A DNA stretch of 64,000 bases from Halorubrum salinum (GTDB lineage: Archaea; Halobacteriota; Halobacteria; Halobacteriales; Haloferacaceae), in contig NZ_JANHDO010000001.1 in the NCBI RefSeq assembly GCF_024494575.1, forward strand, positions 62,001 through 126,000, read 5' to 3'. The first letter of the stretch is position 1. Every line of letters begins with the position of its first letter. A program made the translations under genes and the position numbers. The notes under the pieces were generated by a model. The model was not told the DNA's origin, ran no database searches, and saw nothing but the letters and a program-made list of their open reading frames with translations. This document shows, in pieces, positions 1-64,000 of the stretch.

Positions 1-699
1 GAGCGAGTCGACACAGACGATTCGGATGGGCCACTCGCCCTCTTCGTGTTCTCCCGCGAGCTCCTTGGCCTTCTCCGCGAGGAGGATCTGGTGGTTGGAG
101 TTGAACGCCTTCGCGACGTGGATCTGGTCTAAGAACGCCTCGACGAGCTCCTCCATCGCCTCCTCGTTTCCGGGCGTGCCTTCGATCTCGCGCCGTTCCA
201 TCTCCTCGGCGAGGATCTCGTCGTCGAGCCCGCGAACCATGTCGTCGATCCGCTCCGGCCGGAACGTGTCCTCGGAGTCGACGAAGATACAGCCGCCGTC
301 GAGTCCGCCGTTCTCCGGCGGAAGCTGCACGTTGACGGCCATCTGATGCGTGACCTGCGACTTGCCGGACCCGAACTCGCCGTACACCTCGGTGATCGAT
401 TGGGTCTCTATCCCCCCGCCGAGCAGATCGTCGACCTCGTCGATCTGCCACGAGAGCTTCCCGATCTCCTGCCGGCGCTCCAACACGGTCGCTCCCGTCT
501 CGAACCCGCCGACGTCGGCCGCGTCGCGGGCGGCGTTGATGATGTCCGCCGCCGAGGACTCGCCGATGTCGGCGGTGTTGGACATCTCGCCGGGGCTCGC
601 GACGGCGATCGACTGATAGCTCTCGAACCCGTTCTCGACGAGCTTGTCTGCGGTCGCGGGGCCGACGCCGGGGAGGTCTTCGAGTTCGTCTTCAGGCAT
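1..699 (-). CDS. radA: DNA repair and recombination protein RadA (C-terminus cut by window edge)
   Basis: RadA is the archaeal RecA/Rad51 recombinase that forms filaments on single-stranded DNA and drives strand exchange. The 233 residues present begin [20 protein letters not shown], a helix-hairpin-helix domain (about residues 5-60). They continue into the ATPase core with Walker A GEFGSGKS at 107-114 and Walker B IVCVDSL at 227-233, exactly where the window ends; about 110 residues are missing. The start ATG (697-699) is supported by a TATA-like box 27-32 nt upstream and by the conserved HhH beginning. The gene is monocistronic as far as visible. No intein interrupts the part seen. RadB is excluded because RadB lacks the N-terminal HhH domain. 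Confidence 0.97.
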
Positions 700-725
700 G
701 TACGCCTTCCTTGCTCGCCATCGGG

Positions 726-731
726 TATAAA
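726..731 (-). promoter_or_regulatory. TATA box of radA
   Basis: The minus strand reads TTTATA here, ending 27 nt before the radA ATG. This is the spacing expected when transcription starts at or next to the start codon, so the radA mRNA is probably leaderless. Confidence 0.7.
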
Positions 732-921
732 GACTGGTTTACACCCTAGTGAAAGTGAAAATCCAGCGCCCCGCCGTCGCTCGACGATGTGACATCCCTC
801 GAACGGCTTCACGGTTGGCGCGTACCCGGATCCGCTGGCGAAACTGGTCGTGTGTCGCACCGCGATCACCCCTCTCCGTGACTCATCTCCCCCCCAACTC
901 CCGGCGTCCCCGCGGCCTTCC

Positions 922-1422
922 TCAGAACCCGACGCGACGGACGTAGCCGAGATCACGGATCTCGACCAGCAGTTCGCCGGGAAGGTCGGCGTCCGTTATG
1001 ACGTACAGCTTCGGGTCGTCGGTGAACTCGGGATCCTCGCTCAGAACCTGCCGGATCGAGACGCCGTGATCGGCCAGAATCCCCGTTACCTCGGCGACGA
1101 TGCCGGCCTCGTCGGCGGCCGCGACCTCGATAGTGAGCACCGTGAGATCGAGCACCGGTGCGAGATCCATCAGGCTCGGCACCGACGAGATGTTCGTGAA
1201 GATACGCTTCAGCTCCGGATCGTCTAAGATCGCGTCCGTCGTCGAGTCGACCACGCGCCGATCGACGTCGAGTTCGCGCGCGATCCCGGTGTACGGGATC
1301 TCGATGCCGCCGGAGACCACGCGCCCCTCTTCGTTGACCGAGAAGCCACGCTCCAAGAAGAGCCGGATGACGGCCTGCTGGCTGGGTGACCCCTCGAACT
1401 TTTCGAGGATCTCGTCGAACAT
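922..1422 (-). CDS. HTH-ACT domain regulatory protein (amino-acid metabolism regulator family, COG2150-like)
   Basis: A 166-residue protein with an N-terminal winged-helix-like part (about 1-75, with 'GIARELDVDRRVVDSTTDAI' resembling a helix-turn-helix) and a C-terminal ACT domain (about 92-166, 'VLTIEVAAADEAGIVAEVTG...GVSIRQVLSEDP'). ACT domains bind small ligands, usually amino acids, so the protein probably senses an amino acid and regulates transcription or an enzyme. The family is widespread in Euryarchaeota but poorly characterised. A GTTAAACC element (1451-1458) lies 29-36 nt upstream of the ATG on the minus strand. Downstream of radA's promoter, convergent with no gene. The ligand cannot be read from sequence. 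Confidence 0.8.
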   Translation of the reverse strand: MFDEILEKFEGSPSQQAVIRLFLERGFSVNEEGRVVSGGIEIPYTGIARELDVDRRVVDSTTDAILDDPELKRIFTNISSVPSLMDLAPVLDLTVLTIEVAAADEAGIVAEVTGILADHGVSIRQVLSEDPEFTDDPKLYVITDADLPGELLVEIRDLGYVRRVGF

Positions 1423-1587
1423 TCGTTACTCCGGCTGGTCCCCGCTCGGTGTTAAACCGTCGGGTGCGCCGGAGCGGCAACTCGCCTGAGCGCCGGACCG
1501 ACGCGGCTCCGGTTCCGCCGAGCCTCCCACGACCACTTTCGCCCCGCCACCCGACCGTTTTTAGCCGATGCCGCCGAATCTCACCCC

Positions 1588-3813
1588 GTGTCAGAGCCGT
1601 CGCATCTGCGGTTCTTCCCATACGAGGAGCCGTACCCGAACCAGCGCGAGGCGATGGACAGGGTCGCCAACGCGCTGGACCGCGGACAAGACGTGCTGTT
1701 CGAGGGCGCACCCGGTACGGGGAAGACCCTCTCCGCGCTCGTGCCCGCGCTCGAACACGCGAGGGAGCACGACCGCACGGTGGTCATCACCACCAACGTC
1801 CACCAGCAGATGCGCCAGTTCGTCGAGGACGCCCGCGCCATCACGCGCGAGGAGCCCATCCGCGCGGTCGTGTTCAAGGGTAAGTCCTCGATGTGTCACA
1901 TCGACGTGGACTACCAGGAGTGTCAGACCCTCCGCGACACCACCCGCGACTTGGTCGAGACCGAGAGCGAGGTCCGCGAGCTTGAGGCGCGCCAGCGCGA
2001 GCTGTTGTCCGAGAGCCGCGAGGGCGACGCGGGCGCGGCGGAGGCGCGCGAGTCGGTCATGGAGGCGCTCGACGAGCTGGAAGACGAGATCGACGAGTAC
2101 GAGACCGCCAACGTCTGTGCGCACTACCGGAACAACCTCACGCGCGACACCGAGGAGTTCTTCGCGTGGCTCTTCGACGACGTGCGCACGCCGGAAGACG
2201 TGTACGCGTACGCGGACGAGCGCGAGCTGTGCGGCTACGAGCTGTTGAAAGAGGGCATGGAGGGCGTCGATCTCGTCGTCTGCAACTACCACCACCTGCT
2301 CGATCCGCAGATCAGAGAGCAGTTCTTCCGGTGGATCGACCGCGACCCCTCGGAGATCGTGACCGTGTTCGACGAGGCGCACAACGTCGAGGACGCCGCC
2401 CGCGACCACGCGACTCGGACGCTGACCGAGAACACTCTCGACGCCGCCCTCGACGAACTGGCGGAGAGCGACGACTCGCGCGCCGAGGCTGCCGAGCACG
2501 TGGTCCGCGCGTTCCGCGACGCGCTCGCGGAGACCTACGACGAGGCGCTCGGGTTCGGCGACCGCGACTCTGTCGGCGAGGCGTGGGAAGACGTGTCGAT
2601 CGCGAACGACGACCGCCGCGACGACCTCACGCTCGCCTTCCTCCGTCAGTACGAGGGCGCGGGAATCGACACCGAGACCGAGCTCGCGGTCCAGCTCGGG
2701 CAGGCGATAGACGAGGAGTACGAGCGGCGCTACCGGGACGGCGAGACGACGACACGCAGCGAGTCGCAGACGCTTCAGGTCGCTCGGTTCGTCTCGACGT
2801 GGATGGACGAGGGGACGGAGCTCGGACAGTACCCCGTCGTCTCGGTCCGCCGCGACGCGGCGACGGAGGAGGTGTACGGGCGCGCGGAGCTGTACACCTG
2901 CATCCCTCGCCGGGTCACCGAACAGCTGTTCGACGAGGTCGCCGCCTCGGTGCTGATGAGCGCGACGCTTCGCCCCTTCGACGTCACCGAGGAGGTGCTC
3001 GGGCTGTCCGACGCCGCGTCGATCGCCTACGGGATGGCGTACCCCGAGGCGAACCGCCGGACGTTCGCGGTGGACGTTCCGCCGCTGTTCTCCTCGGAGC
3101 GCAACGATCCGGAGACGCAGGAGACCGTGGCCGCCCTCCTTCGGGACGCGATCCGGTTCACGCCCGGGAACACCCTCGCCTTCTTCCCCTCGTACGCCGA
3201 AGCGGAGCGGTACTACGAGCGCCTCGGCGGCGGGGGTGGCGGAGCCGGCGGAGGCAGGGGCGGCAGCGCGTCCGACCCCGGCACCGCGGACCTCGGCGAC
3301 CTCTACCTCGACGGTCCCGGCGAGGACGAAGAGCGGCTCCGCCAGCGGTTCGTCGAGAGCGAGAACGCGACGCTTTTCACCTCGCTGTGGGGGACGCTCG
3401 CCGAGGGCGTGAGCTTCGACGCCGACGACGCCCGGACGGTCGCGGTCGTCGGCGTCCCCTACCCGCATCTCTCCGACCGGATGGAGGCGGTTCAGGCGGC
3501 GTACGACAGGGCGTTCGCCGACCGCGACCGCAGCCGCGATCCGGGGTGGACGTACGCGGTCGAGGTCCCGACGATACGCAAGACTCGACAGGCGCTCGGA
3601 CGGGTCGTCCGGGGGCCCGACGACTTCGGGGTTCGGATCCTCGCCGACCGCCGCTACACGACGGCGGACATGGGGAAGTACTCGGTCCGCGGGTCGTTCC
3701 CGCCCGAGGAACGCGAGGAACTGATCGACGTCGACCCGACGAAGCTGAAGTTCGCGATGCTGAACTTCTACGGCGACCACGACGCGTACGACGGGCCGCC
3801 GCCGGAGCCGTGA
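1588..3813 (+). CDS. Rad3/XPD/DinG-family superfamily 2 DNA helicase
   Basis: A 741-aa SF2 helicase related to XPD. Walker A APGTGKT is at 41-47, the DEAH box at 262-265, and the C-terminal helicase motif 'RQALGRVVRGPDDFGVRILAD' is typical of the Rad3 group. Cysteines at 103, 112, 177 and 215 (the last in CGYELLKE) are placed like the 4Fe-4S ligands of XPD, so an iron-sulfur cluster is likely. The family unwinds DNA 5'-3' in repair. Translation probably starts at GTG 1588: GTTTTTA at 1557-1563 gives leaderless spacing, and the family motif near the N-terminus (FPYEEPYPNQREAM) follows at once. An unusual glycine-rich insert lies around residues 548-561. The exact DNA repair role in haloarchaea is uncertain because several Rad3 paralogs exist. 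Confidence 0.92.
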   Translation: MSEPSHLRFFPYEEPYPNQREAMDRVANALDRGQDVLFEGAPGTGKTLSALVPALEHAREHDRTVVITTNVHQQMRQFVEDARAITREEPIRAVVFKGKSSMCHIDVDYQECQTLRDTTRDLVETESEVRELEARQRELLSESREGDAGAAEARESVMEALDELEDEIDEYETANVCAHYRNNLTRDTEEFFAWLFDDVRTPEDVYAYADERELCGYELLKEGMEGVDLVVCNYHHLLDPQIREQFFRWIDRDPSEIVTVFDEAHNVEDAARDHATRTLTENTLDAALDELAESDDSRAEAAEHVVRAFRDALAETYDEALGFGDRDSVGEAWEDVSIANDDRRDDLTLAFLRQYEGAGIDTETELAVQLGQAIDEEYERRYRDGETTTRSESQTLQVARFVSTWMDEGTELGQYPVVSVRRDAATEEVYGRAELYTCIPRRVTEQLFDEVAASVLMSATLRPFDVTEEVLGLSDAASIAYGMAYPEANRRTFAVDVPPLFSSERNDPETQETVAALLRDAIRFTPGNTLAFFPSYAEAERYYERLGGGGGGAGGGRGGSASDPGTADLGDLYLDGPGEDEERLRQRFVESENATLFTSLWGTLAEGVSFDADDARTVAVVGVPYPHLSDRMEAVQAAYDRAFADRDRSRDPGWTYAVEVPTIRKTRQALGRVVRGPDDFGVRILADRRYTTADMGKYSVRGSFPPEEREELIDVDPTKLKFAMLNFYGDHDAYDGPPPEP

Positions 3814-3886
3814 GAGGGCGGTCGACCACCCGGTCCGCGGGCCTTTCGGTGTGACTGCACTACCTCCGCGACCGCGGCGACGGGTC

Positions 3887-4261
3887 TCACCCGGGCATCG
3901 ACGCCAGAAGCACGCCGATCCCGAGCACGATGATCCCGAGAAGTGTCGTGATCACCGCGTGTATCGCCGTCATCACGACGACCGCGCGGCGGGGCTGGTC
4001 GTAGCTCCACGCGAACATGACGCCGTCGACGAGGAGCGCGAGGGGGACGAGAAGCGCCTCGGTGACCGAGAACGCCCCGCCGACGACGCCGATCACCGCC
4101 GGAAGCGGACCGATGTAGAGCGCCCTCCGGGGGTCGACGTCGCCGAGGACGTTCCGCGCGGCGAGGTGGGCGGTGACCGAGAGGAACGCGGCGAACACGA
4201 GCGTCGTGCCCAACACCGATATCGGCGTGACCGCCTGAAGCGGGACCGCTTGAAGGCTCAT
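3887..4261 (-). CDS. Small four-helix membrane protein, haloarchaeal conserved type
   Basis: A 124-residue, mostly hydrophobic protein with about four predicted membrane segments (roughly 12-35, 48-68, 70-88, 97-121) and short loops. I do not recognise a functional motif; it resembles uncharacterised integral membrane proteins common in haloarchaea. It converges on the Rad3-type helicase gene and is followed upstream by tbp on the same strand. A GGTAAAAG element (4281-4288) just upstream (CTTTTACC on the minus strand) is a plausible TATA box. No function is proposed. Confidence 0.7.
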   Translation of the reverse strand: MSLQAVPLQAVTPISVLGTTLVFAAFLSVTAHLAARNVLGDVDPRRALYIGPLPAVIGVVGGAFSVTEALLVPLALLVDGVMFAWSYDQPRRAVVVMTAIHAVITTLLGIIVLGIGVLLASMPG

Positions 4262-4367
4262 GGCCGATGTACGAACCAGCGGTAAAAGTGATCTCGGTCT
4301 CGACGCGGCCTCCTGACCGGCCTCGGACCCGCCGCGGCCGCCGAACCGGGCGTCTCCCGCGACCCGC

Positions 4368-4925
4368 TTACCCGAGCAGGCCGAGTCCGTCCAGTTCCTC
4401 GGTGATCACGTCGACGGCGGCGGCCGCGTCGTCGGGGCTCGTCCCACCGGTGATGACCAGCTTCCCGCTGCCGAAGAGCAGCGCCACGACGTCCGGATCG
4501 TCGATCCGATAGACGAGACCGGGGAACTGCTCCGGTTCGTACTCGATGTGTTCGAGTCCGAGGCCGATCGCGATCGCGTTCAGGTTGAGGTCCTCGCCGA
4601 GGTCGGCGGAGGTGACGATGTTCTGTACCGTTATCTCGGGGTCGCCGACGGGGATCTGTAGCGCGCGGAGCTCCTCGAAGACGATGTCGAGGCTCTCGTG
4701 GACGGCGTCGATGGAGTTCGCCCCGGTACAGACGATCTTGCCGGACCGGAAGATGAGCGCGGCCGACTTCGGATCGGTCGTGCGGTAGACGAGCCCGGGG
4801 AACTGCTCGGGGTCGTAGTCGGCACCTTCGAGATCCATCGCGACGCGCTGGAGATCGAGTTCCTGGTCGATCCCCGTGGAGGCAACGACGTTCTCGATCG
4901 TGATCGTTTCCTTCGGGTCGGCCAT
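4368..4925 (-). CDS. tbp: TATA-box-binding protein
   Basis: A general transcription factor that binds the TATA element and, with TFB, recruits RNA polymerase. The 185 residues form the two-fold repeated TBP saddle: each half carries the same 'EQFPGLVYR' segment followed by 'SGKIVCTGA' or 'SGKLVITGG'. The N-terminus MADPKETITIENVVASTG is typical of haloarchaeal TBPs. A GTG immediately before the ATG could add one residue, but ATG 4923-4925 sits at leaderless distance from a CTTTTTATTC element. Haloarchaea often have several tbp genes; this one, in a housekeeping setting with a full-length standard sequence, is probably the main one. Confidence 0.97.
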   Translation of the reverse strand: MADPKETITIENVVASTGIDQELDLQRVAMDLEGADYDPEQFPGLVYRTTDPKSAALIFRSGKIVCTGANSIDAVHESLDIVFEELRALQIPVGDPEITVQNIVTSADLGEDLNLNAIAIGLGLEHIEYEPEQFPGLVYRIDDPDVVALLFGSGKLVITGGTSPDDAAAAVDVITEELDGLGLLG

Positions 4926-4950
4926 CACTGGTTCGACGAACGCTCGAAAT

Positions 4951-4960
4951 GAATAAAAAG
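4951..4960 (-). promoter_or_regulatory. TATA-like element between tbp and the divergent methyltransferase gene
   Basis: The minus strand reads CTTTTTATTC, centred about 30 nt before the tbp ATG. The same AT-rich block lies about 52 nt before GTG 5012 of the plus-strand gene, so one AT-rich site may serve both directions. It also argues against translation of the divergent gene from ATG 4949, which would lie inside this box. Confidence 0.6.
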
Positions 4961-5011
4961 GTGGCTAGTCGAACCGCTACGCTCTTGCGACCGGCCGCCG
5001 GACGCCGTGGC

Positions 5012-6121
5012 GTGTACTGGCTCGAACTCGCGGGAGAAGAGGACGCGTTCGCAGCGTACGAGGCGTCGACCGCGGCCGCCGGCGTCGACCTCCTCGCGCC
5101 GGGGATCGCGAGCGCGGGGAGCCTCGGCAGCACCGAGGGCGCGAACGCCTCGCCGGTTCGGCGGCTGGCGTACACCCGCGCGGCCCACGAGGCGGTCGCC
5201 CGGGCCGACGCCGACCTCGACGCGGCGGTCGCCGCGCTGGAGGCCGCGCCCATCGACCGGACCGGAACGGTGGCCGTCAGGGCTCGGAACGTCAGGAACA
5301 CCACCGCCGTCTCGACGAACGCGGCCGAGCGCGCGCTCGGTGACGTCCTCGTCGCCCGCGGCTTCGCGGTCGACCTCGACGACCCCGACCACGTCCTCCG
5401 CGCGCTGTTCGCCGCCGGCGACCGCCCCGACCACGCGGCGGTCGCGGGCGCGGACGGCGGCGACGCGTCCGTCTGTGCGCTGGGGTGGACGGCGACCGAG
5501 GCCGACCGCGACTTCGCCCCGAAACCGACCGACCGACCGTTCTTCCAGCCGGGGAGCATGGCCCCGGCGGACGCCCGGGCGTACGCCAACCTCGCGGGTG
5601 CAGCATCCGGGCGCACGCTCCTCGATCCGATGTGCGGGACGGGCGGGCTGCCGCTCGAGGCCGGACTCGTCGGTGCCGACGTCGTCGCCTGCGACGCGCA
5701 GTCGAAGATGGTCCGCGGGACGCGTCGGAACTTTCGCGAGTACCTGGACCCGCCCCCCGCCCTCCGAGGCGACGAACGCGACCGAGGCGACGGACGCACG
5801 ATGGAGGACTGGGCCGACCGTCCCGCGTGGCACGTCGCGCGCGGCGACGCCACCGATCTGCCGGTGCGCGCCGACGCCGTCGACGGGGTCGCCTTCGACG
5901 CGCCGTACGGTCGACAGTCGAAGATCGCTCGCCACGAGCTAGCAGACCTCGTCTCCGGCGCGCTCGCGGAGGCCGCGCGGGTCGCTCCCCGCGCGGTCGT
6001 GGTCGCAGACAGGGACTGGCGCGCCGAGGCGCGCGCGGCCGGCTGGACGGTCGACGCCGTTTTCGAACGCCGGGTCCACCGGTCGCTGACGCGCCACGTG
6101 CTCGCGCTCGACCGCGAGTGA
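5012..6121 (+). CDS. tRNA (guanine-N2) methyltransferase of the Trm11/Trm-G10 family
   Basis: A SAM-dependent methyltransferase predicted to modify guanosine 10 of tRNA. The C-terminal half carries the Rossmann motif 'LLDPMCGTGGLPLEAGLVGADVVACD' and the catalytic loop FDAPYGRQSKI, the equivalent of (D/N)PPY. The N-terminal half is the region expected to hold a THUMP-type RNA-binding domain. An upstream ATG at 4949 is in frame, but homologous proteins start with M-Y-x-LELxGEEDAFA. I therefore choose GTG 5012, which gives exactly this beginning (369 aa) and avoids translating through the TATA element. Alanine in place of the first proline of the catalytic loop is a visible deviation from the consensus. 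Confidence 0.88.
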   Translation: MYWLELAGEEDAFAAYEASTAAAGVDLLAPGIASAGSLGSTEGANASPVRRLAYTRAAHEAVARADADLDAAVAALEAAPIDRTGTVAVRARNVRNTTAVSTNAAERALGDVLVARGFAVDLDDPDHVLRALFAAGDRPDHAAVAGADGGDASVCALGWTATEADRDFAPKPTDRPFFQPGSMAPADARAYANLAGAASGRTLLDPMCGTGGLPLEAGLVGADVVACDAQSKMVRGTRRNFREYLDPPPALRGDERDRGDGRTMEDWADRPAWHVARGDATDLPVRADAVDGVAFDAPYGRQSKIARHELADLVSGALAEAARVAPRAVVVADRDWRAEARAAGWTVDAVFERRVHRSLTRHVLALDRE

Positions 6122-6273
6122 GCGCCGTCCCACGGCGATTCCGGGCGGCGAGACCGTCCCGTGAGTGAACTCCCGCCCGGCGAAAACGCGGCTGTGAGGC
6201 TCGCAGACGGCTCGCTTCAGTTTCACCCGCCCTGCGGGCAACGATTAAGTAGACGGCCTGACGTGGTGTGGAC

Positions 6274-7401
6274 ATGACCGGGGACGCCGGCGGCGACATG
6301 CTGTCGTGGGACGAGTCGGTGTTCCGCGACGAGTCCGTCTTCGAGATCGACCACGTCCCCGAGACGTTCCGGCACCGCGAGAGCCAACTAGAGAGCTTAA
6401 AATACGCGCTTCGACCCGCAGTCCGCGGGTCCCGCCCGCTCAACACGGTGGTGCGCGGCCCTCCGGGGACGGGCAAGACCACCGCGGTCCAGAAGCTGTT
6501 CGGCGAACTCGGCACCCGCACCGACGTCCGGACCGTTCGGGTCAACTGTCAGGTCGACTCGACCCGGTACGCCGTCTTCTCGCGGCTGTTCGAGGGGATA
6601 TTCGACTACGAGCCGCCCTCCTCCGGGATCTCCTTCAAGAAGCTGTTCGGCCAGATCACGGACCGACTCGTCGAGGAGGACGACGTCCTCGTCGTCGCTC
6701 TCGACGACGTGAACTACCTCTTTTATGAGAACGAGGCCTCAGACACCCTTTACTCGCTTCTGCGTGCCCACGAGGCACACTCCGGCGCGAAGATCGGTGT
6801 CATCGTCGTCTCATCCGATCTCGGCCTCGACGTGATCGACAACCTCGACACCCGCGTGCAGTCGGTGTTCCGCCCCGAGGAGGTGTACTTCCCCGTGTAC
6901 GGCGCGGCAGAGATCTACGACATCCTCTCGGAGCGCGCGAAGCGCGGCTTCCACGACGGCGTCATCGGCGACGGCGAACTGGAGCGCGTCGCCGACCTCA
7001 CCGCCGACAGCGGCGACCTCCGCGTCGGGATCGACCTGCTCCGCCGGGCCGGACTCAACGCCGAGATGCGCGCCTCGAAGACGATCGCCACCGAAGACGT
7101 CGAGTCGGCGTACGACAAATCGAAGCACGTCCACCTCTCGCGGTCGCTCCGGGGGATCTCGGAGTCCGAGCGCGACCTCGTCCGCGTGCTCGCCGAACAC
7201 GACGGGAAGCGCGCCGGCGAGGTGTACGAGGCGTTCCACGACGAGACCGACCTCGGGTACACCCGCTACTCCGAGATCGTCAACAAGCTGGACCAGCTCG
7301 GCGTGATCGACGCCGAGTACGCCGACGTGGACGGCCGCGGACGCTCCCGCGAGATCTCTCTCGCGTACGACGCCGAGGCGGTGTTAGACCGGCTGGAGTG
7401 A
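6274..7401 (+). CDS. Orc1/Cdc6-family AAA+ replication initiator paralog
   Basis: A 375-residue AAA+ ATPase of the archaeal Orc1/Cdc6 family, which recognises origins and loads the MCM helicase. Walker A GPPGTGKT is at 62-69, Walker B 'VVALDDVNYLF' is at 140-150 with Asp where many family members have Glu. Sensor 1 is around 'VIVVSSDL', a predicted arginine finger lies in 'LDTRVQSVF', and the C-terminal about 85 residues form the winged-helix DNA-binding domain. ATG 6274 is preferred over GTG 6268 because it fits a weak TATA-like GATTAAG upstream. Haloarchaea carry many paralogs, and I see no origin-recognition-box repeats nearby, so this copy need not mark an active origin. Confidence 0.92.
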   Translation: MTGDAGGDMLSWDESVFRDESVFEIDHVPETFRHRESQLESLKYALRPAVRGSRPLNTVVRGPPGTGKTTAVQKLFGELGTRTDVRTVRVNCQVDSTRYAVFSRLFEGIFDYEPPSSGISFKKLFGQITDRLVEEDDVLVVALDDVNYLFYENEASDTLYSLLRAHEAHSGAKIGVIVVSSDLGLDVIDNLDTRVQSVFRPEEVYFPVYGAAEIYDILSERAKRGFHDGVIGDGELERVADLTADSGDLRVGIDLLRRAGLNAEMRASKTIATEDVESAYDKSKHVHLSRSLRGISESERDLVRVLAEHDGKRAGEVYEAFHDETDLGYTRYSEIVNKLDQLGVIDAEYADVDGRGRSREISLAYDAEAVLDRLE

Positions 7402-7438
7402 CTCGTCAGCCCTCTCCGGCCTCGACCCCGATCTATCC

Positions 7439-7468
7439 TATCCTGCTCTGTCCTATCCTGCTCTGTCC
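7439..7468 (+). repeat. Two perfect 15-bp tandem repeats in a pyrimidine-rich tract
   Basis: The unit TATCCTGCTCTGTCC occurs twice without a break, with a partial third copy (TATCC) at 7434-7438 and a degenerate continuation to about 7485. It lies between the orc and rpiA genes on a strand that is almost entirely C and T. It may be slipped-strand expansion or part of a transcription end; it is noncoding. Confidence 0.8.
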
Positions 7469-7530
7469 CGCTCCGCTCTGATCCGCCGCGCGCCGACGCC
7501 TTTTCAATCACCCCCGCCGACTCTGGAGTC

Positions 7531-8295
7531 ATGAAGACGAGCGGCGGGAGCAACGCGGCGAAGCGCAGGGCCGGCGAGTCGGCGGCGGCGGCGGTCGACG
7601 ACGGCGACGTGGTCGGGCTCGGGACCGGCTCGACGGCCGCACACGCGATCCGCCGGCTCGGCGAGCGCGTCGACGCCGGACTCGACGTACGCGGCGTGCC
7701 GACCTCCTTCGCGAGCCGCGAACTCGCCGCCGATCAGGGGATCCCGCTCGTGGACCTCGATCGGGCGGTCGGCCCGGACGCACCCGGGATCGACCTCGCG
7801 ATAGACGGCGCAGATCAGGTGGTCACTGTCGCCGAGAGCGGCGGTGGTGCCGGCGAACACACCGGCGGCACCGGCTCTCTCGGTCCGGCGAACGCGCTCG
7901 TCAAGGGCGGGGGTGCCGCTCACGCCCGCGAGAAGCTCGTCGACACGGCCGCGGACCGGTTTCTCGTCGTCGCCGACCCCTCGAAGGAGACGGCGGTGCT
8001 GGATCGGCCCGTTCCAGTCGAAGTGCTCCCGGCTGCCCGGTCGGTCGTCGCCGAGGCGGTACGGTCGGCCGGCGGCGACCCGGAGCTTCGCGCGGCGGAG
8101 CGGAAGGACGGCCCGGTCGTCACCGACAACGGGAACCTCGTGATCGACTGCACGTTCGGCGGCATCGCGGACCCGAGCGCGCTGTCGGCGACGCTCTCCG
8201 GGACGCCGGGCGTCGTCGAACACGGCCTCTTCGTCGACCTCGCAGACGAGATCCACGTCGGGACCGAGACGGGTGTGCGAGTCGTGACGCGATGA
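7531..8295 (+). CDS. rpiA: Ribose-5-phosphate isomerase A
   Basis: Converts ribose 5-phosphate to ribulose 5-phosphate, supplying ribose for nucleotides in archaea that lack an oxidative pentose phosphate branch. The 254 residues show the RpiA motifs: GLGTGSTA near residue 30 (phosphate-binding loop), 'IDLAIDGADQV' (active-site Asp), 'KGGGAAHAREKLVDTAADRFLVVADPSK' and a C-terminal acidic metal-free fold. Length is slightly above bacterial RpiA (about 220-230) because of a Gly/Glu-rich insert near residue 105 (ESGGGAGEHTGGTG). The start ATG follows a CTTTTCAATC box by about 27 nt. The gene converges with the histone-fold-like gene. Confidence 0.95.
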   Translation: MKTSGGSNAAKRRAGESAAAAVDDGDVVGLGTGSTAAHAIRRLGERVDAGLDVRGVPTSFASRELAADQGIPLVDLDRAVGPDAPGIDLAIDGADQVVTVAESGGGAGEHTGGTGSLGPANALVKGGGAAHAREKLVDTAADRFLVVADPSKETAVLDRPVPVEVLPAARSVVAEAVRSAGGDPELRAAERKDGPVVTDNGNLVIDCTFGGIADPSALSATLSGTPGVVEHGLFVDLADEIHVGTETGVRVVTR

Positions 8296-8403
8296 CCGAC
8301 CGCCGCGTGACTACGTCGACCGGCTCCGTACGCGGACGGTCGCGTCGCTCGCGGATGCAGGCCAGTACGACAAAATAATCGACGGACCGCGAACGCGTCC
8401 GTC

Positions 8404-8571
8404 TTAGAGGTCGCGAGGCTGGACCGTCTTCCGGTCGTTAGCCTCGGCGCGGCGCGCAGCGTCTTCGAGCAGCTCGTCCACTTCGTCGTCCAGCGCGTCG
8501 TAGAAGTCCGAAGCGACGTTCTTGTCGTCCAGGGCTTCCTTGACGGCCGCTTTGACAATAAGGTCTGCCAT
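8404..8571 (-). CDS. 55-aa histone-fold-like protein (DUF1931 family)
   Basis: This short gene encodes 55 residues beginning MADLIVKAAVKEALDDKNVA and ending RKTVQPRDL. The pattern 'LIVKAAVKEAL...VASDFYDALDDEVDELLEDAARRAEANDRKTVQPRDL' resembles the second half of a histone fold: a long central helix and the terminal 'T-x-x-x-x-D-L' seen in archaeal histones and CBF/NF-Y subunits. Haloarchaeal proteins of this kind are annotated as DUF1931 or CBF/NF-Y-like. The start is supported by a CTTATTAA box on the minus strand (about 8597-8604), 27-33 nt upstream. It may bind DNA or act as a partner for another histone-fold protein; it is too short to form a standard histone dimer on its own. Confidence 0.88.
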   Translation of the reverse strand: MADLIVKAAVKEALDDKNVASDFYDALDDEVDELLEDAARRAEANDRKTVQPRDL

Positions 8572-8754
8572 GCGCTCGACGCTATCCGTCGACCGTTAAT
8601 AAGAGTTCCTGAATTCGCCCGCGAGGGACGTCGTGCGGGCGGTTCGCGGCGATATCCGTCACCGGACACTGATAAACCTTGTGAGAGCCGGGACGGCGAG
8701 CGGCGGTTCGGCCCCGATCGATAGCTTCGACATCGTTCGCCACCGACGACCGGT

Positions 8755-9540
8755 ATGCGCGACACGCTAGAAGCGCTCGACGCCGGCGATATCGGCGTTT
8801 CGGAGGCCGAATCGCGGCTGGCTGGCTACGCGACCACGAGAGCCGGACGGTTCGACGCCGCCCGGGAGGACCGCCGCGGGATTCCGGAAGCGATCCTCGC
8901 CGAGGGGAAGACGCCAGCGGAGGTCGCGGCGCTCACCGCGACCGCGGTCGAGACGACCGGCCGGGCGCTCGTGACCCGAGCGGACGACGACGACGCCGCC
9001 GCGATCCGGACCGAGGTCGACGGAGGCCTCATCGGGCGGTCGGCGGAGGCCTCGCCGAGCGTCGACCACGACGAGCGGACGGGGACCGTCGTCGTCCACG
9101 CGGCCGACTTCGATCCGCCGTCTCTCGCCGCGACGGTCGCCGTCGTCTCAGCCGGAACGGCCGACGCCGCGGTCGCCGGCGAGGCTGCCGCGGTCGTCCG
9201 CGAGGTCGGCGCGACGGTCGACCGAGTGGACGACGTCGGCGTCGCGAACCTCGACAGAATCCTCGACCAGCGCGACCGGATTCGCGAGGCCGACGTCGTC
9301 GTCGTCGCCGCCGGCCGCGAGGGGGCGTTACCGACCGTCGTCGCCGGCCTCGTGGACGCGCCGGTGATCGCGCTGCCGGTCTCGACCGGCTACGGCGTCG
9401 GCGGCGAGGGGGCCGCGGCGCTGTCCGGCGCGCTTCAGTCCTGCTCGGTGCTCACGACGGTGAACGTCGACGCGGGCTTCGTCGCCGGCGCGCAGGCCGG
9501 CCTCATCGCGCGGGCCGTCGACGCGGCCCGCGACGCGTGA
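8755..9540 (+). CDS. larB: LarB-type nickel-pincer cofactor biosynthesis carboxylase
   Basis: LarB carboxylates and hydrolyses nicotinic acid adenine dinucleotide in the first step of nickel-pincer nucleotide cofactor synthesis, which serves lactate racemase and related racemases/epimerases. The 261-residue protein has the short N-terminal LarB segment and a C-terminal PurE-like (AIR carboxylase) fold from about residue 115, with 'VVSAGTADAAVAGEAAAVVREVGA', 'VVVVAAGREGALPTVVAGLVDAPVIALPVSTGYG' and 'VLTTVNVDAGFVAGAQAG'. The family was formerly named NCAIR mutase-like. No larC or larE lies in this window, so the partner genes must be elsewhere or absent. Stop is 10 nt before the convergent sensor kinase stop. 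Confidence 0.9.
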   Translation: MRDTLEALDAGDIGVSEAESRLAGYATTRAGRFDAAREDRRGIPEAILAEGKTPAEVAALTATAVETTGRALVTRADDDDAAAIRTEVDGGLIGRSAEASPSVDHDERTGTVVVHAADFDPPSLAATVAVVSAGTADAAVAGEAAAVVREVGATVDRVDDVGVANLDRILDQRDRIREADVVVVAAGREGALPTVVAGLVDAPVIALPVSTGYGVGGEGAAALSGALQSCSVLTTVNVDAGFVAGAQAGLIARAVDAARDA

Positions 9541-9549
9541 GTCCCGCGG

Positions 9550-11328
9550 TCACGGTTCCGTCCCGCCGACGGGGATCGTCACCGTCACCGTCGTCCCGCG
9601 CGGGTCGCGGTCGGCGTAGTCGACGTCGGCCCCGATCGCGTCGGCGGCCCACCCCACGACCCAGAGCCCGAGCCCCGAGCCGTGTTCGAGCGCCGTCTCC
9701 CGTCCCGACTCTACCGCGCTGACCTCGTGGGACGGGACCCCAGGCCCGTCGTCTTCGACGGTGAGGACCCACCGCCCGCCACCGGCGTCTCCGCCGGACT
9801 CCACGCCGGAACCGTCCGCCGAATCCTCTCGCCGGAGCGATACTCGGACCCACGTCCCCCCGTCGTCACGCTCGACGCCGTCCCCGTCGTGGTGGTCGAC
9901 GGCGTTCTCGACGGCGTTCTCCGCGATCGCACGGAGCGCGTCCCGTCTGAGTCGAACCGTCCGATCGCCGCCGTCGTCACCCTCGCCGGCGTTCCCGGGA
10001 AACTCGATCACGGCGTCGGGGTCACGGTCGCGGGCGTCGGACACGACCGACCCGACGACGTCGTCGACGCTCACCTCGGTCGCCTCCCCGTCGTCAAGCA
10101 CGTCCTCGATGGTCCGGGCCTTCTCGCCGAGGGCGGCGAGCGCCCCGGCGCGCCGCTCTATCGCGTCCGCCATCCGGACGAGTTCGGGGTCGTCGAGCCG
10201 CTCCGCGAGCAGTTCGCCGTACCCGTGGACGACGCCGGCGTCGTTCCGGAGGTTGTGTCTGAGCACGCGGTTGAGCACCGTCAGCTGCTGGCGACGCCGC
10301 TCCCGCTCAGTCACGTCGGAGAAGACGACCGTGCGTCCGACGCGGGTGCCGTTCGGGTCGGCGAGCGGCGCGGTCGACACCGCGTACGTGCGGCGGCGTC
10401 CGTCGACGACGAACTCGACCTCTCCCCCGTCTCCGTCGAGCGATATCGAGGTGTCGAGGAACGCGTCGAGGGGGCGGTCGCGGGCCGTCTCGGCTGTGAC
10501 GCCGAGCAGCGACTCCGCCGCCGGGTTGAGCCGGACGATGTGGCCGTCGGGCGCGAGCGCGACGATCGGGTCGGCGAGGTCGTCGACCGCGGTCCGCTCT
10601 GCGGCGCGGCTGGTCGTCGGATTGCGGTCGAACATCTCTGCGCGGCCGAACGCGTAGGCGTCGAGCAGGGCGTGAGGCACGAACATGATCGGCGCGAACT
10701 GCAGCTGCGGGACCGGACCGACCCCCAGCGTCCACGCGACGAGCGCGAAGCCGGGCGGCAGCGAGCTCAGTGCGACGGCCGCGGTCTCGCGCCGATACAG
10801 CGGGCCGTAGCTGAGCAGCGTGTCGACGAGCAGGAACACCGCGCTGGCGACGAGCACGCTCTCGACGGCGACGACGACGTACGCCCACGGCCCGAGCGCG
10901 TACGTGACGGTCTCGACCCCGAAGACCGGAGTCGACCGGAACGCGGTCCAGAACCCTCCGTGGAGCGAGTTCGTGAGGAGCGCGAGTGTGGAGAAGCCCC
11001 CGAACGCGACGACGGCCGCGAACAGCCGGCCGCGGATCACGTCTCCCCGCCCCGTGTACTCCAGCGCGAAGCCGAGAAAGCCGACGCCCGTCCAGACGAT
11101 TCCGAGCCACATCGCCGCCTCCAGCGCGGCTCGGAGCAGGGGGTCTGTGACGAGCAGGCCGACCCCGTAGGAGAGACACCAGGTCGCCTGCGCGAGGAAG
11201 ACGCCGAGAAACCAGTCGACGCCGGGGCGACCGCGGTGTTCCCGTATCGTCCACGCGAGCCAGAGCGCTCCCGTGCCGCCGGCGATGGACCCGACTGCGG
11301 GCCATGCTGGAACGGCGTCGAAAGCCAT
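9550..11328 (-). CDS. Membrane sensor histidine kinase (7TM N-terminal region, PAS, HATPase)
   Basis: A 592-residue sensor kinase. The first about 230 residues contain seven predicted membrane helices, matching the haloarchaeal histidine-kinase N-terminal 7TM region. A PAS domain follows at about 245-350 ('LADPIVALAPDGHIVRLNPAAESLLGV'). The phospho-acceptor region has RHNLRND with His368, the haloarchaeal form of the H box, and the ATPase has the N box 'AIAENAVENAVDHH' and G1 'VEDDGPGV'. No response regulator is adjacent. It probably passes a signal, sensed in the membrane or by PAS, to a soluble or shared regulator. The ATP-lid region contains Gly/Ser-rich inserts usual for halophiles. Confidence 0.9.
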   Translation of the reverse strand: MAFDAVPAWPAVGSIAGGTGALWLAWTIREHRGRPGVDWFLGVFLAQATWCLSYGVGLLVTDPLLRAALEAAMWLGIVWTGVGFLGFALEYTGRGDVIRGRLFAAVVAFGGFSTLALLTNSLHGGFWTAFRSTPVFGVETVTYALGPWAYVVVAVESVLVASAVFLLVDTLLSYGPLYRRETAAVALSSLPPGFALVAWTLGVGPVPQLQFAPIMFVPHALLDAYAFGRAEMFDRNPTTSRAAERTAVDDLADPIVALAPDGHIVRLNPAAESLLGVTAETARDRPLDAFLDTSISLDGDGGEVEFVVDGRRRTYAVSTAPLADPNGTRVGRTVVFSDVTERERRRQQLTVLNRVLRHNLRNDAGVVHGYGELLAERLDDPELVRMADAIERRAGALAALGEKARTIEDVLDDGEATEVSVDDVVGSVVSDARDRDPDAVIEFPGNAGEGDDGGDRTVRLRRDALRAIAENAVENAVDHHDGDGVERDDGGTWVRVSLRREDSADGSGVESGGDAGGGRWVLTVEDDGPGVPSHEVSAVESGRETALEHGSGLGLWVVGWAADAIGADVDYADRDPRGTTVTVTIPVGGTEP

Positions 11329-11407
11329 GTGTGGCTACGACGGAGACGGATGGCCTAAAGCTGTCGTGCGATCGCTTCGGCGCACGCCGGGCGCGACATC
11401 GCCGAGT

Positions 11408-12817
11408 TCACGCCGCCGAGCGTCGCCCGAACGCGACGGCGACGGGGACGAGGAGCACCGCGCCGACGAGGAACGGCGACGCGACCGCGACCGTGTACAA
11501 CACCGCCATCAGCGGCGGGCCGACGGTCCGCCCGAGGCTCGACGCGCCCTGCGTGACGCCGAAGGCCGCGCCCTGATCCGTGTCGGCGGCCGACGCCGAG
11601 ACGAGGGTCGCGAGCGAGACGTTCACGAGTGCGTTCCCGAGCGACAGCGCCGCCAACGCGGCGAGCAGCGCCAAAAGCGGGAGCGTGAGCCACGCCGGGC
11701 CGCCGACCGCGACGGCACCCGATAGCCGGTCGACGAGCCCGGTCGCCGGAATCGCGACGAGCGCGACCGCGAGCACGACCGACCCGGCCGCGACGAGCGT
11801 CCGCGACGAGACGACCCGCGAGAGCCGCCCGACGAGCACGCCCTGATTCACCGCCCCGAGGACGCCGACGTAGGTGAGCAGGAACGCCGCGGCCGTCGCG
11901 TCGTAGCCGAACGCGTCCGCCACGTACGGGATGAACATCACCTGTACGCCCGCGAACGCGACCGCGACGACGAAGTACGCGAGCGTCAGCGGTCGGAGCG
12001 CCGCCGAGGAGAGCGCGTCGCGAAACTGACCGACCGCGGTGGTGCGCCGGCTCCTCTCCGGGTCGGTCGTCGGCCGAGTTCGGTTCGGCTCTTCGAGGAA
12101 GGCGAACCCGACGGCGACCGCGAGGAAGCTCATCCCCGCCGCTGCGAAGCTGGGGAGCGAGTACGCCGTCGCCGGAACGAACGCCGGGAGGAGGGCGTCG
12201 GCGCGGGCCACCACCGCGTCGGCGGCGAGCAGCCCGCCGATCGCCGGGCCGAAGACGAAGCCGAGCGCGAACGACGCGCCGACGAGCCCGAGCGCGCCGG
12301 CCCGTCGGTCCCGCGGGGTGATGTCGGCGACGTACGCCTGCGCGGCGGCGATGTTGCCGCCCATCGCCCCCGCGAGCGTCCGCGAGGCGAAAAGCGTCGT
12401 CAGCGCGGCGGCCGTCCCGAAGCGCGCGCCAGCCTCCCCGGCGTAGCCGAACGTAACCCACGCGACGCCGGCGGTCGCGAGCGACGCGAGCAGGACGGGC
12501 CGCCGTCCGATCCGGTCGGAGAGTCGGCCGAGCGTGGGCGCGGCGAGGAACTGCGCGAGCGAGTACGACGCCGCGAGCAGGCCGATAAAGGCGTCGCTGA
12601 CACCGAAGGACCGCACGTAGAAGGGTAAGATCGGGATCACGATCCCGAACCCGACGAGATCGATGAACACGACGCCGATCACGACCGCGAGCGCGCGCCG
12701 CGGGTTGGCGACGGCGGGGGGCCGTTCGGGGTCGGCGTCGCGGTCGCCCTCGCCGCCCGCGTCGCGGTCGCCCGCGTCGCCGCCGATCGACGCGACTCCG
12801 GCCTCCGGGTGTGTCAC
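11408..12817 (-). CDS. MFS transporter, drug/metabolite exporter type (TetA-like)
   Basis: A 469-residue major facilitator superfamily protein with 12 predicted helices. After an acidic cytoplasmic N-terminus of about 40 residues, helix 1 contains 'VVFIDLVGFGIVIPILPFYV', typical of the tetracycline/multidrug exporter group. The loop 2-3 motif GRLSDRIGRRPVLL is a clear MFS motif A. The substrate cannot be deduced. GTG 12815-12817 is the start, with a CTTAAG box at about 12840 giving leaderless spacing. The gene lies between two convergent or co-directional haloarchaeal genes with no obvious operon partner. Confidence 0.9.
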   Translation of the reverse strand: MTHPEAGVASIGGDAGDRDAGGEGDRDADPERPPAVANPRRALAVVIGVVFIDLVGFGIVIPILPFYVRSFGVSDAFIGLLAASYSLAQFLAAPTLGRLSDRIGRRPVLLASLATAGVAWVTFGYAGEAGARFGTAAALTTLFASRTLAGAMGGNIAAAQAYVADITPRDRRAGALGLVGASFALGFVFGPAIGGLLAADAVVARADALLPAFVPATAYSLPSFAAAGMSFLAVAVGFAFLEEPNRTRPTTDPERSRRTTAVGQFRDALSSAALRPLTLAYFVVAVAFAGVQVMFIPYVADAFGYDATAAAFLLTYVGVLGAVNQGVLVGRLSRVVSSRTLVAAGSVVLAVALVAIPATGLVDRLSGAVAVGGPAWLTLPLLALLAALAALSLGNALVNVSLATLVSASAADTDQGAAFGVTQGASSLGRTVGPPLMAVLYTVAVASPFLVGAVLLVPVAVAFGRRSAA

Positions 12818-12864
12818 GGTGGCGAGAGGTCGCGCGGAAACTTAAGAAGGCGGTCGGATCGGTG

Positions 12865-13458
12865 CTACAGGTGGCGTTCGATGACGCGTTTCGCGGCCTG
12901 TCCCTTCTCTTTCCACCCGTATCCCTCGTCGTAGACGTGGCGCTTTCCGTCGACAAGCTCCTCGGGCGTCGACTCCTCGAAGCCGCCGCGGTCCCACGCG
13001 CCCGACTCGCGGAGCCACTCGATCACGTTCTCTCTGGTCTCCGGCCACGAGAGCCCGACCATCTCGTACCACGCGACCATCGCGAAGACGGCGTTGTCGT
13101 GACAGCCCGGGACGGAGCCGTGCTCGTAGACGGTCCGCATCGGATCGCGGGTCGGCTCCGAGACCCGCTCTTTGAACTCCGCGGCGGTGAGCAGCCGGAG
13201 CCGGTCACCGTCCTCGACGACCCGCTGGTCGCGTTCGAGCGCGCCCAGCGCGGCCTTGTGGAGTCCGCCCCACTCGCCGTGGACCGCCTCGCGCAGGGTC
13301 GACTCGGTCAGTCCCTCGCGCTCGGCGGTGAGGACGGTCAACAGGTCCGTGTACGCCTTCTCGATGGTCGGCCAGTTCACCCCCTCGAAGTCGCAGTCGG
13401 CGTCGTGGAGGCTGTTTGTCGTCCGGCAGCCGGGACACGGGTAGCGGAACGTCGGCAC
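12865..13458 (-). CDS. Conserved haloarchaeal protein with N-terminal CxxC zinc-ribbon-like motif
   Basis: A 197-residue protein of unknown function. Its N-terminus MPTFRYPCPGCRTTNSLHDA holds a CPGC pair and a further Cys at about 22 (DCDFEGVNW), which could form part of a metal site. The remainder is helical and charged, with a conserved-looking segment 'PGCHDNAVFAMVAWYEMVGLSW'. It belongs to a haloarchaea-specific uncharacterised family as far as I can tell. The start is GTG 13456-13458. It precedes the MFS gene on the same strand (47 nt apart), so the two may be co-transcribed, but no functional link is visible. Confidence 0.75.
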   Translation of the reverse strand: MPTFRYPCPGCRTTNSLHDADCDFEGVNWPTIEKAYTDLLTVLTAEREGLTESTLREAVHGEWGGLHKAALGALERDQRVVEDGDRLRLLTAAEFKERVSEPTRDPMRTVYEHGSVPGCHDNAVFAMVAWYEMVGLSWPETRENVIEWLRESGAWDRGGFEESTPEELVDGKRHVYDEGYGWKEKGQAAKRVIERHL

Positions 13459-13667
13459 GAGCGGAACTGGGACGCCGCCGAAGTTAGTGGTTTCGCGACG
13501 GCGTTCCGGCCGGGACTGCGCGCTCGGACCAAGGATCTGCGCGCCTCTGCGCCGGCACCTGCATCACACCTGCGTCACGTCTGCGCCGGTCCTGAGACCC
13601 GTCCGCGCTGGCGCCCGCCCGCGGTTCCGAAACGTTTACTCGACAGCCAGACGCGAATACACACCGT

Positions 13668-14582
13668 ATGACAAAAGTCAGCGTTGTCGGTGCGGCGGGG
13701 ACCGTCGGAGCGGCGGCCGGGTACAACCTCGCGTTGCGCGACGTGGTCGACGAGCTCGTCTTCGTCGACATTCCGGACCAGCGCGAGACGACCATCGGGC
13801 AGGCGGCCGACACGAACCACGGGATCGCCTACGACTCGAACACGACCGTCCGGCAGGGCGAGTACGCGGACACCGCCGGCTCGGACGTCGTCGTGGTCAC
13901 GGCCGGCATCCCGCGCAAGGAGGGCCAGACGCGGATCGATCTGGCCGGCGACAACGCGCCGATCATGGAGGACATCGGCTCCTCGCTCGCAGAGCACAAC
14001 GACGACTTCGTTACCGTCACCACCTCCAACCCGGTCGACCTCCTGAACCGCCACCTCTACGAGGCGGGCGACCGCGACCGCCACAAGGTCGTCGGCTTCG
14101 GCGGTCGGCTCGACTCCGCGCGCTTCCGGTACGTCCTCTCCGAGCGCTTCGACGCGCCCGCAAAGAACGTCGAGGCGACGATCCTCGGCGAGCACGGCGA
14201 CGCGCAGGCACCGGTGTTCTCGAAGGTGCGCGTGAACGGCCGCGACCCCGAATTCGACGCCGACGAGAAAGAGGAGATCCTCGAAGACCTCCAGGAGTCG
14301 GCGATGGACGTGATCAGCCGGAAGGGCGCGACCCAGTGGGGCCCCGCAACCGGCGTCGCCCACACCGTCGAGGCCATCCTGCGCGACACCGGCGAGGTGC
14401 TCCCCTGCTCCGTCGTGCTCGACGGCGAGTACGGCTACGACGACACCGCGATCGGCGTCCCCGCGAAGCTCGGATCGAACGGCGTGGAAGAGGTCGTCGA
14501 GTGGGACCTCGACGAGTACGAGTCCGACCTGCTCGACGACGCCGCGGAGAAGCTCTCCGAGCAGTACGAGAAGATCGCGTAG
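13668..14582 (+). CDS. mdh: Malate dehydrogenase (NAD-dependent, LDH-like haloarchaeal type)
   Basis: Interconverts malate and oxaloacetate in the TCA cycle. The 304-aa protein shows the nucleotide loop GAAGTVG at 8-14, Asp34 at the end of beta-2 (NAD rather than NADP preference) and Arg83 and Arg89 in IPRKEGQTR for substrate binding. The catalytic pair is Asp149/Arg152 in [10 protein letters not shown] with His176 in LGEHGDAQ. It is the lactate/malate dehydrogenase superfamily member known in haloarchaea; the arginine at the specificity loop (R83 region) fits malate. The highly acidic surface is as expected for a salt-in enzyme. A GTTTACT element (about 13633-13639) precedes the start at TATA distance. 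Confidence 0.96.
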
Positions 14583-14629
14583 ATCGCCGCGCGACGCGTC
14601 GATAGTTCGGTCGCCGCTTCGAGGGCCGC

Positions 14630-15934
14630 TCAGGCGGTCGCGCGCTCGATCGCCGCTTCGAGGTCGGCGACGATGTCTGCCGGGTCCTCGATGCCGACCG
14701 AGAGCCGCACCATGTCGCCGGTGACGCCGGCGGCCTCCTGTTCCTCTTCGGTGAGCTGCTGGTGGGTCGTCGAGGCCGGGTGGATGACGAGCGTCTTCGC
14801 GTCGCCGACGTTCGCGAGCAGCGAGGCCAGGTCCGCGTTCTCGACGGTCCCCTTCGCGGCCTCGTAGCCGCCCTCCAGCCCGAAGGTGATCATCCCGCCG
14901 TAGCCGCCCTCCAGGTACTCCGTCGCCTCCTCGTGGGTCTCGTGGCTCTCTAAGCCGGGGTAGTTCACCCACGCCACGTCGTCGTGCTCGTCGAGGTACT
15001 CCGCGACGATCCCGGCGTTCTCGCAGTGGCGGTCCATCCGCAGCGGGAGCGACTCCGTCTGCTGGAGCGTGTTCCACGCGTCGAACGGCGACTGCTGGTC
15101 GCCTAGGTCGCGCAGCCCGCGGGTGACCGCCGCGAACGTGAACGCCGCCTCGCCGAACGCCTCGACGTAGTTGATCCCGTGGTAGGCGGGGTTGTCCTTC
15201 GCGATCTCCGGGAACTTCTCGGGGTGCTCCGCCCACGGGAACGAGCCGCCGTCGACCAAGATTCCGCCGACCGTGGTGCCGTTGCCGGTGAGCCACTTCG
15301 TCGTCGACTCCCAGACGAGGTCCGCACCGTGCTCTAAGGGCTGACAGAGGTACGGCGTCGCGAACGTGTTGTCGACGAACAGCGGGACGCCGTGGTCGTG
15401 GGCGATGTCGGCGATCCGCTCGATGTCGGGCGTGACGAGGGCGGGGTTGCCGATCGTCTCGATGTGGACGTAGGCGGTGTCCTCGTCGATGGCGTCGGCG
15501 TATCCCTCGTAGTCGAGGGGGTCGACGAACCGCGTCGTGATGCCGCGGCGCTCGACGGAGTGCGTGAGGTACGTGTAGGTTCCGCCGTACAGCGCCGACG
15601 AGGAGACCACGTTGTCGCCGGCGGACGCGAGCATGAACGTCGCCAGATCGAGCGCGGCCATGCCCGACGAGGTCGCGACCGCGCCGACACCGCCTTCGAG
15701 CGAGGCGATCCGCTCTTCTAAGGCGGCGTTCGTCGGGTTCATGATCCGCGAATAGACGTTGCCCGCCTCCTCTAACGCGAACAGCCGCGCGGCGTGGTCG
15801 GCGTCCTCGAACTCGTAGGAGGTCGTCTGGTAGATCGGCGTCGCCCGCGCGCCGGTGGCGGGGTCGGGAGCCGATCCGGCGTGGACGCTTCGGGTGCTGA
15901 ACTCGCGGGGTGCGTCGTCGTCGTCGGATGGCAT
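14630..15934 (-). CDS. metY: O-acetylhomoserine sulfhydrylase (Cys/Met metabolism PLP enzyme)
   Basis: A 434-residue PLP enzyme of the cystathionine gamma-synthase family, most like O-acetylhomoserine aminocarboxypropyltransferase, which makes homocysteine from O-acetylhomoserine and sulfide. Typical features are 'THSVHAG'-type start (here FSTRSVHAGSAPDPATGARATPIYQTTSY), 'YSRIMNPTNAALEERIASLEGG', 'VDNTFATPYLCQPLEHGADLVWESTTKWLTGNG' with the PLP lysine in STTKW, and 'FPWAEHPEKFPEIAKDNPAYHG', a segment seen in MetY rather than MetB. Start ATG 15934 lies 25-30 nt from a TTTAAG box, so the longer in-frame extension is not used. Which sulfur donor is used is inferred from family membership. Confidence 0.93.
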   Translation of the reverse strand: MPSDDDDAPREFSTRSVHAGSAPDPATGARATPIYQTTSYEFEDADHAARLFALEEAGNVYSRIMNPTNAALEERIASLEGGVGAVATSSGMAALDLATFMLASAGDNVVSSSALYGGTYTYLTHSVERRGITTRFVDPLDYEGYADAIDEDTAYVHIETIGNPALVTPDIERIADIAHDHGVPLFVDNTFATPYLCQPLEHGADLVWESTTKWLTGNGTTVGGILVDGGSFPWAEHPEKFPEIAKDNPAYHGINYVEAFGEAAFTFAAVTRGLRDLGDQQSPFDAWNTLQQTESLPLRMDRHCENAGIVAEYLDEHDDVAWVNYPGLESHETHEEATEYLEGGYGGMITFGLEGGYEAAKGTVENADLASLLANVGDAKTLVIHPASTTHQQLTEEEQEAAGVTGDMVRLSVGIEDPADIVADLEAAIERATA

Positions 15935-15958
15935 GTACCACTCTGCACGCGCCGGACT

Positions 15959-15964
15959 CTTAAA
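15959..15964 (-). promoter_or_regulatory. TATA box of metY
   Basis: The minus strand reads TTTAAG here, 25-30 nt before the metY ATG. This supports a leaderless transcript and rejects the longer upstream reading frame. Confidence 0.65.
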
Positions 15965-16070
15965 GCCGCCCGCAGTCGCCGGCGTTTCCGCTATCTCGGA
16001 TCGGATCGCGAGGCGAGCGGGCTCCGCTCCTCGTGCCAACGGTTAACAGCGTCCGGCCGTAACGTCTCAC

Positions 16071-17297
16071 ATGGGAACTAACGGTCCGCGCGGCGACACC
16101 GTCGACATGTCGGACGCGGTCGGGGCGGTCCCCGACTCCGTCTGGCAGTACCTCGCGCTCGGCGTCGCGGTCGTCGTCGGGTTCGCCCTCCTCAACCAGA
16201 ACCTCGTCTTCGGCGTCGCCGCGCTCGCGCTGCTCGTCGCGGTCGTCACCGTCGTTAGTGCCGTCGAGATCGTCGACGCCTACGAGAAAGAGGCGCTCAC
16301 GGTGTTCGGCGAGTACCGCAAGCTGCTCGAACCGGGCGTCCACCTCATCCCGCCGTTCGTCTCCCGCACGTACCCGTTCGACATGCGGACACAGACGATC
16401 GACGTGCCGAGCCAGTCGGCGATCACGCGGGACAACTCGCCGGTGACCGCTGACGCGGTCGTCTACATCAAGGTGATGGACGCCAAGAAGGCGTTCTTGG
16501 AGGTCGACGACTACAAGCGCGCCGTCTCGAATCTCGCCCAGACCACGTTGCGGGCCGTCCTCGGCGACATGGAACTCGACGACACGCTCTCGCGGCGCGA
16601 TCAGATCAACGACCGGATCAACGAGGAGTTAGACGAGCCGACCGACGAGTGGGGGATCCGCGTCGAGGCCGTCGAGGTCCGCGAGGTGAGCCCCTCACAG
16701 GAGGTCCAGCGCGCCATGGAACAACAGACCGGCGCGGAGCGTCGTCGTCGGGCGATGATCTTGGAGGCGCAGGGTGAGCGTCGCTCGGCGGTCGAGCAGG
16801 CCGAGGGTGACAAGCAGTCGAACATCATCCGGGCGCAGGGTGAAAAGCAGTCGCAGATCCTCGAAGCGCAGGGCGACGCGATCTCGACCGTGCTCCGCGC
16901 CCGCTCCGCGGAGTCGATGGGAGAACGCGCCATCATCGAGCGCGGGATGGAGACCCTAGAAGAGATCGGCAAGGGCGAGTCCACGACGTTCGTCCTCCCG
17001 CAGGAACTCACGAGTCTCGTGGGCCGCTACGGCAAGGCGCTCTCCGGCTCCGACGTCCAACAGATGGACGGGCTGGAAAGCAAGGAGTTCGACGAGGAGA
17101 CGGAGAAGATGCTCGGCTTAGAGGACATCGAGAGCGCGCTCGAACAGCTCGACACGGTGGCAGACAGCGACCTCCGGACCGACGAGACTCGAGACGCGGA
17201 CACGGCCCGCGACACCGGTATCGCCGGAGAGGAAGACCTCGACCGCGAGGCCGACCGAGACGTGGATCTGGAGACCGAGACCGAGCGCCCGGGATAA
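16071..17297 (+). CDS. SPFH/Band 7 (stomatin/prohibitin-like) membrane protein
   Basis: A 408-residue scaffold-type membrane protein. Two close hydrophobic segments (about 27-45 and 47-64) anchor the N-terminus. The SPFH domain runs from about 65 to 225 with 'YEKEALTVFGEYRKLLEPGVHLIPPFV' and 'ITRDNSPVTADAVVYIKVMDAKKAFLEV'. A long charged coiled coil follows, rich in repeated EAQGE/RAQGE-type units (about 225-290), and the C-terminus is an acidic tail of about 70 residues. Family members oligomerise in membranes and organise proteases or lipid domains. NfeD-type partner genes often adjoin SPFH genes, but the neighbour here is a different hydrophobic protein on the other strand. Confidence 0.92.
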   Translation: MGTNGPRGDTVDMSDAVGAVPDSVWQYLALGVAVVVGFALLNQNLVFGVAALALLVAVVTVVSAVEIVDAYEKEALTVFGEYRKLLEPGVHLIPPFVSRTYPFDMRTQTIDVPSQSAITRDNSPVTADAVVYIKVMDAKKAFLEVDDYKRAVSNLAQTTLRAVLGDMELDDTLSRRDQINDRINEELDEPTDEWGIRVEAVEVREVSPSQEVQRAMEQQTGAERRRRAMILEAQGERRSAVEQAEGDKQSNIIRAQGEKQSQILEAQGDAISTVLRARSAESMGERAIIERGMETLEEIGKGESTTFVLPQELTSLVGRYGKALSGSDVQQMDGLESKEFDEETEKMLGLEDIESALEQLDTVADSDLRTDETRDADTARDTGIAGEEDLDREADRDVDLETETERPG

Positions 17298-17335
17298 CGC
17301 GGACACGGATTTCTGACGCTCGGAGTTCGTCCGCG

Positions 17336-17935
17336 TCAGGGTCGCCACGTCCCCGGATCGAGCGCCCAGAGCGACCCCACCGCGACCGCGCCGGCGACGC
17401 CGCCGGAGGCGAGCGCGAGCGGGGCCTCTGACCCGCTCGCGACCGCGGCGAGCAACAGCGCCGACCCGACGAGCAGCGTGACCGTGTCCTCGGTCGTCGC
17501 GGCGCGGACCACCGGCGCTATCGCCCCGCCGCCGAGGGCACCCGCCGCGACTACTGCCGGAAGCCCGCTCCCCAGCGCCGTGAGCGCCTCCGGAGCGGCG
17601 AACGCGGCGAGCGGCGCTCCGAAATCGGTTCCGATCCCGGTGCCGAGCGCGAGCGCACCGACGGCACCCAGCGCGGGCGAGAGGAGTGCGGCGCGCGCGG
17701 AGAGGTCGGCGTCGACGAGCGCGGCCGCACCGGCGACGAGAAACACCGATCCGGCCGCGAGGAGCGCGGGCGCGGCGAGAAGCGAGAGCGGCGACGGCGA
17801 GACCGCGGCGGGGCTGCCGGACGCGCCTCCGGCTTCGGGGACGATCACGGGCGCGACGGCGGCCGCGCTCGCGAACGCGACCGCGGCGAGCGCGAGGAGG
17901 ACCGATCCGCGGATCCGGCGGGACACAGAGAGCAT
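17336..17935 (-). CDS. Ala/Gly-rich integral membrane protein of unknown function
   Basis: A 199-residue, very hydrophobic protein with about six predicted membrane segments separated by short loops. There is no motif I can assign. ATG 17933-17935 is chosen because a CTAAACG element at 17959-17965 (TTTAG on the minus strand) lies 24-30 nt upstream; a GTG at 17959 would fall inside that box. Its composition (A/G/V/L) is typical of haloarchaeal membrane proteins. It converges with the SPFH gene with a gap of 38 nt. Confidence 0.65.
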   Translation of the reverse strand: MLSVSRRIRGSVLLALAAVAFASAAAVAPVIVPEAGGASGSPAAVSPSPLSLLAAPALLAAGSVFLVAGAAALVDADLSARAALLSPALGAVGALALGTGIGTDFGAPLAAFAAPEALTALGSGLPAVVAAGALGGGAIAPVVRAATTEDTVTLLVGSALLLAAVASGSEAPLALASGGVAGAVAVGSLWALDPGTWRP

Positions 17936-18022
17936 ACCGGCGAGAGGCCGCCGAGCCACTAAACGATCGCGGGACGCGGCCGCGACTGGTGGGGGCGGAC
18001 GCAGTTTGGTGGACGTCGACGC

Positions 18023-18556
18023 TCAGATCGTCACGCCGGCGCGCTCCCTGTCGACGGAGACGATGACGCGCTCCGGCGTTCCCTGTCGGTCGGTGAGTCT
18101 GAGCAGCAGGGTCTTGACGACCGGGTCGTCGAGCTTCTCGACGTCGACGTCGGGGCCGGGCTGGTCGAGCGCGACGCGGAGCGCCCCGTCGCCGATGCGG
18201 CTGATGGCCCCGAGTCGCAACTCGACCTCGGGCGCGGTGAGCCGCTGGGCGACGACGAGGATCGACTCGCCGCCGTCGTCGACGAACTCGGTCGCGTCGA
18301 CGAACGACCGCGTCTCGGCCGCGTCGGAACGGAGCGCCCCGAGCGCGCTGGCACCCGACTGGTACGACGCCGCGTGGACGTGGAGCTCTGCCGGGAGCGC
18401 GCGGATGCTCTGTCCCTCGACGAGGGGGTTCCCGTCGACGTAGCGGCTCCGGACGTCGAGGTCTCGGGGGGTCGACGCGGCCACGTCGCGAATCCGGTCG
18501 GTACAGCCCGCGGTGGCGGCGGCGAGGGCTCCGACCACGACCGCGCGTCGGTACAT
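18023..18556 (-). CDS. Predicted lipoprotein of unknown function
   Basis: A 177-residue protein with a short secretion signal: MYRRAVVVGALAAATAGCTD. It has a basic/hydrophobic stretch and a lipobox AGC, so Cys18 is a likely lipid attachment site outside the membrane. A twin arginine is not fully canonical (YRRAVVV), so export could be Tat or Sec. The rest is soluble with alternating strands and no motif I recognise. A TAAAAATC element at 18581-18588 (GATTTTTA on the minus strand) is at leaderless distance from ATG 18554-18556. It is separated from uvrB upstream by 95 nt. Confidence 0.75.
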   Translation of the reverse strand: MYRRAVVVGALAAATAGCTDRIRDVAASTPRDLDVRSRYVDGNPLVEGQSIRALPAELHVHAASYQSGASALGALRSDAAETRSFVDATEFVDDGGESILVVAQRLTAPEVELRLGAISRIGDGALRVALDQPGPDVDVEKLDDPVVKTLLLRLTDRQGTPERVIVSVDRERAGVTI

Positions 18557-18651
18557 GGGCTCGACTCCGGCGGTGTCGGGTAAAAATCTCTCCCTCGGCG
18601 TTCCGTCGGCTGAGAATCGGCGCGCCGACGCCAGGCGACCCGAAGGCCCGA

Positions 18652-20706
18652 CTACTCCTCGCCGATCGGCGCGGGGACGCCCTCGTCTCCGTCGCCGATC
18701 TCGAAGGCCCGGCGGAGCTCGGCGATCCGGTCGCGGATGTCGGCGGCCAGCTCGAACTCCAGGTTGCTCGCGGCCTCGTCCATCCGGTCTTCCAGCGCGT
18801 CGATCTGCGCTCTCGCCTCCTCGGCGCTCTCCACGTCGCCGACGCTGACGGAGGAGGTGTCCGTCTTCGAGCCCGGCAGGTTCGTCTCGCCGACGGGCTT
18901 GTCGATGGTGGTCGCCTCGTACCCGTGCTCGTCGTTGTACTCCAGTTGTATCTCGCGGCGGCGCTGCGTCTCCTCGATGGCGGCCTCCATCGAGTCCGTC
19001 GTCCGGTCGGCGTAGAGGACGACCTCGCCGTTGACGTTGCGGGCGGCCCGCCCCATCGTCTGAACGAGCGTCGTCGTGGAGCGTAAGAACCCCTCCTGGT
19101 CGGCGTCGAGGATCGCCACGAGGCTCACCTCGGGGATGTCGAGTCCTTCCCGCAGCAGGTTGATCCCGACGAGCACGTCGATGTTGCCCAAGCGGAGGTC
19201 GCGGATGATCTCGTGGCGCTCCAGGGTGTCCGTCTCGTCGTGCATGTACGCCACGTCGATACCGGCCTCCTCGAAGTACTCCGTGAGGTCCTCCGCCATC
19301 CGCTTCGTGAGCGTGGTGACGAGGACGCGCTCGTCGCGTTCGATCCGCTCGTCGACGCGTTCCAAGAGGTCCTCGACCTGTCCCGTCGCCTCCGTCACCT
19401 CCACCTTCGGATCGACGAGGTGCGTGGGGCGGACGATCTGCTCGACGATCTGCTCCGAGGTCTCGCGCTCGTAGTCGCCGGGCGTCGCCGAGACGTAGAG
19501 GGTGCGGTCGGTCTTCGCCTCGAACTCCTCGAACGTCAGGGGGCGGTTGTCGTAGGCGGTCGGCAGCCGGAACCCGTTCTCGACGAGCGAGTCCTTCCGC
19601 GACTTGTCGCCCTCGTACTGTCCCTTTATCTGCGGAATCGTCTGGTGTGACTCGTCGATCACGGTGAGGAAGTCGTCGGGGAAGTAATCGAGTAAGGTGT
19701 ACGGCGCGTCGCCCGACTCGCGGTCGTCCATGTGGACGGAGTAGTTCTCGATCCCCGAGCAGTAGCCCGCTTCCCGGAGCATCTCCAGGTCGAAGGTCGT
19801 GCGCTCCTCGATTCGCTGGGCGGCCACCAGATCGCCCTGTCGCTCGAAGTAGCTCACGCGCTTCTCCATCAGATCTTCTATCTCCGCTATCGCCCGCTCC
19901 AGCTTGTCGTCCGGGATCGAGTAGTGCTCCGCGGGGTGGAGCATGACCGCGGGCTCCTCGCTCACGACCTCGCCTTTCATCGGGTCGACTTTCACAATCC
20001 GGTCGATCTCCTCGCCCCACAGTTCGACGCGGACCGCGTACCGACCGTACATCGGGTATATCTCCACGGTGTCGCCGCGCACGCGAAAGGTGCCTTGCGT
20101 GAAGTCCACGTCGTTGCGCTCGTAGTTCAGGTCCACGAGGTCGGCGAGCAGCTGGTCGCGACCGACCGCCTCGCCGACCTCCAACCGGAGCGCCATCTCC
20201 CGGTAGTTCTGCGGGTCGCCGAGCCCGTAGATGGCGGAGACGGAGGCGACAACGATGACGTCGTCACGCGTCAGGAGCGAGCGCGTCGCGGAGTGGCGGA
20301 GGCGGTCGATCTCCTCGTTTATCGACATCTCCTTGTCGATGAACGTGTCCGTCTGCTCGACGTACGCCTCCGGCTGGTAGTAGTCGTAGTAGGAGACGAA
20401 GTACTCGACGGCGCTGTCCGGGAACAGCTCGCGGAACTCCTCGTACAGCTGGGCGGCGAGCGTCTTGTTGTGGGCTAAGACGAGGGTGGGCTGGTCCAGC
20501 TCCTCGGCGACCCACGAGACGGTGTTCGTCTTGCCGGACCCCGTCACGCCGAGGAGCGTCTGTCTGTCAGCGCCCCCCTCGAACCCCTCGACCAACTGCG
20601 CTATCGCCTCGGGCTGGTCGCCCGCGGGCTCGAACGGGGCGTCGACGCGGAGGGGGCGATCGACGGTCGGACGGTCCTCCGAGAGGGGGGAGTCGGCGTC
20701 GCTCAC
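18652..20706 (-). CDS. uvrB: Excinuclease ABC subunit B
   Basis: UvrB is the damage-verifying helicase-like subunit of bacterial-type nucleotide excision repair, acquired by haloarchaea from bacteria. The 684 residues show Walker A GVTGSGKT at 53-60, the damage-probing beta-hairpin '[13 protein letters not shown]' near 104-117, helicase motifs such as '[14 protein letters not shown]', and the C-terminal UvrC-binding UVR motif '[25 protein letters not shown]'. I start at GTG 20704-20706, which gives the usual UvrB length; the reading frame is open a further 41 codons upstream but that part is Arg-rich and not UvrB-like. uvrA and uvrC are not in the window. Confidence 0.96.
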
Positions 20707-21131
20707 GATACCCGCCGTTGGGCGGCGAGACACTTGAGCGGCGCGGCGGCACGGTGGCTGGCGTGCTCCTCCTCTCGCCTCGCGCGCCCTCGCCGACTCG
20801 ACCGCGCCAGCGAGGCGTCCCCGAGACACGTAGCGGAACGGTTTTATATCGAAACCTCACAACTACCTGCTAATGACCGCGGCGGCTCGTCCGGCGGCCA
20901 CGCTCTTCCGAGGCCGACGAGCCCCGCGACCGCGACGAGGCGTCCGACCGCGACCGGTTTCCGGCGCGGCGCGACGACTGGCCCCCCGAGGCCAGTAACT
21001 TTCCCCCGTCGCGTTCGCGCCGTTTCGTTCCCGAGAGTGACAGCTTCGTCCGTCGGTAGCGACCGCGCCGCAATTTTGTTCCAATCTCTAAACCGTCGAA
21101 TTTAAGGGGATAGGCCGGATCTACTCCGATA
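20707..21131. other. 425-bp intergenic region between uvrB and argG, with two plus-strand promoters
   Basis: A strong TATA element (GTTTTATATC at 20841-20850) lies about 28 nt before ATG 20873, which would open only a 41-codon Arg/Ala-rich frame ending at a TAA. A second TATA element, TTTAAG at 21101-21106, serves argG. The sequence between is GC-rich and has no convincing coding frame, so it may hold a noncoding RNA, a tiny protein or a decayed gene. The divergent uvrB promoter also lies in the left part. Confidence 0.6.
21101..21106 (+). promoter_or_regulatory. TATA box of argG
   Basis: TTTAAG, 26-31 nt upstream of the argG ATG in an AT-rich interruption of otherwise GC-rich DNA. It fits a leaderless argGH transcript. 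Confidence 0.65.
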
Positions 21132-22358
21132 ATGACGAGCGTTGCACTCGCGTTCAGCGGCGGACTCGACACGACAGTGTGCGTACCGCTTTTGAAAGAG
21201 GAGTACGGCTACGACGAGGTCATCGGCGTCAACGTCGACGTCGGCCAGCCGACCGAGGAGTTCGACGAGGCGGAAGAGACCGCCGACGCGCTGGGGCTCG
21301 ACCTCCACGTCGTCGACGCGAAAGAGGAGTTCGCGGAGCTGTGTTTCGACGCCGTGAAGACGAACGCGACGTACCAGGGGTACCCGCTGGGGACCGCGCT
21401 GGCGCGTCCCGTCATCGCCGAGGCCATTCTGGGCGTCGCCGAGGAGGAGGGCTGTGACGCCATCGCGCACGGCTGCACGGGCAAGGGGAACGACCAGCTC
21501 CGGTTCGAGGCCGTCTGGCGCGGCTCCGATCTGGAAGTGATCGCTCCCGTCCGCGAGCTCGGCCTCACCCGCGAGTGGGAGATCGACTACGCCGCGGAGA
21601 AGGACCTGCCAGTCGAGGCCGGCGACGGCGGCGTCTGGTCGATCGACGAGAACATCTGGTCGCGCGCGGTCGAGGGCGGCGAGCTCGAGAACCCGGACTA
21701 CGAGCCGCCGGAGGAGATCTACGAGTGGACCGCAGAGCCCGAGGGCGAGACGACCATCGAGGTCGCCTTCGAGGAGGGCGTCCCGGTCGCCGTCGACGGC
21801 GAGGCGATGGACCCGGTGCCGCTGATCCAGCACCTCAACGAGTACGCCGGCGGCTACGGGATCGGCCGCACCGACGTGATGGAAGACCGCATGCTCGGGC
21901 TGAAGGTGCGCGAGAACTACGAGCACCCGGCCGCTACCGTCCTGCTCACGGCACACCAGGCGCTCGAAGACCTCGTCTTGACGAAGAACGAGCGCTCGTT
22001 CAAGAAGGGGATCGAACAGGAGTGGTCCGAGAAGGCGTACCAGGGCCTCGTGTTCGCGCCCGTCGTCGACGCGCTGAACGCGTTCGTCGACGAGACGCAG
22101 GACGTGGTGACCGGCACCGCGACCGTGAAGGTCTCCGGCGGCAACTGCCGCGTCGTCGCCCGCGACTCAGAGTACGCCGTCTACTCCGAGGAGATGGCCT
22201 CGTTTAACACCGAAGACGTGGCCGGCATCGCGCAGGAGGACGCCACGGGCGTCGCGAAGTACCACGGGCTCCAGGAGCGTCTCGCCAACGACGTGAAAGC
22301 GGCGGTCTCGAAGCCCGAACTCGCCAGTGACGGCGGAGAGACTGCGGACGAGGAATAG
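21132..22358 (+). CDS. argG: Argininosuccinate synthase
   Basis: Joins citrulline and aspartate, using ATP, to form argininosuccinate. The 408-residue protein begins MTSVALAFSGGLDTTVCVPL, with the PP-loop motif AFSGGLDTT at about 7-15, and contains the family segments 'TNATYQGYPLGTALARPVIAEAILGVAEEEGCDAIAHGCTGKGNDQLRFE' and 'YAAEKDLPVEAGDGGVWSIDENIWSRAVEGGELENP'. argH begins immediately after its TAG, so the two are translationally adjacent. The C-terminal about 20 residues are acidic and variable. Leaderless promoter as described. This is the first gene of the arginine block. Confidence 0.97.
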   Translation: MTSVALAFSGGLDTTVCVPLLKEEYGYDEVIGVNVDVGQPTEEFDEAEETADALGLDLHVVDAKEEFAELCFDAVKTNATYQGYPLGTALARPVIAEAILGVAEEEGCDAIAHGCTGKGNDQLRFEAVWRGSDLEVIAPVRELGLTREWEIDYAAEKDLPVEAGDGGVWSIDENIWSRAVEGGELENPDYEPPEEIYEWTAEPEGETTIEVAFEEGVPVAVDGEAMDPVPLIQHLNEYAGGYGIGRTDVMEDRMLGLKVRENYEHPAATVLLTAHQALEDLVLTKNERSFKKGIEQEWSEKAYQGLVFAPVVDALNAFVDETQDVVTGTATVKVSGGNCRVVARDSEYAVYSEEMASFNTEDVAGIAQEDATGVAKYHGLQERLANDVKAAVSKPELASDGGETADEE

Positions 22359-23861
22359 ATGACCGACGACGATCCCACAGTGACCGCCGAGGGTGCCGAG
22401 GACGCCGACACCGCCGTCCGCCGCGACCGCTTCAGCGGCGGTCCCGCTCGCGGATTCCTCTCCAGTCTCGCCGCCGACGCGGCGATCTTCGAGGCGGACC
22501 TCGCGGTCGACCGCGCGCACACGGTGATGCTCGCGGAGCGGGGGATCGTCGAGAGCGCGGTCGCGGGCGAGATCCTCGCGGCGCTCGACGCCGTCGAGAC
22601 CGCCGGCCACGCCGATCTACCGGACGGCGAAGACGTCCACGAGGCGATCGAGACGGCCGTGATCGACCGGGTCGGTCCCGACGGCGGGCGGATGCACACG
22701 GCGCGCTCGCGCAACGACGAGGTGGCGACCTGTATCCGGTACCGCCTGCGCGAGGACCTGCTTGCGGCCGCGGAGGCCACCCTGGCGCTGCGGCGGGCGC
22801 TCGTCGACGTCGCCGGCGAGCACACGGAGACGGTGATGCCGGGATACACCCACCTCCAGCCCGCTCAGCCGACGACGGTCGCGCACTACCTGCTCTCGTA
22901 CGAAGGCGGGGTCGCGCGCGACACGGCGCGGCTGTTCGACGCCTACGGGCGCACCAACCGCTCGCCGCTCGGCGGGGCCGCGTTCGCGGGCACGCCGTTC
23001 GACATCGACCGCGAGCGGACCGCCGACCTGCTCGGGTTCGACGGGCTCGTCGCCAACTCGATGGACGCCGCCTCCGCGCGCGACTTCCTCGCCGAGGGGG
23101 CGACCGCGTGCGCGACGCTCGCGACGACGCTGTCCGGGCTCGCAGAGGACCTCGTCCTCTTTTCGAACAAGGGGTTCGTCGAGCTGTCCGACGACTACGC
23201 GTCGACCTCCTCGATCATGCCCCAGAAGAAGAACCCCGACACGCTGGAGCTGACCCGGGGGGTCGCCGGCGACGCGATCGGCGAGGCGACCGGAACGCTG
23301 AGCCTGCTCAAGGGGTTACCGCGCGCGTACAACCGCGACCTCCAGCGTGCACACGCGAGCGTGTTCGAGACCGCGGACGACGTGCGGGAGGCGGCCGAGG
23401 TGGCGGCCGGCGCGGTCGCGACGGCCGACTGGAACGAGGCGGTGCTCGCCGACGCCGCGGGCGACGGCTTCTCGACGGCGACCGGCGTCGCCGACCTGCT
23501 CGCCATGGGGGGACTCCCGTTCCGGACCGCCCACGAGATCGTCGCGACCGCGGCCGAGCGCGTCGCCGACGCCGACTCGCCGGCGGCGGCCGCCGCAAAA
23601 GTTGACGAGGCCGCTCGAACGGTGACGGGCGAGCCCCTCTCGGCGTACGTGAGCCGCGAGGACGTCGAGGCCGTCTTGGACCCCGCCGAGAGCGTCGCGA
23701 GCCGCGACTCCGCGGGCGGGCCCGCACCCGACGCGGTCGCGCCCGACCTCGACGCGCGCCGCGAGTCGCTCGACGCGGACGAAGCGACGCTCGCGGCGCG
23801 TCGGAAGGCGCTCGCGGACGCGGAGACCGCTCTCGACGCCGAGGTGAGCGAGTATGTCTGA
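22359..23861 (+). CDS. argH: Argininosuccinate lyase
   Basis: Splits argininosuccinate into arginine and fumarate, the last step of arginine synthesis. The 500-residue protein has the superfamily signatures TARSRNDE (114-121), GYTHLQPAQP (162-171) and SSIMPQKKNP (284-293) with the catalytic serine at about 285. It is longer than the usual about 460 residues because of an acidic N-terminal extension and a C-terminal helical tail of about 35 residues with regularly spaced charges. It starts directly after the argG stop codon. The next gene, lysW, follows 272 nt later under its own promoter. Confidence 0.96.
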   Translation: MTDDDPTVTAEGAEDADTAVRRDRFSGGPARGFLSSLAADAAIFEADLAVDRAHTVMLAERGIVESAVAGEILAALDAVETAGHADLPDGEDVHEAIETAVIDRVGPDGGRMHTARSRNDEVATCIRYRLREDLLAAAEATLALRRALVDVAGEHTETVMPGYTHLQPAQPTTVAHYLLSYEGGVARDTARLFDAYGRTNRSPLGGAAFAGTPFDIDRERTADLLGFDGLVANSMDAASARDFLAEGATACATLATTLSGLAEDLVLFSNKGFVELSDDYASTSSIMPQKKNPDTLELTRGVAGDAIGEATGTLSLLKGLPRAYNRDLQRAHASVFETADDVREAAEVAAGAVATADWNEAVLADAAGDGFSTATGVADLLAMGGLPFRTAHEIVATAAERVADADSPAAAAAKVDEAARTVTGEPLSAYVSREDVEAVLDPAESVASRDSAGGPAPDAVAPDLDARRESLDADEATLAARRKALADAETALDAEVSEYV

Positions 23862-24100
23862 AGTGACCACGATATCCGGGGTGACCGACGATGTCTGACA
23901 GACGCCGACAGCCGGACCGGCTGCGACGACCGCAGCGGTCGGCGGTCGGTCCGCGCCCGCCGGCGGCGACCCCGTTCCCGCGAGGGGGCGAGGTTCGTAC
24001 TGATTCTTGACACGAAACGGAACGAGGTGTCGTTTCGTTCCGGTTTTACGCGAGTAGCGGCCGCTTCGGTTAGTGTAATTTATCAAACAAGTTCGAAGCC

Positions 24101-24106
24101 TTTATG
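24101..24106 (+). promoter_or_regulatory. TATA box of the lysW-argF operon
   Basis: TTTATG lies 28-33 nt before the lysW ATG and follows an AT-rich stretch (24071-24095) that stands out from its surroundings. That stretch could hold a regulator site, for instance for an Lrp/LysM-type protein, but no repeat is clear enough to claim. Confidence 0.55.
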
Positions 24107-24133
24107 CGCTCTCGACGCTGACACCGATCCACG

Positions 24134-24322
24134 ATGACGAGCGACACCGATACGCTGGTGGCGGAGGACCCGATCACGGGCGACGAGATCGAACTGCCGG
24201 CCGACGTCGAGGTCGGCGAGATAATCGACAGTCCGGTCACCGGAACCGAGCTGGAGGTCATCTCCCTCGACCCCGTCGTGTTAGAGGAGGCCCCCGAGCT
24301 CGAGGAGGACTGGGGCGAGTAA
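24134..24322 (+). CDS. lysW: LysW/ArgW-type amino-group carrier protein, without zinc-ribbon cysteines
   Basis: LysW is a small acidic carrier whose C-terminal glutamate is ligated to the amino group of glutamate or aminoadipate, protecting it during lysine or arginine synthesis. The 62 residues end in ELEEDWGE, the expected EDWGE recognition tail. The two positions where zinc-binding Cys pairs normally sit are 'EDPITGDEIEL' and 'DSPVTGTELEV', so no cysteine remains in the protein. The overall spacing and 'ADVEVGEIID' core are retained. The gene is followed by lysX and the other carrier-pathway enzymes, which supports its role. Leaderless start at ATG 24134. Confidence 0.93.
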   Translation: MTSDTDTLVAEDPITGDEIELPADVEVGEIIDSPVTGTELEVISLDPVVLEEAPELEEDWGE

Positions 24323-24356
24323 CGTCGATGGTGACGACCGCGCCGAGGTGGTCCGC

Positions 24357-25274
24357 GTGAAGGTCGGGATCCTCTACTCGCGGATCCGGAAAGACGAGAA
24401 GCTGCTGCTCTCCGAGCTTCGCGACCGCGGCCACGACGTCGAGAAGATAGACGTCCGCAAGGAGCGGTTCGGCCTCGACGCGACGACCGCGGCCGTCGAC
24501 GACCTCGACATCGTCGTCGACCGCTGTCTGTCGACGAGCCGGTCGCTGTACGCGACGCGCTTTCTCGACAGCTACGGCGTCCCCGTGGTCAACTCCCCCG
24601 AGACGGGCGACGTCTGTGCCGACAAGGCGAAGAACTCGCTCGCGCTCGCCGAGGCCGACGTGCCGACGCCCGCGACGGAGGTGGCGTTCACCAAAGACGC
24701 CGCCCTCGAAGCGATCGAGTCGTTCGGCTACCCCTGCGTGCTCAAGCCGGTCACGGGCTCGTGGGGCCGGCTGATGGCGAAGATCGACTCGCGGAACGCC
24801 GCCGAAGCGATACTGGAGCACAAGGAGACGCTCGGTCACTACGAGCACAAGGTGTTCTACGTGCAGGAGTTCGTCGACAAGCCCGGCCGCGACATCCGCG
24901 TGCTGGCGGTCGACGGCGAGCCCGTCGCGGCGATGACGCGGTCGTCCGACCACTGGCTCACGAACGCCGCGAAGGGCGGCGAGACGAAGTCGTTCGATCT
25001 GGACGACCGCGCGCTGGAACTCGTCGAGCGCGCCTCCGACGCGGTCGGCGGCGGCCTGCTCGGCGTCGACCTGATGGAGGTCGGCGTCGACGCGGACTCG
25101 GGCCCCGCCGAGGGCGGCGCGGACGGGTACACCGTCCACGAGGTGAACCACACGGTCGAGTTCAAGGCGCTCGACGCCGCGACCGACGTCGACGTGCCGG
25201 CGACGGTCGTCGACTGGCTGGAGGAGAAGGCGGTCGAACTGGCCGACGCCGAGGCCGAGGAGGCGGACGCATGA
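24357..25274 (+). CDS. lysX: LysX/ArgX ligase: glutamate (or aminoadipate)-LysW ligase
   Basis: An ATP-grasp ligase that attaches the substrate amino acid to the C-terminus of LysW. The protein begins MKVGILYSRIRKDEKLLLSE and contains 'VDRCLSTSRSLYATRFLDSYGVPVVNSPE' and 'YPCVLKPVTGSWGRLMAKI' with the ATP-grasp lysine, then 'QEFVDKPGRDIRVLAVDGEPVAAM' and 'VHEVNHTVEFKAL'. I choose GTG 24357 (305 aa), which gives the standard N-terminus, over GTG 24348. Downstream argC overlaps by ATGA. With argC-argB-argD-argE-argF downstream, glutamate is the likely substrate. Both arginine and lysine routes are known to use this protein type. Confidence 0.93.
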   Translation: MKVGILYSRIRKDEKLLLSELRDRGHDVEKIDVRKERFGLDATTAAVDDLDIVVDRCLSTSRSLYATRFLDSYGVPVVNSPETGDVCADKAKNSLALAEADVPTPATEVAFTKDAALEAIESFGYPCVLKPVTGSWGRLMAKIDSRNAAEAILEHKETLGHYEHKVFYVQEFVDKPGRDIRVLAVDGEPVAAMTRSSDHWLTNAAKGGETKSFDLDDRALELVERASDAVGGGLLGVDLMEVGVDADSGPAEGGADGYTVHEVNHTVEFKALDAATDVDVPATVVDWLEEKAVELADAEAEEADA

Positions 25275-26377
25275 CGGCCGACTCCGACGCGGCCAACGAC
25301 GCCGACGCGACGGCCGCGACCGACGCCGTCGCCGACGAGACCCTCACCGCGAGCGTCATCGGCGGCACGGGGTTCACCGGCGGCGAGCTGTTGCGCCTCC
25401 TTTCCGGACACCCCAACTTCGAGGTCGTGCAGGCCACGTCGAGGTCGGCGGACAACATGACCGTCGGGCGCTCGCACCCGAACCTGCGCGGGCTCGACCT
25501 GCGCTTCTCGGACCCGGACGAGCTGGCGTCCGTCGACGTGCTCTTTTCGGCGACGCCGCACGGCGTCTCGATGGGACGGGTGGACGAGTACTTCGAGGCG
25601 GCGGACACGGTCGTCGACCTGTCCGCGGACTTCCGGCTGCCGGAGGCCGAGCTGTACGACGAGTGGTACGACGGCCACGAGTCGCCGGAGTACCTGGAGC
25701 GCGCGGAGTACGCGCTCCCCGAACTCAACCGCGAGAACCTCGCCGGGGCGGACCTGATCGCCGGCGGCGGGTGTAACGCGACCGCGACGATCCTCGGACT
25801 GAAGCCGCTCGTCGACGCCGGCGCCCTCGACCCGGATACCGACCGGGTCGTCGTCGACGTGAAGGTCGGCTCCTCGGAGGGCGGTGCCGGCGGCGGCGCG
25901 GCCTCCTCGCATCCGGAGCGCTCGGGCGTCGTGCGCCCGTACGCGCCCACGAGCCACCGTCACGAGGCGGAGATCGAGGCGTACCTCGGGCTCTCCGTCT
26001 CCTTCACCGTTCACGCGGTCGAGATGGTCCGCGGCGCGTCGGCGACCTGTCACGTCTTCCCCGGCGAGCCCGTCTCGAAGGGCGACCTCTGGGGCGCGTA
26101 TCGCGACGCGTACGCCGACGAGCGGTTCATGCGGATCGTCTCCGGCGGGGGCGGCGTCTACCGCTACCCCGAGCCGAAGGCGGTCGCCGGCACGAACTAC
26201 GGCGAAGTCGGCTTCGAGCTCGACCCCGGTAACCGGCGCGTCGTCGTCTTCTCTGCTATCGACAACATGATGAAAGGCTCCGCCGGGCAGGCGGTCCACG
26301 CGGCGAACGTCGCGCTGGGGCTGCCCGAAGAGGCGGGCTTAGAGTTCGAGGGGCTCCACCCCGTGGGGTCGCCATGA
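25271..26377 (+). CDS. argC: N-acyl-(LysW) glutamyl phosphate reductase, ArgC/LysY family
   Basis: Reduces the acyl phosphate on LysW-bound glutamate to the semialdehyde with NADPH. The 368-residue protein has the Rossmann loop GGTGFTGGEL (31-40) and the catalytic cysteine 168 in AGGGCNATA. It also has the segments 'HRHEAEIEAYLG' with catalytic His, and 'FSAIDNMMKGSAGQAVHAANVALGLPE'. A 24-residue acidic N-terminal extension precedes the Rossmann fold. The start ATG overlaps the lysX stop (ATGA), and its stop overlaps the argB start in the same way, so translation is coupled. Confidence 0.94.
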   Translation: MTADSDAANDADATAATDAVADETLTASVIGGTGFTGGELLRLLSGHPNFEVVQATSRSADNMTVGRSHPNLRGLDLRFSDPDELASVDVLFSATPHGVSMGRVDEYFEAADTVVDLSADFRLPEAELYDEWYDGHESPEYLERAEYALPELNRENLAGADLIAGGGCNATATILGLKPLVDAGALDPDTDRVVVDVKVGSSEGGAGGGAASSHPERSGVVRPYAPTSHRHEAEIEAYLGLSVSFTVHAVEMVRGASATCHVFPGEPVSKGDLWGAYRDAYADERFMRIVSGGGGVYRYPEPKAVAGTNYGEVGFELDPGNRRVVVFSAIDNMMKGSAGQAVHAANVALGLPEEAGLEFEGLHPVGSP

Positions 26378-27327
26378 GCGGGAACGACACGCGGAGCGGT
26401 CGGCCCGCACCCGACGCGGTCGCAGACGGCGGCGCGCGCGCAGGCGATCCGCCCGTCGTCGTCAAGATCGGCGGCGCGAAGGCGGTCGATCCGGCCGGCG
26501 CGGTCGGCGACGTGGCGAGCCTCGTCGCGGACGGCCGCGAGGTCGTCGTCGTCCACGGCGGCTCGACGGTCGTCGACGAGGTCATAGAGCGGCTCGGGAT
26601 GGAACCGGAGTACGTCGAGTCGGCCTCCGGCGTCACCGGCCGGTTCACCGACGCCGAGACGATGGAGGCGTTCACGATGGCGATGGCGGGCAAGCTCAAC
26701 ACCGAGCTGACGGCGCTGTTCCGCGAGGCCGGCGTCGACGCGGTCGGACTGAGCGGCGTCGACGGCGGGCTCCTCTCGGGGCCGCGCAAGTCTGCGGTCC
26801 GCGTGGTCGAGGACGGCAAAAAGAAGATCAAACGGGGCGAACACTCCGGCCGGATCGAGTCTGTCAACGCCGACCTCCTCGCGGGGCTCCTCGCCGACGG
26901 CTACACGCCCGTCGTCTCGCCTCCGATGGAAGGGAACGAGGGCGACGGCGGCGTCACCCCGGTCAACGCGGACGCTGACCGGGCGGCCGCCGCGGTCGCG
27001 GGCGCGCTCGACGCCGACCTCGTCCTGCTGACCGACGTGGCGGGCGTCTACGCCGATCCAGACGACCCCGACACGCTGATCGCGTCGGCGGCGACGGCCG
27101 ACGAACTCGCGGCGGTCGAAGACGCCGCCGAGGGGTTCATGGGCAAGAAGGTGATGGCGGCCAAAGAGGCGCTTTCGGGCGGTTCCGGCCGCGTCGTGGT
27201 CGCCGACGCCAACGTCGACGATCCCATCGTCGCCGCGCTCGGCGGCGCGGGGACGACGATCGAGCGGACGGCGCTCGGTGAGGACGCGGAGGACGCGGAA
27301 GCCGAAACGGAGGGCGAGACCGCATGA
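26374..27327 (+). CDS. argB: LysW-bound glutamate (acetylglutamate-type) kinase, ArgB/LysZ family
   Basis: Phosphorylates the side-chain carboxylate of LysW-linked glutamate, feeding argC. The 317 residues carry the amino-acid-kinase fold: 'VVVKIGGAKAVDPAGAV', the glycine loop 'VVVHGGSTVVDEVIERLG', 'SGVTGRFTDAETMEAFTMAMAGKLNTELTALFREAGVDAVGLSGVDGGLL' and the C-terminal nucleotide-binding 'ADLVLLTDVAGVYADPDDPD'. Expected for the LysW-dependent branch are basic residues near 'KKKIKRGEHSG'. About 25 acidic residues precede the core. ATGA overlaps connect it to argC and argD. Confidence 0.94.
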   Translation: MSGNDTRSGRPAPDAVADGGARAGDPPVVVKIGGAKAVDPAGAVGDVASLVADGREVVVVHGGSTVVDEVIERLGMEPEYVESASGVTGRFTDAETMEAFTMAMAGKLNTELTALFREAGVDAVGLSGVDGGLLSGPRKSAVRVVEDGKKKIKRGEHSGRIESVNADLLAGLLADGYTPVVSPPMEGNEGDGGVTPVNADADRAAAAVAGALDADLVLLTDVAGVYADPDDPDTLIASAATADELAAVEDAAEGFMGKKVMAAKEALSGGSGRVVVADANVDDPIVAALGGAGTTIERTALGEDAEDAEAETEGETA

Positions 27328-28451
27328 GCGGGTTCGTCTTCTCCGAGAAGCCGATCGAGATCGCCTCCGGCGACGGCGTGTACCTCACCGACACCGACGG
27401 AACCGAGTACCTCGACTTCGGCGCGAGCTACGCGTGCACGCCGGTCGGGCACTGCCACCCCGAGGTAGTCGACGCGGCGACGAGCCAGCTCGAGGATCTG
27501 ATGTACGTGCAGGCGTCGTACCCGCACGCCGCGCGGACGGCGCTGTACGAGCGGCTCTCCGACGCCGGGCCCGGCGACGTCGACAACGTCTGGCTCTGCA
27601 ACTCCGGGACGGAGGCCAACGAGGCCGCGCTGAAGTTCGCCCGGCACGCGACGGGCCGCGAGAAGATCGTCGCGACCACGCAGGGGTTCCACGGCCGCAC
27701 GATGGGCGCGCTCGCGACCACTTGGAAGGGGAAGTACAAACAGGGGTTCGAGCCGCTCGCGGGCGGCGTGGAGTTCGTCGAGTACGGAGATGAAGAAGCG
27801 ATGCGCGAGGCGGTCGGCGACGAGACCGCCGCGGTCATCCTCGAACCCCTGCAGGGCGAAGGCGGGATCAACCCCGCTCCGACGGCGTACCTGCAGTCGG
27901 TCCGCGAGGCGACCGAGGAGACGGGGGCCGCGATGATCCTCGACGAGATCCAGACCGGGCTCGGCCGCACCGGGTCGCTGTGGGCGGCGGAGACTCACGA
28001 CGTGGTGCCCGACGTGCTCACGACGGCGAAGGGGCTCGGCAGCGGGCTCCCGATCGGCGCGACGCTCTGTCGCGACTGGATCGCCGAGGACGCCGGGAAC
28101 CACGGCTCGACGTTCTCCGGCGGCCCGGTCGTCTCGGCCGCCGCGGGAGCGACCCTCGACGTGATCGAACGCGAGGAGCTCTCGGCGCACGCCGACGACG
28201 TGGGCGCGTACCTGCGCGGCGAGATCGAAGACCGCCTCGGCGACGACGTCCGGGACGTCCGCGGCGACGGACTGATGGTCGGGATCGAGGTGAAACGCGG
28301 CTCGAACCGCCTGCTTCGCGATCTGGCCATGAACCACCAGATACTCGCGCTGCCCGCGGGTCGCACCGTCTTGCGGCTGCTTCCGCCGCTGACGATCGAC
28401 CGCGAGCACGCCGACGCCGTGGTCGACGCGATCGCCGAGGTGATCGGCTGA
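27324..28451 (+). CDS. argD: LysW-bound ornithine/lysine aminotransferase, ArgD/LysJ family
   Basis: A class-III PLP aminotransferase that converts the LysW-linked semialdehyde to ornithine. The 375-residue protein has 'GFHGRTMGALATTWKGKYK', the PLP-binding Asp in 'AAMILDEIQTGLGRTG' and the Schiff-base lysine 236 in TTAKGLGSGLPIG. The end 'LPAGRTVLRLLPPLTIDREHADAVVDAI' is typical of the family. The start ATG overlaps the argB stop. Donor is presumably glutamate. The neighbour argE starts at the A of the argD TGATG, a 1-nt overlap. Confidence 0.95.
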   Translation: MSGFVFSEKPIEIASGDGVYLTDTDGTEYLDFGASYACTPVGHCHPEVVDAATSQLEDLMYVQASYPHAARTALYERLSDAGPGDVDNVWLCNSGTEANEAALKFARHATGREKIVATTQGFHGRTMGALATTWKGKYKQGFEPLAGGVEFVEYGDEEAMREAVGDETAAVILEPLQGEGGINPAPTAYLQSVREATEETGAAMILDEIQTGLGRTGSLWAAETHDVVPDVLTTAKGLGSGLPIGATLCRDWIAEDAGNHGSTFSGGPVVSAAAGATLDVIEREELSAHADDVGAYLRGEIEDRLGDDVRDVRGDGLMVGIEVKRGSNRLLRDLAMNHQILALPAGRTVLRLLPPLTIDREHADAVVDAIAEVIG

Positions 28452-29620
28452 TGGCGGCCGGCAAAGAGCGGGAGAGCGACGAGCGAGCCGACGCGGACCG
28501 CGCCGGCGACGTCGTCGCCGGCGGCGGCTACCCCGCGGCTTGCGACACCCCCGCGCGGAAGCTCCTGTACGACATGGTGTCTATCCCATCGCCGTCGGGC
28601 GAGGAGGAACGGGCCGCGGAGCGGCTCGTCGACTTCTTCGAGGCCAACGGCCGGGAGGCGTGGATCGACGACGCCGGAAACGTCCGCGCGCCGGCGAACG
28701 ACGCCGTGCTGCTCACCTCACACGTCGACACGGTGCCGGGCGACATTCCGGTCGAGGTGCGGCCGGCACCGCCGGAGGACGAACTGCCCGAGCCGTCCGA
28801 CGTTCGAGTCGGTGACCCCGGTGACCCCGTGCTGTGGGGTCGCGGGGCGGTCGACGCGACGGGACCGCTCGTCACGATGGCGGTCGCGGCGGTGAAGACG
28901 GGCGTCTCCTTCGCGGGCGTCGTCCGCGAGGAGGTCGACTCCGGCGGCGCGCGTCACCTCATCGACGACCGCGACGCGCCGGACGCGGTGGTCAACGGCG
29001 AGCCGTCGGGGTGGCAGGGGATCACGCTCGGCTACCGCGGACTGCTCGAAGGGACGTACGTGAACACGAGCGAGTCGGGCCACTCCTCGCGGCCGGAGCC
29101 GAACGCGATCCAGCACGCGATAGACTGGTGGCACGGGGTCGAGGAGACGTTCACCCCGGAGGATTCCGACACCGCGGTGTTCGATCAGGTGACGACCAAG
29201 CCCATCTCGATCGACGGCGGGCTGAGCGACGACGGGCTCGCCGTGGAGACGACGATGGAGGTGCAGCTTCGAATTCCGCCCTCGCGCCCGGCCGACGAGA
29301 TACACGAGCTGGCGGAGGCGGAGCTGTCGACCGGATCGGTCCACTGGGGCGACCCGATGCCGCCCGTCATGGAGAGCCCGCGAACGGATCTCGCGCGGGC
29401 CTTTCGCGTCGCGATCCGGGCGGCCGACGGCGACGTCCGGCTCCTGCGGAAGACCGGCACCAGCGACATGAACCTCTTCGCGGCCGCGTGGGACTGCCCG
29501 ATGGTCACCTACGGCCCCGGGAACTCCGATCTGGACCACGCCCCGGACGAGCGGCTCCCGCTTCCGGAACTGGACCGGGCCGTGACCGTCCTGACCGAAG
29601 TCTGCCGCAAGCGACTGTAA
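28451..29620 (+). CDS. argE: LysW-ornithine hydrolase, ArgE/LysK family (M20 peptidase)
   Basis: Cleaves the LysW carrier from ornithine, releasing ornithine for argF. The 389-residue M20-type metallopeptidase has the metal site 'LLTSHVDTVPGD' with His91 and Asp93, a bridging Asp135 in WGRGAVDATG, the catalytic Glu in 'VVREEVDSGGARHLI', and a terminal His in 'PGNSDLDHAPDERLPLPEL'. An N-terminal acidic extension of about 30 residues precedes the core. Start overlaps the argD stop by one nucleotide (TGATG). The gap to argF is 94 nt and has no clear TATA, so argF is probably cotranscribed. Confidence 0.93.
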   Translation: MAAGKERESDERADADRAGDVVAGGGYPAACDTPARKLLYDMVSIPSPSGEEERAAERLVDFFEANGREAWIDDAGNVRAPANDAVLLTSHVDTVPGDIPVEVRPAPPEDELPEPSDVRVGDPGDPVLWGRGAVDATGPLVTMAVAAVKTGVSFAGVVREEVDSGGARHLIDDRDAPDAVVNGEPSGWQGITLGYRGLLEGTYVNTSESGHSSRPEPNAIQHAIDWWHGVEETFTPEDSDTAVFDQVTTKPISIDGGLSDDGLAVETTMEVQLRIPPSRPADEIHELAEAELSTGSVHWGDPMPPVMESPRTDLARAFRVAIRAADGDVRLLRKTGTSDMNLFAAAWDCPMVTYGPGNSDLDHAPDERLPLPELDRAVTVLTEVCRKRL

Positions 29621-29714
29621 CCGCCTTCCGAGACGCCGTCGCCGAACGACTCGCCCTCGAACGAAACGACCGCTCTCGAACGACACCACGCTACCACACC
29701 GTACAACCGACACG

Positions 29715-30614
29715 ATGCCACTCGCTACCGACGACTTCCTCGACATCGACGACGTGACGCCCGCCGAACTGGACGCCCTGCTTTCCCGCGCCGCCGCGAT
29801 GAAGGCGGGCGAGACGGACCCCCGACTGGCGGACGCGACGCTCGGGATGATCTTCGAGAAGCCCTCGACCCGGACCCGCGTCTCCTTCGAGACGGGGATG
29901 ACCAGACTGGGCGGCCACGCGATGTTCCTCGGCCCCGACGACATACAACTCGGCCACGGCGAGCCGTTGCGCGACACCGCACGCGTGCTCGGCCGGTACG
30001 TCGACGGCGTGATGGCCAGGCTCTTCGACCACGAAGACGTCGAGGTGCTCGCCGAGTACGCGGACTGTCCCGTGATCAACGGGCTCACCGACGAGGCGCA
30101 TCCCTGCCAGACGCTCGCGGACCTCCTCACGATCCGCGAGACCGTCGGCGAAGACGCCACGGTCGCGTGGATCGGCGACGGCAACAACGTCGGGCAGTCG
30201 TTCGTCGTCGGCGCGGCGATGGCCGGGATCGACGTCGAGGTCGCGACGCCCGCCGACTACGGCATGGACCCCGCCGTCTTCGATCGGGCGGCCGCGTTCG
30301 GCGCGGACGTGGAGCCGACGACGGACCCCGCGACGGCGATCGACGGCGCGGACGTCGTCTACACCGACGTGTGGATCTCGATGGGACAAGAAGACGAGCG
30401 CGAGGAGAAGATGGCCGCGTTCGACGGCTTCCAGGTGAACGCGGACCTCCTCGCCGGCACCGACGCGCGGGTGATGCACTGTCTGCCCGCTCACCGCGGC
30501 GAGGAGATCACGGACGACGTGCTCGAATCCGACCGCGCGCTGGTGTGGGACCAGGCCGAAAACCGGATGCACGCACAGAACGCGCTGCTCGTCGAACTGC
30601 TCGGAGCGGAGTGA
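29715..30614 (+). CDS. argF: Ornithine carbamoyltransferase
   Basis: Transfers the carbamoyl group of carbamoyl phosphate to ornithine, giving citrulline for argG. The 299 residues have STRTR (51-55) for carbamoyl phosphate, HPCQ (129-132), SMGQE (222-226) and the catalytic Cys256 in HCLPAHRGEE. This is the anabolic OTC type, slightly shorter than bacterial ones. It closes the arginine block: lysW-lysX-argCBDE make ornithine and argF-argG-argH convert it to arginine. It converges with the downstream aminotransferase gene (28 nt gap). Confidence 0.96.
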   Translation: MPLATDDFLDIDDVTPAELDALLSRAAAMKAGETDPRLADATLGMIFEKPSTRTRVSFETGMTRLGGHAMFLGPDDIQLGHGEPLRDTARVLGRYVDGVMARLFDHEDVEVLAEYADCPVINGLTDEAHPCQTLADLLTIRETVGEDATVAWIGDGNNVGQSFVVGAAMAGIDVEVATPADYGMDPAVFDRAAAFGADVEPTTDPATAIDGADVVYTDVWISMGQEDEREEKMAAFDGFQVNADLLAGTDARVMHCLPAHRGEEITDDVLESDRALVWDQAENRMHAQNALLVELLGAE

Positions 30615-30642
30615 CGTGTCCGAGCGTCTTCGGGCGTCTCCG

Positions 30643-31755
30643 CTAGAGCCCGGCGACGTCTTCGATCGCGTCGGTCAGTTCCTTGACGCTCTCGACGGTG
30701 TGTTCGCCCATGTGCCCGATCCGGAACGTCTCCTCGCCGAGCTGTGAGCCGTACCCGTTCGAGAAGGCCATGTCGTACTCCTCGCTCACTTCTTCGATCG
30801 TCGCGGCCACGTCTATCCCCTGCGTGTTCTCGATGCAGGCGACCGTCTGGGACTCGTAGCCCTCCTCCGGGAACATCGCGAAGTGCTCGTCGGCCCACTC
30901 GTGGACGTACTCCATCATCTCACGGTGACGCTCGTCGCGGGCGTCGTGGCCCTCCTCCAGCATGTGTTTCATCTGTTTGCGGTACGCTAACATGACCGGG
31001 ATCGCGGGCGTCGAGTGGGTCTGTCCCTTGCGGTCGTAGTAGTCGATGGTGCGACGGAAGCCGCCGTACCACGAGGAGGTTCCCTTCTCTACCTCGCGGT
31101 CGTAGGCGTCGTCGCTGACGACGCAGACCGCGAGTCCCGGCGGCATCGCGAACGCCTTCTGGGTCGACGCGAAGATCACGTCGATGTCGTGTTCGTCGAT
31201 GTCGACGTAGTCGCCGCCCAGAGCGGAGACCGCGTCGACGACGAAGTACGTGTCCGGGTACTCCGCGACCACGTCGCCGATCTCCTCGATCGGGTTGCGG
31301 ACGCCCGTGGAGGACTCGTTCATCACGGTCGCGACCACGTCGTAGTGCTTGTCCGTCGATTCGAGGTGTTCGCGGATGTCCTCGGGCTTGACGGCCTCGC
31401 CCCACTCGTACTCCAGCCGGTCGACGTCCTTGCCGAGCCGCTCGGCGACGTTGGCGTGGCGCTCGCTGAAACTGCCGCAGGTCGGCACCAGGATGTTCTC
31501 GTCGACGAGGTTGAGCGTCGACGCCTCCCAGAACTCCGTGCCGGAGGCGGTGAGGATGACGACCTCGTTTTCGGTGCCGAGGAACTCTTTGGTGTCCTCG
31601 ACGATGGTGGTGTACAGATCGGTCATCCGGTCCATCCGGTGGCCGAACATCGGCTGTGCCATCGCCTCGATCACGTCCTCGCGGACCTCGGTCGGCCCGG
31701 GGATGAACAGCGTCTTGTCGTCGTAGTCGTCGCGGTATTCGCGTTTCTTGGTCAC
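30643..31755 (-). CDS. Alanine-glyoxylate/serine-pyruvate type aminotransferase (class V)
   Basis: A class-V PLP aminotransferase with 370 residues. It starts MTKKREYRDDYDDKTLFIPG, includes GPTEVREDVIEAMAQPMFGH, the glycine-rich 'TASGTEFWEASTLN' region, the PLP-stacking Asp174 in YFVVDAVSALGGD and the Schiff-base lysine 200 in ASTQKAFAMPPG. The family comprises serine-pyruvate, alanine-glyoxylate and phosphonate-related aminotransferases; I cannot choose among them. GTG 31753-31755 gives the family-like N-terminus. The frame stays open upstream, with no family similarity. A divergent TATA-like sequence on the minus strand at 31921-31926 would leave a leader of about 140 nt. Confidence 0.87.
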   Translation of the reverse strand: MTKKREYRDDYDDKTLFIPGPTEVREDVIEAMAQPMFGHRMDRMTDLYTTIVEDTKEFLGTENEVVILTASGTEFWEASTLNLVDENILVPTCGSFSERHANVAERLGKDVDRLEYEWGEAVKPEDIREHLESTDKHYDVVATVMNESSTGVRNPIEEIGDVVAEYPDTYFVVDAVSALGGDYVDIDEHDIDVIFASTQKAFAMPPGLAVCVVSDDAYDREVEKGTSSWYGGFRRTIDYYDRKGQTHSTPAIPVMLAYRKQMKHMLEEGHDARDERHREMMEYVHEWADEHFAMFPEEGYESQTVACIENTQGIDVAATIEEVSEEYDMAFSNGYGSQLGEETFRIGHMGEHTVESVKELTDAIEDVAGL

Positions 31756-31920
31756 GGGATCCACCTGATGATCGGTACGGGGGCGCGTGCCGGTATGTTC
31801 CTTGTGGTATCTCCGGACCCCCGGGTCGCGCGTTCGCCCGTCTCGCCCGGAACCGCCCCCACCTAACAGAGTCCATTCCACCTCACAGAGCCGCCGACCA
31901 CGCCGCGGAAAGTAGCCGGG

Positions 31921-31926
31921 TTTATA
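31921..31926 (+). promoter_or_regulatory. TATA box of the uORF-permease transcript
   Basis: TTTATA lies 24-29 nt before ATG 31950, the start of a 28-codon upstream ORF. The complementary strand reads TATAAA, so the site could also serve the divergent aminotransferase gene. Confidence 0.6.
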
Positions 31927-31949
31927 CGAACAGAGGAGAGAAACAAGGT

Positions 31950-32036
31950 ATGATACACGCACGGAGAGTCACAACCGCCCGAGGGGTAGCCACCGTTTCC
32001 GGGGCCGTCGTGACCGGCAGAGGTGGCCCGCCGTGA
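31950..32036 (+). CDS. 28-codon upstream ORF (possible leader peptide) coupled to the APC permease
   Basis: ATG 31950 is the first ATG after the TATA box at 31921 and opens a 28-residue frame ([20 protein letters not shown]...). It ends in TGA at 32034-32036, overlapping the GTG start of the downstream permease (GTGA). The peptide is basic (4 Arg, 1 His, no acidic residues), quite unlike haloarchaeal proteins, so the act of translation rather than the peptide may matter. The permease would then depend on re-initiation at the overlap. Alternatively the true start of the permease is further upstream or the transcript begins later; the sequence alone cannot decide. Confidence 0.5.
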
Positions 32037-34384
32037 GCGGCGACGAGGAACTCGCGAAGGACCTCGGCCCGCTCGCGGCGCTCACGATCGGGATCGGGAC
32101 GATGATCGGCGCGGGGATCTTCGTGTTGCCCGGTACCGCGGTCGCTCGCGCCGGCCCGCTCGCGGCGCTCACGTTCGTCCTCGGCGGGATCATCGCGCTT
32201 TTCACCGCGCTCTCCGCGTCCGAACTCGGCACGGCGATGCCGAAGTCTGGCGGGGCGTACTTCTACGTCAACCGCGCGCTCGGCCCGATGTTCGGCTCCG
32301 TCGCCGGCTGGGCCAACTGGCTCGGACTCGCCTTCGCCTCCGCCTTCTACATGTACGGCTTCGGCGAGTACGTCAACGCGCTCGTCGGACTCGGCCCCGT
32401 CGGGCTCGGGTTCGTGACGTTAGAGGCCGCACAGGTGATCGGCCTCGCAGGCGCGCTGTTGTTCATCGCGGTCAACTACTTCGGCGCGAAAGAGACCGGC
32501 GGACTCCAGATCGTCATCGTCATGTCGCTTCTGGGTATCCTCGCGGTCTTCACGGTCGTCGGCCTGCTGAACGCCGACATGGAGTCGCTGCGGCCGATCG
32601 CGCCGCCGGGGACGACGAGCGAGGTGTTGCCCGTCACCGGGATCATCTTCGTCTCGTACCTCGGGTTCGTGCAGATAACGTCGGTCGCAGAGGAGATCAA
32701 AAACCCCGGCCGCAACCTTCCGCTCGCGGTGCTCGGCTCGGTCGTCATCGTCACCGTGGTGTACGCGCTGTTCCTCGTCGTGCTGCTCGCGGCGGTGCCG
32801 AACGAGCTGGTCGCGAACAACGAGACCGCCGTCGTCGACGCCGCGAGACTGCTGTTCGGCAACTACTCGGTGTTCGGCTACTCGCTCGGAGCGGTCGGCG
32901 CGGGAATGTTACTCATCGGCGGGCTGCTCGCGACCGCCTCCTCGGCGAACGCGTCGATCCTCTCGTCGTCGCGGATCAACTTCGCGATGGGCCGCGAGAA
33001 GATCGTCACCCCCAAGCTCAACGAGATCCACGACCGGTTCGGGACCCCGTACAAGTCGATCGCGCTCACCGGCGCGCTCATCCTCGTCTTCCTCGTCGCC
33101 GGCGGCGTCGAGTCCCTGTCGACGATGGGGTCCGTGCTTCACCTCATCGTCTACGGCCTGCTCAACCTCGCGCTCATCGTGATGCGGGAGTCCGAGGTCG
33201 AGGGATACGACCCCGACTTCGAGGTCCCCTTCTACCCGGCCGTTCCGATAATCGGGACCGTGTCGTCGTTCGCGCTGATCGTGTACATCGATCCGACGAT
33301 CATCCTGATCTCCTTCGGTCTCGTGGTCTTCGCTCTCCTCTGGTACCTCGTGTACGCCCGCGAGAAGGTCGAGGCCCGCGGCGTGTTGGGGACGTGGATC
33401 CTCGACCGCTCCGACGAACTGCCGGAGCAGGCCGTCTCCGCGGCCACGTCCGTCCAGCCGAGCGGCGGCGACTACCGCGTGATGGTGCCGCTCGCGAACC
33501 CCGCGACCGAAGAGCACCTGATCACGCTCGCCTCCGCCATCGCCAAACAGCGCGACGGGACGGTCGTCGCGGTCAACATCGCGAACGTGCCCGACCAGAC
33601 CTCGCTCGAAGCCGCCCGCGACCGCGGCGCACACGACGCCGCCCACGACCTGCTCGACCGCGCGAAAGAGGACGCCGAGACGTTCGGCGTCGACGTCGAG
33701 ACGCACGTCGTCCTCTCTCACCGCGTGTTCGAGGAGGTGTTCGACGCCGCCCGAACCTACGGTGCCGACCTCACCGTGATGGGCTGGGGCGAGGACTCTC
33801 ACGGCGCGCCCGGCCGCGCCGAGTCCGCGATCGACGAACTGGCGTACTCGCTCCCCTCCGACTTCCTCGTGTTCCGCGACCGCGGGTTCGACCCCTCGGG
33901 GATCTTGGTGCCGACCGCCGGCGGCCCCGCCTCCGACCTCTCCGCGGCCGTCGCCCGGATGCTCCAACTGGAGTTCGACGGCGAGGTCACCCTGTTGCAC
34001 GTCGCCGACGACGAGGCGGAGGGCCGGCGGTTCCTCTCGGCGTGGGCCGAGGAGCACGACCTCGCGGACGCGACGCTGCGCATCGAGTCCGGCGACGTGG
34101 AGACGAGCATCGAGCGGGCCGCCCGCGACGCCACGATGCTCATCGTCGGCGCGACGGAGAAGGGGCTGCTCTCGCGGCTGGTCCGCGGCTCGCTCGTCTT
34201 ACAGGTGCTCGATGAGGTCGAGTGCTCCGTGCTGCTCGCCGAGAAGCGCAGCGACCGCGGTCTGCTCGCCCGGCTCTTCGGCGGCGGTGCGCGGTCCAAC
34301 GATCTGATCGACGAGCCCGAGACGCCGGCCGACACCGGCGTCACGACCGACCCGTCTACGCCCGACCCCGACGAGACGGAATAG
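32033..34384 (+). CDS. APC-family amino acid permease fused to two C-terminal UspA domains
   Basis: A 783-residue fusion. Residues 1-440 form an APC-type transporter with about 12 helices; the start of helix 1 '[25 protein letters not shown]' is the family's substrate-binding signature, and '[20 protein letters not shown]' is a conserved loop. Two universal-stress-type domains follow, at about 480-615 and 618-740; the last carries '[24 protein letters not shown]', the region where Usp proteins bind nucleotide. The C-terminal about 40 residues are acidic. The Usp domains probably sense ATP/AMP or stress and adjust transport, as in other archaeal APC-Usp fusions. Substrate unknown. Start GTG 32033 is directly after the uORF. 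Confidence 0.92.
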
Positions 34385-34531
34385 CGTCTTCCGTTTCCGC
34401 TTTCGTCCGTTCCGCTCTGCTTTCGTCTGCCTCGTCTTCTTTCACCTGCTCTCGTCCGTTCCGTTCTCGTCTGCTCTCCGCTCGCTTCTTTTTCGGCTCG
34501 CTTCTTTCCGCGCTCGCCGGAAACGGATCGA
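34385..34531. other. Pyrimidine-rich noncoding tract after the permease
   Basis: About 120 nt of the plus strand consists almost only of C and T, with TTTCGTC-, TCCGTT- and GCTTTC-type units that vary in sequence. It has no coding potential and begins at the permease stop. Similar tracts downstream of genes may act as weak terminators or simply be slippage-prone spacers. The similar but shorter tract after orc (7402-7510) is also on the coding strand. Confidence 0.6.
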
Positions 34532-34561
34532 TTTTTACTGACGGATACGAGTACCACAGGC

Positions 34562-34894
34562 ATGGCAGTTTGTGACAGCCCGGGGGACGGTCACGGAACG
34601 GTGACGCTCCCGGCGGTGATACCGTTCGATCTCGACCACCTCACCCGGATGAGCTGGGAGCTCGGATCGCGCACGGTTCGTGACCCCGACGCGACGCGAA
34701 TCGGGCGATGGTGTGCCGAATCCCGACGCTGGGAGCTTTCGGCCTTCGACGTCACTCGCGACACCGTCGTTCTCAGAGTCCACACGCCGGTGGGACGCAC
34801 GCGGTTCTACGGAGCGATCGCCGCGGAGGCGGAGCCGGCCCTGCGGACGCTCGCCGACACCTCCGAGTGGGCCGCCGTCGACGAGGAGACCTGA
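34562..34894 (+). CDS. Small conserved haloarchaeal protein of unknown function
   Basis: A 110-residue soluble protein starting MAVCDSPGDGHGTVTLPAVI with alternating hydrophobic residues suggesting a small alpha/beta domain; I do not recognise a family. ATG 34562 lies about 25-30 nt after an ATTTTTAC element, so a leaderless start is likely. It ends 4 nt before the convergent mrp stop. Confidence 0.55.
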   Translation: MAVCDSPGDGHGTVTLPAVIPFDLDHLTRMSWELGSRTVRDPDATRIGRWCAESRRWELSAFDVTRDTVVLRVHTPVGRTRFYGAIAAEAEPALRTLADTSEWAAVDEET

Positions 34895-34898
34895 GCCG

Positions 34899-35978
34899 CT
34901 ACCCGCCGCCGCCGGCGGTCCGTTGACGAGCGCGACGGCGCAGGACACCGACGTTGTTCGCGACGGCCCCCGTCAGGTCCCGAAACGCCGCGGCCGTCGC
35001 GCCGTCGCCCCGAGCCACGACCGGCTCGCCGTCCTCTGCTCCCGTTCGGATCGCCGGGTCGAGCGGCAGCGACCCGAGATACGGCACGTCGACTTCCTCG
35101 GCCAGCGATCGGCCGCCGTCTTCCCCGAAGACGTCGTGTGTGTCTCCGCAGCTCGGACAGACGAACCCGCTCATGTTCTCGACGACGCCGAGCACGTTGG
35201 TCCGGTACTCCCCGAACATCTGCACGCCGCGGCGGGTGTCGTCCACCGCGACTGACTGCGGCGTCGTGACGACGACCGTTCCCGTCACGGGGAGGTGTTG
35301 GAGCACCGTCAACTGGACGTCGCCGGTGCCCGGCGGGAGGTCGACGACGAGGTAATCGAGCGGCCCCCACGAGACGTCGCCGAAGAGGTCGGTGAGCGTG
35401 TTCTGTGCGACGGGACCGCGCCAGACGACGGGGTCGTCCTCGTCGATCAGCAACCCGACGCTCATCAGTTCGACCCCGTGAGCGGTCGGCGGTTCGATCC
35501 GGTCGTCACCGTCGACGGTCGCCACGCCGGGGTCCTCGTCGACCCCGAGCATCTGCGGGACGTTCGGGCCGTACACGTCGGCGTCGAACAGCCCCACGTT
35601 CGCTCCCCGGTCCGCCAACCCCGCGGCGAGGTTGACGGCGACGGTGCTCTTTCCGACCCCGCCCTTGCCGGAGGCGACGGCGATCACGTTTTTCACCTCG
35701 GGCAGTACCGAGGACTCTCCCGCGTCGAGACGCGGCACCGTCGCGGAGAGACGCGCGTCGAGTCCCGCCTCCTCGACCACCCCGCGAACGCGGTCTGCGA
35801 TCGTGGCTTCCTCCGGCGCGTGCGGCGCGCCGAGCGCGAGTTCGATCGACGCCGTCCCGTCGTCGACGGTGCTGTCGGTGACGAGCCCGGCGCTGACGAT
35901 GTCCGCGCCGAGCGCGGGATCGTCGACGGTGCGGAGGCGGTCGCGGAGGTCTGAATCGGTGATGTCTGTGGATGTCAT
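34899..35978 (-). CDS. Mrp/ApbC/Nbp35-type iron-sulfur cluster carrier ATPase
   Basis: A 359-residue P-loop protein that carries and delivers Fe-S clusters. The N-terminal about 80 residues form a MIP18/DUF59 domain ('ALGADIVSAGLVTDSTVDDG'). The deviant Walker A 'GKGGVGKST' is at 104-112, with 'LFDADVYGPNVPQMLG' and 'VVDLPPGTGDVQLTVLQ' typical of Mrp. The C-terminal cluster site CPSC is in 'ENMSGFVCPSCGDTHDVFGEDGG'. It is the last gene of the molybdoenzyme operon (11 nt after the TorD-like gene), which makes sense as the reductase carries about five Fe-S clusters. Haloarchaea have several Mrp paralogs; this one is probably dedicated to this operon. Confidence 0.9.
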   Translation of the reverse strand: MTSTDITDSDLRDRLRTVDDPALGADIVSAGLVTDSTVDDGTASIELALGAPHAPEEATIADRVRGVVEEAGLDARLSATVPRLDAGESSVLPEVKNVIAVASGKGGVGKSTVAVNLAAGLADRGANVGLFDADVYGPNVPQMLGVDEDPGVATVDGDDRIEPPTAHGVELMSVGLLIDEDDPVVWRGPVAQNTLTDLFGDVSWGPLDYLVVDLPPGTGDVQLTVLQHLPVTGTVVVTTPQSVAVDDTRRGVQMFGEYRTNVLGVVENMSGFVCPSCGDTHDVFGEDGGRSLAEEVDVPYLGSLPLDPAIRTGAEDGEPVVARGDGATAAAFRDLTGAVANNVGVLRRRARQRTAGGGG

Positions 35979-35989
35979 TGGTGAATCGG

Positions 35990-36778
35990 CTACGCGTGTT
36001 CGGTGTCCGACGGGCGGTCGTCCGACTGTGCTGCGACCTCGCTCGCGTCCCACGCGGCGAACGTCCGTGCGAGCCGCGCGATCCCGGCGAAGACGCCTTC
36101 GGCCGCGTCCTGTTCTGCGACCGCCTCGTCGAACCGGTCGAGCCACCCCAACCGGGAGAGCGTCTGCGCTTGGAGATCGCACACGGCGTCGACGGCCGGC
36201 TCGTCGCCGCCGTCTTCGAGGAGCGTCGCCTCGCGCTCACACAGCGCGCGCATGAACTCGAAGCACGCGGCCACGTGGTCTGGGATGCCGTCGCCTCGTC
36301 GGGGGGAAAACCCCGCGGCGGCGTACAACTGCGCCATGTCGGCGGCCGGGTCGCCGAGGAGTTCACCGGCCTCGCCTGCGGTGTGGTACCGCGAGTCCGA
36401 CTCGAACTCCTCGCTCGGTTCGGTCGCGTGGGCGGACGCGAACGGCGGAACGTAGTGGCTCCCGGGGACGACGAACAGGGTGTCGTACCCGACGGCGAGG
36501 GAGTCTGCGTCGTGGCCGTCTCCGTCCGGGATCGCCTGCTCGCCGTCGATCGGTAGCGCGTCGGCGACGGCCGCGAACGCGTCCCGCTCGAACGCCTCGG
36601 CGATCGCCTCCGTCTCGCCGTCGAACGCCGCCGCCAGCAGTCCGTACAGCCGAGCGCGAGCCGTCGCCAGCGCCGCTCCGTCCGGGCCGTCCGTGGCGTT
36701 CGCGTCGTCCGGATCGCCCGGATCGGTCGAATCGTTCGCGTCGTCCGGATCGGTCGCGTCGTTCGTGTGTGCGGACAT
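35990..36778 (-). CDS. TorD/DmsD/NarJ-type molybdoenzyme chaperone
   Basis: A 262-residue cytoplasmic chaperone that holds the molybdoenzyme catalytic subunit for cofactor insertion and Tat export. After a disordered N-terminus of about 35 residues very rich in Asp, Asn and Thr, the helical core shows 'ARARLYGLLAAAFDG' and 'YDTLFVVPGSHYVPPFASAHATEPSEEFE' (the PxxPPxES-type region of TorD) and 'HVAACFEFMRALCEREATLL'. It follows the catalytic subunit by 6 nt on the same strand. The family assignment is clear from motifs and context; the exact client is inferred. Confidence 0.9.
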   Translation of the reverse strand: MSAHTNDATDPDDANDSTDPGDPDDANATDGPDGAALATARARLYGLLAAAFDGETEAIAEAFERDAFAAVADALPIDGEQAIPDGDGHDADSLAVGYDTLFVVPGSHYVPPFASAHATEPSEEFESDSRYHTAGEAGELLGDPAADMAQLYAAAGFSPRRGDGIPDHVAACFEFMRALCEREATLLEDGGDEPAVDAVCDLQAQTLSRLGWLDRFDEAVAEQDAAEGVFAGIARLARTFAAWDASEVAAQSDDRPSDTEHA

Positions 36779-36784
36779 CTCAGA

Positions 36785-39700
36785 TCACCGCCGCTCCACG
36801 TCGACGAAGGCGTCGTACTGCGCGTTGCTCCCGCCGACGAGATCCGAGAGGCCGGTGTCGCCGAGCTCCTCGTCGAGCGGCTGGACGTGGTTGATCGCGA
36901 AGCCGGCGTCGCGCCCCTTCGCGTACCCCCCTTCCTCGGTCATCGGCTCGTCGAACTGGTAGTCGCTGTGCCCGTCTGCCTCGACAGCCTCCCGCGTCTC
37001 GCCGTCGATCGTCTCCGCCGTCGCTCCGTCGCCGGTCCGCCCCCAGCCCCACATCGCGCCGACGACGCCGGGGCGGATGCCGCTCGTGACCATCGCGACC
37101 GCGTCGACGGTCTCGCGTCCGGCGTCGAGGGCGATCTCGTCGCCGTTTTCGATCCCGCGCTCCTCGGCGTCTCGCGGGTTGATCCACACCGGATTCTCCG
37201 GGCGCGTCTCGCGGAGCCACGGGCTGTTCTGGGTGCGGTGCATCCCCTGTGTCCGCGGCTTCCAGTTTATCAGTCGCAGCGGGCGATCCCGATCGTCGTC
37301 GCCGCGCACCGCGGCCTGCACGGTGCCGTCGTAGTGCTCGACGTCGTCGACCTTCGGAAGGGGGTCGAACCGCTCGCCGGTGAACGAGTGTTTCCCGTTC
37401 GGCACGACCTCGCTGTAGAAGTCGACGCGCGACTCGAGTTTGTACCGCATGTGCTCGCCGTCGTAGGCGTTCGAATCGCGCGCTCGCTCGGCGTAGTCGT
37501 AGTCGTGTCCGTGTTCGCCGAACGCCTCGTCGTACTCCCCGGCCGGCTCCTCGAAGCGCCCGCCGCGGTTCAACACGGTGACGACCTTCGGCCACTCCTC
37601 GTCCGTGACCGCGGCCTTCCAGCGGTCGAGGTCGAACTGGTCGCCGAGGCCGTTCTCGTGACTTTCGCGGAACACCCGACGCTCGTCCGCGCTCGCGTCC
37701 GGGACCGGATCGCGGTCGTACGCGATGTTGGCGGCGAGCTTCACGTAGAAGTCCTCGGCCCGTTCGAGCGGCCACAGGTCGCCTTCGGCGTCAGCGATCG
37801 CGTCCTCGCCGACGCCGGGCAGACCGAGCTCCGACCACAGGTCTATCAGCACGTCTTCGAACGGACGCGCGTCGGGGACGACGGACACCGCCGGCTGGCT
37901 GATCTTCTCGTCTGCCAGCCGCTTGTTCGGGTACGTGCCGAAGTTCTCCCACCGTTCGAGGTAGGTCGGCTCGGGCAGGATGTAGTCGGCGTACTGGCTC
38001 GTCTCGCCGATGACCGTGTCCGAGGCGACAATAAGCGGGATCGTGTCGGTGTCTCTGAGGATCGCCGGGATCTCGTCGCCGCCGGCGACCGCCATCACGT
38101 GGTTGTTCGAGTACGGTCGGATGAAAAGCGCCTCGACGCCGTACGGGTACTCGTCGGCGGCGCTGCCGTAGAGTTCCTGGGTCGCCTGCGGCGGCGCGAC
38201 GGGGAACCACGGCCGCTTCGCCGGGTAGCCGTCGTCGCGCTCGAAAAGCGAGGTGTCCTCGTAGTTGATCCCCCCTCGGAGCAGCGGGATCCCCCACGGC
38301 GAGCGGCCGTCGGGCACCGACCCGAGATCGTATCGGCCCGACATCGTGTCATAGCCCGCGTACGGGGTGATCTGTCCGCCCTTCCAGTCGTAGTTGCCGA
38401 TGAGGTGCTGGAGGGTGGCGATCGCCCGCGTGTTGTAGAAGCCGTTCGTGTGCTTCGCCGGCCCGCGGTAGGCCATGATCGCGGCGCGCTTGCCGTGACT
38501 CGTGAACTCGTCTGCGATATCGGCGATCTGTTCGGCCGGCACGCCGGCCATCTCCGCGTACTCCTCGACGGTGTGCTCGAAGACGCGCTCGCGGTACTGG
38601 CTCCAGACGCTCCGCACCGCCGCGCCCTCGACGGTCACGTCCACGTCGAGGACGGCCGTGTCGACCTCGCTCGCGGGGCGGGGCTCGCCGGTGTCGGCGT
38701 CGATCACGACGAAGTCGTCCGCGGTGTCAGCGTTCTCGTCGACCAGCCCGAGGTCGCCGGCGCGCGCCTTCGGTCCCGCGTCCTCGTCGACGAGGACGAG
38801 GTGGGTCGCGTCGCTCCACGTCGGCTCGTCGTCGTCGCTCGCGGCCGACTGCGAGGGGTTCTGGAGGTACGTCAGGTCGTGGCGGTCGTTCTCGATGATC
38901 CATCGGGCCATCCCGAGCGCGAGCGCGCCGTCCGCGCCGGGCTCGACCGGCACCCACGTGTCGGCCTTCTCGGCGGTCTTCGACAGGCGCGGATCGATCA
39001 CGTCCATCCGCATCCCGTCTTCGATGGCGTTCGTCAGCTTCGGCGCGAGCCACGTCGGCCCCTTGTTCGCGACCATCGGATTGGTCCCCCACGCGATGAG
39101 GTACTCGCAGTTGTCGATGTCGGGGTACTGCCGCTTCTTTTGAGCCGCGTGCGACCGCACGTTACCCATCACGCTCGAGACGCCGCAGGTCCCGGCGTGG
39201 TGGACGCTGTTTATGGATCCGAGCCCCTGGTGCCAGAGCCGGTTCCGGATGAAGTTGCGGCGGAACCCGCCCACGTCGACGATCTGGTTCGACTTCGGTC
39301 CCAAGTCGGGGTGGTCGGTGTCGATGAGGTCCTCGGCGTACCGCTCGTCGAACGCCGACTTGGACAACTCGCCGTTCTGGACGGCCTCCCAGTCGCTCAT
39401 CACGTCCTCCTTCGGAGCGTACCCCCAGACGTCTTCGAGCCCGGGATGCCCCAGCTCGTCGTCGCCCTCGACGATATCTTGGATAGCCTGTTCCCACGAG
39501 ACCGTCTTCCACTCGCCCGACCCGCGCGGACCGACCCGCTTCATCGGCTTTCGAACCCGGTAGCTGTCGAAGGCCGTCTGAATGCCCGCCTGCCCCTTCA
39601 GGCAGATCCGACCCCCGGAGAGCGACCACCGATCGGTGTCGACGTCGCCGCTCCCCTCGACGTCGCCCATCGCCACGTCTTCCGGGTCGCTCCCGTAGGG

Positions 39701-40042
39701 GACCTGCGAGAACGGCTGAGTGTTGAGGAACGAGTACGGGTTCCCCGCCAGCTTCCGGACGAGCGAACTGTACTCGCCGGTGCCGCTCCCGTCGGCGAGT
39801 TGCACCTTGACCGGACAGAACGTGTTACACTGCCCGCAGGTGGTGTGGATCACGTCGCTCGCGTCGTACTCGCCGTACTCGTCGCCGACGTAGTGGTGCT
39901 CGTCGTCGGTCCACAGGTCGTCGACGTCCACGTCGACCGCGGCGTTGCTCGCCGCCGCGATGACGCCGATACTCCCGACCGCCTTGATCAAGTCCCGGCG
40001 CGAGACGGTCGCACCGTCTCCGTCGGAATCGTCTGCGCTCAT
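36785..40042 (-). CDS. Tat-exported molybdopterin oxidoreductase catalytic subunit (TtrA/ArrA/PsrA-like)
   Basis: A 1085-residue bis-MGD molybdenum enzyme. A twin-arginine signal SRRDLIKAVGSIGVIAA spans about 14-30. The N-terminal 4Fe-4S site has Cys69, Cys72, Cys76 and Cys147 ('TTCGQCNTFCPV', 'GGRICLKG'). The likely Mo ligand is Cys286 in 'HHAGTCGVSSVMGNVRSH', which points to the group that reduces tetrathionate, arsenate, polysulfide or thiosulfate rather than DMSO/TMAO (Ser) or formate (Sec). The dinucleotide-binding domains follow ('AWGTNPMVANKGPTW', 'MAYRGPAKHTNGFYN', 'VASDTVIGETSQYADYILPEPTYLERWEN') and a C-terminal molydopterin-dinucleotide fold ('WINPRDAEERGIENGDEI'). The start overlaps the preceding gene by 4 nt. 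Size and gene order B-C-A resemble bacterial ttrBCA, but the substrate is not resolved. Confidence 0.93.
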   Translation of the reverse strand: MSADDSDGDGATVSRRDLIKAVGSIGVIAAASNAAVDVDVDDLWTDDEHHYVGDEYGEYDASDVIHTTCGQCNTFCPVKVQLADGSGTGEYSSLVRKLAGNPYSFLNTQPFSQVPYGSDPEDVAMGDVEGSGDVDTDRWSLSGGRICLKGQAGIQTAFDSYRVRKPMKRVGPRGSGEWKTVSWEQAIQDIVEGDDELGHPGLEDVWGYAPKEDVMSDWEAVQNGELSKSAFDERYAEDLIDTDHPDLGPKSNQIVDVGGFRRNFIRNRLWHQGLGSINSVHHAGTCGVSSVMGNVRSHAAQKKRQYPDIDNCEYLIAWGTNPMVANKGPTWLAPKLTNAIEDGMRMDVIDPRLSKTAEKADTWVPVEPGADGALALGMARWIIENDRHDLTYLQNPSQSAASDDDEPTWSDATHLVLVDEDAGPKARAGDLGLVDENADTADDFVVIDADTGEPRPASEVDTAVLDVDVTVEGAAVRSVWSQYRERVFEHTVEEYAEMAGVPAEQIADIADEFTSHGKRAAIMAYRGPAKHTNGFYNTRAIATLQHLIGNYDWKGGQITPYAGYDTMSGRYDLGSVPDGRSPWGIPLLRGGINYEDTSLFERDDGYPAKRPWFPVAPPQATQELYGSAADEYPYGVEALFIRPYSNNHVMAVAGGDEIPAILRDTDTIPLIVASDTVIGETSQYADYILPEPTYLERWENFGTYPNKRLADEKISQPAVSVVPDARPFEDVLIDLWSELGLPGVGEDAIADAEGDLWPLERAEDFYVKLAANIAYDRDPVPDASADERRVFRESHENGLGDQFDLDRWKAAVTDEEWPKVVTVLNRGGRFEEPAGEYDEAFGEHGHDYDYAERARDSNAYDGEHMRYKLESRVDFYSEVVPNGKHSFTGERFDPLPKVDDVEHYDGTVQAAVRGDDDRDRPLRLINWKPRTQGMHRTQNSPWLRETRPENPVWINPRDAEERGIENGDEIALDAGRETVDAVAMVTSGIRPGVVGAMWGWGRTGDGATAETIDGETREAVEADGHSDYQFDEPMTEEGGYAKGRDAGFAINHVQPLDEELGDTGLSDLVGGSNAQYDAFVDVERR

Positions 40043-41310
40043 TCGTGGTCACCTCCAGAAAGCGGAGTCAGCGGAAGCGTCTCTGCACCGAGCGTGTACA
40101 ACAGCAGCCCGACGCCGATCATGCCGACGCTCGTCCCCCACTCGACGAGCGTCGGGAAGTACGAGCCGTGGGGGAGTCCCTCCATCACCGGCATGACCTG
40201 CGCCGGAACGACGATGTTGAACCGCACCGCGATGATTCCGATGACGACGCTCAGGCCGGCGATCACCATCACTCCCGGCGTGCGCCGCCACGATCGCTTG
40301 CTCAACAGGACCATCGGGAACACCCAACTGAATCCGACCATGAACCACCAGAACGACCACGACATCGGCCCGTACATGATGACGTTCCAGGTCTCGATCT
40401 CGTGGGGGTGGAGGCTGGCTATCGCGATGAACGTCTCGATGGCCGTCAGCGCCGCGTCGACGACGATGAAGCCGATCAGAAGCTGCGCGAGGCGATCGAG
40501 CAGATCCGGGTCGACCGCCTCGCCGTCGAACAGCCGGGTCCGGAGCACGTAGATCAACATCACCAAGGCGGTCCCGCTGAGAAGCGCCGAGATGACGAAG
40601 ATCACCGGGAACAGCCCGCTGTTCCAGTACGGTCGGGCCTTCGAGACGGCGAACAGCACGCCGGTCCCGCCGTGAACCATGAAGATGGCGAGCGGGATCC
40701 CGACGACGCCCGCCCGCTTGAGCCAGCGCCGATCGAACGCCCGTGACGCCTCGCTCGTGTCCAGCCGCCCGAGCGCGAGCGTCGCGTAGAACCGCTCTTT
40801 GAGCCCCGAAGTCCGATCCGCGACGCGCGCGAGGTCGATACGCATCGAGAAGTACAGCTCCGTGACCAGTATCGCGATGTACGCCACGTAGGCGTGGACC
40901 TCCCACGAGAGCGCGGAGGTCAGCTGACGCCAAATGAACGGGAAGTACATCCGGTCCATCCGCCCGAGGTCGATCCACACGAAGAGCAGCGCCACGGCCA
41001 TGCTGATGATCGCAGCGAACAGCGCGTCGCGGTCGATGCGGTGCATCCCCTCGACCTCGAAGACGTTGGCCATCGTGCTCACGAGGAACGCGCCGGCCGA
41101 GAGGCCGACGAAGTAGATGTAGAAGGCGACCCACGCCCCCCACGGCACGATGCTCGTGAGGTTGGTGCTCGCCATCCCCCCCGTGATCCGGAGGTACGTC
41201 GCGTACGCGCCGACGGCGACGAGCGCGGCGACGAAGGCGTACCACGCCACGCGGAGTCGTCCGTCCTCGAAGCCCGGATCGAAGTCGAATCGCGTGTGTT
41301 GTGTCGCCAT
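40039..41310 (-). CDS. NrfD/PsrC-type membrane anchor subunit
   Basis: A 423-residue integral membrane protein with about nine or ten predicted helices, the quinol-oxidising anchor for this reductase. The N-terminus is a cytoplasmic acidic segment, then 'YAFVAALVAVGAYATYL' as the first helix. A conserved segment 'PWGAWVAFYIYFVGLSAGAFLVSTMANV' resembles the quinone-binding part of the NrfD family, and 'WSFWWFMVGFSWVFPMVLL' is a later helix. It lacks cofactor-ligating histidines in the pattern of a diheme cytochrome, which fits NrfD rather than NarI/PhsC. It lies 4 nt after the FeS subunit and overlaps the catalytic gene by 4 nt. Confidence 0.9.
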   Translation of the reverse strand: MATQHTRFDFDPGFEDGRLRVAWYAFVAALVAVGAYATYLRITGGMASTNLTSIVPWGAWVAFYIYFVGLSAGAFLVSTMANVFEVEGMHRIDRDALFAAIISMAVALLFVWIDLGRMDRMYFPFIWRQLTSALSWEVHAYVAYIAILVTELYFSMRIDLARVADRTSGLKERFYATLALGRLDTSEASRAFDRRWLKRAGVVGIPLAIFMVHGGTGVLFAVSKARPYWNSGLFPVIFVISALLSGTALVMLIYVLRTRLFDGEAVDPDLLDRLAQLLIGFIVVDAALTAIETFIAIASLHPHEIETWNVIMYGPMSWSFWWFMVGFSWVFPMVLLSKRSWRRTPGVMVIAGLSVVIGIIAVRFNIVVPAQVMPVMEGLPHGSYFPTLVEWGTSVGMIGVGLLLYTLGAETLPLTPLSGGDHE

Positions 41311-41314
41311 CGTC

Positions 41315-42358
41315 CTACTTGAGGTAGTAGACGTTGGGGTCCGTCCCCTCGTCTTCTTTCAGTTGGAACGCGCGGGAGGAGTCGGCCATCTTCGCGACCT
41401 CGCTTTCGGGGTTATCGAGGTCTCCCATGTTCCGCGCGTCGCCGATACAGGTCTCGACGCAGGCCGGTTCCTCGCCGCGCTCTAAGCGATGCGTACAGAA
41501 GCTGCACTTACGGATGTTGCCGATCGGCGATTCACCCTCTTCTCGCGGCCCCCGATCGACGCCGTACTCGGGGCTCGTCACTTCGCCCGCCCCGTCGACT
41601 TCGTCGTCGTAGTTCTCGCCGAAGTCGAAGTACCGCGCGCCGTACGGACAGGCGATGTTGCAGTACCGGCAGCCGATACACCGGTCGTAGTCGATGTTGA
41701 CCACGCCGTCGTCCATCTTGTACGTCGCCGAGACCGGACACACCTGCACGCACGGCGGGTTGTCACACTGCATGCACGGGCGCGGAACGTTCGTGCGCGT
41801 GACGTTCGGGAACTCGCCGTGTTCCTCCTCCATCACGACGTTGTACGACACGCCCGGCGGGGTCCGGTTCTCGGACTTGCACGCGACCGTACACGAGTCA
41901 CAGCCGACGCACTTCTGGAGGTCTATCACCATCCCCCACGTCTCGTCGCCCGCGCCGATCCCGCCGCCCGCGTCGCCTCTCCCCTCGCCGTCGACCTGCG
42001 CCGACTCCGTCGACACGGTGTCCATCGAGCCGACGGCACAGCTCAGCGACTCGGCCGTCTCCGTCGAGACGGTCTGGTCGCCGGCGTCGACCGCCGGGTT
42101 CGGCGTCTCTCGGTACGCCTCGCCGAACTCGTCCGCGGCCGCCTCGTCGTACTTCTCCCAGTACTCGTCGCCGGTGATCTCTCCCCGGGCGACGCGCTTC
42201 GCGTCCTCGGCCATCGCGACACCGAGGTCCGTGTCCGCCTCGACGTCCGCGAGCTCCTCTCTCGGATCGGGCCGTTCGTCCTCCACCATCGCGTCGAGGT
42301 CCGCCTTCCCGACGTCCGGAACACCGGGGAAGACGTCCCCGTCGTCTGCGGTACTCAT
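41315..42358 (-). CDS. Four-cluster ferredoxin-type electron transfer subunit (TtrB/DmsB-like) with N-terminal extension
   Basis: The 347-residue subunit passes electrons between the membrane anchor and the catalytic subunit. It carries 16 cysteines in four 4Fe-4S groups: 150/153/156/160, 195/198/203/207, 227/230/233/237 and 285/288/300/304. The domain begins after a long acidic extension of about 140 residues (with a helical, charged 'AEDAKRVARGEITGDEYWEKYDEAAADEFG') not found in bacterial DmsB/TtrB and without a Tat signal. This subunit may travel with the Tat-carrying catalytic subunit. It is the first gene of the operon, ATG 42356-42358, with the divergent regulatory region just upstream. 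Confidence 0.92.
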   Translation of the reverse strand: MSTADDGDVFPGVPDVGKADLDAMVEDERPDPREELADVEADTDLGVAMAEDAKRVARGEITGDEYWEKYDEAAADEFGEAYRETPNPAVDAGDQTVSTETAESLSCAVGSMDTVSTESAQVDGEGRGDAGGGIGAGDETWGMVIDLQKCVGCDSCTVACKSENRTPPGVSYNVVMEEEHGEFPNVTRTNVPRPCMQCDNPPCVQVCPVSATYKMDDGVVNIDYDRCIGCRYCNIACPYGARYFDFGENYDDEVDGAGEVTSPEYGVDRGPREEGESPIGNIRKCSFCTHRLERGEEPACVETCIGDARNMGDLDNPESEVAKMADSSRAFQLKEDEGTDPNVYYLK

Positions 42359-42462
42359 CGCCACCACCCGTGACCGCTCGTCGCGCCGGCGGACGGTCGA
42401 TCCGGCCGGTCGGTTCTGGCGTTCATACACGTATACGTACGCAGACACCGGTGGAAAGGGTG

Positions 42463-42532
42463 GTACCAATACTGTTTGATCCGGGCCGTCTCCCGGAATA
42501 CGCCCCATATTGCGGGTACCAATACTGTTTGG
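42463..42532. repeat. Pair of 17-bp direct repeats in the divergent promoter region
   Basis: GGTACCAATACTGTTTG occurs at 42463-42479 and again, identical, at 42516-42532. The start-to-start distance is 53 bp, about five helical turns, so both copies face the same side of the DNA. Each contains CCAA-TACTGT-TTG(G/A), a nearly symmetric core, in unusually AT-rich sequence. They lie between the reductase operon (start 42358) and the Bat-like regulator (start 42698) and are the best candidates for its operators. Confidence 0.8.
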
Positions 42533-42697
42533 ATCGGGGATGTCGGACGCGCCACGCGCGGCGAGGGGACGCGCGCGCCAACCACGGCTGTTATCTGCGA
42601 GAACAGGAAAGACGTCGGACATGAACGGGCTGTGCCAAGCCGAGCGGTCGGTCGCTCCGGCCGGACCCGCCGACCGCCTGACGCCGACACGGATCAC

Positions 42698-44536
42698 ATG
42701 AACTGGATCATCGCCTCCTCTATCGTCCTGCGGCTTCTCGGCGTCGGGTACTCGGTCCTGCTCCTCGTCCGAACCCGCGACCGCCGGTTCGGGTTCCTGA
42801 CGCTGCTCCTGTCCTTCATGACGCTTCGCCAACTTCTCACGGTCCAGACGGCGACCACCGGGGTCGAGGAACTCCCCGGTCTCGTCGTGAGCGTGCTCAC
42901 CCTGATCACGGTGTACTACCTCTCCGAGTACGTCGACGAGGAGGCCGCGATCAAAGCGCAACTTCAGTCGGCCAACGACCGCCTCCGGAGCTTTCGCAAG
43001 GCGATCGAACACGCCGGACACGCGATCTTCCTCACCGATCCGGACGGGACCATCGAGTACGCGAACCCGGCCGTCGAGACGGTCACCGGGTACGAGCCGG
43101 ACGAGGTGGTCGGCGAGAACCCGCGGCTCTGGCAGTCGGGCGAACACGACGAGGCGTTCTACGCTGGGCTCTGGGAGCAGATCGAGTCAGGATCGGTCTG
43201 GGAGGGTGAGCTGACGAACCGCCGGAAGTCGGGAGAGCTCTGCTGGATCGACGCGACGATCGCCCCGATCACAGAAGGCGGTGACGTCGAGCGCTACGTC
43301 GCGATAGAGCGCGACGTCACGGAGCGGAAGGAACGCGAGATGCACATCGAGGAGCAAAACGAGCGGCTGACGCTTCTGAACAACACGAACGCGATGCTTC
43401 GAGACGTCAACCGCGAACTCGTCTCCGCGTCGACCCGGGAGGAGATCGAGTCCGCGGTGTGCACGCAGTTCGCTTCCTCGGACCTCTTCGACGCGGCGTG
43501 GATCGGCACTCGGGGCCTCGTCGACGACACGGTGGCCCCGCGCTCGCGGGCCGGCATCGACGCCGACGCGGTCGACCGTCACATCGAGACGCTGTGTGCC
43601 GCCGATCCAACCCCGATCACGGAGGCGTTAGACGGGGAAACGACCGTCGTCGCCGACGTCGAAAGCGACGCGGAGGCCGCCGAGACGCGGAGCGTCGTCG
43701 TCCCGCTCGCGTACCGCGGCGCGGAGTACGGCGTCCTCGTCGTGGTGACGCGGGATCAGAGCGCGTTCGACCTGCTCGAAGACCCCCTCTTCGCGGAGCT
43801 CGGCAGCACCGTCGCGGACGCGATAAGCGCCGTCGAGAGCAAGCAGACGCTCGCCGCGGACAGCGTGACCGAACTGGAGTTCCAGTTGCGGGGCATCGAC
43901 GAGCCGCTGGCGACCATGGCGGCACGGCTCGACTGCACCGTCACGGTCGAGCACGTCGGCGGCACCCGCGACGGCACCCACGTCCAGTACGTCACCGTCG
44001 ACGCCGATCCGGACGCCGTCGCCGCACACACCGACGAGTCGGCTCACGTCGAGACCACACAGCACGTGTACAGCTACGAGGACCGGTCGCTGTTCCGGCT
44101 CGCCGTCGACGAGCGATCGATCGTCGCGACGCTGGCGCAGTACGGAGCCGAGATCGGAACGCTCTCGATCAGCGGGTCGAGCGGACAGCTGATCGCACGC
44201 GTCGCCAGTTCGAACGATATCCGAACCGTCGTCAACGCGCTCCGGACGGCGTACGACGACCTGACGCTCGTCGCACAGCGCGAGCGCGACCGAGACGTCC
44301 GGACCGAGGCCGGCTTCCGGAAGCAGTTGGCCGCGGCGCTGACGGACCGACAGCGCGAGGCGGCACGCACCGCGTACTTCGCGGGCTTTTTCGACTGGCC
44401 CCGCGAGCACACCGGCGAGGAGGTCGCGTCGATGATGGACATCTCACAGACGACGTTCACCCAGCACCTGCGCGCAGCCGAAAACAAGCTCTTCGCCGCG
44501 CTGTTCGACGACGCGACGACCGGCGAGGCGGGGTGA
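42698..44536 (+). CDS. Membrane-anchored Bat/DmsR-type transcription regulator (PAS, GAF-like, HTH-10)
   Basis: A 612-residue regulator, ATG 42698. Three hydrophobic segments (about 4-25, 33-48, 60-78) anchor the N-terminus. A PAS domain spans about 98-212 ('AIEHAGHAIFLTDPDGTIEYANPAVETVTGYEPDEV...RYVAIERDVTERK'), followed by a coiled coil and a GAF-like domain (about 236-380). A bacterioopsin-activator-type domain leads to a C-terminal HTH-10 (about 545-612) with 'LTDRQREAARTAYFAGFFDWPREHTGEEVASMMDISQTTFTQHLRAAENKL'. The Halobacterium DMSO reductase operon is controlled by a related DmsR, so this gene probably controls the divergent reductase operon. The sensed signal is unknown; the membrane anchor suggests a membrane or redox signal. 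Confidence 0.9.
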   Translation: MNWIIASSIVLRLLGVGYSVLLLVRTRDRRFGFLTLLLSFMTLRQLLTVQTATTGVEELPGLVVSVLTLITVYYLSEYVDEEAAIKAQLQSANDRLRSFRKAIEHAGHAIFLTDPDGTIEYANPAVETVTGYEPDEVVGENPRLWQSGEHDEAFYAGLWEQIESGSVWEGELTNRRKSGELCWIDATIAPITEGGDVERYVAIERDVTERKEREMHIEEQNERLTLLNNTNAMLRDVNRELVSASTREEIESAVCTQFASSDLFDAAWIGTRGLVDDTVAPRSRAGIDADAVDRHIETLCAADPTPITEALDGETTVVADVESDAEAAETRSVVVPLAYRGAEYGVLVVVTRDQSAFDLLEDPLFAELGSTVADAISAVESKQTLAADSVTELEFQLRGIDEPLATMAARLDCTVTVEHVGGTRDGTHVQYVTVDADPDAVAAHTDESAHVETTQHVYSYEDRSLFRLAVDERSIVATLAQYGAEIGTLSISGSSGQLIARVASSNDIRTVVNALRTAYDDLTLVAQRERDRDVRTEAGFRKQLAAALTDRQREAARTAYFAGFFDWPREHTGEEVASMMDISQTTFTQHLRAAENKLFAALFDDATTGEAG

Positions 44537-44547
44537 CTGTCACGCGT

Positions 44548-45795
44548 TCACGGTTCTCTGAGCGCGACCTCGTCTCCCTGCTCGGCCGGGAACGGCGTCT
44601 CGTCGCCTGCACCCGGTCCGCCGCCCCCGAACTCGTCCCACTCCTCGTCGGTGGCGAGCGCGTCGTCGAGCCGGTCGATAAGGGCGTCTTCGTCCACGTC
44701 CGTGCCGATGACGACGTACTCCGTCAGCCGGTCGCCGTGGTCGTCGTCCCAGTCGAGCTCCGGGCGGTTCGACCGGAGCATGTCGCGCTCGACCGCGGGG
44801 AGGCTCGCTATCCACGGACCGAGCGCCTCGACGCGGACCGACCGTCCGGCCTGTCCGACCTGCTGACGCTGGTCCGTGCCGGCGACCCAGAGCGTTCCCT
44901 TCGAGCGGACCACGTCGTCCGGAAGGTCGCGGAGGAGCGCGGCGATCCGCTCCGGGTGGAACGGCCGTCGGCGCCGGTAGGTGAACGAGGTGACCCCGTA
45001 GACTTCGTCGGGATGGCGGTGGTCGTGTCCGCCGTGAGCGTCGCCGGCGCCCTCGTGTGCGTGGTCTCCGTCGTCTCTCGCCTCGTCGAGCGCGCGCTTC
45101 CACCCCGGGAGGTCGCCGACCTCGCTCTCGTCGAAGATCCCCACGTCGAGAATCCGGTCCGGGTCGACGGCGGCGAACTCGGTCACGACCGTCTCGGCGC
45201 TCGGCTGGAGCGCCTCGACGAGCCCGACCGCCTCCTCGATCTCCGGGTCCGTGCAGAGGTCCGCTTTGTTGCACACGACCACGTTCGACACCTCGATCTG
45301 CTCGACGAGGAGGTCGGAGAGCGGGCGGTCGTCGCCGGCGTCGGGGTCGGTCAGCCGCTCGGGGACGTCCGCTCCGGAGAAGGCGTCGATGAACTGTCGC
45401 GTGTCGATCACGGTGACGAGCGCGTCGACCCGGTAGCGGGCGGCCGCGCGCGACTCCGTGGTGAACAGCCGCGCGACCGGCGCGGGCTCGGAGATGCCCG
45501 AGGACTCGACGACCAAGGCGTCGAAGCTGCGCTCGTTCGCGAGCCGCACGACCGCGGTCTCCAGGTCGTCTTGTAGCTCACAACAGATACAGCCGTTCGA
45601 CAGCTCCGTGACGCCCTCGACGTCGACCTCCGACTCCTCCGCGATCAGGTCGGCGTCGACGTTCACGTCTCCCATGTCGTTGACGAGGACGGCGATGTCG
45701 CGGTCGCCGGCGGTAGAGAGGAGGTGGTTCAAAAGCGTCGTCTTGCCCGCCCCGAGGCTCCCCGAGAGCACGGTCACCGGGATCCGGTCGGTCAT
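44548..45795 (-). CDS. CobW/G3E-family GTPase metallochaperone with His-rich segment
   Basis: A 415-residue GTPase of the CobW/COG0523 group, which delivers metal ions to enzymes. Walker A GSLGAGKT is at 12-19, the metal motif CICC at 69-72 in 'ELSNGCICCEL', a GTP guanine motif NKAD is near 180, and a CobW C-terminal domain follows. The variable linker (about 245-272) is His-rich ('HAHEGAGDAHGGHDHRHPDE'), suggesting zinc, nickel or cobalt binding. ATG 45793-45795 gives the family N-terminus. It converges with the Bat-like regulator (11 nt gap). A role in metal supply to a neighbouring enzyme is speculative. Confidence 0.9.
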   Translation of the reverse strand: MTDRIPVTVLSGSLGAGKTTLLNHLLSTAGDRDIAVLVNDMGDVNVDADLIAEESEVDVEGVTELSNGCICCELQDDLETAVVRLANERSFDALVVESSGISEPAPVARLFTTESRAAARYRVDALVTVIDTRQFIDAFSGADVPERLTDPDAGDDRPLSDLLVEQIEVSNVVVCNKADLCTDPEIEEAVGLVEALQPSAETVVTEFAAVDPDRILDVGIFDESEVGDLPGWKRALDEARDDGDHAHEGAGDAHGGHDHRHPDEVYGVTSFTYRRRRPFHPERIAALLRDLPDDVVRSKGTLWVAGTDQRQQVGQAGRSVRVEALGPWIASLPAVERDMLRSNRPELDWDDDHGDRLTEYVVIGTDVDEDALIDRLDDALATDEEWDEFGGGGPGAGDETPFPAEQGDEVALREP

Positions 45796-45929
45796 GTGAT
45801 CCGTTCCGTCGGCCGCCCCCTTCAACTCCTCGCCGCCGTGCGTCTCGACCGCTCGATTGCGGACGCGTAGCCGGTCGCCGTCCACCGAAAGCCGATACGT
45901 TGATACGTTCGGCCCACCGACCGCGGACC

Positions 45930-46145
45930 ATGTTCCAGTACCTCTCCGTGGTGGGCGTCGCGGCGGTCGTCGCGACGATACTGATGGTCACCGCCATGCT
46001 GTATCTCGTCTGGGGCGCTATCACCAACGACGCTCACTCCCCGACGCCGGACACCGGAGACAATCCCGAACTCGACGACGGGTCTGAGGCCGCGGACTCG
46101 ACCGACGCTCAGGGCGAGTTGACGGCCGACGGCAACTCGGCTTGA
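45930..46145 (+). CDS. 71-aa single-pass membrane protein
   Basis: ATG 45930 begins 71 residues: MFQYLSVVGVAAVVATILM and further hydrophobic residues form one membrane helix to about 31. The rest is a strongly acidic, Asp/Thr/Ser-rich tail (about 32-71) with no motif. Such small anchored acidic proteins are common and uncharacterised in haloarchaea. The GATAC-rich sequence upstream (about 45893-45907) could hold its promoter. The in-frame ATG at 45900 would add ten residues but lies too close to that box. Confidence 0.6.
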   Translation: MFQYLSVVGVAAVVATILMVTAMLYLVWGAITNDAHSPTPDTGDNPELDDGSEAADSTDAQGELTADGNSA

Positions 46146-46324
46146 CACCTTCCCCGCGCTGAAGCGCGAGGCTCTCCTCTCGATTCTCCGCAACCGACTG
46201 CGACCGTAGACGGTATCTCGTCTTCGTGGCCGCAGACGGTATCTCGCTTTTTCCGAACGGATCTCTCGGTGAGAGATCCATCCCCGGTACTGAAGTGTGC
46301 CGAACTGGCTACACTACGAACGCA
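46146..46324. other. Noncoding stretch with IS200/IS605-like hairpin and short direct repeats
   Basis: The sequence just after the small membrane gene contains CCCCGCGC-TGAA-GCGCGAGGC (46154-46174), a hairpin like those at the right ends of haloarchaeal IS200/IS605 (TnpB) elements. A direct repeat GACGGTATCTCG (two copies, about 37 nt apart near 46209-46252) and a near-palindrome GGATCTCTCGGTGAGAGATCC around 46259-46279 follow. No tnpA or tnpB remains. It may be an old element end, or a terminator for the small gene. Confidence 0.45.
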
Positions 46325-46357
46325 ATGGCTGCTGAACGACTCTCTGGGTGCGCGTAA
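46325..46357 (+). CDS. Ten-codon upstream ORF coupled to the second APC permease by TAATG
   Basis: ATG 46325 opens ten codons (MAAERLSGCA) ending in TAA at 46355-46357, whose last A is the first base of the permease ATG. The same arrangement appears upstream of the other APC permease in this window, where it is backed by a TATA box; here I see no convincing TATA 25-30 nt upstream, so this uORF is weaker. It may be chance. Confidence 0.3.
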   Translation: MAAERLSGCA

Positions 46358-47808
46358 TGAGCGGTAGCCAGACTCGATCGCCGGACGCCGAGCTCGGGCT
46401 GCTCGACGCCACCATGATCGGGATGGGCGCGATGATCGGGGCTGGCATCTTCGTTCTCACGGGACTCGCGGCCGAAATCGCCGGACCGGCGGCGATCGTC
46501 GTCTTCGCGCTGAACGGCGTCGTCACGGCGTTCACCGGCCTCTCGTACGCCGAACTCGCCGCGTCGATCCCGAAAAGCGGCGGCGGGTACGCGTTCGTCC
46601 GCGAGATATTCGACGACCTGTCGTCGTTCATCATGGGGTGGATGCTCTGGTTCGCGTACATGATAGCCGGCGCGCTGTACGCGCTCGGATTCGCGCCGAA
46701 CTTCCTCGAACTGCTTCACGTCTACGGGCTGGTTCCGCCGCCGGAACAGGTGGGAGCGATCGCCGTCCCGGTCGTCGACGCGGCCGTCCCGATCGCGTTC
46801 CTGCTGGCGTTCGTCGCGGTGCTCGGCCTAGTGGCGCTCAACGCCGTCTCGACGGCGGCGAGCGGGAGCGCAGAGACCGTCTTCACCGTCGTCAAGGTGT
46901 GTATCCTCGTGGTGTTCGTCGGGTTCGGATTCGCGTCCCCGATGTTCTCCGGCGCCGAGTTCCAACCCCTGTTTCCCGACGGCAACGGCGCGGCCGCGGT
47001 CCTGCCGGCTATGGGTCTCACGTTCATCGCGTTCGAGGGGTACGACCTCATCACCACCGTCACGGAGGAAGTGGAAAATCCCCGCGAGAACATTCCGAAA
47101 GCGATCTTTTTCAGCCTCGCGGCGACCGTGGTCGTTTACCTGGCCGTCGTGACGGTCGCCGTCGGAACGCTCGGAGCCGCCGGGCTCGCGGACGCCGGCG
47201 AGGCCGGCATCGCCACCGCGGCGACCTCGTTCATGCCGACCGGGTTACCGATCATCCAAAACGGTGGAGCGCTCATCGTCTTCGGCGCGGTGTTCTCGAC
47301 TCTGACCGCGCTGAACGCGGTCGTGATCGCTTCCTCGCGGGTCGCGTTCTCGATGGGGCGGGAGGGACAACTGCTCCCCTCGTTCGGCCAGATCCACCAC
47401 CGCTACGGGACGCCGTTCGTCGCGATCCTCGCCAGTGCGGTCGTGATGCTCGGGTCGGTGGCACTGCCGACACAGAGCGCCGGGAACATGTCGAGCCTGT
47501 TCTTTTTACTGTCGTTCATCATCGTCAACATCGCCGTGATCAGGCTCCGCCGGGAGCGGCCGAACATGAATCGCCCGTACACGGTCCCCTTCTATCCGGC
47601 TCCGCCACTGATCGGTATCGCGCTCAACCTGATCCTGACGGCCGTCCTCGTGGAGTACCTACTCCGGACGGACCCGCTGGCGCTCGGGCTCAGCGCGGGA
47701 TGGATCGGCCTCGGCGGCGTCGCCTACGTCGGCCTCAACAGGCTACGGACGCCGTCGACGGGAGACACTGCGGCTGTCGACACCGAGGAGGACACCAATG
47801 ACCAGTAA
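46357..47808 (+). CDS. APC-family amino acid permease
   Basis: A 483-residue transporter with 12 predicted helices and short cytoplasmic ends. '[27 protein letters not shown]' in helix 1 and 'FIAFEGYDLITTVTEEVENPRENIPKAIF' in the loop before helix 7 are APC signatures; 'SRVAFSMGREGQLLPSFGQIHHRYGTP' is another conserved loop. The substrate is unknown. The 3' end overlaps the RCK/TrkA-type gene by 11 nt, so the two are coupled. Unlike the other APC gene in this window it has no Usp domain, and the RCK gene may be its regulator. Start ATG 46357 rather than GTG 46348. Confidence 0.91.
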   Translation: MSGSQTRSPDAELGLLDATMIGMGAMIGAGIFVLTGLAAEIAGPAAIVVFALNGVVTAFTGLSYAELAASIPKSGGGYAFVREIFDDLSSFIMGWMLWFAYMIAGALYALGFAPNFLELLHVYGLVPPPEQVGAIAVPVVDAAVPIAFLLAFVAVLGLVALNAVSTAASGSAETVFTVVKVCILVVFVGFGFASPMFSGAEFQPLFPDGNGAAAVLPAMGLTFIAFEGYDLITTVTEEVENPRENIPKAIFFSLAATVVVYLAVVTVAVGTLGAAGLADAGEAGIATAATSFMPTGLPIIQNGGALIVFGAVFSTLTALNAVVIASSRVAFSMGREGQLLPSFGQIHHRYGTPFVAILASAVVMLGSVALPTQSAGNMSSLFFLLSFIIVNIAVIRLRRERPNMNRPYTVPFYPAPPLIGIALNLILTAVLVEYLLRTDPLALGLSAGWIGLGGVAYVGLNRLRTPSTGDTAAVDTEEDTNDQ

Positions 47809-48451
47809 CCTTGACATCATCATCGCGGGCGGCGGACGCGTCGGCTTCCAGACGGCCGAGATACTCGCCGACCGCGGCCACGACGTGACGATCATCGAAC
47901 GCGACGAGCGAACCGTCTCAGACATCGCCGACGAGTGGACGGCGACTGTGATCGAGGGTGACGCGACCGACCCGGACATCATCGAACAGGCCGGCATCGA
48001 ACGGGCCGACGCGATCGCGGCGCTCACGGGCGTCTCGGGACTGAACCTCGCGGTGTGTCTGGCCGCCGCCGAGCTGGCACCCGACATCCGAACGGTCGCG
48101 CGCATCGACAGCGCGGTCGGCGACGCCTACACCCGGTTCGTCGATGCCGTACTCTACCCCGAGCGTGCCGGTGCCCGCCTCGCGGCGAACGAGATCCTCG
48201 GCAGCGACGTCCAGACGCTCGCAGACGTGACCGGGACGCTCGACATCATGCTCGTCCGCGTCGCAGAGGGGGCCCCAGCCGCCGGGAAACAACTGACCGA
48301 CGTTCGGTTCCCAGCGGGAACGCTGATCGTCTCGGACGACGACGGACAGCGGATCGCTCGCTCGGACACGACGCTCTCGCCCGGACGTCGCTACGTCGTC
48401 GCTGTCGAGCCGGACGTCGCCGAGGAAGTAATGAACCTGATGCGGGGGTGA
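47798..48451 (+). CDS. RCK/TrkA-type NAD-binding and ligand-gating protein
   Basis: A 217-residue soluble protein with an N-terminal NAD-binding Rossmann domain ('IIIAGGGRVGFQTAEILADRGHDVTIIERDE') to about 135 and a C-terminal TrkA-C domain (about 140-217). In the Trk/Ktr families such proteins gate potassium uptake in response to NAD(H) or nucleotides. The gene starts inside the APC permease gene (11 nt overlap), which suggests that it regulates the permease or that the permease carries ions together with amino acids. No TrkH/KtrB-like gene is nearby, which makes the pairing unusual. Family assignment is strong; the partner is inferred. Confidence 0.88.
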   Translation: MTSNLDIIIAGGGRVGFQTAEILADRGHDVTIIERDERTVSDIADEWTATVIEGDATDPDIIEQAGIERADAIAALTGVSGLNLAVCLAAAELAPDIRTVARIDSAVGDAYTRFVDAVLYPERAGARLAANEILGSDVQTLADVTGTLDIMLVRVAEGAPAAGKQLTDVRFPAGTLIVSDDDGQRIARSDTTLSPGRRYVVAVEPDVAEEVMNLMRG

Positions 48452-48540
48452 GACCGGCTCCCTGCGGCCGCGCCTTCGCAGATGCGTGATCGGGACGCAC
48501 CCGCGATAGCTTTTAATCGACGCGAGCGTCACGGTCAATC

Positions 48541-48837
48541 ATGAGTATCGCAGACCGAATCGCGGTCTTTCGCGCGGAGCTCGAAGAGTGGCTCCGCGGT
48601 CTCTACCACGGCATGATCACGCACCCGGCCTACGAGAAGATAGAGAAGGAGGCCGAAGACGCCGAAGACGAGTTCATGCTCGCGTGTTTCCCCGACGCCT
48701 TCGGCATCCCGTCTCCGGTCTCGTACTACACCGCCGAGCTGCTCCCGTACCTCGAAGACGAGTTCGAGGCGTGGGAGCGGCGGCTGTGGGACCGCGAGAG
48801 CCTCATCGAGCGGAAGGGCCAGCAGTACCACTTCTGA
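48541..48837 (+). CDS. 98-aa conserved haloarchaeal protein
   Basis: A 98-residue helical, charged protein ('ADRIAVFRAELEEWLRGLYHGMITHPAYEKIEKEAEDAEDEFMLACFPDAFGIPSPVSYYTAELLPYLEDE'), typical of small conserved haloarchaeal families without known function. ATG 48541 lies 24-29 nt from TTTAAT (48512-48517), so it is leaderless. It ends 28 nt before the ArsA/Get3-type gene and could be cotranscribed. Confidence 0.65.
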   Translation: MSIADRIAVFRAELEEWLRGLYHGMITHPAYEKIEKEAEDAEDEFMLACFPDAFGIPSPVSYYTAELLPYLEDEFEAWERRLWDRESLIERKGQQYHF

Positions 48838-48865
48838 TGGACGCGACAGCCACGGAGGACCGGTG

Positions 48866-49837
48866 ATGGAGCGGTTCGTTTTCTTCGGCGGGAAAGGCGG
48901 GGTCGGCAAGACGACCGTCTCGTGTGCGTACGCCTATCGCTGTGCGGACGCCGGCGTCAAAACGCTCGTCGTCTCGACGGACCCGGCACACTCGGTGTCG
49001 GACGTGTTCGACCAAGAGTTCGGCGACGACCCGGAGTCGGTCGCTGGCGTCGACCGGCTGGACGCGATGGAGATCGACCCGGAAGACGAGATGCAACGTC
49101 ACCTCCAAGAGATCCGAGAGGGGCTTTCGGAGCAGGTGTCGACCGCGATGGTCTCCGAGATCAACCGCCAACTGGAGATGTCCCACGGCACGCCGGGCGC
49201 GTACGAGGCCGCCCTGTTCGACGCGTTCGTGACCGTGATGCGCGAGGAGAGCGACCCGTACGAGCGAGTGGTCTTCGATACCGCGCCGACGGGGTCGACG
49301 CTCCGATTGCTCGGTCTTCCCGACTTTCTCGGCGACTGGATCGACCGGCTGTTGTACAAGCGAAAACAGTCCATCGACCTCTTCGAGAAGGCGGCGATCG
49401 GCGACATGGAGCCGCGGCGGCTGATGGACGGCGACCCGGTCTTGGAGCGGCTACAGCGGCGCAAGGAGTTCTTCGAATACGCGGGCGACGCGATGCGAAA
49501 CCACGCCGCGTTCTTTCTGGTGTTGAACCCGGACCAGCTCTCCGTCAACGAGACGGGACGGGCGATCGAGGGGTTCACCGACCGCGACCTGCGGGTCCGC
49601 GGACTCGTCGCGAACAAGCTCACGCCGGCACCCGACGCCGACGAGGACGGTCGCGGTGCCCGCTACCTCCGAGACAAGGTGGAAACCGAGCGCGACCGGA
49701 TCCAACAGGTCCGTGAAGGGTTCGAACCGCCGCTCGTCGCCGAGATCGAGTCACGCACGCGCGAGGTTCGCGGAGACCTGCTCTCGGACGTAGCCGGGGA
49801 ACTCGACGTCGAGACGTCGCCGCCGAACCCGACGTAG
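48866..49837 (+). CDS. ArsA/Get3-type ATPase
   Basis: A 323-residue P-loop ATPase of the ArsA/Get3 group, with the deviant Walker A 'GGKGGVGKTT' (8-17), switch I 'STDPAHSVSDVF' and 'VVFDTAPTGSTLRLLGLPDF' (switch II), and a C-terminal 'NPDQLSVNETGRAIEGF' helix. Members either drive arsenite export or insert tail-anchored proteins. The single domain and lack of an adjacent arsB gene favour the Get3-like role. No CxxC dimer-type zinc motif is visible. ATG 48866 chosen over GTG 48863. The 3' end lies in a 44-bp tandem duplication that supplies the stop codon. Confidence 0.9.
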   Translation: MERFVFFGGKGGVGKTTVSCAYAYRCADAGVKTLVVSTDPAHSVSDVFDQEFGDDPESVAGVDRLDAMEIDPEDEMQRHLQEIREGLSEQVSTAMVSEINRQLEMSHGTPGAYEAALFDAFVTVMREESDPYERVVFDTAPTGSTLRLLGLPDFLGDWIDRLLYKRKQSIDLFEKAAIGDMEPRRLMDGDPVLERLQRRKEFFEYAGDAMRNHAAFFLVLNPDQLSVNETGRAIEGFTDRDLRVRGLVANKLTPAPDADEDGRGARYLRDKVETERDRIQQVREGFEPPLVAEIESRTREVRGDLLSDVAGELDVETSPPNPT

Positions 49838-49874
49838 CCGGGGAACCCGACGTCGAGACGCCGCCGCCGGCCCG
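49787..49874 (+). repeat. 44-bp tandem duplication at the end of the ArsA/Get3-type gene
   Basis: The segment starting GACGTAGCCGGGGAAC at 49787 is repeated at 49831 with a few changes; copy distance is 44 nt, not a multiple of three. The stop TAG at 49835-49837 is formed by the second copy of 'GACGTAGCC', which is read in a shifted frame. In the first copy the same bases read GAC-GTA-GCC. The last about 15 residues of the protein therefore result from this duplication. Confidence 0.8.
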
Positions 49875-50112
49875 CCGCGGATCGGCGGCGATCGACGCGA
49901 ACCGACGGACCGACGCGCACGGCCGTCCGGCCGAAGAACGCGCGCGAACGAGTTCCCGCGGAGTCGCTGGTTAATTTCACATTGCGAACGAGTAACAAGG
50001 TCTCGATCGGCGTCTCGTCTCGGCCGGGGCGGCCGTTTTTCCGCCCGTCCTCACGAGTGAAGACAATACTTAAGTATTCGATCGTGAACCAATACCACGA
50101 GGCAGGGAACCA
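49875..50112. other. Upstream region of cstA, including a 14-bp perfect palindrome
   Basis: Contains AATACTTAAGTATT (50065-50078), a perfect palindrome in an AT-rich patch. It overlaps the position of a TATA box for cstA, with the predicted start of transcription about 15 nt before the ATG. The rest holds no gene that I can support. Confidence 0.6.
50065..50078. promoter_or_regulatory. Palindromic promoter element of cstA
   Basis: AATACTTAAGTATT is an exact palindrome. The centre CTTAAG is TATA-like and lies about 41 nt before the cstA ATG. A repressor or activator binding as a dimer would directly cover the TATA element. Confidence 0.6.
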
Positions 50113-51969
50113 ATGACAAGTGTAATCTGGATCGTAGCTGCCGTGCTCGGCACGTTCACCGTAGGGTATATGGGATACTCGCGGTACCTCTCGCGGTTCG
50201 TCGACCTCGACGACAGCCGAGAGACGCCGGCACACAAGTACGAAGACGGACAGGAGTACGTACCGGCGAAAAAGCCGGTGCTACTGGGGCATCACTTTTC
50301 GAGCATCGCGGGCGGCGCACCGATCGTCGGCCCGATCACGGCGGGAGCCATCTGGGGGTGGGTCCCGGCGCTTCTGTGGGTGGCCATCGGCAACCCGCTG
50401 ATGGGGGCGGTTCACGACTTCATCTCGCTGTCGAGTTCGATCCGACACGAGGGCCGGTCGATCGGGTACATCGTCGGTCAGTACGTCGGTGAACGCGGGA
50501 AGGACCTGCTGTTGTGGTTCGCGTTCCTCACGATCATCCTCGTCGTGGCGGTGTTCGCGCTCGTGGTCGGCATCGTGTTCAACGCGTACCCGCAAGTGAC
50601 GACCGCGAGCTTCGTGTACATCCTCTTGGCGCTGGCGTTCGGGGTGTACCTCTACCAGCTCAACGGTCCGTTCATCCCGGGGACGATCCTCTTCGTCGCC
50701 GGCGTGTTCGCCGGCGTCTGGCTGGGGATTCAGTACCCGGTCGCGCTGTTCGAGCTGGCCGGCGACGCCAGTCACCCGGCGGGCACCTTCGTGCTGTTCA
50801 GCGGGACCGGAAGCTGGGTCCCCGGCGCGTCGGCGCTCGGCGGCAACACCGCGGCGTGGATCCCCGTGATCATGGTGTACGGCGCGATCGCGAGCGCGCT
50901 CCCGGTGTGGGTGCTTCTCCAACCGCGCGACTACCTCTCGTCGTTCCTGCTGTACGCCGGGGTCGGCGGCGGAGTCATCGCGATCATCGTCGGCACGATC
51001 CTCGGAACGTCCGGCCAGCCGCTCGTCGTCGACTCGTCGATCGGCATGTTCGAGGGCTTCTGGGGCGTCGAAGCGGCGGGACTGTACCCGCTCTTCCCGC
51101 TGCTTTTCATCACGATCGCCTGCGGGACGATAAGCGGGTTCCACTCGCTCGTCTCCTCCGGAACGACCTCGAAACAGCTGAACAAGGAGAGCGACGCCCG
51201 CCTCATCGGCTACGGCGGGATGCTCGGCGAGGGGTTACTCGCCGCGCTCGCACTCTCGACGCTCGCGGTCGCCGGCTTCGCCGGTGACGCCGCAGCCGGC
51301 GGGATCGGCGGCGCGCTGCCGAACTTCGCGAGCGGCGGCGGGATCATCCTCACGAGCCTCGGCATTCCGGAGACGATCGGTGCCGTGTTCATGGCGCTCG
51401 TGCTAGTGAGCTTCCTTCTCACCTCGACCGACACCGCGGTCCGACTGGGTCGGTACATGATGGAGGAGATCGTCGGCATGGACGACGGGATGACGGTAAG
51501 CGGGCTCTCGCCGAACCTCGGCTCGATCGCCCGCGGTCGGTACACCAACCCGCTCTTCCAGATCGGCATCGGCTACCTGCTCGTCATCTCCGGCGAGTGG
51601 GCGACGCTGTGGGCGCTGTTCGGCGGCGCGAACCAGCTGCTCGCGGCGCTCGCGCTGTTGACCGCCACCGTCTGGCTCGCCAACTGGGACGAGTCCAAGC
51701 AGCTGATCTCCACGGGTCTCCCGATGGCGGTGATGGTGACCATCACCGTGCTCGGCCTCACGTGGCTGGCGTTCTATCAGAACCTCTACACGAACCTGAT
51801 CGGCGGCGGCGCGGACACGCTCGGCGCACAGATCTCGTCTGTGACGCAGATGATCCTCGCGCTCGTGCTGATCGGGCTCGCGCTGTCGCTCGTGAAGATC
51901 GGCCTCGGCAACATTCGGTCGGTCCGCGGCGGCGGTGAGACGCCGGCGGCAGAACCGAGCGACGACTGA
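50113..51969 (+). CDS. cstA: CstA-type carbon starvation/peptide or pyruvate transporter
   Basis: A 618-residue transporter with about 16-18 predicted helices and the CstA signature 'GHHFSSIAGGAPIVGPITAGAIWGWVPALLWV' near residue 55-90, followed by 'FISLSSSIRHEGRSIGYIVGQYVGERGK'. The bacterial protein takes up peptides or pyruvate during starvation; haloarchaeal function is inferred. The C-terminal half contains 'HSLVSSGTTSKQLNKESDARLIGYGGMLGEG', also conserved. It is shorter than E. coli CstA (about 700 residues). The palindrome upstream suggests regulated expression. A short Gly/Glu-rich tail ends the protein. Confidence 0.92.
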   Translation: MTSVIWIVAAVLGTFTVGYMGYSRYLSRFVDLDDSRETPAHKYEDGQEYVPAKKPVLLGHHFSSIAGGAPIVGPITAGAIWGWVPALLWVAIGNPLMGAVHDFISLSSSIRHEGRSIGYIVGQYVGERGKDLLLWFAFLTIILVVAVFALVVGIVFNAYPQVTTASFVYILLALAFGVYLYQLNGPFIPGTILFVAGVFAGVWLGIQYPVALFELAGDASHPAGTFVLFSGTGSWVPGASALGGNTAAWIPVIMVYGAIASALPVWVLLQPRDYLSSFLLYAGVGGGVIAIIVGTILGTSGQPLVVDSSIGMFEGFWGVEAAGLYPLFPLLFITIACGTISGFHSLVSSGTTSKQLNKESDARLIGYGGMLGEGLLAALALSTLAVAGFAGDAAAGGIGGALPNFASGGGIILTSLGIPETIGAVFMALVLVSFLLTSTDTAVRLGRYMMEEIVGMDDGMTVSGLSPNLGSIARGRYTNPLFQIGIGYLLVISGEWATLWALFGGANQLLAALALLTATVWLANWDESKQLISTGLPMAVMVTITVLGLTWLAFYQNLYTNLIGGGADTLGAQISSVTQMILALVLIGLALSLVKIGLGNIRSVRGGGETPAAEPSDD

Positions 51970-52069
51970 CGCCCTCGCGGTCCGGTCCGACCGGGGTCCC
52001 CTGCTCCGTTCCTCCACGCGGATCGCTTTTTCACCCGTTCCACAGACGACGCGTCCGTCTGGCGGTCGC

Positions 52070-52741
52070 TCACCGCCAGAATCGCTTCGCGAACCGCGAA
52101 AAGAACCCCTCCTCGGGCTCTTCGACCGGCTCCCACAGTCGAAACGCGCCGGCGACGTCTGCGACCTCGCTGGCGACGAGGCGTTCTTCGGCCGGCGCGA
52201 CGACGACGAGGTTCACCTCGTAGTGGCCGTAGTAGCCGAGCTTCAACAGGGTCCGGTCGCGAAACCCCTCGACGAAGTCGGCGACCGCGTCGGGGACCCG
52301 GTCCGCGACGAGCACGACCGTGACGTCGGTGCCGTAGTGCTGCTCGTCGCCCTCGACGCGGTCGTCGGCGACGTCGTGGGCGAACTCGACGAGCCGCTCG
52401 ACGTCGGCGACCGCGGGAACCTCGACCCGGCGCGCGAACACGTGTTCCATCATGTCGTGGTCCGCGTAGCTCAACGCGGGGTGGAGGAACTGCTTCTGGT
52501 TGCGCAGCCGCATCCGCGCGTACAGCTCGAACCGCTCGCCGCGCTCGACGACGTCGGACTCCAGGTCGTAGCTGTACATGAGCCGGTCGGAGACGCGGTC
52601 GAGGTACTCGTCGTCGTAGTCCGGGACGTTCTCGCGAATCTCCGCCGGGAGCGTCTCGGGATCGGGACGATCGGTGTCGCGACCGCCGTCGCCTCGCCCG
52701 TCAGTCGGATCGCCGCCGTCGCCGCCGGCGTGTTCACTCAT
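52070..52741 (-). CDS. Conserved haloarchaeal protein of unknown function
   Basis: A 223-residue acidic soluble protein. It begins with a Gly/Asp-rich disordered segment (about 1-35) and continues with 'YDDEYLDRVSDRLMYSYDLESDVVERGERFELYARMRLRNQKQFLHPALSYADHDMMEHVF' and an alpha/beta second half with 'VTVVLVADRVPDAVADFVEGFRDRTLLKLGYYGHYEVNLVVVAPAEERL'. I do not recognise the family. Its start overlaps the stop of the cupin gene by 8 nt, indicating a two-gene operon with the cupin upstream. Confidence 0.7.
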   Translation of the reverse strand: MSEHAGGDGGDPTDGRGDGGRDTDRPDPETLPAEIRENVPDYDDEYLDRVSDRLMYSYDLESDVVERGERFELYARMRLRNQKQFLHPALSYADHDMMEHVFARRVEVPAVADVERLVEFAHDVADDRVEGDEQHYGTDVTVVLVADRVPDAVADFVEGFRDRTLLKLGYYGHYEVNLVVVAPAEERLVASEVADVAGAFRLWEPVEEPEEGFFSRFAKRFWR

Positions 52742-53114
52742 CCGCGGGGTCGTACGCGACCGCGTCGTCCGCGGCCGGCGGAGCGCCGATCGCGAGCACC
52801 GTTACGGGACCGCCGGCGTCGTCGGGGTTGTACGCCCGCTGCGGGCTCTCGGGGTCGACGACGAACAGCTCGTCCGTCTCGATCTCGTAGGTCCCGTCCG
52901 GCGTCTCGACGGCGAGCGTTCCCGACAGCACGTAAAACGCCTCCTGTTGGGTTTCGTGGTAGTGGTACGCGAGCGGCAGCTGCTCGCCGGGCTCGGCGCG
53001 GAAGCGGTTGATAGCGGCGTGTTCGAGTCCGCCCGGATCCGAGAGCTTCCGGCACTCGCAGGGTCGGTCGGGTGCTGGATCGACTGCGTCCGCGTCGACG
53101 ACTCGATATCCCAT
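52734..53114 (-). CDS. Small cupin-domain protein
   Basis: A single-domain cupin of 126 residues. The two cupin motifs are visible: 'PGEQLPLAYHYHETQQEAFYVLSGTLAVETPDG' with His-x-His-x-x-x-x-x-Glu metal ligands, and 'FVVDPESPQRAYNPDDAGGPVTVLAIGAP' as motif 2. It may bind a metal and act in sugar or small-molecule metabolism, but no specific reaction can be named. Start ATG 53112-53114 is supported by a CTTTTTAC element (53136-53143 on the minus strand). It leads the two-gene operon with the unknown gene that follows. Confidence 0.85.
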   Translation of the reverse strand: MGYRVVDADAVDPAPDRPCECRKLSDPGGLEHAAINRFRAEPGEQLPLAYHYHETQQEAFYVLSGTLAVETPDGTYEIETDELFVVDPESPQRAYNPDDAGGPVTVLAIGAPPAADDAVAYDPADE

Positions 53115-53247
53115 GCGAGCCAGTTCCACGGAGTAGTAAAAAGGCCGTCGGGCCGCGGCGGTAGGCCGGACCGCCGGCATCACTCGACTGAAGGGCAGTC
53201 AGCGGCGGGTTTTAACTCCGTGGAGCGGAAGATTGTAACAGAGAATC

Positions 53248-53481
53248 ATGTCCGACCAAGAGATCCGAACCGAGGCGTGCGGTCGGTGCTCGATGTCGGC
53301 GGTCGTCGGCGCGGTGAGTGACGATCAGGGCGACGAGGAGCGCGCGGAGCGCGACCCGTTCGGCGAGGCGCGGATCGAGGTCGACGAGTCCTCGATCCGC
53401 CGCGTGTCGCCGGCGGGATTCCTCAGCGATCTCAAAGATCGGATCGACGCGCTCGGGCGACGCCTCGCGTACGGGAAGTAG
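53248..53481 (+). CDS. 77-aa conserved haloarchaeal protein
   Basis: A 77-residue acidic protein starting MSDQEIRTEACGRCSMSAVV. The Cys pair in CGRC resembles one half of a metal site, but there is no second pair, and the rest ('RIEVDESSIRRVSPAGFLSDLKDRIDALGRRL') is helical. It has no family I recognise with certainty. GTTTTAAC (53209-53216) lies about 32-39 nt before the ATG, giving either a leaderless mRNA or a very short leader. Confidence 0.6.
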   Translation: MSDQEIRTEACGRCSMSAVVGAVSDDQGDEERAERDPFGEARIEVDESSIRRVSPAGFLSDLKDRIDALGRRLAYGK

Positions 53482-53538
53482 ACGCGACCCGTCAGGTGAG
53501 AGACTTATACCGGTTCGATTCCTAGCGGGGTCAACGCG

Positions 53539-54225
53539 ATGGAAGAGAGCATCTCCGGGTTCAAGATCCGCGGGGACTGGGGCGACGTCGTCGAACACGG
53601 CGAGCGGATCGCACTCGCGCTCCGTGAAACCGGAGTCGACGGCGACGCGTACCACGACTTCGACGACTGGCGGCCGAAGTCTCACGAACGTATCGACGAA
53701 GACGTATCAGAAAAGACCGCAGAACAGGCCTCCGTCAGCGAAGGCGAAGGCGAGCGGGCCGGAAAGACGCCGGGAGAAGACCTGCAGACGGCCGGAGAGA
53801 AGCTCACTGAGTCCTACGAGAAGGTCGGCGAAAACGACACCGAAAGCGCCGTCGAGCGGTGGGGCGAGTCGATCGGACACGTCGCCCGCGCGGCCGACTC
53901 CGCGAGCCGCAAGGCGCTCCGGAAGGTCGAAGACACGGTCTACCGGAAGGTGATGACCCAGATGGCACCGTACTACTTCGACAACGAACTCGTCAGCGCC
54001 AACGTTCAGGAGGTCGGCCGCGGCGAAGCCGGCGAGACGTTCGTCTTCGAAGTGAACATCAACGACGACGATCTCAAAGCCGAGGTGAGCGACGTCCTCG
54101 CCGAGTACGAGTCGGAGATCGACCGCTGGCACGTCGAAGCCGAGAAGCGGACGGAAGACGTCGCCGCGGCCGAAGGCGTCGAACCCCCCGAAACCGAGGG
54201 TGGTCCCGACTCCACGACGACGTGA
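53539..54225 (+). CDS. DUF5828-like haloarchaeal protein
   Basis: A 228-residue soluble, highly acidic protein with a long charged middle section (about 55-110, many Glu/Gly/Thr residues) between two more compact parts. 'GFKIRGDWGDVVEHGERIALALRET' and 'MTQMAPYYFDNELVSANVQEVGRGEAGETFVFEVNINDDDLKAEVSDVL' look like the conserved ends. I associate it with the uncharacterised DUF5828 group. ATG 53539 follows a CTTATA element (53504-53509). No functional context is visible. Confidence 0.7.
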   Translation: MEESISGFKIRGDWGDVVEHGERIALALRETGVDGDAYHDFDDWRPKSHERIDEDVSEKTAEQASVSEGEGERAGKTPGEDLQTAGEKLTESYEKVGENDTESAVERWGESIGHVARAADSASRKALRKVEDTVYRKVMTQMAPYYFDNELVSANVQEVGRGEAGETFVFEVNINDDDLKAEVSDVLAEYESEIDRWHVEAEKRTEDVAAAEGVEPPETEGGPDSTTT

Positions 54226-54270
54226 CCGACGCACCGAACGGATTTACTTCCCGGACCTCGAACTGCGTCC

Positions 54271-54510
54271 ATGACTGAGGTGCTTCGGGTCGCCGCGGGC
54301 GAACTGTCGGCCGACGAACTGATAGACGCCCTCAACGACGGACGGCGGATCCTCGTCGACGTCGAAGTCGCCGGCGGGTCACACGAGGTCGTGCTCCGAT
54401 ACGACGGAGAGACGTATCACTGTGACACGCCGACGAACCTCCACCGCCACGCGGACGAATCGGAGATGCGCGGCTGTCTCGACCAGATGGGATACGCGGC
54501 CGCGGAGTGA
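54271..54510 (+). CDS. 79-aa conserved haloarchaeal protein
   Basis: A 79-residue protein (MTEVLRVAAGELSADELIDA...) with a hydrophobic beta-rich middle ('GRRILVDVEVAGGSHEVVLRYDGETYHCDTPTNLHRH') and two cysteines. No known motif. A TTTACT element (54243-54248) lies 23-28 nt before the start, so it is expressed by a leaderless mRNA. It lies between the DUF5828-like gene and a winged-helix gene on the same strand. Confidence 0.6.
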   Translation: MTEVLRVAAGELSADELIDALNDGRRILVDVEVAGGSHEVVLRYDGETYHCDTPTNLHRHADESEMRGCLDQMGYAAAE

Positions 54511-54574
54511 CTCGCCCCGTGACCGGCTCCGACGGGACACCGATGTTTAACCCGGGCGGGGTCGAACGACGGCC

Positions 54575-54964
54575 ATGAGCGATCCCGAGATCGAGGACCT
54601 CGTCGGCGACGTGTCCCCTTCGTTCGAACACGTGCTCTCCTGTGTGTTCGGCGTTCGCGACCACGAGAGCCGCACGTACCTCGTGTTGCTCGATCATCCG
54701 GGAAGCACGGTCGCCGAACTCGCGTCGACGCTCGACCGGGACCGATCGAACGTGAACCGGTCGCTCTCGACCCTGCGAGAGAAGGGGCTCGTCGAGCGCC
54801 GCCGGCGGCTCCTCGACTCCGGCGGATACGTCTACCAGTACACCGCGATCCCGATCGCGGAAGCGAAGACCAGACTCCACGACGCACTCGACGAGTGGGT
54901 CGAGGGCGTTCACGCCGCGATCGACGGGTTCGATCCCCATGCCGACACCGACGAACTCGAATAG
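54575..54964 (+). CDS. Winged-helix transcription regulator (TrmB/MarR-like)
   Basis: A 129-residue DNA-binding protein. Its winged helix-turn-helix is 'TYLVLLDHPGSTVAELASTLDRDRSNVNRSLSTLREKGLVERRRRLLDSGGYVYQYTAI', closely resembling the TrmB-type HTH. The N-terminal CVFGVRDHESR segment and C-terminal helix (about 98-129) are probably for dimerisation. No sensor domain is present, so it is either a small repressor or acts through a partner. TTTAAC (54546-54551) places the start at leaderless distance. The targets cannot be inferred from position alone. Confidence 0.82.
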   Translation: MSDPEIEDLVGDVSPSFEHVLSCVFGVRDHESRTYLVLLDHPGSTVAELASTLDRDRSNVNRSLSTLREKGLVERRRRLLDSGGYVYQYTAIPIAEAKTRLHDALDEWVEGVHAAIDGFDPHADTDELE

Positions 54965-55002
54965 CCCGCGGTCTCGACGCCGGCCGCGGTTCCGTTGACG
55001 GA

Positions 55003-55596
55003 CTACGAGGTGTCGTTGTCGAACGCGAGCGTGACGCCGTCGTCGTCGACGGTCGCCCCGGCCGCACACACCGGGTGTTCGAAGTCGGCGGCGAGGACCT
55101 CCGTCGCCGCGTCCGCCGCGTCCGCGGCCGCAAGCGGGTACGGCTCCGGACTGTCGGTCTCGTAGGTCGCGACGATCGTCGGCTCGTCGACCGATTCGAC
55201 GAGCAACGCGTCCCGTCGGACGGTCCCGACCGTCGCGGTGTCTGCCTCGACGACGCCCGCGATCCGCGGGGTGTCGTAGTCGTCCTTCTCGAAGTCGAGC
55301 GCGAGCAGCGCGGCCGCGAGCGCGTCACGAGCCGGATATCCCCGTTCCAGTTTCTCCGCGATCGGGTCGACGTGCGAGCCGTTGCCGACGACGGCGCGCG
55401 CGTCGCCGGTCGGCGCGCGGACCGCCCGCGCGCAGTTGTACGAGACGTACGGGTTGTCCGTCTCGGGCGCGTCCGGCGTGGGACCGACGGTGAGCGTCCC
55501 GTCGCGGTCGATCACGCGACGGTTCGGGAACGACCGAGAGGAGACCCGATACGCTCCGATTCCGGGAGCGACGACGACGAATCGTCCGACGTACAT
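55003..55596 (-). CDS. purO: IMP cyclohydrolase (archaeal PurO type)
   Basis: PurO closes the ring of FAICAR to form IMP, the last step of purine synthesis, replacing the PurH cyclohydrolase of bacteria. The 197-residue protein begins [26 protein letters not shown], a family-typical start, with '[12 protein letters not shown]' and '[46 protein letters not shown]' following. A CTAAAACG element (55620-55627; CGTTTTAG on the minus strand) supports the ATG. Gene converges with the HTH gene. Confidence 0.92.
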
Positions 55597-55818
55597 ACAG
55601 ATTCGTGGCGATTGTGTCCGCTAAAACGCATCGATCTGTTCACGTTCGTCGATCGAATTCTCGTTCGATGCGTCGGCCCGTCCGCGCCCGTGACCGACCG
55701 TCCCGCCCTCCGCGGCACGTCGCACACGAGGTGTGCCGAGTCGGACGCTGTGAACGACTCGCAGAGCGCCCCCAACGCGCAACGCTTACAAACACCCGTT
55801 GGCTACGAGTGAGTGCAC

Positions 55819-55891
55819 AGTCCATTGGGGTAGTGGCCAATCCTGTTGCCTTCTGGGGGCAACGACCCTGGTTCGAATCCAGGATGGACTA
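55819..55891 (+). tRNA. tRNA-Gln (anticodon CTG)
   Basis: A 73-nt tRNA with acceptor stem AGTCCAT/ATGGACT and discriminator A, a D-arm, an anticodon stem TTGCC/GGCAA around the loop TTCTGGG (anticodon CTG, codon CAG), and a T-arm CCTGG-TTCGAAT-CCAGG. It has no intron, and CCA is not encoded. A CTTACA element about 30 nt upstream may be the promoter. Haloarchaea usually need a second tRNA-Gln (TTG) for CAA, which is not in this window. Charging in archaea goes via Glu-tRNA-Gln and a transamidase. Confidence 0.95.
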
Positions 55892-56011
55892 TTCTCGCGG
55901 TCCGCGTCCTCCGACGCCGATCGACGTCACCGCCAACGGCGGCCCGCGCTCCCGCGGAAGTCAGAATTTCAACTGGAACAATATCTCCGCCACGTAGTGC
56001 GTTTTCCACTT

Positions 56012-56020
56012 GAAAAAAAG
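56012..56020 (-). terminator. Poly-T terminator of the hel308-cgi121 operon
   Basis: On the minus strand the sequence CTTTTTTTC follows the cgi121 stop by about 20 nt. A run of seven T is typical of archaeal transcription ends. The nearby TTTTC-CACTT-GAAAA (56002-56016) can also form a short stem-loop. Confidence 0.6.
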
Positions 56021-56039
56021 GGGTCGCAGGACGTCGGAC

Positions 56040-56669
56040 TCACTTCCCTACGTCCAGCAGCGCGACGCGCTCCCGGACGATGTCGGCGATGTCGCCGTCG
56101 ACCGCGTCGAGTTCGCGATCGCCGATATCGAACGCCTCACGCACGCGGTCCTCGTCGAACCCGTGCGCCGGTCCGCGGTCGTCCGCTGGGGCGAACGGCG
56201 TGCGTTCCTCAACCGCCGTGACGGCTACGTCGACGTCGGCCGCCGGTCGATCCGTGCCCGACACCGCACCGAAGTCGACGAACAGGAGGGCGACGCGGTT
56301 TTCTCTTTCCGCGACCCCGAGACGGAGCGCCCGGTCGATCTGACGGCGTCCGGCCGCGTACAGGAGTATCTCCACGCCCGGGTCGCGGGCGACGGCCTCA
56401 CCGCGAGCGATCGCGCGGGCGGCGAGACGGGTCGCCTCCCGCAGGTGCGCCTCGGAGACGACGAGGTCGGCGTCGAACGCCTGCACGACCGTCCCGGTCT
56501 CGGTCGATATCGCGTCGAGTTCGCCGAGAAACGCGTCGAGGTCGTCGATGCGCGCGGAGCCGTACCGGATACGGTGTGGGGGAACGGGCGGATCGACGGC
56601 GGTCGTTCCGCCGTCATCTCGGGCGGACGCGGTCCGGTCTCCCGCCGTCTCGGAGCGGTCGCCCGTCAC
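56040..56669 (-). CDS. cgi121: KEOPS complex subunit Cgi121
   Basis: Cgi121 brings tRNA to the Kae1/Bud32 core of KEOPS, which makes t6A at position 37 of tRNAs that read ANN codons. The 209 residues have the family strands ('[86 protein letters not shown]') and a short acidic C-terminal tail. The gene is translated with hel308: its ATG overlaps the hel308 stop in ATGA (56666-56669). It is unusual to see KEOPS and a repair helicase in one operon, but this arrangement is recurrent in haloarchaea as far as I know. The rest of KEOPS is elsewhere. Confidence 0.9.
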
Positions 56670-59113
56670 TGAAAATCACCCAGACTCGCCTGTCCTTCCC
56701 CGTCGTCGTCGCTCGCGGAGCCGGCCGTCGCCGCCGCGGACGCCGAGCTGTCGGGGCGGACGTCGTCCATCGACGGATCCTCGCGCCCGGCGTGTTCGAG
56801 GATCCGCTCCGCGGTCCGCTCGCGCCCCCGGAGCGCACCGAGCACGACGGCCTTATCGGCCTCGCGGAGGTCGGCGCGGCTCTCGACGCCCGCCTCGTAC
56901 AGCCGCCGAGCGCGCTTCCGTCCGACGTTTCGAACGCCGGCGAGGTCGAGCAGTTCCTCGCGAACGCCGTACTCGATCCGCTTTCTGGCCTCGCGGACCG
57001 CGACGACGACGTCGCCGTCGACGTCCTCGACGTCGCCGGCGAGCGTCTCGGCGGCTCGGAGGAGCCACTCCGCGGTCTCGACCTTTCCGCGGATGTCCCC
57101 CGGTCCCACGCCGTACCGCTCTGCGATCCGGTCCTCGTCGGCCTCCGTGGCCCAGTCTTCGAGCAGCCGAGCCGTCTTCAGCGACGCGAGCCAGTCTTCG
57201 AACCGTACGTCCTCGTACTCGGAGGGAACGTCGCCGAGGAACTCACCCTCCCGCTCGTAGCAGACCTCCGTGTACTCCTCGCGATCCCCCGATTTCAGGT
57301 AGAGTTCGTACATGTCCGGCGTGCGGCTGACGAGGTGGTAGAGCCCGAGCGGCGTCACGTCCGGCGGCGATCCCGCGGTGTCGGCGTCGATGTCGTCGCC
57401 TCCCTCGTCGGCGGGCGCGCCCTCGCTCGGCTCGGCCTCGCCGGCGCGCGCGTAGGTACCGAATCCGCGGTCGTCACCGGCGGCTCGGACGAACTCGCCC
57501 GTGTCGCCGTCGTCGTTCGCCTTTCCGGCTTCTCGGAGTCCGTCTATCATCTCCGCGGCGCTCATCGGGTCGAGGTAGAGCCGCGAGACGGTGTGGCCGA
57601 TCCCGGTCGCGGTGAGGCTCTCCGCCCCGTCTCCGCGGTCGCGGTCGAGGAAGCCGTTGACCGCCAGGTAGTCGAGGACGGTGTCGGTGACCGCGGCGAG
57701 TCGGCCGTCGTCGTCCGTCTGGGTCGCGTAGAGCGTGTTATCGAGAAACGAGAGCAGTCCGTCGCGCGTGGACGCGAAGCCGGAGGCGACGGTGGCGAGC
57801 ACGTGGGTCCGGAGCGCGGGCTCGGCCGCGAGCTTCGAGCGGACGGGCTCGGGGTCGGCCCAGACGTACCGCTCGAACAGCTCGTCTTTGGTGTCGGCGT
57901 CGCTCGCGAGCAGCACCGCCTCGCCGTACGGGTCGAGCCCGGGCCGCCCCGCGCGCCCGCACATCTGATGGATTTCGAGCACGTCGAGCGGCTTCATCCC
58001 GCCAAACTCCCCGTCGTAGCGCCGCCAGTCGCGGACGATCACCCGACGGGCTGGCGTGTTGACGCCGGCGGCCAGCGTCGGTGTCGCTGAGACGCACTTG
58101 ATCAGTCGGTCGCGGAACGCGTCTTCGACGAGGCTCCGGTGCTCGCTCGCGAGCCCGGCGTGGTGGAACGCGGACCCCCGCTCGACGGCGTCCGCGAGGT
58201 CCGTTGCGGTGTCCGCGTCGGAGACGCCACGTATCTCCTCGGCGAGGTCGCGGAGTCGGTCGCGCTCGTCGTCGGTGAGCCGCGACGCGGTGACGTCGGC
58301 GAGCCGCCGAGCCGCCGACTCGGCGTTGCGCCGGGAGTTGACGAAGACGAGCGACGACCCGCCCTGTCCGTCTTCTTCGGTATCCAAGGCGTCGGCGACG
58401 AGCCGGGGCGTCTGATCCTCGCCGCGGTCCACCGTAACCTCCCGTTTGCTCCCGTCGTCGAAGTCGATAGCGTTGCCGTAGTGGACCCCGATCCGGAGGT
58501 CGATCGGCCGCCAGTCGGACTCGACGAGTTCGGCGTCGAGCCAGTCGGCGATCACGTCGGCGTTGCCGACCGTGGCCGAGAGCGCGACCGTCTGGAGTCC
58601 GGGGTTCACCTTTCGGAGCTTCGCCAGTGTCACTTCGAGCGTCGGACCGCGATGTGAGTCGTCGACGAGGTGGACCTCGTCGCTCACGACGCAGGTGAGG
58701 TCGTCGATCCAGGGCGCGCCGTTGCGGATGAGCGAGTCGACCTTTTCAGAGGTGGCGACGATGACGTCGCGGGTCGCGAGCCACTCGCCGTCGGACTCGT
58801 AGTTCCCCGTGGAGACGCCGACCGTGACCCCGTGGTCCTCCCAGCGCTCGAACTCCGCTTTCTTCTCGCTGGCGAGCGCGCGTAGCGGGACGATGTAGAG
58901 GGCCTTGCCGCCGCGTTCGACGGCCGCGAGCATGGCGAGTTCGGCGATGAGCGTCTTCCCGGAGGCCGTGGGCACCGCGGCGACGAGGCTCTCGCCGTCG
59001 ACGACGCCGGCTTCGACGGCCGCCCGCTGTGGCGGGTACAGCTCCGCGACGCCCTCCGATTCGAGCGCCTCGCCGACGCCCGCGGGGAGTCCGGAGAGCG
59101 AACTCGGTTGCAT
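56666..59113 (-). CDS. hel308: Hel308 ATP-dependent DNA helicase
   Basis: An 815-residue superfamily 2 helicase that acts at stalled replication forks and on branched DNA, 3'-5'. The Q-motif '[13 protein letters not shown]' is followed by Walker A VPTASGKT (47-54), DEVH at 145-148, and motifs IV-VI around '[18 protein letters not shown]' and '[17 protein letters not shown]'. A ratchet/winged-helix region and a C-terminal helix-hairpin-helix '[29 protein letters not shown]' follow. The last residues QASLGDFQ resemble a PCNA-interaction box. ATG 59113 has TTTAAA upstream at 26-31 nt. Followed by cgi121 with a 4-nt overlap. Confidence 0.96.
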
Positions 59114-59180
59114 TACAGGAGGGTGGGTGTCGATCCGATTTAAACCGTCGGAAGCGGGCGGTGAGAGAACTGGCGGCGGT

Positions 59181-60053
59181 CTAGGCCGTCTCCATCTCGC
59201 GTTCCAGCTCGCGGAGCCGCTCGACTCGGTTCTCCGTCGAGGGGTGCGTCGAGGCGATCTTCCCGATGAACCCGGCTCGGATCGGGATGATGAAGAACGC
59301 GTTCATCTCGGCTTCCTGCCGCAGGTCCTCCTGTGGAACGCGGTCCATCCGGCCGTCGATCGTCATCAGCGCCGAGGCGAGCGCGCCGGGCTTGCCCGTG
59401 ATAAGCGCCGCGCCGCGGTCGGCGGTGTACTCGCGGTACCGCGAGAGCGCGCGGATCAGGAGGAACGAGACGATCCAGACGAGGATCGACACGAGGATCG
59501 CGACGATCACCGGCGCGCCCTGTCGGTTGTCGCCGCTGAACAGCCACCCCCACCGCACGATGAAGAAGGCGATAGTCGAGAGGAACGAGGCGATGGTCAT
59601 CACCATCACGTCGCGGTTCTTCACGTGCGCGAGCTCGTGGGCGAGCACGCCGTCGAGTTCGTCGTCGTCGAGCGAGCGCAACAGGCCCGTGGTCACGGCG
59701 ACCGTCGCGTTCTTCTTGTTGCGGCCGGTCGCGAACGCGTTCGGCACCTGCGTGTCGGCGACGGCGACCGTCGGCTTCGGGAGGTCCGCCTGCTGGCTCA
59801 GGCGCTCGATCCGACGGTGGAGGTCGGGGTACTCGTCGGCGCTCACCTCCCGCGCGCCCATGCTCCGAAGCGCGAGCTTGTCGCTGAAGAAGTACTGGGC
59901 AAGCGAGAACGCGCCGAACATCGCGAGCGTGAAGATGATCCCGACGTTGAACACTTCGATCAGGACACCGATGAACACGACGTAGAGGGCGAAAAGCAGG
60001 AACATCGTGACTCCCATCCGTCCACGGAGTCCCCAGTCGGTCTTCCAGTCCAT
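59181..60053 (-). CDS. htpX: HtpX-type M48 membrane metalloprotease
   Basis: A 290-residue integral membrane protease that degrades damaged membrane proteins. Two N-terminal membrane helices (about 14-35 and 36-56) and two central ones (about 150-170 and 180-202) surround the HExxH motif HELAH (139-143), with the third zinc ligand Glu208 in '[13 protein letters not shown]'. The tail ends '[31 protein letters not shown]'. A CGTTAAAG element (about 60077-60083) supports the ATG. No neighbouring gene suggests a specific stress pathway. Confidence 0.95.
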
Positions 60054-60130
60054 GCCCGTGAGTTACCGTTCGCGGCGTTAAAGCTTGCCGGAGCGGACAG
60101 ACGACGGCGCCCGAACTGCGGCGACCCGAG

Positions 60131-61867
60131 TCAGATGGACAAGATCGCGTTGACGAGCGTCCGGGTCGCCATCGCGGTCACCGCGCCGAGCCACGTCAGG
60201 AGCACGAAGTGGATGTACCCGTTCGCGGGGTTGCCGCCGTCGATCCGGCGGATCATCTGCGAGGAGAGCGCGGCGTTGAACAGCACGACGGTCAAGAGGA
60301 GGTACTCGATGAGCGGGATGTCGTACGCGCCGGGGTAGACGATCTGTCCGATGTCCATCTGTTCGAGTCCGAAGTCCGCGGTCAGCTCCGCTAAGATCGC
60401 GACGATCTCCAGCCCGATGAAGAAGGCGAACGTCGCCGCCGCCGTGATCCCGTACAGGAGTCCGATGAACGTCAGCGCCGCCTGTCGACGCTGCTCGCGA
60501 AGCTGGTTCACGGCGTTCATGTTCTTCGAGATCAGCTCCCCGAGCATCTTCGGATCCCCGCCCATCTGTCGGCCGACGAGGTACATCTCCGAGAACTTCT
60601 GGATGAGGTACGACCGCGTGTCGAACGTGAACTCGCGCCACGCACCCTCGGTACTGATACGCATGTTGAGCCGCCGGTAGAGCCGCTCGATGGCCGGCGA
60701 GAGGTCCCCGAAGTTCTTCTCGCGCAGCGTGGTCAACACGTCCGTCGTCGTCGACTGCTTCGCGCTCTCGGTCGCGCCGAGCGCCCGGACGAACGAGGGG
60801 AACTCGGCGTCGCGGGCCGTGATCGCCTGCTCCGCGTTCCGCAGCACCACGCCGGTGATGATGAGCGGCGAGATGGGCACGGCGAGGTACAGCGGGAGCC
60901 GCACGTCGTCGATGAAAAAGAGGAGCCCGGGAAGCCCCGGTCCGTAGCCGAACATCCCGGCGGCCGTGATCCCGATGATCACGAAGGAGAGCCCCCCGCC
61001 GATCCCGAGCGACGCCCACAGCTTCAGGTCGCCCGGGGCGCGCTCGTCCGGGTGAAACCAGATCGGATCGTACGGCGAGGTCGCCCGGATCATCGCGTAG
61101 AAGCCGAGCTGGACGAAGACGAAGAGCACGATGACCGCCGCCACCGTCGCGGTCGGGTCGTTCCCGGTCAAGATCGGGAGCACGATGGCGAAGACCAACG
61201 CGAACGTCATCGAGAGGATCATCGACATGTACAGGTCTTTCATGACCTCCAAGTTCGCCAGCGAGGACTCGTACAGCGTCTCGTACTTCGCGAGCATGAC
61301 GTCCTGTTCGGAGACGAGGAACTCCTCTAGCGACTGTCCCGCACCCATCGTGTACCCGAGTCGGTCGAAGAAGTCGGCCATCGCGTCCGAGGGGACCTCC
61401 TCTGCGCGCCGACGACACGCGTCGTCGAGGCTCTGGTTCCACGTGTCGACGAGGTGGACGACGCGTCGGATCTCCTCTGCTGCGACGCCGTACTCCTCTT
61501 CGCGCGCCAGCGTCCGGAACACCTCCATGCGGTCGATGTTCGTCGTCGACAACACCGTCATGTGCGTCATCACGAGATGTAGCTGGTTGTCGATCTTCGT
61601 CTCCAGACTGCTGAGGTAGATCTTCGGGTAGATCACCGCCGCGACCAGAATGAGCCCGCCGAACATCGGAACCGGAACGCGGGCCGCGAGGGGCAGCGGA
61701 AGGACGAACATACCGACGACGCTCGCGAGGAACACGAGCACCGCGGGGAGCAGCACGAAGCCGACGTACTGCCCCTTCGAGATGTCGAGCTTCTCGTAGG
61801 ACTCGAGGACCTCCGAGGTCAGATCGGCCGCGGTCGCGAGCCCGTTCCCGACCTGTTTCACTGCCAT
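60131..61867 (-). CDS. arlJ: Archaellum assembly membrane protein ArlJ (FlaJ)
   Basis: The platform protein of the archaellum motor, a member of the TadC/GspF-type family. The 578-residue protein contains two GspF-type cytoplasmic parts: 'HLVMTHMTVLSTTNIDRMEVFRTLAREEEYG...AGQSLEEFLVSEQDVM' and 'RVVRALGATESAKQSTTTDVL...SYLIQKFSEMYLVGRQMGGDPKMLGELISKNM'. Together they are interrupted and followed by about nine membrane helices. It is larger than other FlaJ proteins of archaea because of extra helices at the N-terminus, typical of haloarchaea. It lies 57 nt downstream of arlI in the same direction. ATG 61865-61867. Confidence 0.93.
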   Translation of the reverse strand: MAVKQVGNGLATAADLTSEVLESYEKLDISKGQYVGFVLLPAVLVFLASVVGMFVLPLPLAARVPVPMFGGLILVAAVIYPKIYLSSLETKIDNQLHLVMTHMTVLSTTNIDRMEVFRTLAREEEYGVAAEEIRRVVHLVDTWNQSLDDACRRRAEEVPSDAMADFFDRLGYTMGAGQSLEEFLVSEQDVMLAKYETLYESSLANLEVMKDLYMSMILSMTFALVFAIVLPILTGNDPTATVAAVIVLFVFVQLGFYAMIRATSPYDPIWFHPDERAPGDLKLWASLGIGGGLSFVIIGITAAGMFGYGPGLPGLLFFIDDVRLPLYLAVPISPLIITGVVLRNAEQAITARDAEFPSFVRALGATESAKQSTTTDVLTTLREKNFGDLSPAIERLYRRLNMRISTEGAWREFTFDTRSYLIQKFSEMYLVGRQMGGDPKMLGELISKNMNAVNQLREQRRQAALTFIGLLYGITAAATFAFFIGLEIVAILAELTADFGLEQMDIGQIVYPGAYDIPLIEYLLLTVVLFNAALSSQMIRRIDGGNPANGYIHFVLLTWLGAVTAMATRTLVNAILSI

Positions 61868-61924
61868 CGGCTGTGGTGACCCCGCTTTCCGCCGTGGTAC
61901 TCACCGCCTCCGTTCATCTCGAAG

Positions 61925-63598
61925 TCACCTGACGTTCCGGTGCATGTCGAAGGGAAGCCCCTCGACGCCGTCGCGCTGGAAGGAGTTGATCGCGTCGTTG
62001 ACCTCGTGGTAGCCCAAGATCCCCTCCTGAATCATCCGGTTTATCAGCTCCGCGCGGAACTCGAGGTCGTCGTAGATGTCGCGGGTGTCCGCGTAGCCGA
62101 GCAGCGTCGCGATCTGCTCTTCTAACACGTAGGAGTTGTTCATCCCCTGGAAGACGATCTCGTCTTCGACTGGGTCCCAGCTGAACACCTCGCGGGTGAC
62201 GACGCCCTCCATCTCTTTCGAGTACCCCTCGATCTCCTGAACGCTCGTCACCCGACGCAACACCTTGTCGCCCTGTTTCACCCGGTTCTGGAACAGCGCC
62301 ACGTCGGCGTTGTCCATGAACGTCTCCGGGACGTTGATCGGCTCGGAGGTGAACCGCTGGATCATCGAGACGATGTCTGACGCGTGGAAGGTAAGCATGA
62401 CCGGGTGACCGGTCTGGGCCGCCTGGAACGCCATGCGACCCTCGGCACCGCGGACCTCGCCCACGATGATGTAGTCGGGGCGCGACCGCAGCGCGGCGGC
62501 GACGAGATCGAACATGTCCACGTCCGAACTGCCCTCACCGCCGCCCTCCCGGGTCAGCAGCTGCTGCCACGTGCTGTGCGGCGGGATGACCTCCGCCGTG
62601 TCCTCCGCGGTGTAGATCTTGGAGTCGTCGGGGATGTACGAGAGGATGGCGTTCAGCGTCGTCGTCTTCCCCGAGGCCGTCTCTCCGACGACGAACACCG
62701 TCTGTTCGTTCTCCAGACAGAGCCAGAGGTACGCCGCGAGTTCGGGCGACAGCGTCCCCCAGTTCGTGATCTGGTTGATAGACAGCGGCACCTCCTCGCC
62801 CTGTCGGATCGTGAGCGAGGACCCCTTCAGGGAGACGTCGTCCGAGTAGATGATGTTGATACGCGAACCGTCCGGCAGCGTGGAGTCGACGATGGGGTCG
62901 GAGTCGGACAGCGGGTCGCCGATCCGCTCGCCCATGTTGCGGAGCCAGTTGTCGAACTCCTTCGGCGTCCCGAAGTCGACCGTCGTCTCCAGCATCCCGA
63001 ACGTCCCGTGGTCGACGTGACACTCCTTGGGGCCGATGACGTGAATGTCCTCGTTCGCCGGGTCGCGCATCACCGGTTCCAGCGGTCCGAGCCCGACGAT
63101 GTCGCGGTTGAGCCGGTATCGGATGTTCTGGTAGGTCTCCTCCGTGACGGAGAGTTTCCCCATGTTCCGCACCTTCGAGAGCCCCCGCCGCCAGCCGGTC
63201 GTGTGGTCGTCGACGTGGGTCACCTGCTCTAACAGCTCCTCTATGAGGTCGTCGTACTCCGCCTCGGAGTCGGGCGCGCTGTGTTGACCGCTCACGGAGA
63301 GCAGCCGGTTTTTCACCTCGTTGAGGATCTGCGCCTGCGGCCCGGACACCTCCGGCTCGATGGCGTAGTACTTGGTGTCCTGTCCGAGGTCGCCGTAGAT
63401 GTGGCTGTATATGGGGCCGCCGACCGGGTAGATGACGTTCGGCCGGTTCGACTCGTACTCCGATTTCGGCTCCTCGATGAACTGGGGGAACTCTCCGGTG
63501 ATCTGTTTGAACTCCCGGAGGTGCTCACGGAGATGCGGCCGCCGCATGGCTGCTTTCCGGAGTTCTTCGGACGGTTTCGCGGTGCCGTGTTCGGTCAT
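61925..63598 (-). CDS. arlI: Archaellum motor/secretion ATPase ArlI (FlaI)
   Basis: A 557-residue type IV-pilus-like secretion ATPase that powers assembly and rotation of the archaellum. An N-terminal domain (about 1-250) includes 'GLGPLEPVMRDPANEDIHVIGPKECHVDHG' and 'DSTLPDGSRINIIY'. Walker A is VGETASGKTTTLN (304-316), the Asp box follows, Walker B 'DYIIVGEVRG' (375-384), and a His box 'TGHPVMLTFHASD' (396-408). It starts 22 nt after arlH. Together with arlJ it forms the archaellum motor; the archaellins and stator-associated genes would lie to the right of the window. Confidence 0.95.
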   Translation of the reverse strand: MTEHGTAKPSEELRKAAMRRPHLREHLREFKQITGEFPQFIEEPKSEYESNRPNVIYPVGGPIYSHIYGDLGQDTKYYAIEPEVSGPQAQILNEVKNRLLSVSGQHSAPDSEAEYDDLIEELLEQVTHVDDHTTGWRRGLSKVRNMGKLSVTEETYQNIRYRLNRDIVGLGPLEPVMRDPANEDIHVIGPKECHVDHGTFGMLETTVDFGTPKEFDNWLRNMGERIGDPLSDSDPIVDSTLPDGSRINIIYSDDVSLKGSSLTIRQGEEVPLSINQITNWGTLSPELAAYLWLCLENEQTVFVVGETASGKTTTLNAILSYIPDDSKIYTAEDTAEVIPPHSTWQQLLTREGGGEGSSDVDMFDLVAAALRSRPDYIIVGEVRGAEGRMAFQAAQTGHPVMLTFHASDIVSMIQRFTSEPINVPETFMDNADVALFQNRVKQGDKVLRRVTSVQEIEGYSKEMEGVVTREVFSWDPVEDEIVFQGMNNSYVLEEQIATLLGYADTRDIYDDLEFRAELINRMIQEGILGYHEVNDAINSFQRDGVEGLPFDMHRNVR

Positions 63599-63619
63599 GA
63601 TATCTTTGTGGGTTGGTGG

Positions 63620-64000
63620 CTACGCGACGCTGCGGCTCTCGATGACGATTCCGGTCCCGGACCGAACCGAGAACCCGATCGTGTCCCCGACCTGTTCGCC
63701 CATCCCGGCGAACCGCTTCACGTTGATCTGTCGCCGGATGTCGTTGCCGACCTCGATCATCTCCAGTTCTAAGAAGACGTCCGCGATGGAACGGAACGGG
63801 CCGATGGCCTCGTCGTCGACGGCGGAGGGATCCACGGTCAACACGACCACTTTCCCCTGCGAGATTATCTCTCTGAAAAAGGAGATGATCTCGAGGGCCG
63901 CCTGCCGCTCCTCGTTCTTCCTGACGAGCGCTTCGAAGGTGGGATCGTTCCGGAAGATGGCGTCGAACGTGTCTAAGAAGACGACGTCCGAGTTCCACAT
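63620..64000 (-). CDS. arlH: Archaellum motor regulator ArlH (FlaH), 5' part beyond the window
   Basis: The visible 126 residues form the C-terminal half of ArlH, a KaiC/RecA-like ATP-binding subunit that binds ArlI and stabilises the motor. The segment includes the Walker B-like '[12 protein letters not shown]', '[50 protein letters not shown]' and '[23 protein letters not shown]' at the end. The reading frame runs off the right edge, and the ATG at 64000 is internal. It precedes arlI and arlJ in the same orientation, the standard archaellum gene order HIJ. Confidence 0.92.

Follow-up and report, generated by a model that had tools for sequence, protein, structure and literature searches.

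The window, i.e. the whole 64-kb stretch of Halorubrum salinum DNA analysed here, holds a molybdoreductase operon on the minus strand and, divergent from it, a regulator gene on the plus strand. The starts of the 4Fe-4S gene and the regulator are 339 bp apart (42359–42697; annotated-type starts), where an earlier sequence-only reading had given an intergenic gap of 340 bp, and the gap is not empty, with one micro-ORF on each side. The features are, in order of position:

34899–35978, minus strand: ApbC/Mrp-type Fe-S carrier ATPase, the probable last operon gene; same order in Halorubrum sp. BOL3-1
35990–36778, minus strand: TorD/NarJ-like chaperone, by family search
36785–40042, minus strand: molybdopterin catalytic subunit; scores highest in NCBIfam against TtrA (402 bits, below the cutoff of 1750)
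40039–41310, minus strand: NrfD/PsrC-type membrane anchor (Pfam NrfD)
41315–42358, minus strand: 4Fe-4S subunit, B-type (Pfam Ferredoxin_N and Fer4_11)
42355–42426, minus strand: operon micro-ORF, MNARTDRPDRPSAGATSGHGWWR followed by a stop that overlaps the 4Fe-4S start (ATGA); its ATG is the predicted leaderless transcript start
42452–42461, minus strand: core element, here ACCCTTTCCA, at −35 to −26 of the micro-ORF ATG (anchored alignment, 31 loci)
42464–42479, plus strand: putative operator O1, operon-proximal, TACCAATACTGTTTGA; 14-bp dyad at 42466–42479; kept in 45 loci
42517–42532, plus strand: putative operator O2, operon-distal, TACCAATACTGTTTGG; 14-bp dyad at 42519–42532; nearly invariant in ten Halorubrum loci
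42591–42594, plus strand: TATA-like box of the regulator promoter, TTAT, 27–30 bp before the regulator micro-ORF; aligned in 24 representative loci
42621–42701, plus strand: regulator micro-ORF, MNGLCQAERSVAPAGPADRLTPTRIT followed by a stop, 26 codons; ATGA overlap with the regulator
42698–44536, plus strand: regulator, 612 amino acids, with N-terminal hydrophobic segments, PAS, GAF, BAT and HTH_10

The gene set B-C-A-chaperone of the operon is of the CISM type. The catalytic subunit stays below the curated NCBIfam cutoffs (402 versus 1750 bits for TtrA and 216 versus 694 bits for PhsA), and its nearest PDB entries are 2vpw ('thiosulfate reductase') and ArrA. From the TtrA-nearest score and these structural neighbours, we take the operon to encode a Ttr/Psr-like 4Fe-4S/NrfD/MopB complex; the same neighbours led us to reject a haloarchaeal Nar-like DMSO reductase under DmsR control.

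The regulator belongs to the Bat/HTH_10 family, with a C-terminal HTH_10 domain (PF04967, 5.6e-20) preceded by BAT (PF15915, 2.5e-38); both hits exceed the gathering score. In addition, it has a PAS domain (PAS_9, 3.8e-21) and a GAF domain below the cutoff (GAF_2, 1.4e-5), with DmsR_N also below the cutoff. Of the 'Bat/DmsR-type' label first given to this protein, the HTH_10 and BAT part stands and the DmsR part does not: PAS, GAF and an N-terminal hydrophobic region are present, and DmsR and NarO are without PAS and GAF (PMC11218638), so that orthology to DmsR was rejected. The nearest solved relatives of the PAS domain are those of MmoS and NifL (3ewk, 4e-37; 2gj3, 6e-20), and these closest relatives, together with a shared W-x-G-x3-N-R-x-K stretch, were our criterion for an FAD-binding redox PAS. 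The PAS domains of MmoS and NifL are FAD redox sensors. The first 80 residues (42698–42940) contain three hydrophobic segments, which suggests a membrane-anchored transcription factor, and the two features combined make a membrane-linked redox signal plausible.

Two mismatch-free copies of the 17-mer GGTACCAATACTGTTTG lie on the plus strand at 42462–42478 and 42515–42531. The two identical repeats reported earlier are thus real and, as stated, start 53 bp apart, whereas the coordinates (42463 onward) had been shifted by +1, the true start being 42462. The core CCAA-N6-TTGG is indeed exact in copy 2 (42519–42532); copy 1 reads CCAA-N6-TTGA (42466–42479). No other match to the 17-mer with up to three mismatches occurs in the 64 kb (0 expected, 100 shuffles), nor does a third copy with up to two mismatches in the 2.73-Mb genome. 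Among ten Halorubrum loci, all 16 columns of the distal site (42516–42531) are invariant, versus 105 of the 307 in the remaining intergenic region.

The sample for comparison comprised 45 intergenic regions from about 43 genomes of at least five families. In 45 of 45 loci with a divergent regulator and 4Fe-4S/NrfD/molybdopterin operon, an imperfect 14-bp palindrome occurs two or more times in the same orientation; these counts are not independent because the loci share ancestry. The palindrome has the consensus CC[AG]ATACTGTTTGG, and position counts over 79 sites give TACC[A/G]ATACTGTTTGG with C4, A6, T7, A8 and G15 invariant. The proposal that the 17-mer is an operator therefore holds for the site and fails for the unit: the symmetry extends over 14 bp (6-2-6) and leaves out GGTA, which is a less conserved edge, and the 17-mer as the unit was rejected. 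The exact 17-mer is a Halorubrum-level form of a broader motif. Half-sites as for a dimer had been proposed, and the 14-bp palindrome bears this out, though the dyad is weak in most lineages (8 of 14 consensus positions symmetric). A family with genomes of about 2 Mb has a near-perfect dyad at the distal site, CCAATAGGTATTGG (CCAATA-N2-TATTGG), with 12 of 14 positions. In most lineages the right half has diverged more than the left, which, given the weak dyad, makes asymmetric binding possible; the right half is degenerate in some proximal sites of Halorubrum relatives. Inspection by eye found no compensatory changes between the two half-sites.

The spacing between sites takes only the values 42, 51, 52 and 53 bp in the 45 loci, corresponding to four or five helical turns. 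The 42-bp spacing is found in Halohasta, in genus g63 and in genome G190, whereas other members of each of these three separate families have 51–53 bp. Recurrent changes by a single helical turn are expected if both sites are bound on the same face; unconstrained drift would give other values. This strengthens the earlier suggestion that 53 bp, about five turns, places both sites on one face. The Halohasta intergenic region (L082, L103) has three sites in successive steps of exactly 42 bp.

The sites track the regulator. Within the genus, the 4Fe-4S gene is present at more than 90% identity in 10 of 52 genomes, and the regulator adjoins it in all ten. Across the order, a 4Fe-4S ortholog (E ≤ 1e-130) occurs in 39 of 392 genomes, with the regulator in all except G043; the motif lies upstream of every ortholog operon with the regulator that we examined, and no pair was found to keep the regulator and lack the motif. 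A degenerate tandem two-site pattern matched 32 of the 392 genomes (reversed control, 0), comprising 28 of the 38 with the regulator–operon pair versus 4 of the 354 others. The remaining 10 pair genomes have site variants that fall outside the strict tandem pattern. One of the four matching genomes without the pair is G175, through a decaying second promoter; the matches in the other three (G122, G229 and G332) are away from the operon and look like chance. G043, with a 4Fe-4S ortholog and no regulator, has no site at up to four mismatches in 4.1 kb. Divergent from its ortholog (60%) is a gene for an Lrp/AsnC-like protein whose C-terminus is rich in cysteine (L168 1764–2369 and 2706–3767).

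The distance from the proximal site to the annotated 4Fe-4S start is variable (63 to 126 bp), whereas the site ends 37 bp (36–38) before the micro-ORF ATG in all families. The operon micro-ORF has 13–25 codons across loci and its end overlaps the 4Fe-4S start, mostly as ATGA; on the regulator side, counterparts occur in most families. ATGA-overlapping micro-ORFs of 12–30 codons are present on 46 of 62 promoter sides versus 6.3 expected from shuffles, and are absent from the annotation tables of two RefSeq relatives. We note that micro-ORFs head both divergent transcripts, with position kept across families and sequence not. In Haloferax, most transcripts are leaderless (PMC3986360), and in haloarchaea translation is coupled by overlapping stop/start pairs (PMC6728339). 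In accordance with both observations, the operon transcript is probably leaderless and would start at the micro-ORF ATG (42426).

No TATA box is present on the operon side at −35 to −26, where AT content and AT runs (1–3, versus 3–9 on the regulator side) were compared. The position is occupied by the core element (for short, ACGCTC or ACCCTTTCC), which in most other genera reads ACGCTCWSCC; from the alignment, this ACGCTC-type element appears to take the place of the TATA box. A separate TATA promoter with the same micro-ORF design serves the regulator, so that basal expression without activation is expected. Autorepression by a distal site that blocks the regulator start was considered, since AT-rich stretches lie between the sites, and was judged unlikely, because the regulator micro-ORF and TATA-like box place the start about 90 bp further downstream.

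In two genomes, G017 and G254, the entire promoter is present again about 3.6 kb off (L171 6210–6276 and L170 5590–5657, respectively), with two sites at a spacing of 51–52 bp, the ACGCTC element and a distance of 37 bp to the ATG. Behind it are a Ferredoxin_N remnant (4Fe-4S N-terminus), a Mo-binding-type protein and a MobA-like gene, names assigned by reading the sequences and not by family search. The presence of molybdenum-cofactor genes behind copies of these sites is consistent with a regulon that serves the molybdoreductase; in these two genomes the regulon may have grown by promoter duplication. In G175, a decaying promoter copy lies beside decayed ORFs (L169 5954–6021), and neither the operon nor the regulator was found in this genome. 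A large regulon was rejected: the tandem pattern occurs once per genome, plus the duplications in G017 and G254 and the remnant in G175.

The divergent position beside an HTH_10 gene, pointed out at the start, is confirmed, and the repeats are very probably docking sites of the adjacent regulator. In the mechanism we propose, each 14-bp imperfect palindrome would be bound by one HTH_10 dimer, and two dimers would occupy the same DNA face. Since the proximal site abuts the TATA-less core and ends 37 bp before the predicted start, the regulator bound there would most likely recruit or stabilise TBP/TFB/RNA polymerase, and would turn on the Ttr/Psr-like molybdoreductase operon when redox conditions suit. 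Termination of the micro-ORF at the ATGA would then couple translation to the 4Fe-4S gene. We are confident, without being certain, that the two sites are operators for the divergent PAS-GAF-BAT-HTH_10 regulator and drive an activator-dependent leaderless promoter of the molybdoreductase. A more specific version, towards which we are tentative and lean slightly to the sceptical side, would make this a distinct haloarchaeal promoter class, in which a TATA-less ACGCTCWSCC core works only with a phased HTH_10 pair, the leaderless micro-ORF serves mainly to load ribosomes for ATGA coupling, and the activator is a membrane-anchored redox sensor.

The same contact between proximal site and core promoter would also suit a repressor, in which case the bound HTH_10 protein could block access of TFB/TBP to the operon core until a signal relieves it. 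We regard this as unlikely: a TATA-less promoter fits activator dependence, the proximal site lies outside the core, with its end 37 bp ahead of the predicted start, and Bat and DmsR, relatives described in the literature, act as activators (PMC1447603). Less likely again is binding by another factor, such as a dedicated TFB/TBP variant or a global anaerobic regulator, instead of the adjacent HTH_10 protein. The ACGCTC element and the adjoining site could form one unusual promoter unit for such a factor, but the distal-site spacing varies (42/52 bp), which is ill-suited to one rigid unit; in addition, the tandem sites track the regulator–operon pair and are missing from the ortholog operon that has no regulator, and they form no wider regulon, being confined to a single location per genome apart from rare duplications of the promoter. 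Finally, the identity of the two copies in this genome, and nothing more, would be accounted for by chance or by recent duplication of neutral sequence. With zero copies expected by shuffling and a fixed arrangement kept in at least five families, this explanation has a negligible probability, and a chance repeat was rejected by the shuffles, the genome search and the 392-genome pattern search.

HTH_10/Bat-type relatives are present in every searched genome of the genus; to our knowledge, such regulators are numerous in haloarchaea and few have a known binding site. Here, natural variation across families yields a motif, a dyad, a helical-turn spacing rule and a fixed promoter distance, all directly testable. 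The arrangement also predicts transcript starts, exposes conserved micro-ORFs that annotation has missed on both sides, suggests an activator-dependent archaeal promoter with a GC-rich element instead of a TATA box, and connects the regulator with a respiratory molybdoenzyme distributed across haloarchaea. A limited literature search, with the key Bat and NarO papers outside its scope, found no published description of the present operator, and the literature examined reports no operator, promoter architecture or micro-ORF for Psr/Ttr operons.

Among known systems, the bop UAS is a CC...GG dyad of similar size directly upstream of the TATA region. Mutagenesis located the UAS 5′ to bop in Halobacterium, and near crtB1 and brp as well (PMC1447603). 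Like the system described here, Bat/bop combines an HTH_10 regulator having PAS/GAF with an upstream element next to a promoter whose core elements are unusual (PMC1447603). In position the two elements are comparable (the present site ends 37 bp before the predicted start), whereas the enzyme and the motif letters are different and here one promoter has two phased copies. DmsR and NarO, haloarchaeal regulators of DMSO and nitrate respiration, share with the present regulator the Bat-like HTH_10 domain and a gene beside a molybdoenzyme operon, which in their case they control (PMC10062603, PMC11218638). A 12-bp semi-palindromic motif, CGAAYATDKTYG, has been reported in denitrification promoters (PMC10062603, PMC11218638), with letters other than those of the present motif, while the present operon is Ttr/Psr-like; the NarO-type motif is absent from the intergenic region at up to one mismatch and matches the 64-kb window at chance level. 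The operon itself resembles the Psr/Ttr operons of sulfur-respiring haloarchaea in its 4Fe-4S, NrfD/PsrC-type, molybdopterin and chaperone set, and natronoarchaeal Psr operons include bacterioopsin-activator-family genes (PMC6176080). Compared with known ATGA coupling, the upstream member here is a 13–25-codon ORF of variable sequence that heads both divergent transcripts at a position kept across families. In sum, the predicted system would differ from bop UAS/Bat and the NarO-linked motif in its letters, its phased pair of sites, the conserved element in place of a TATA box, and the micro-ORFs on both transcripts.
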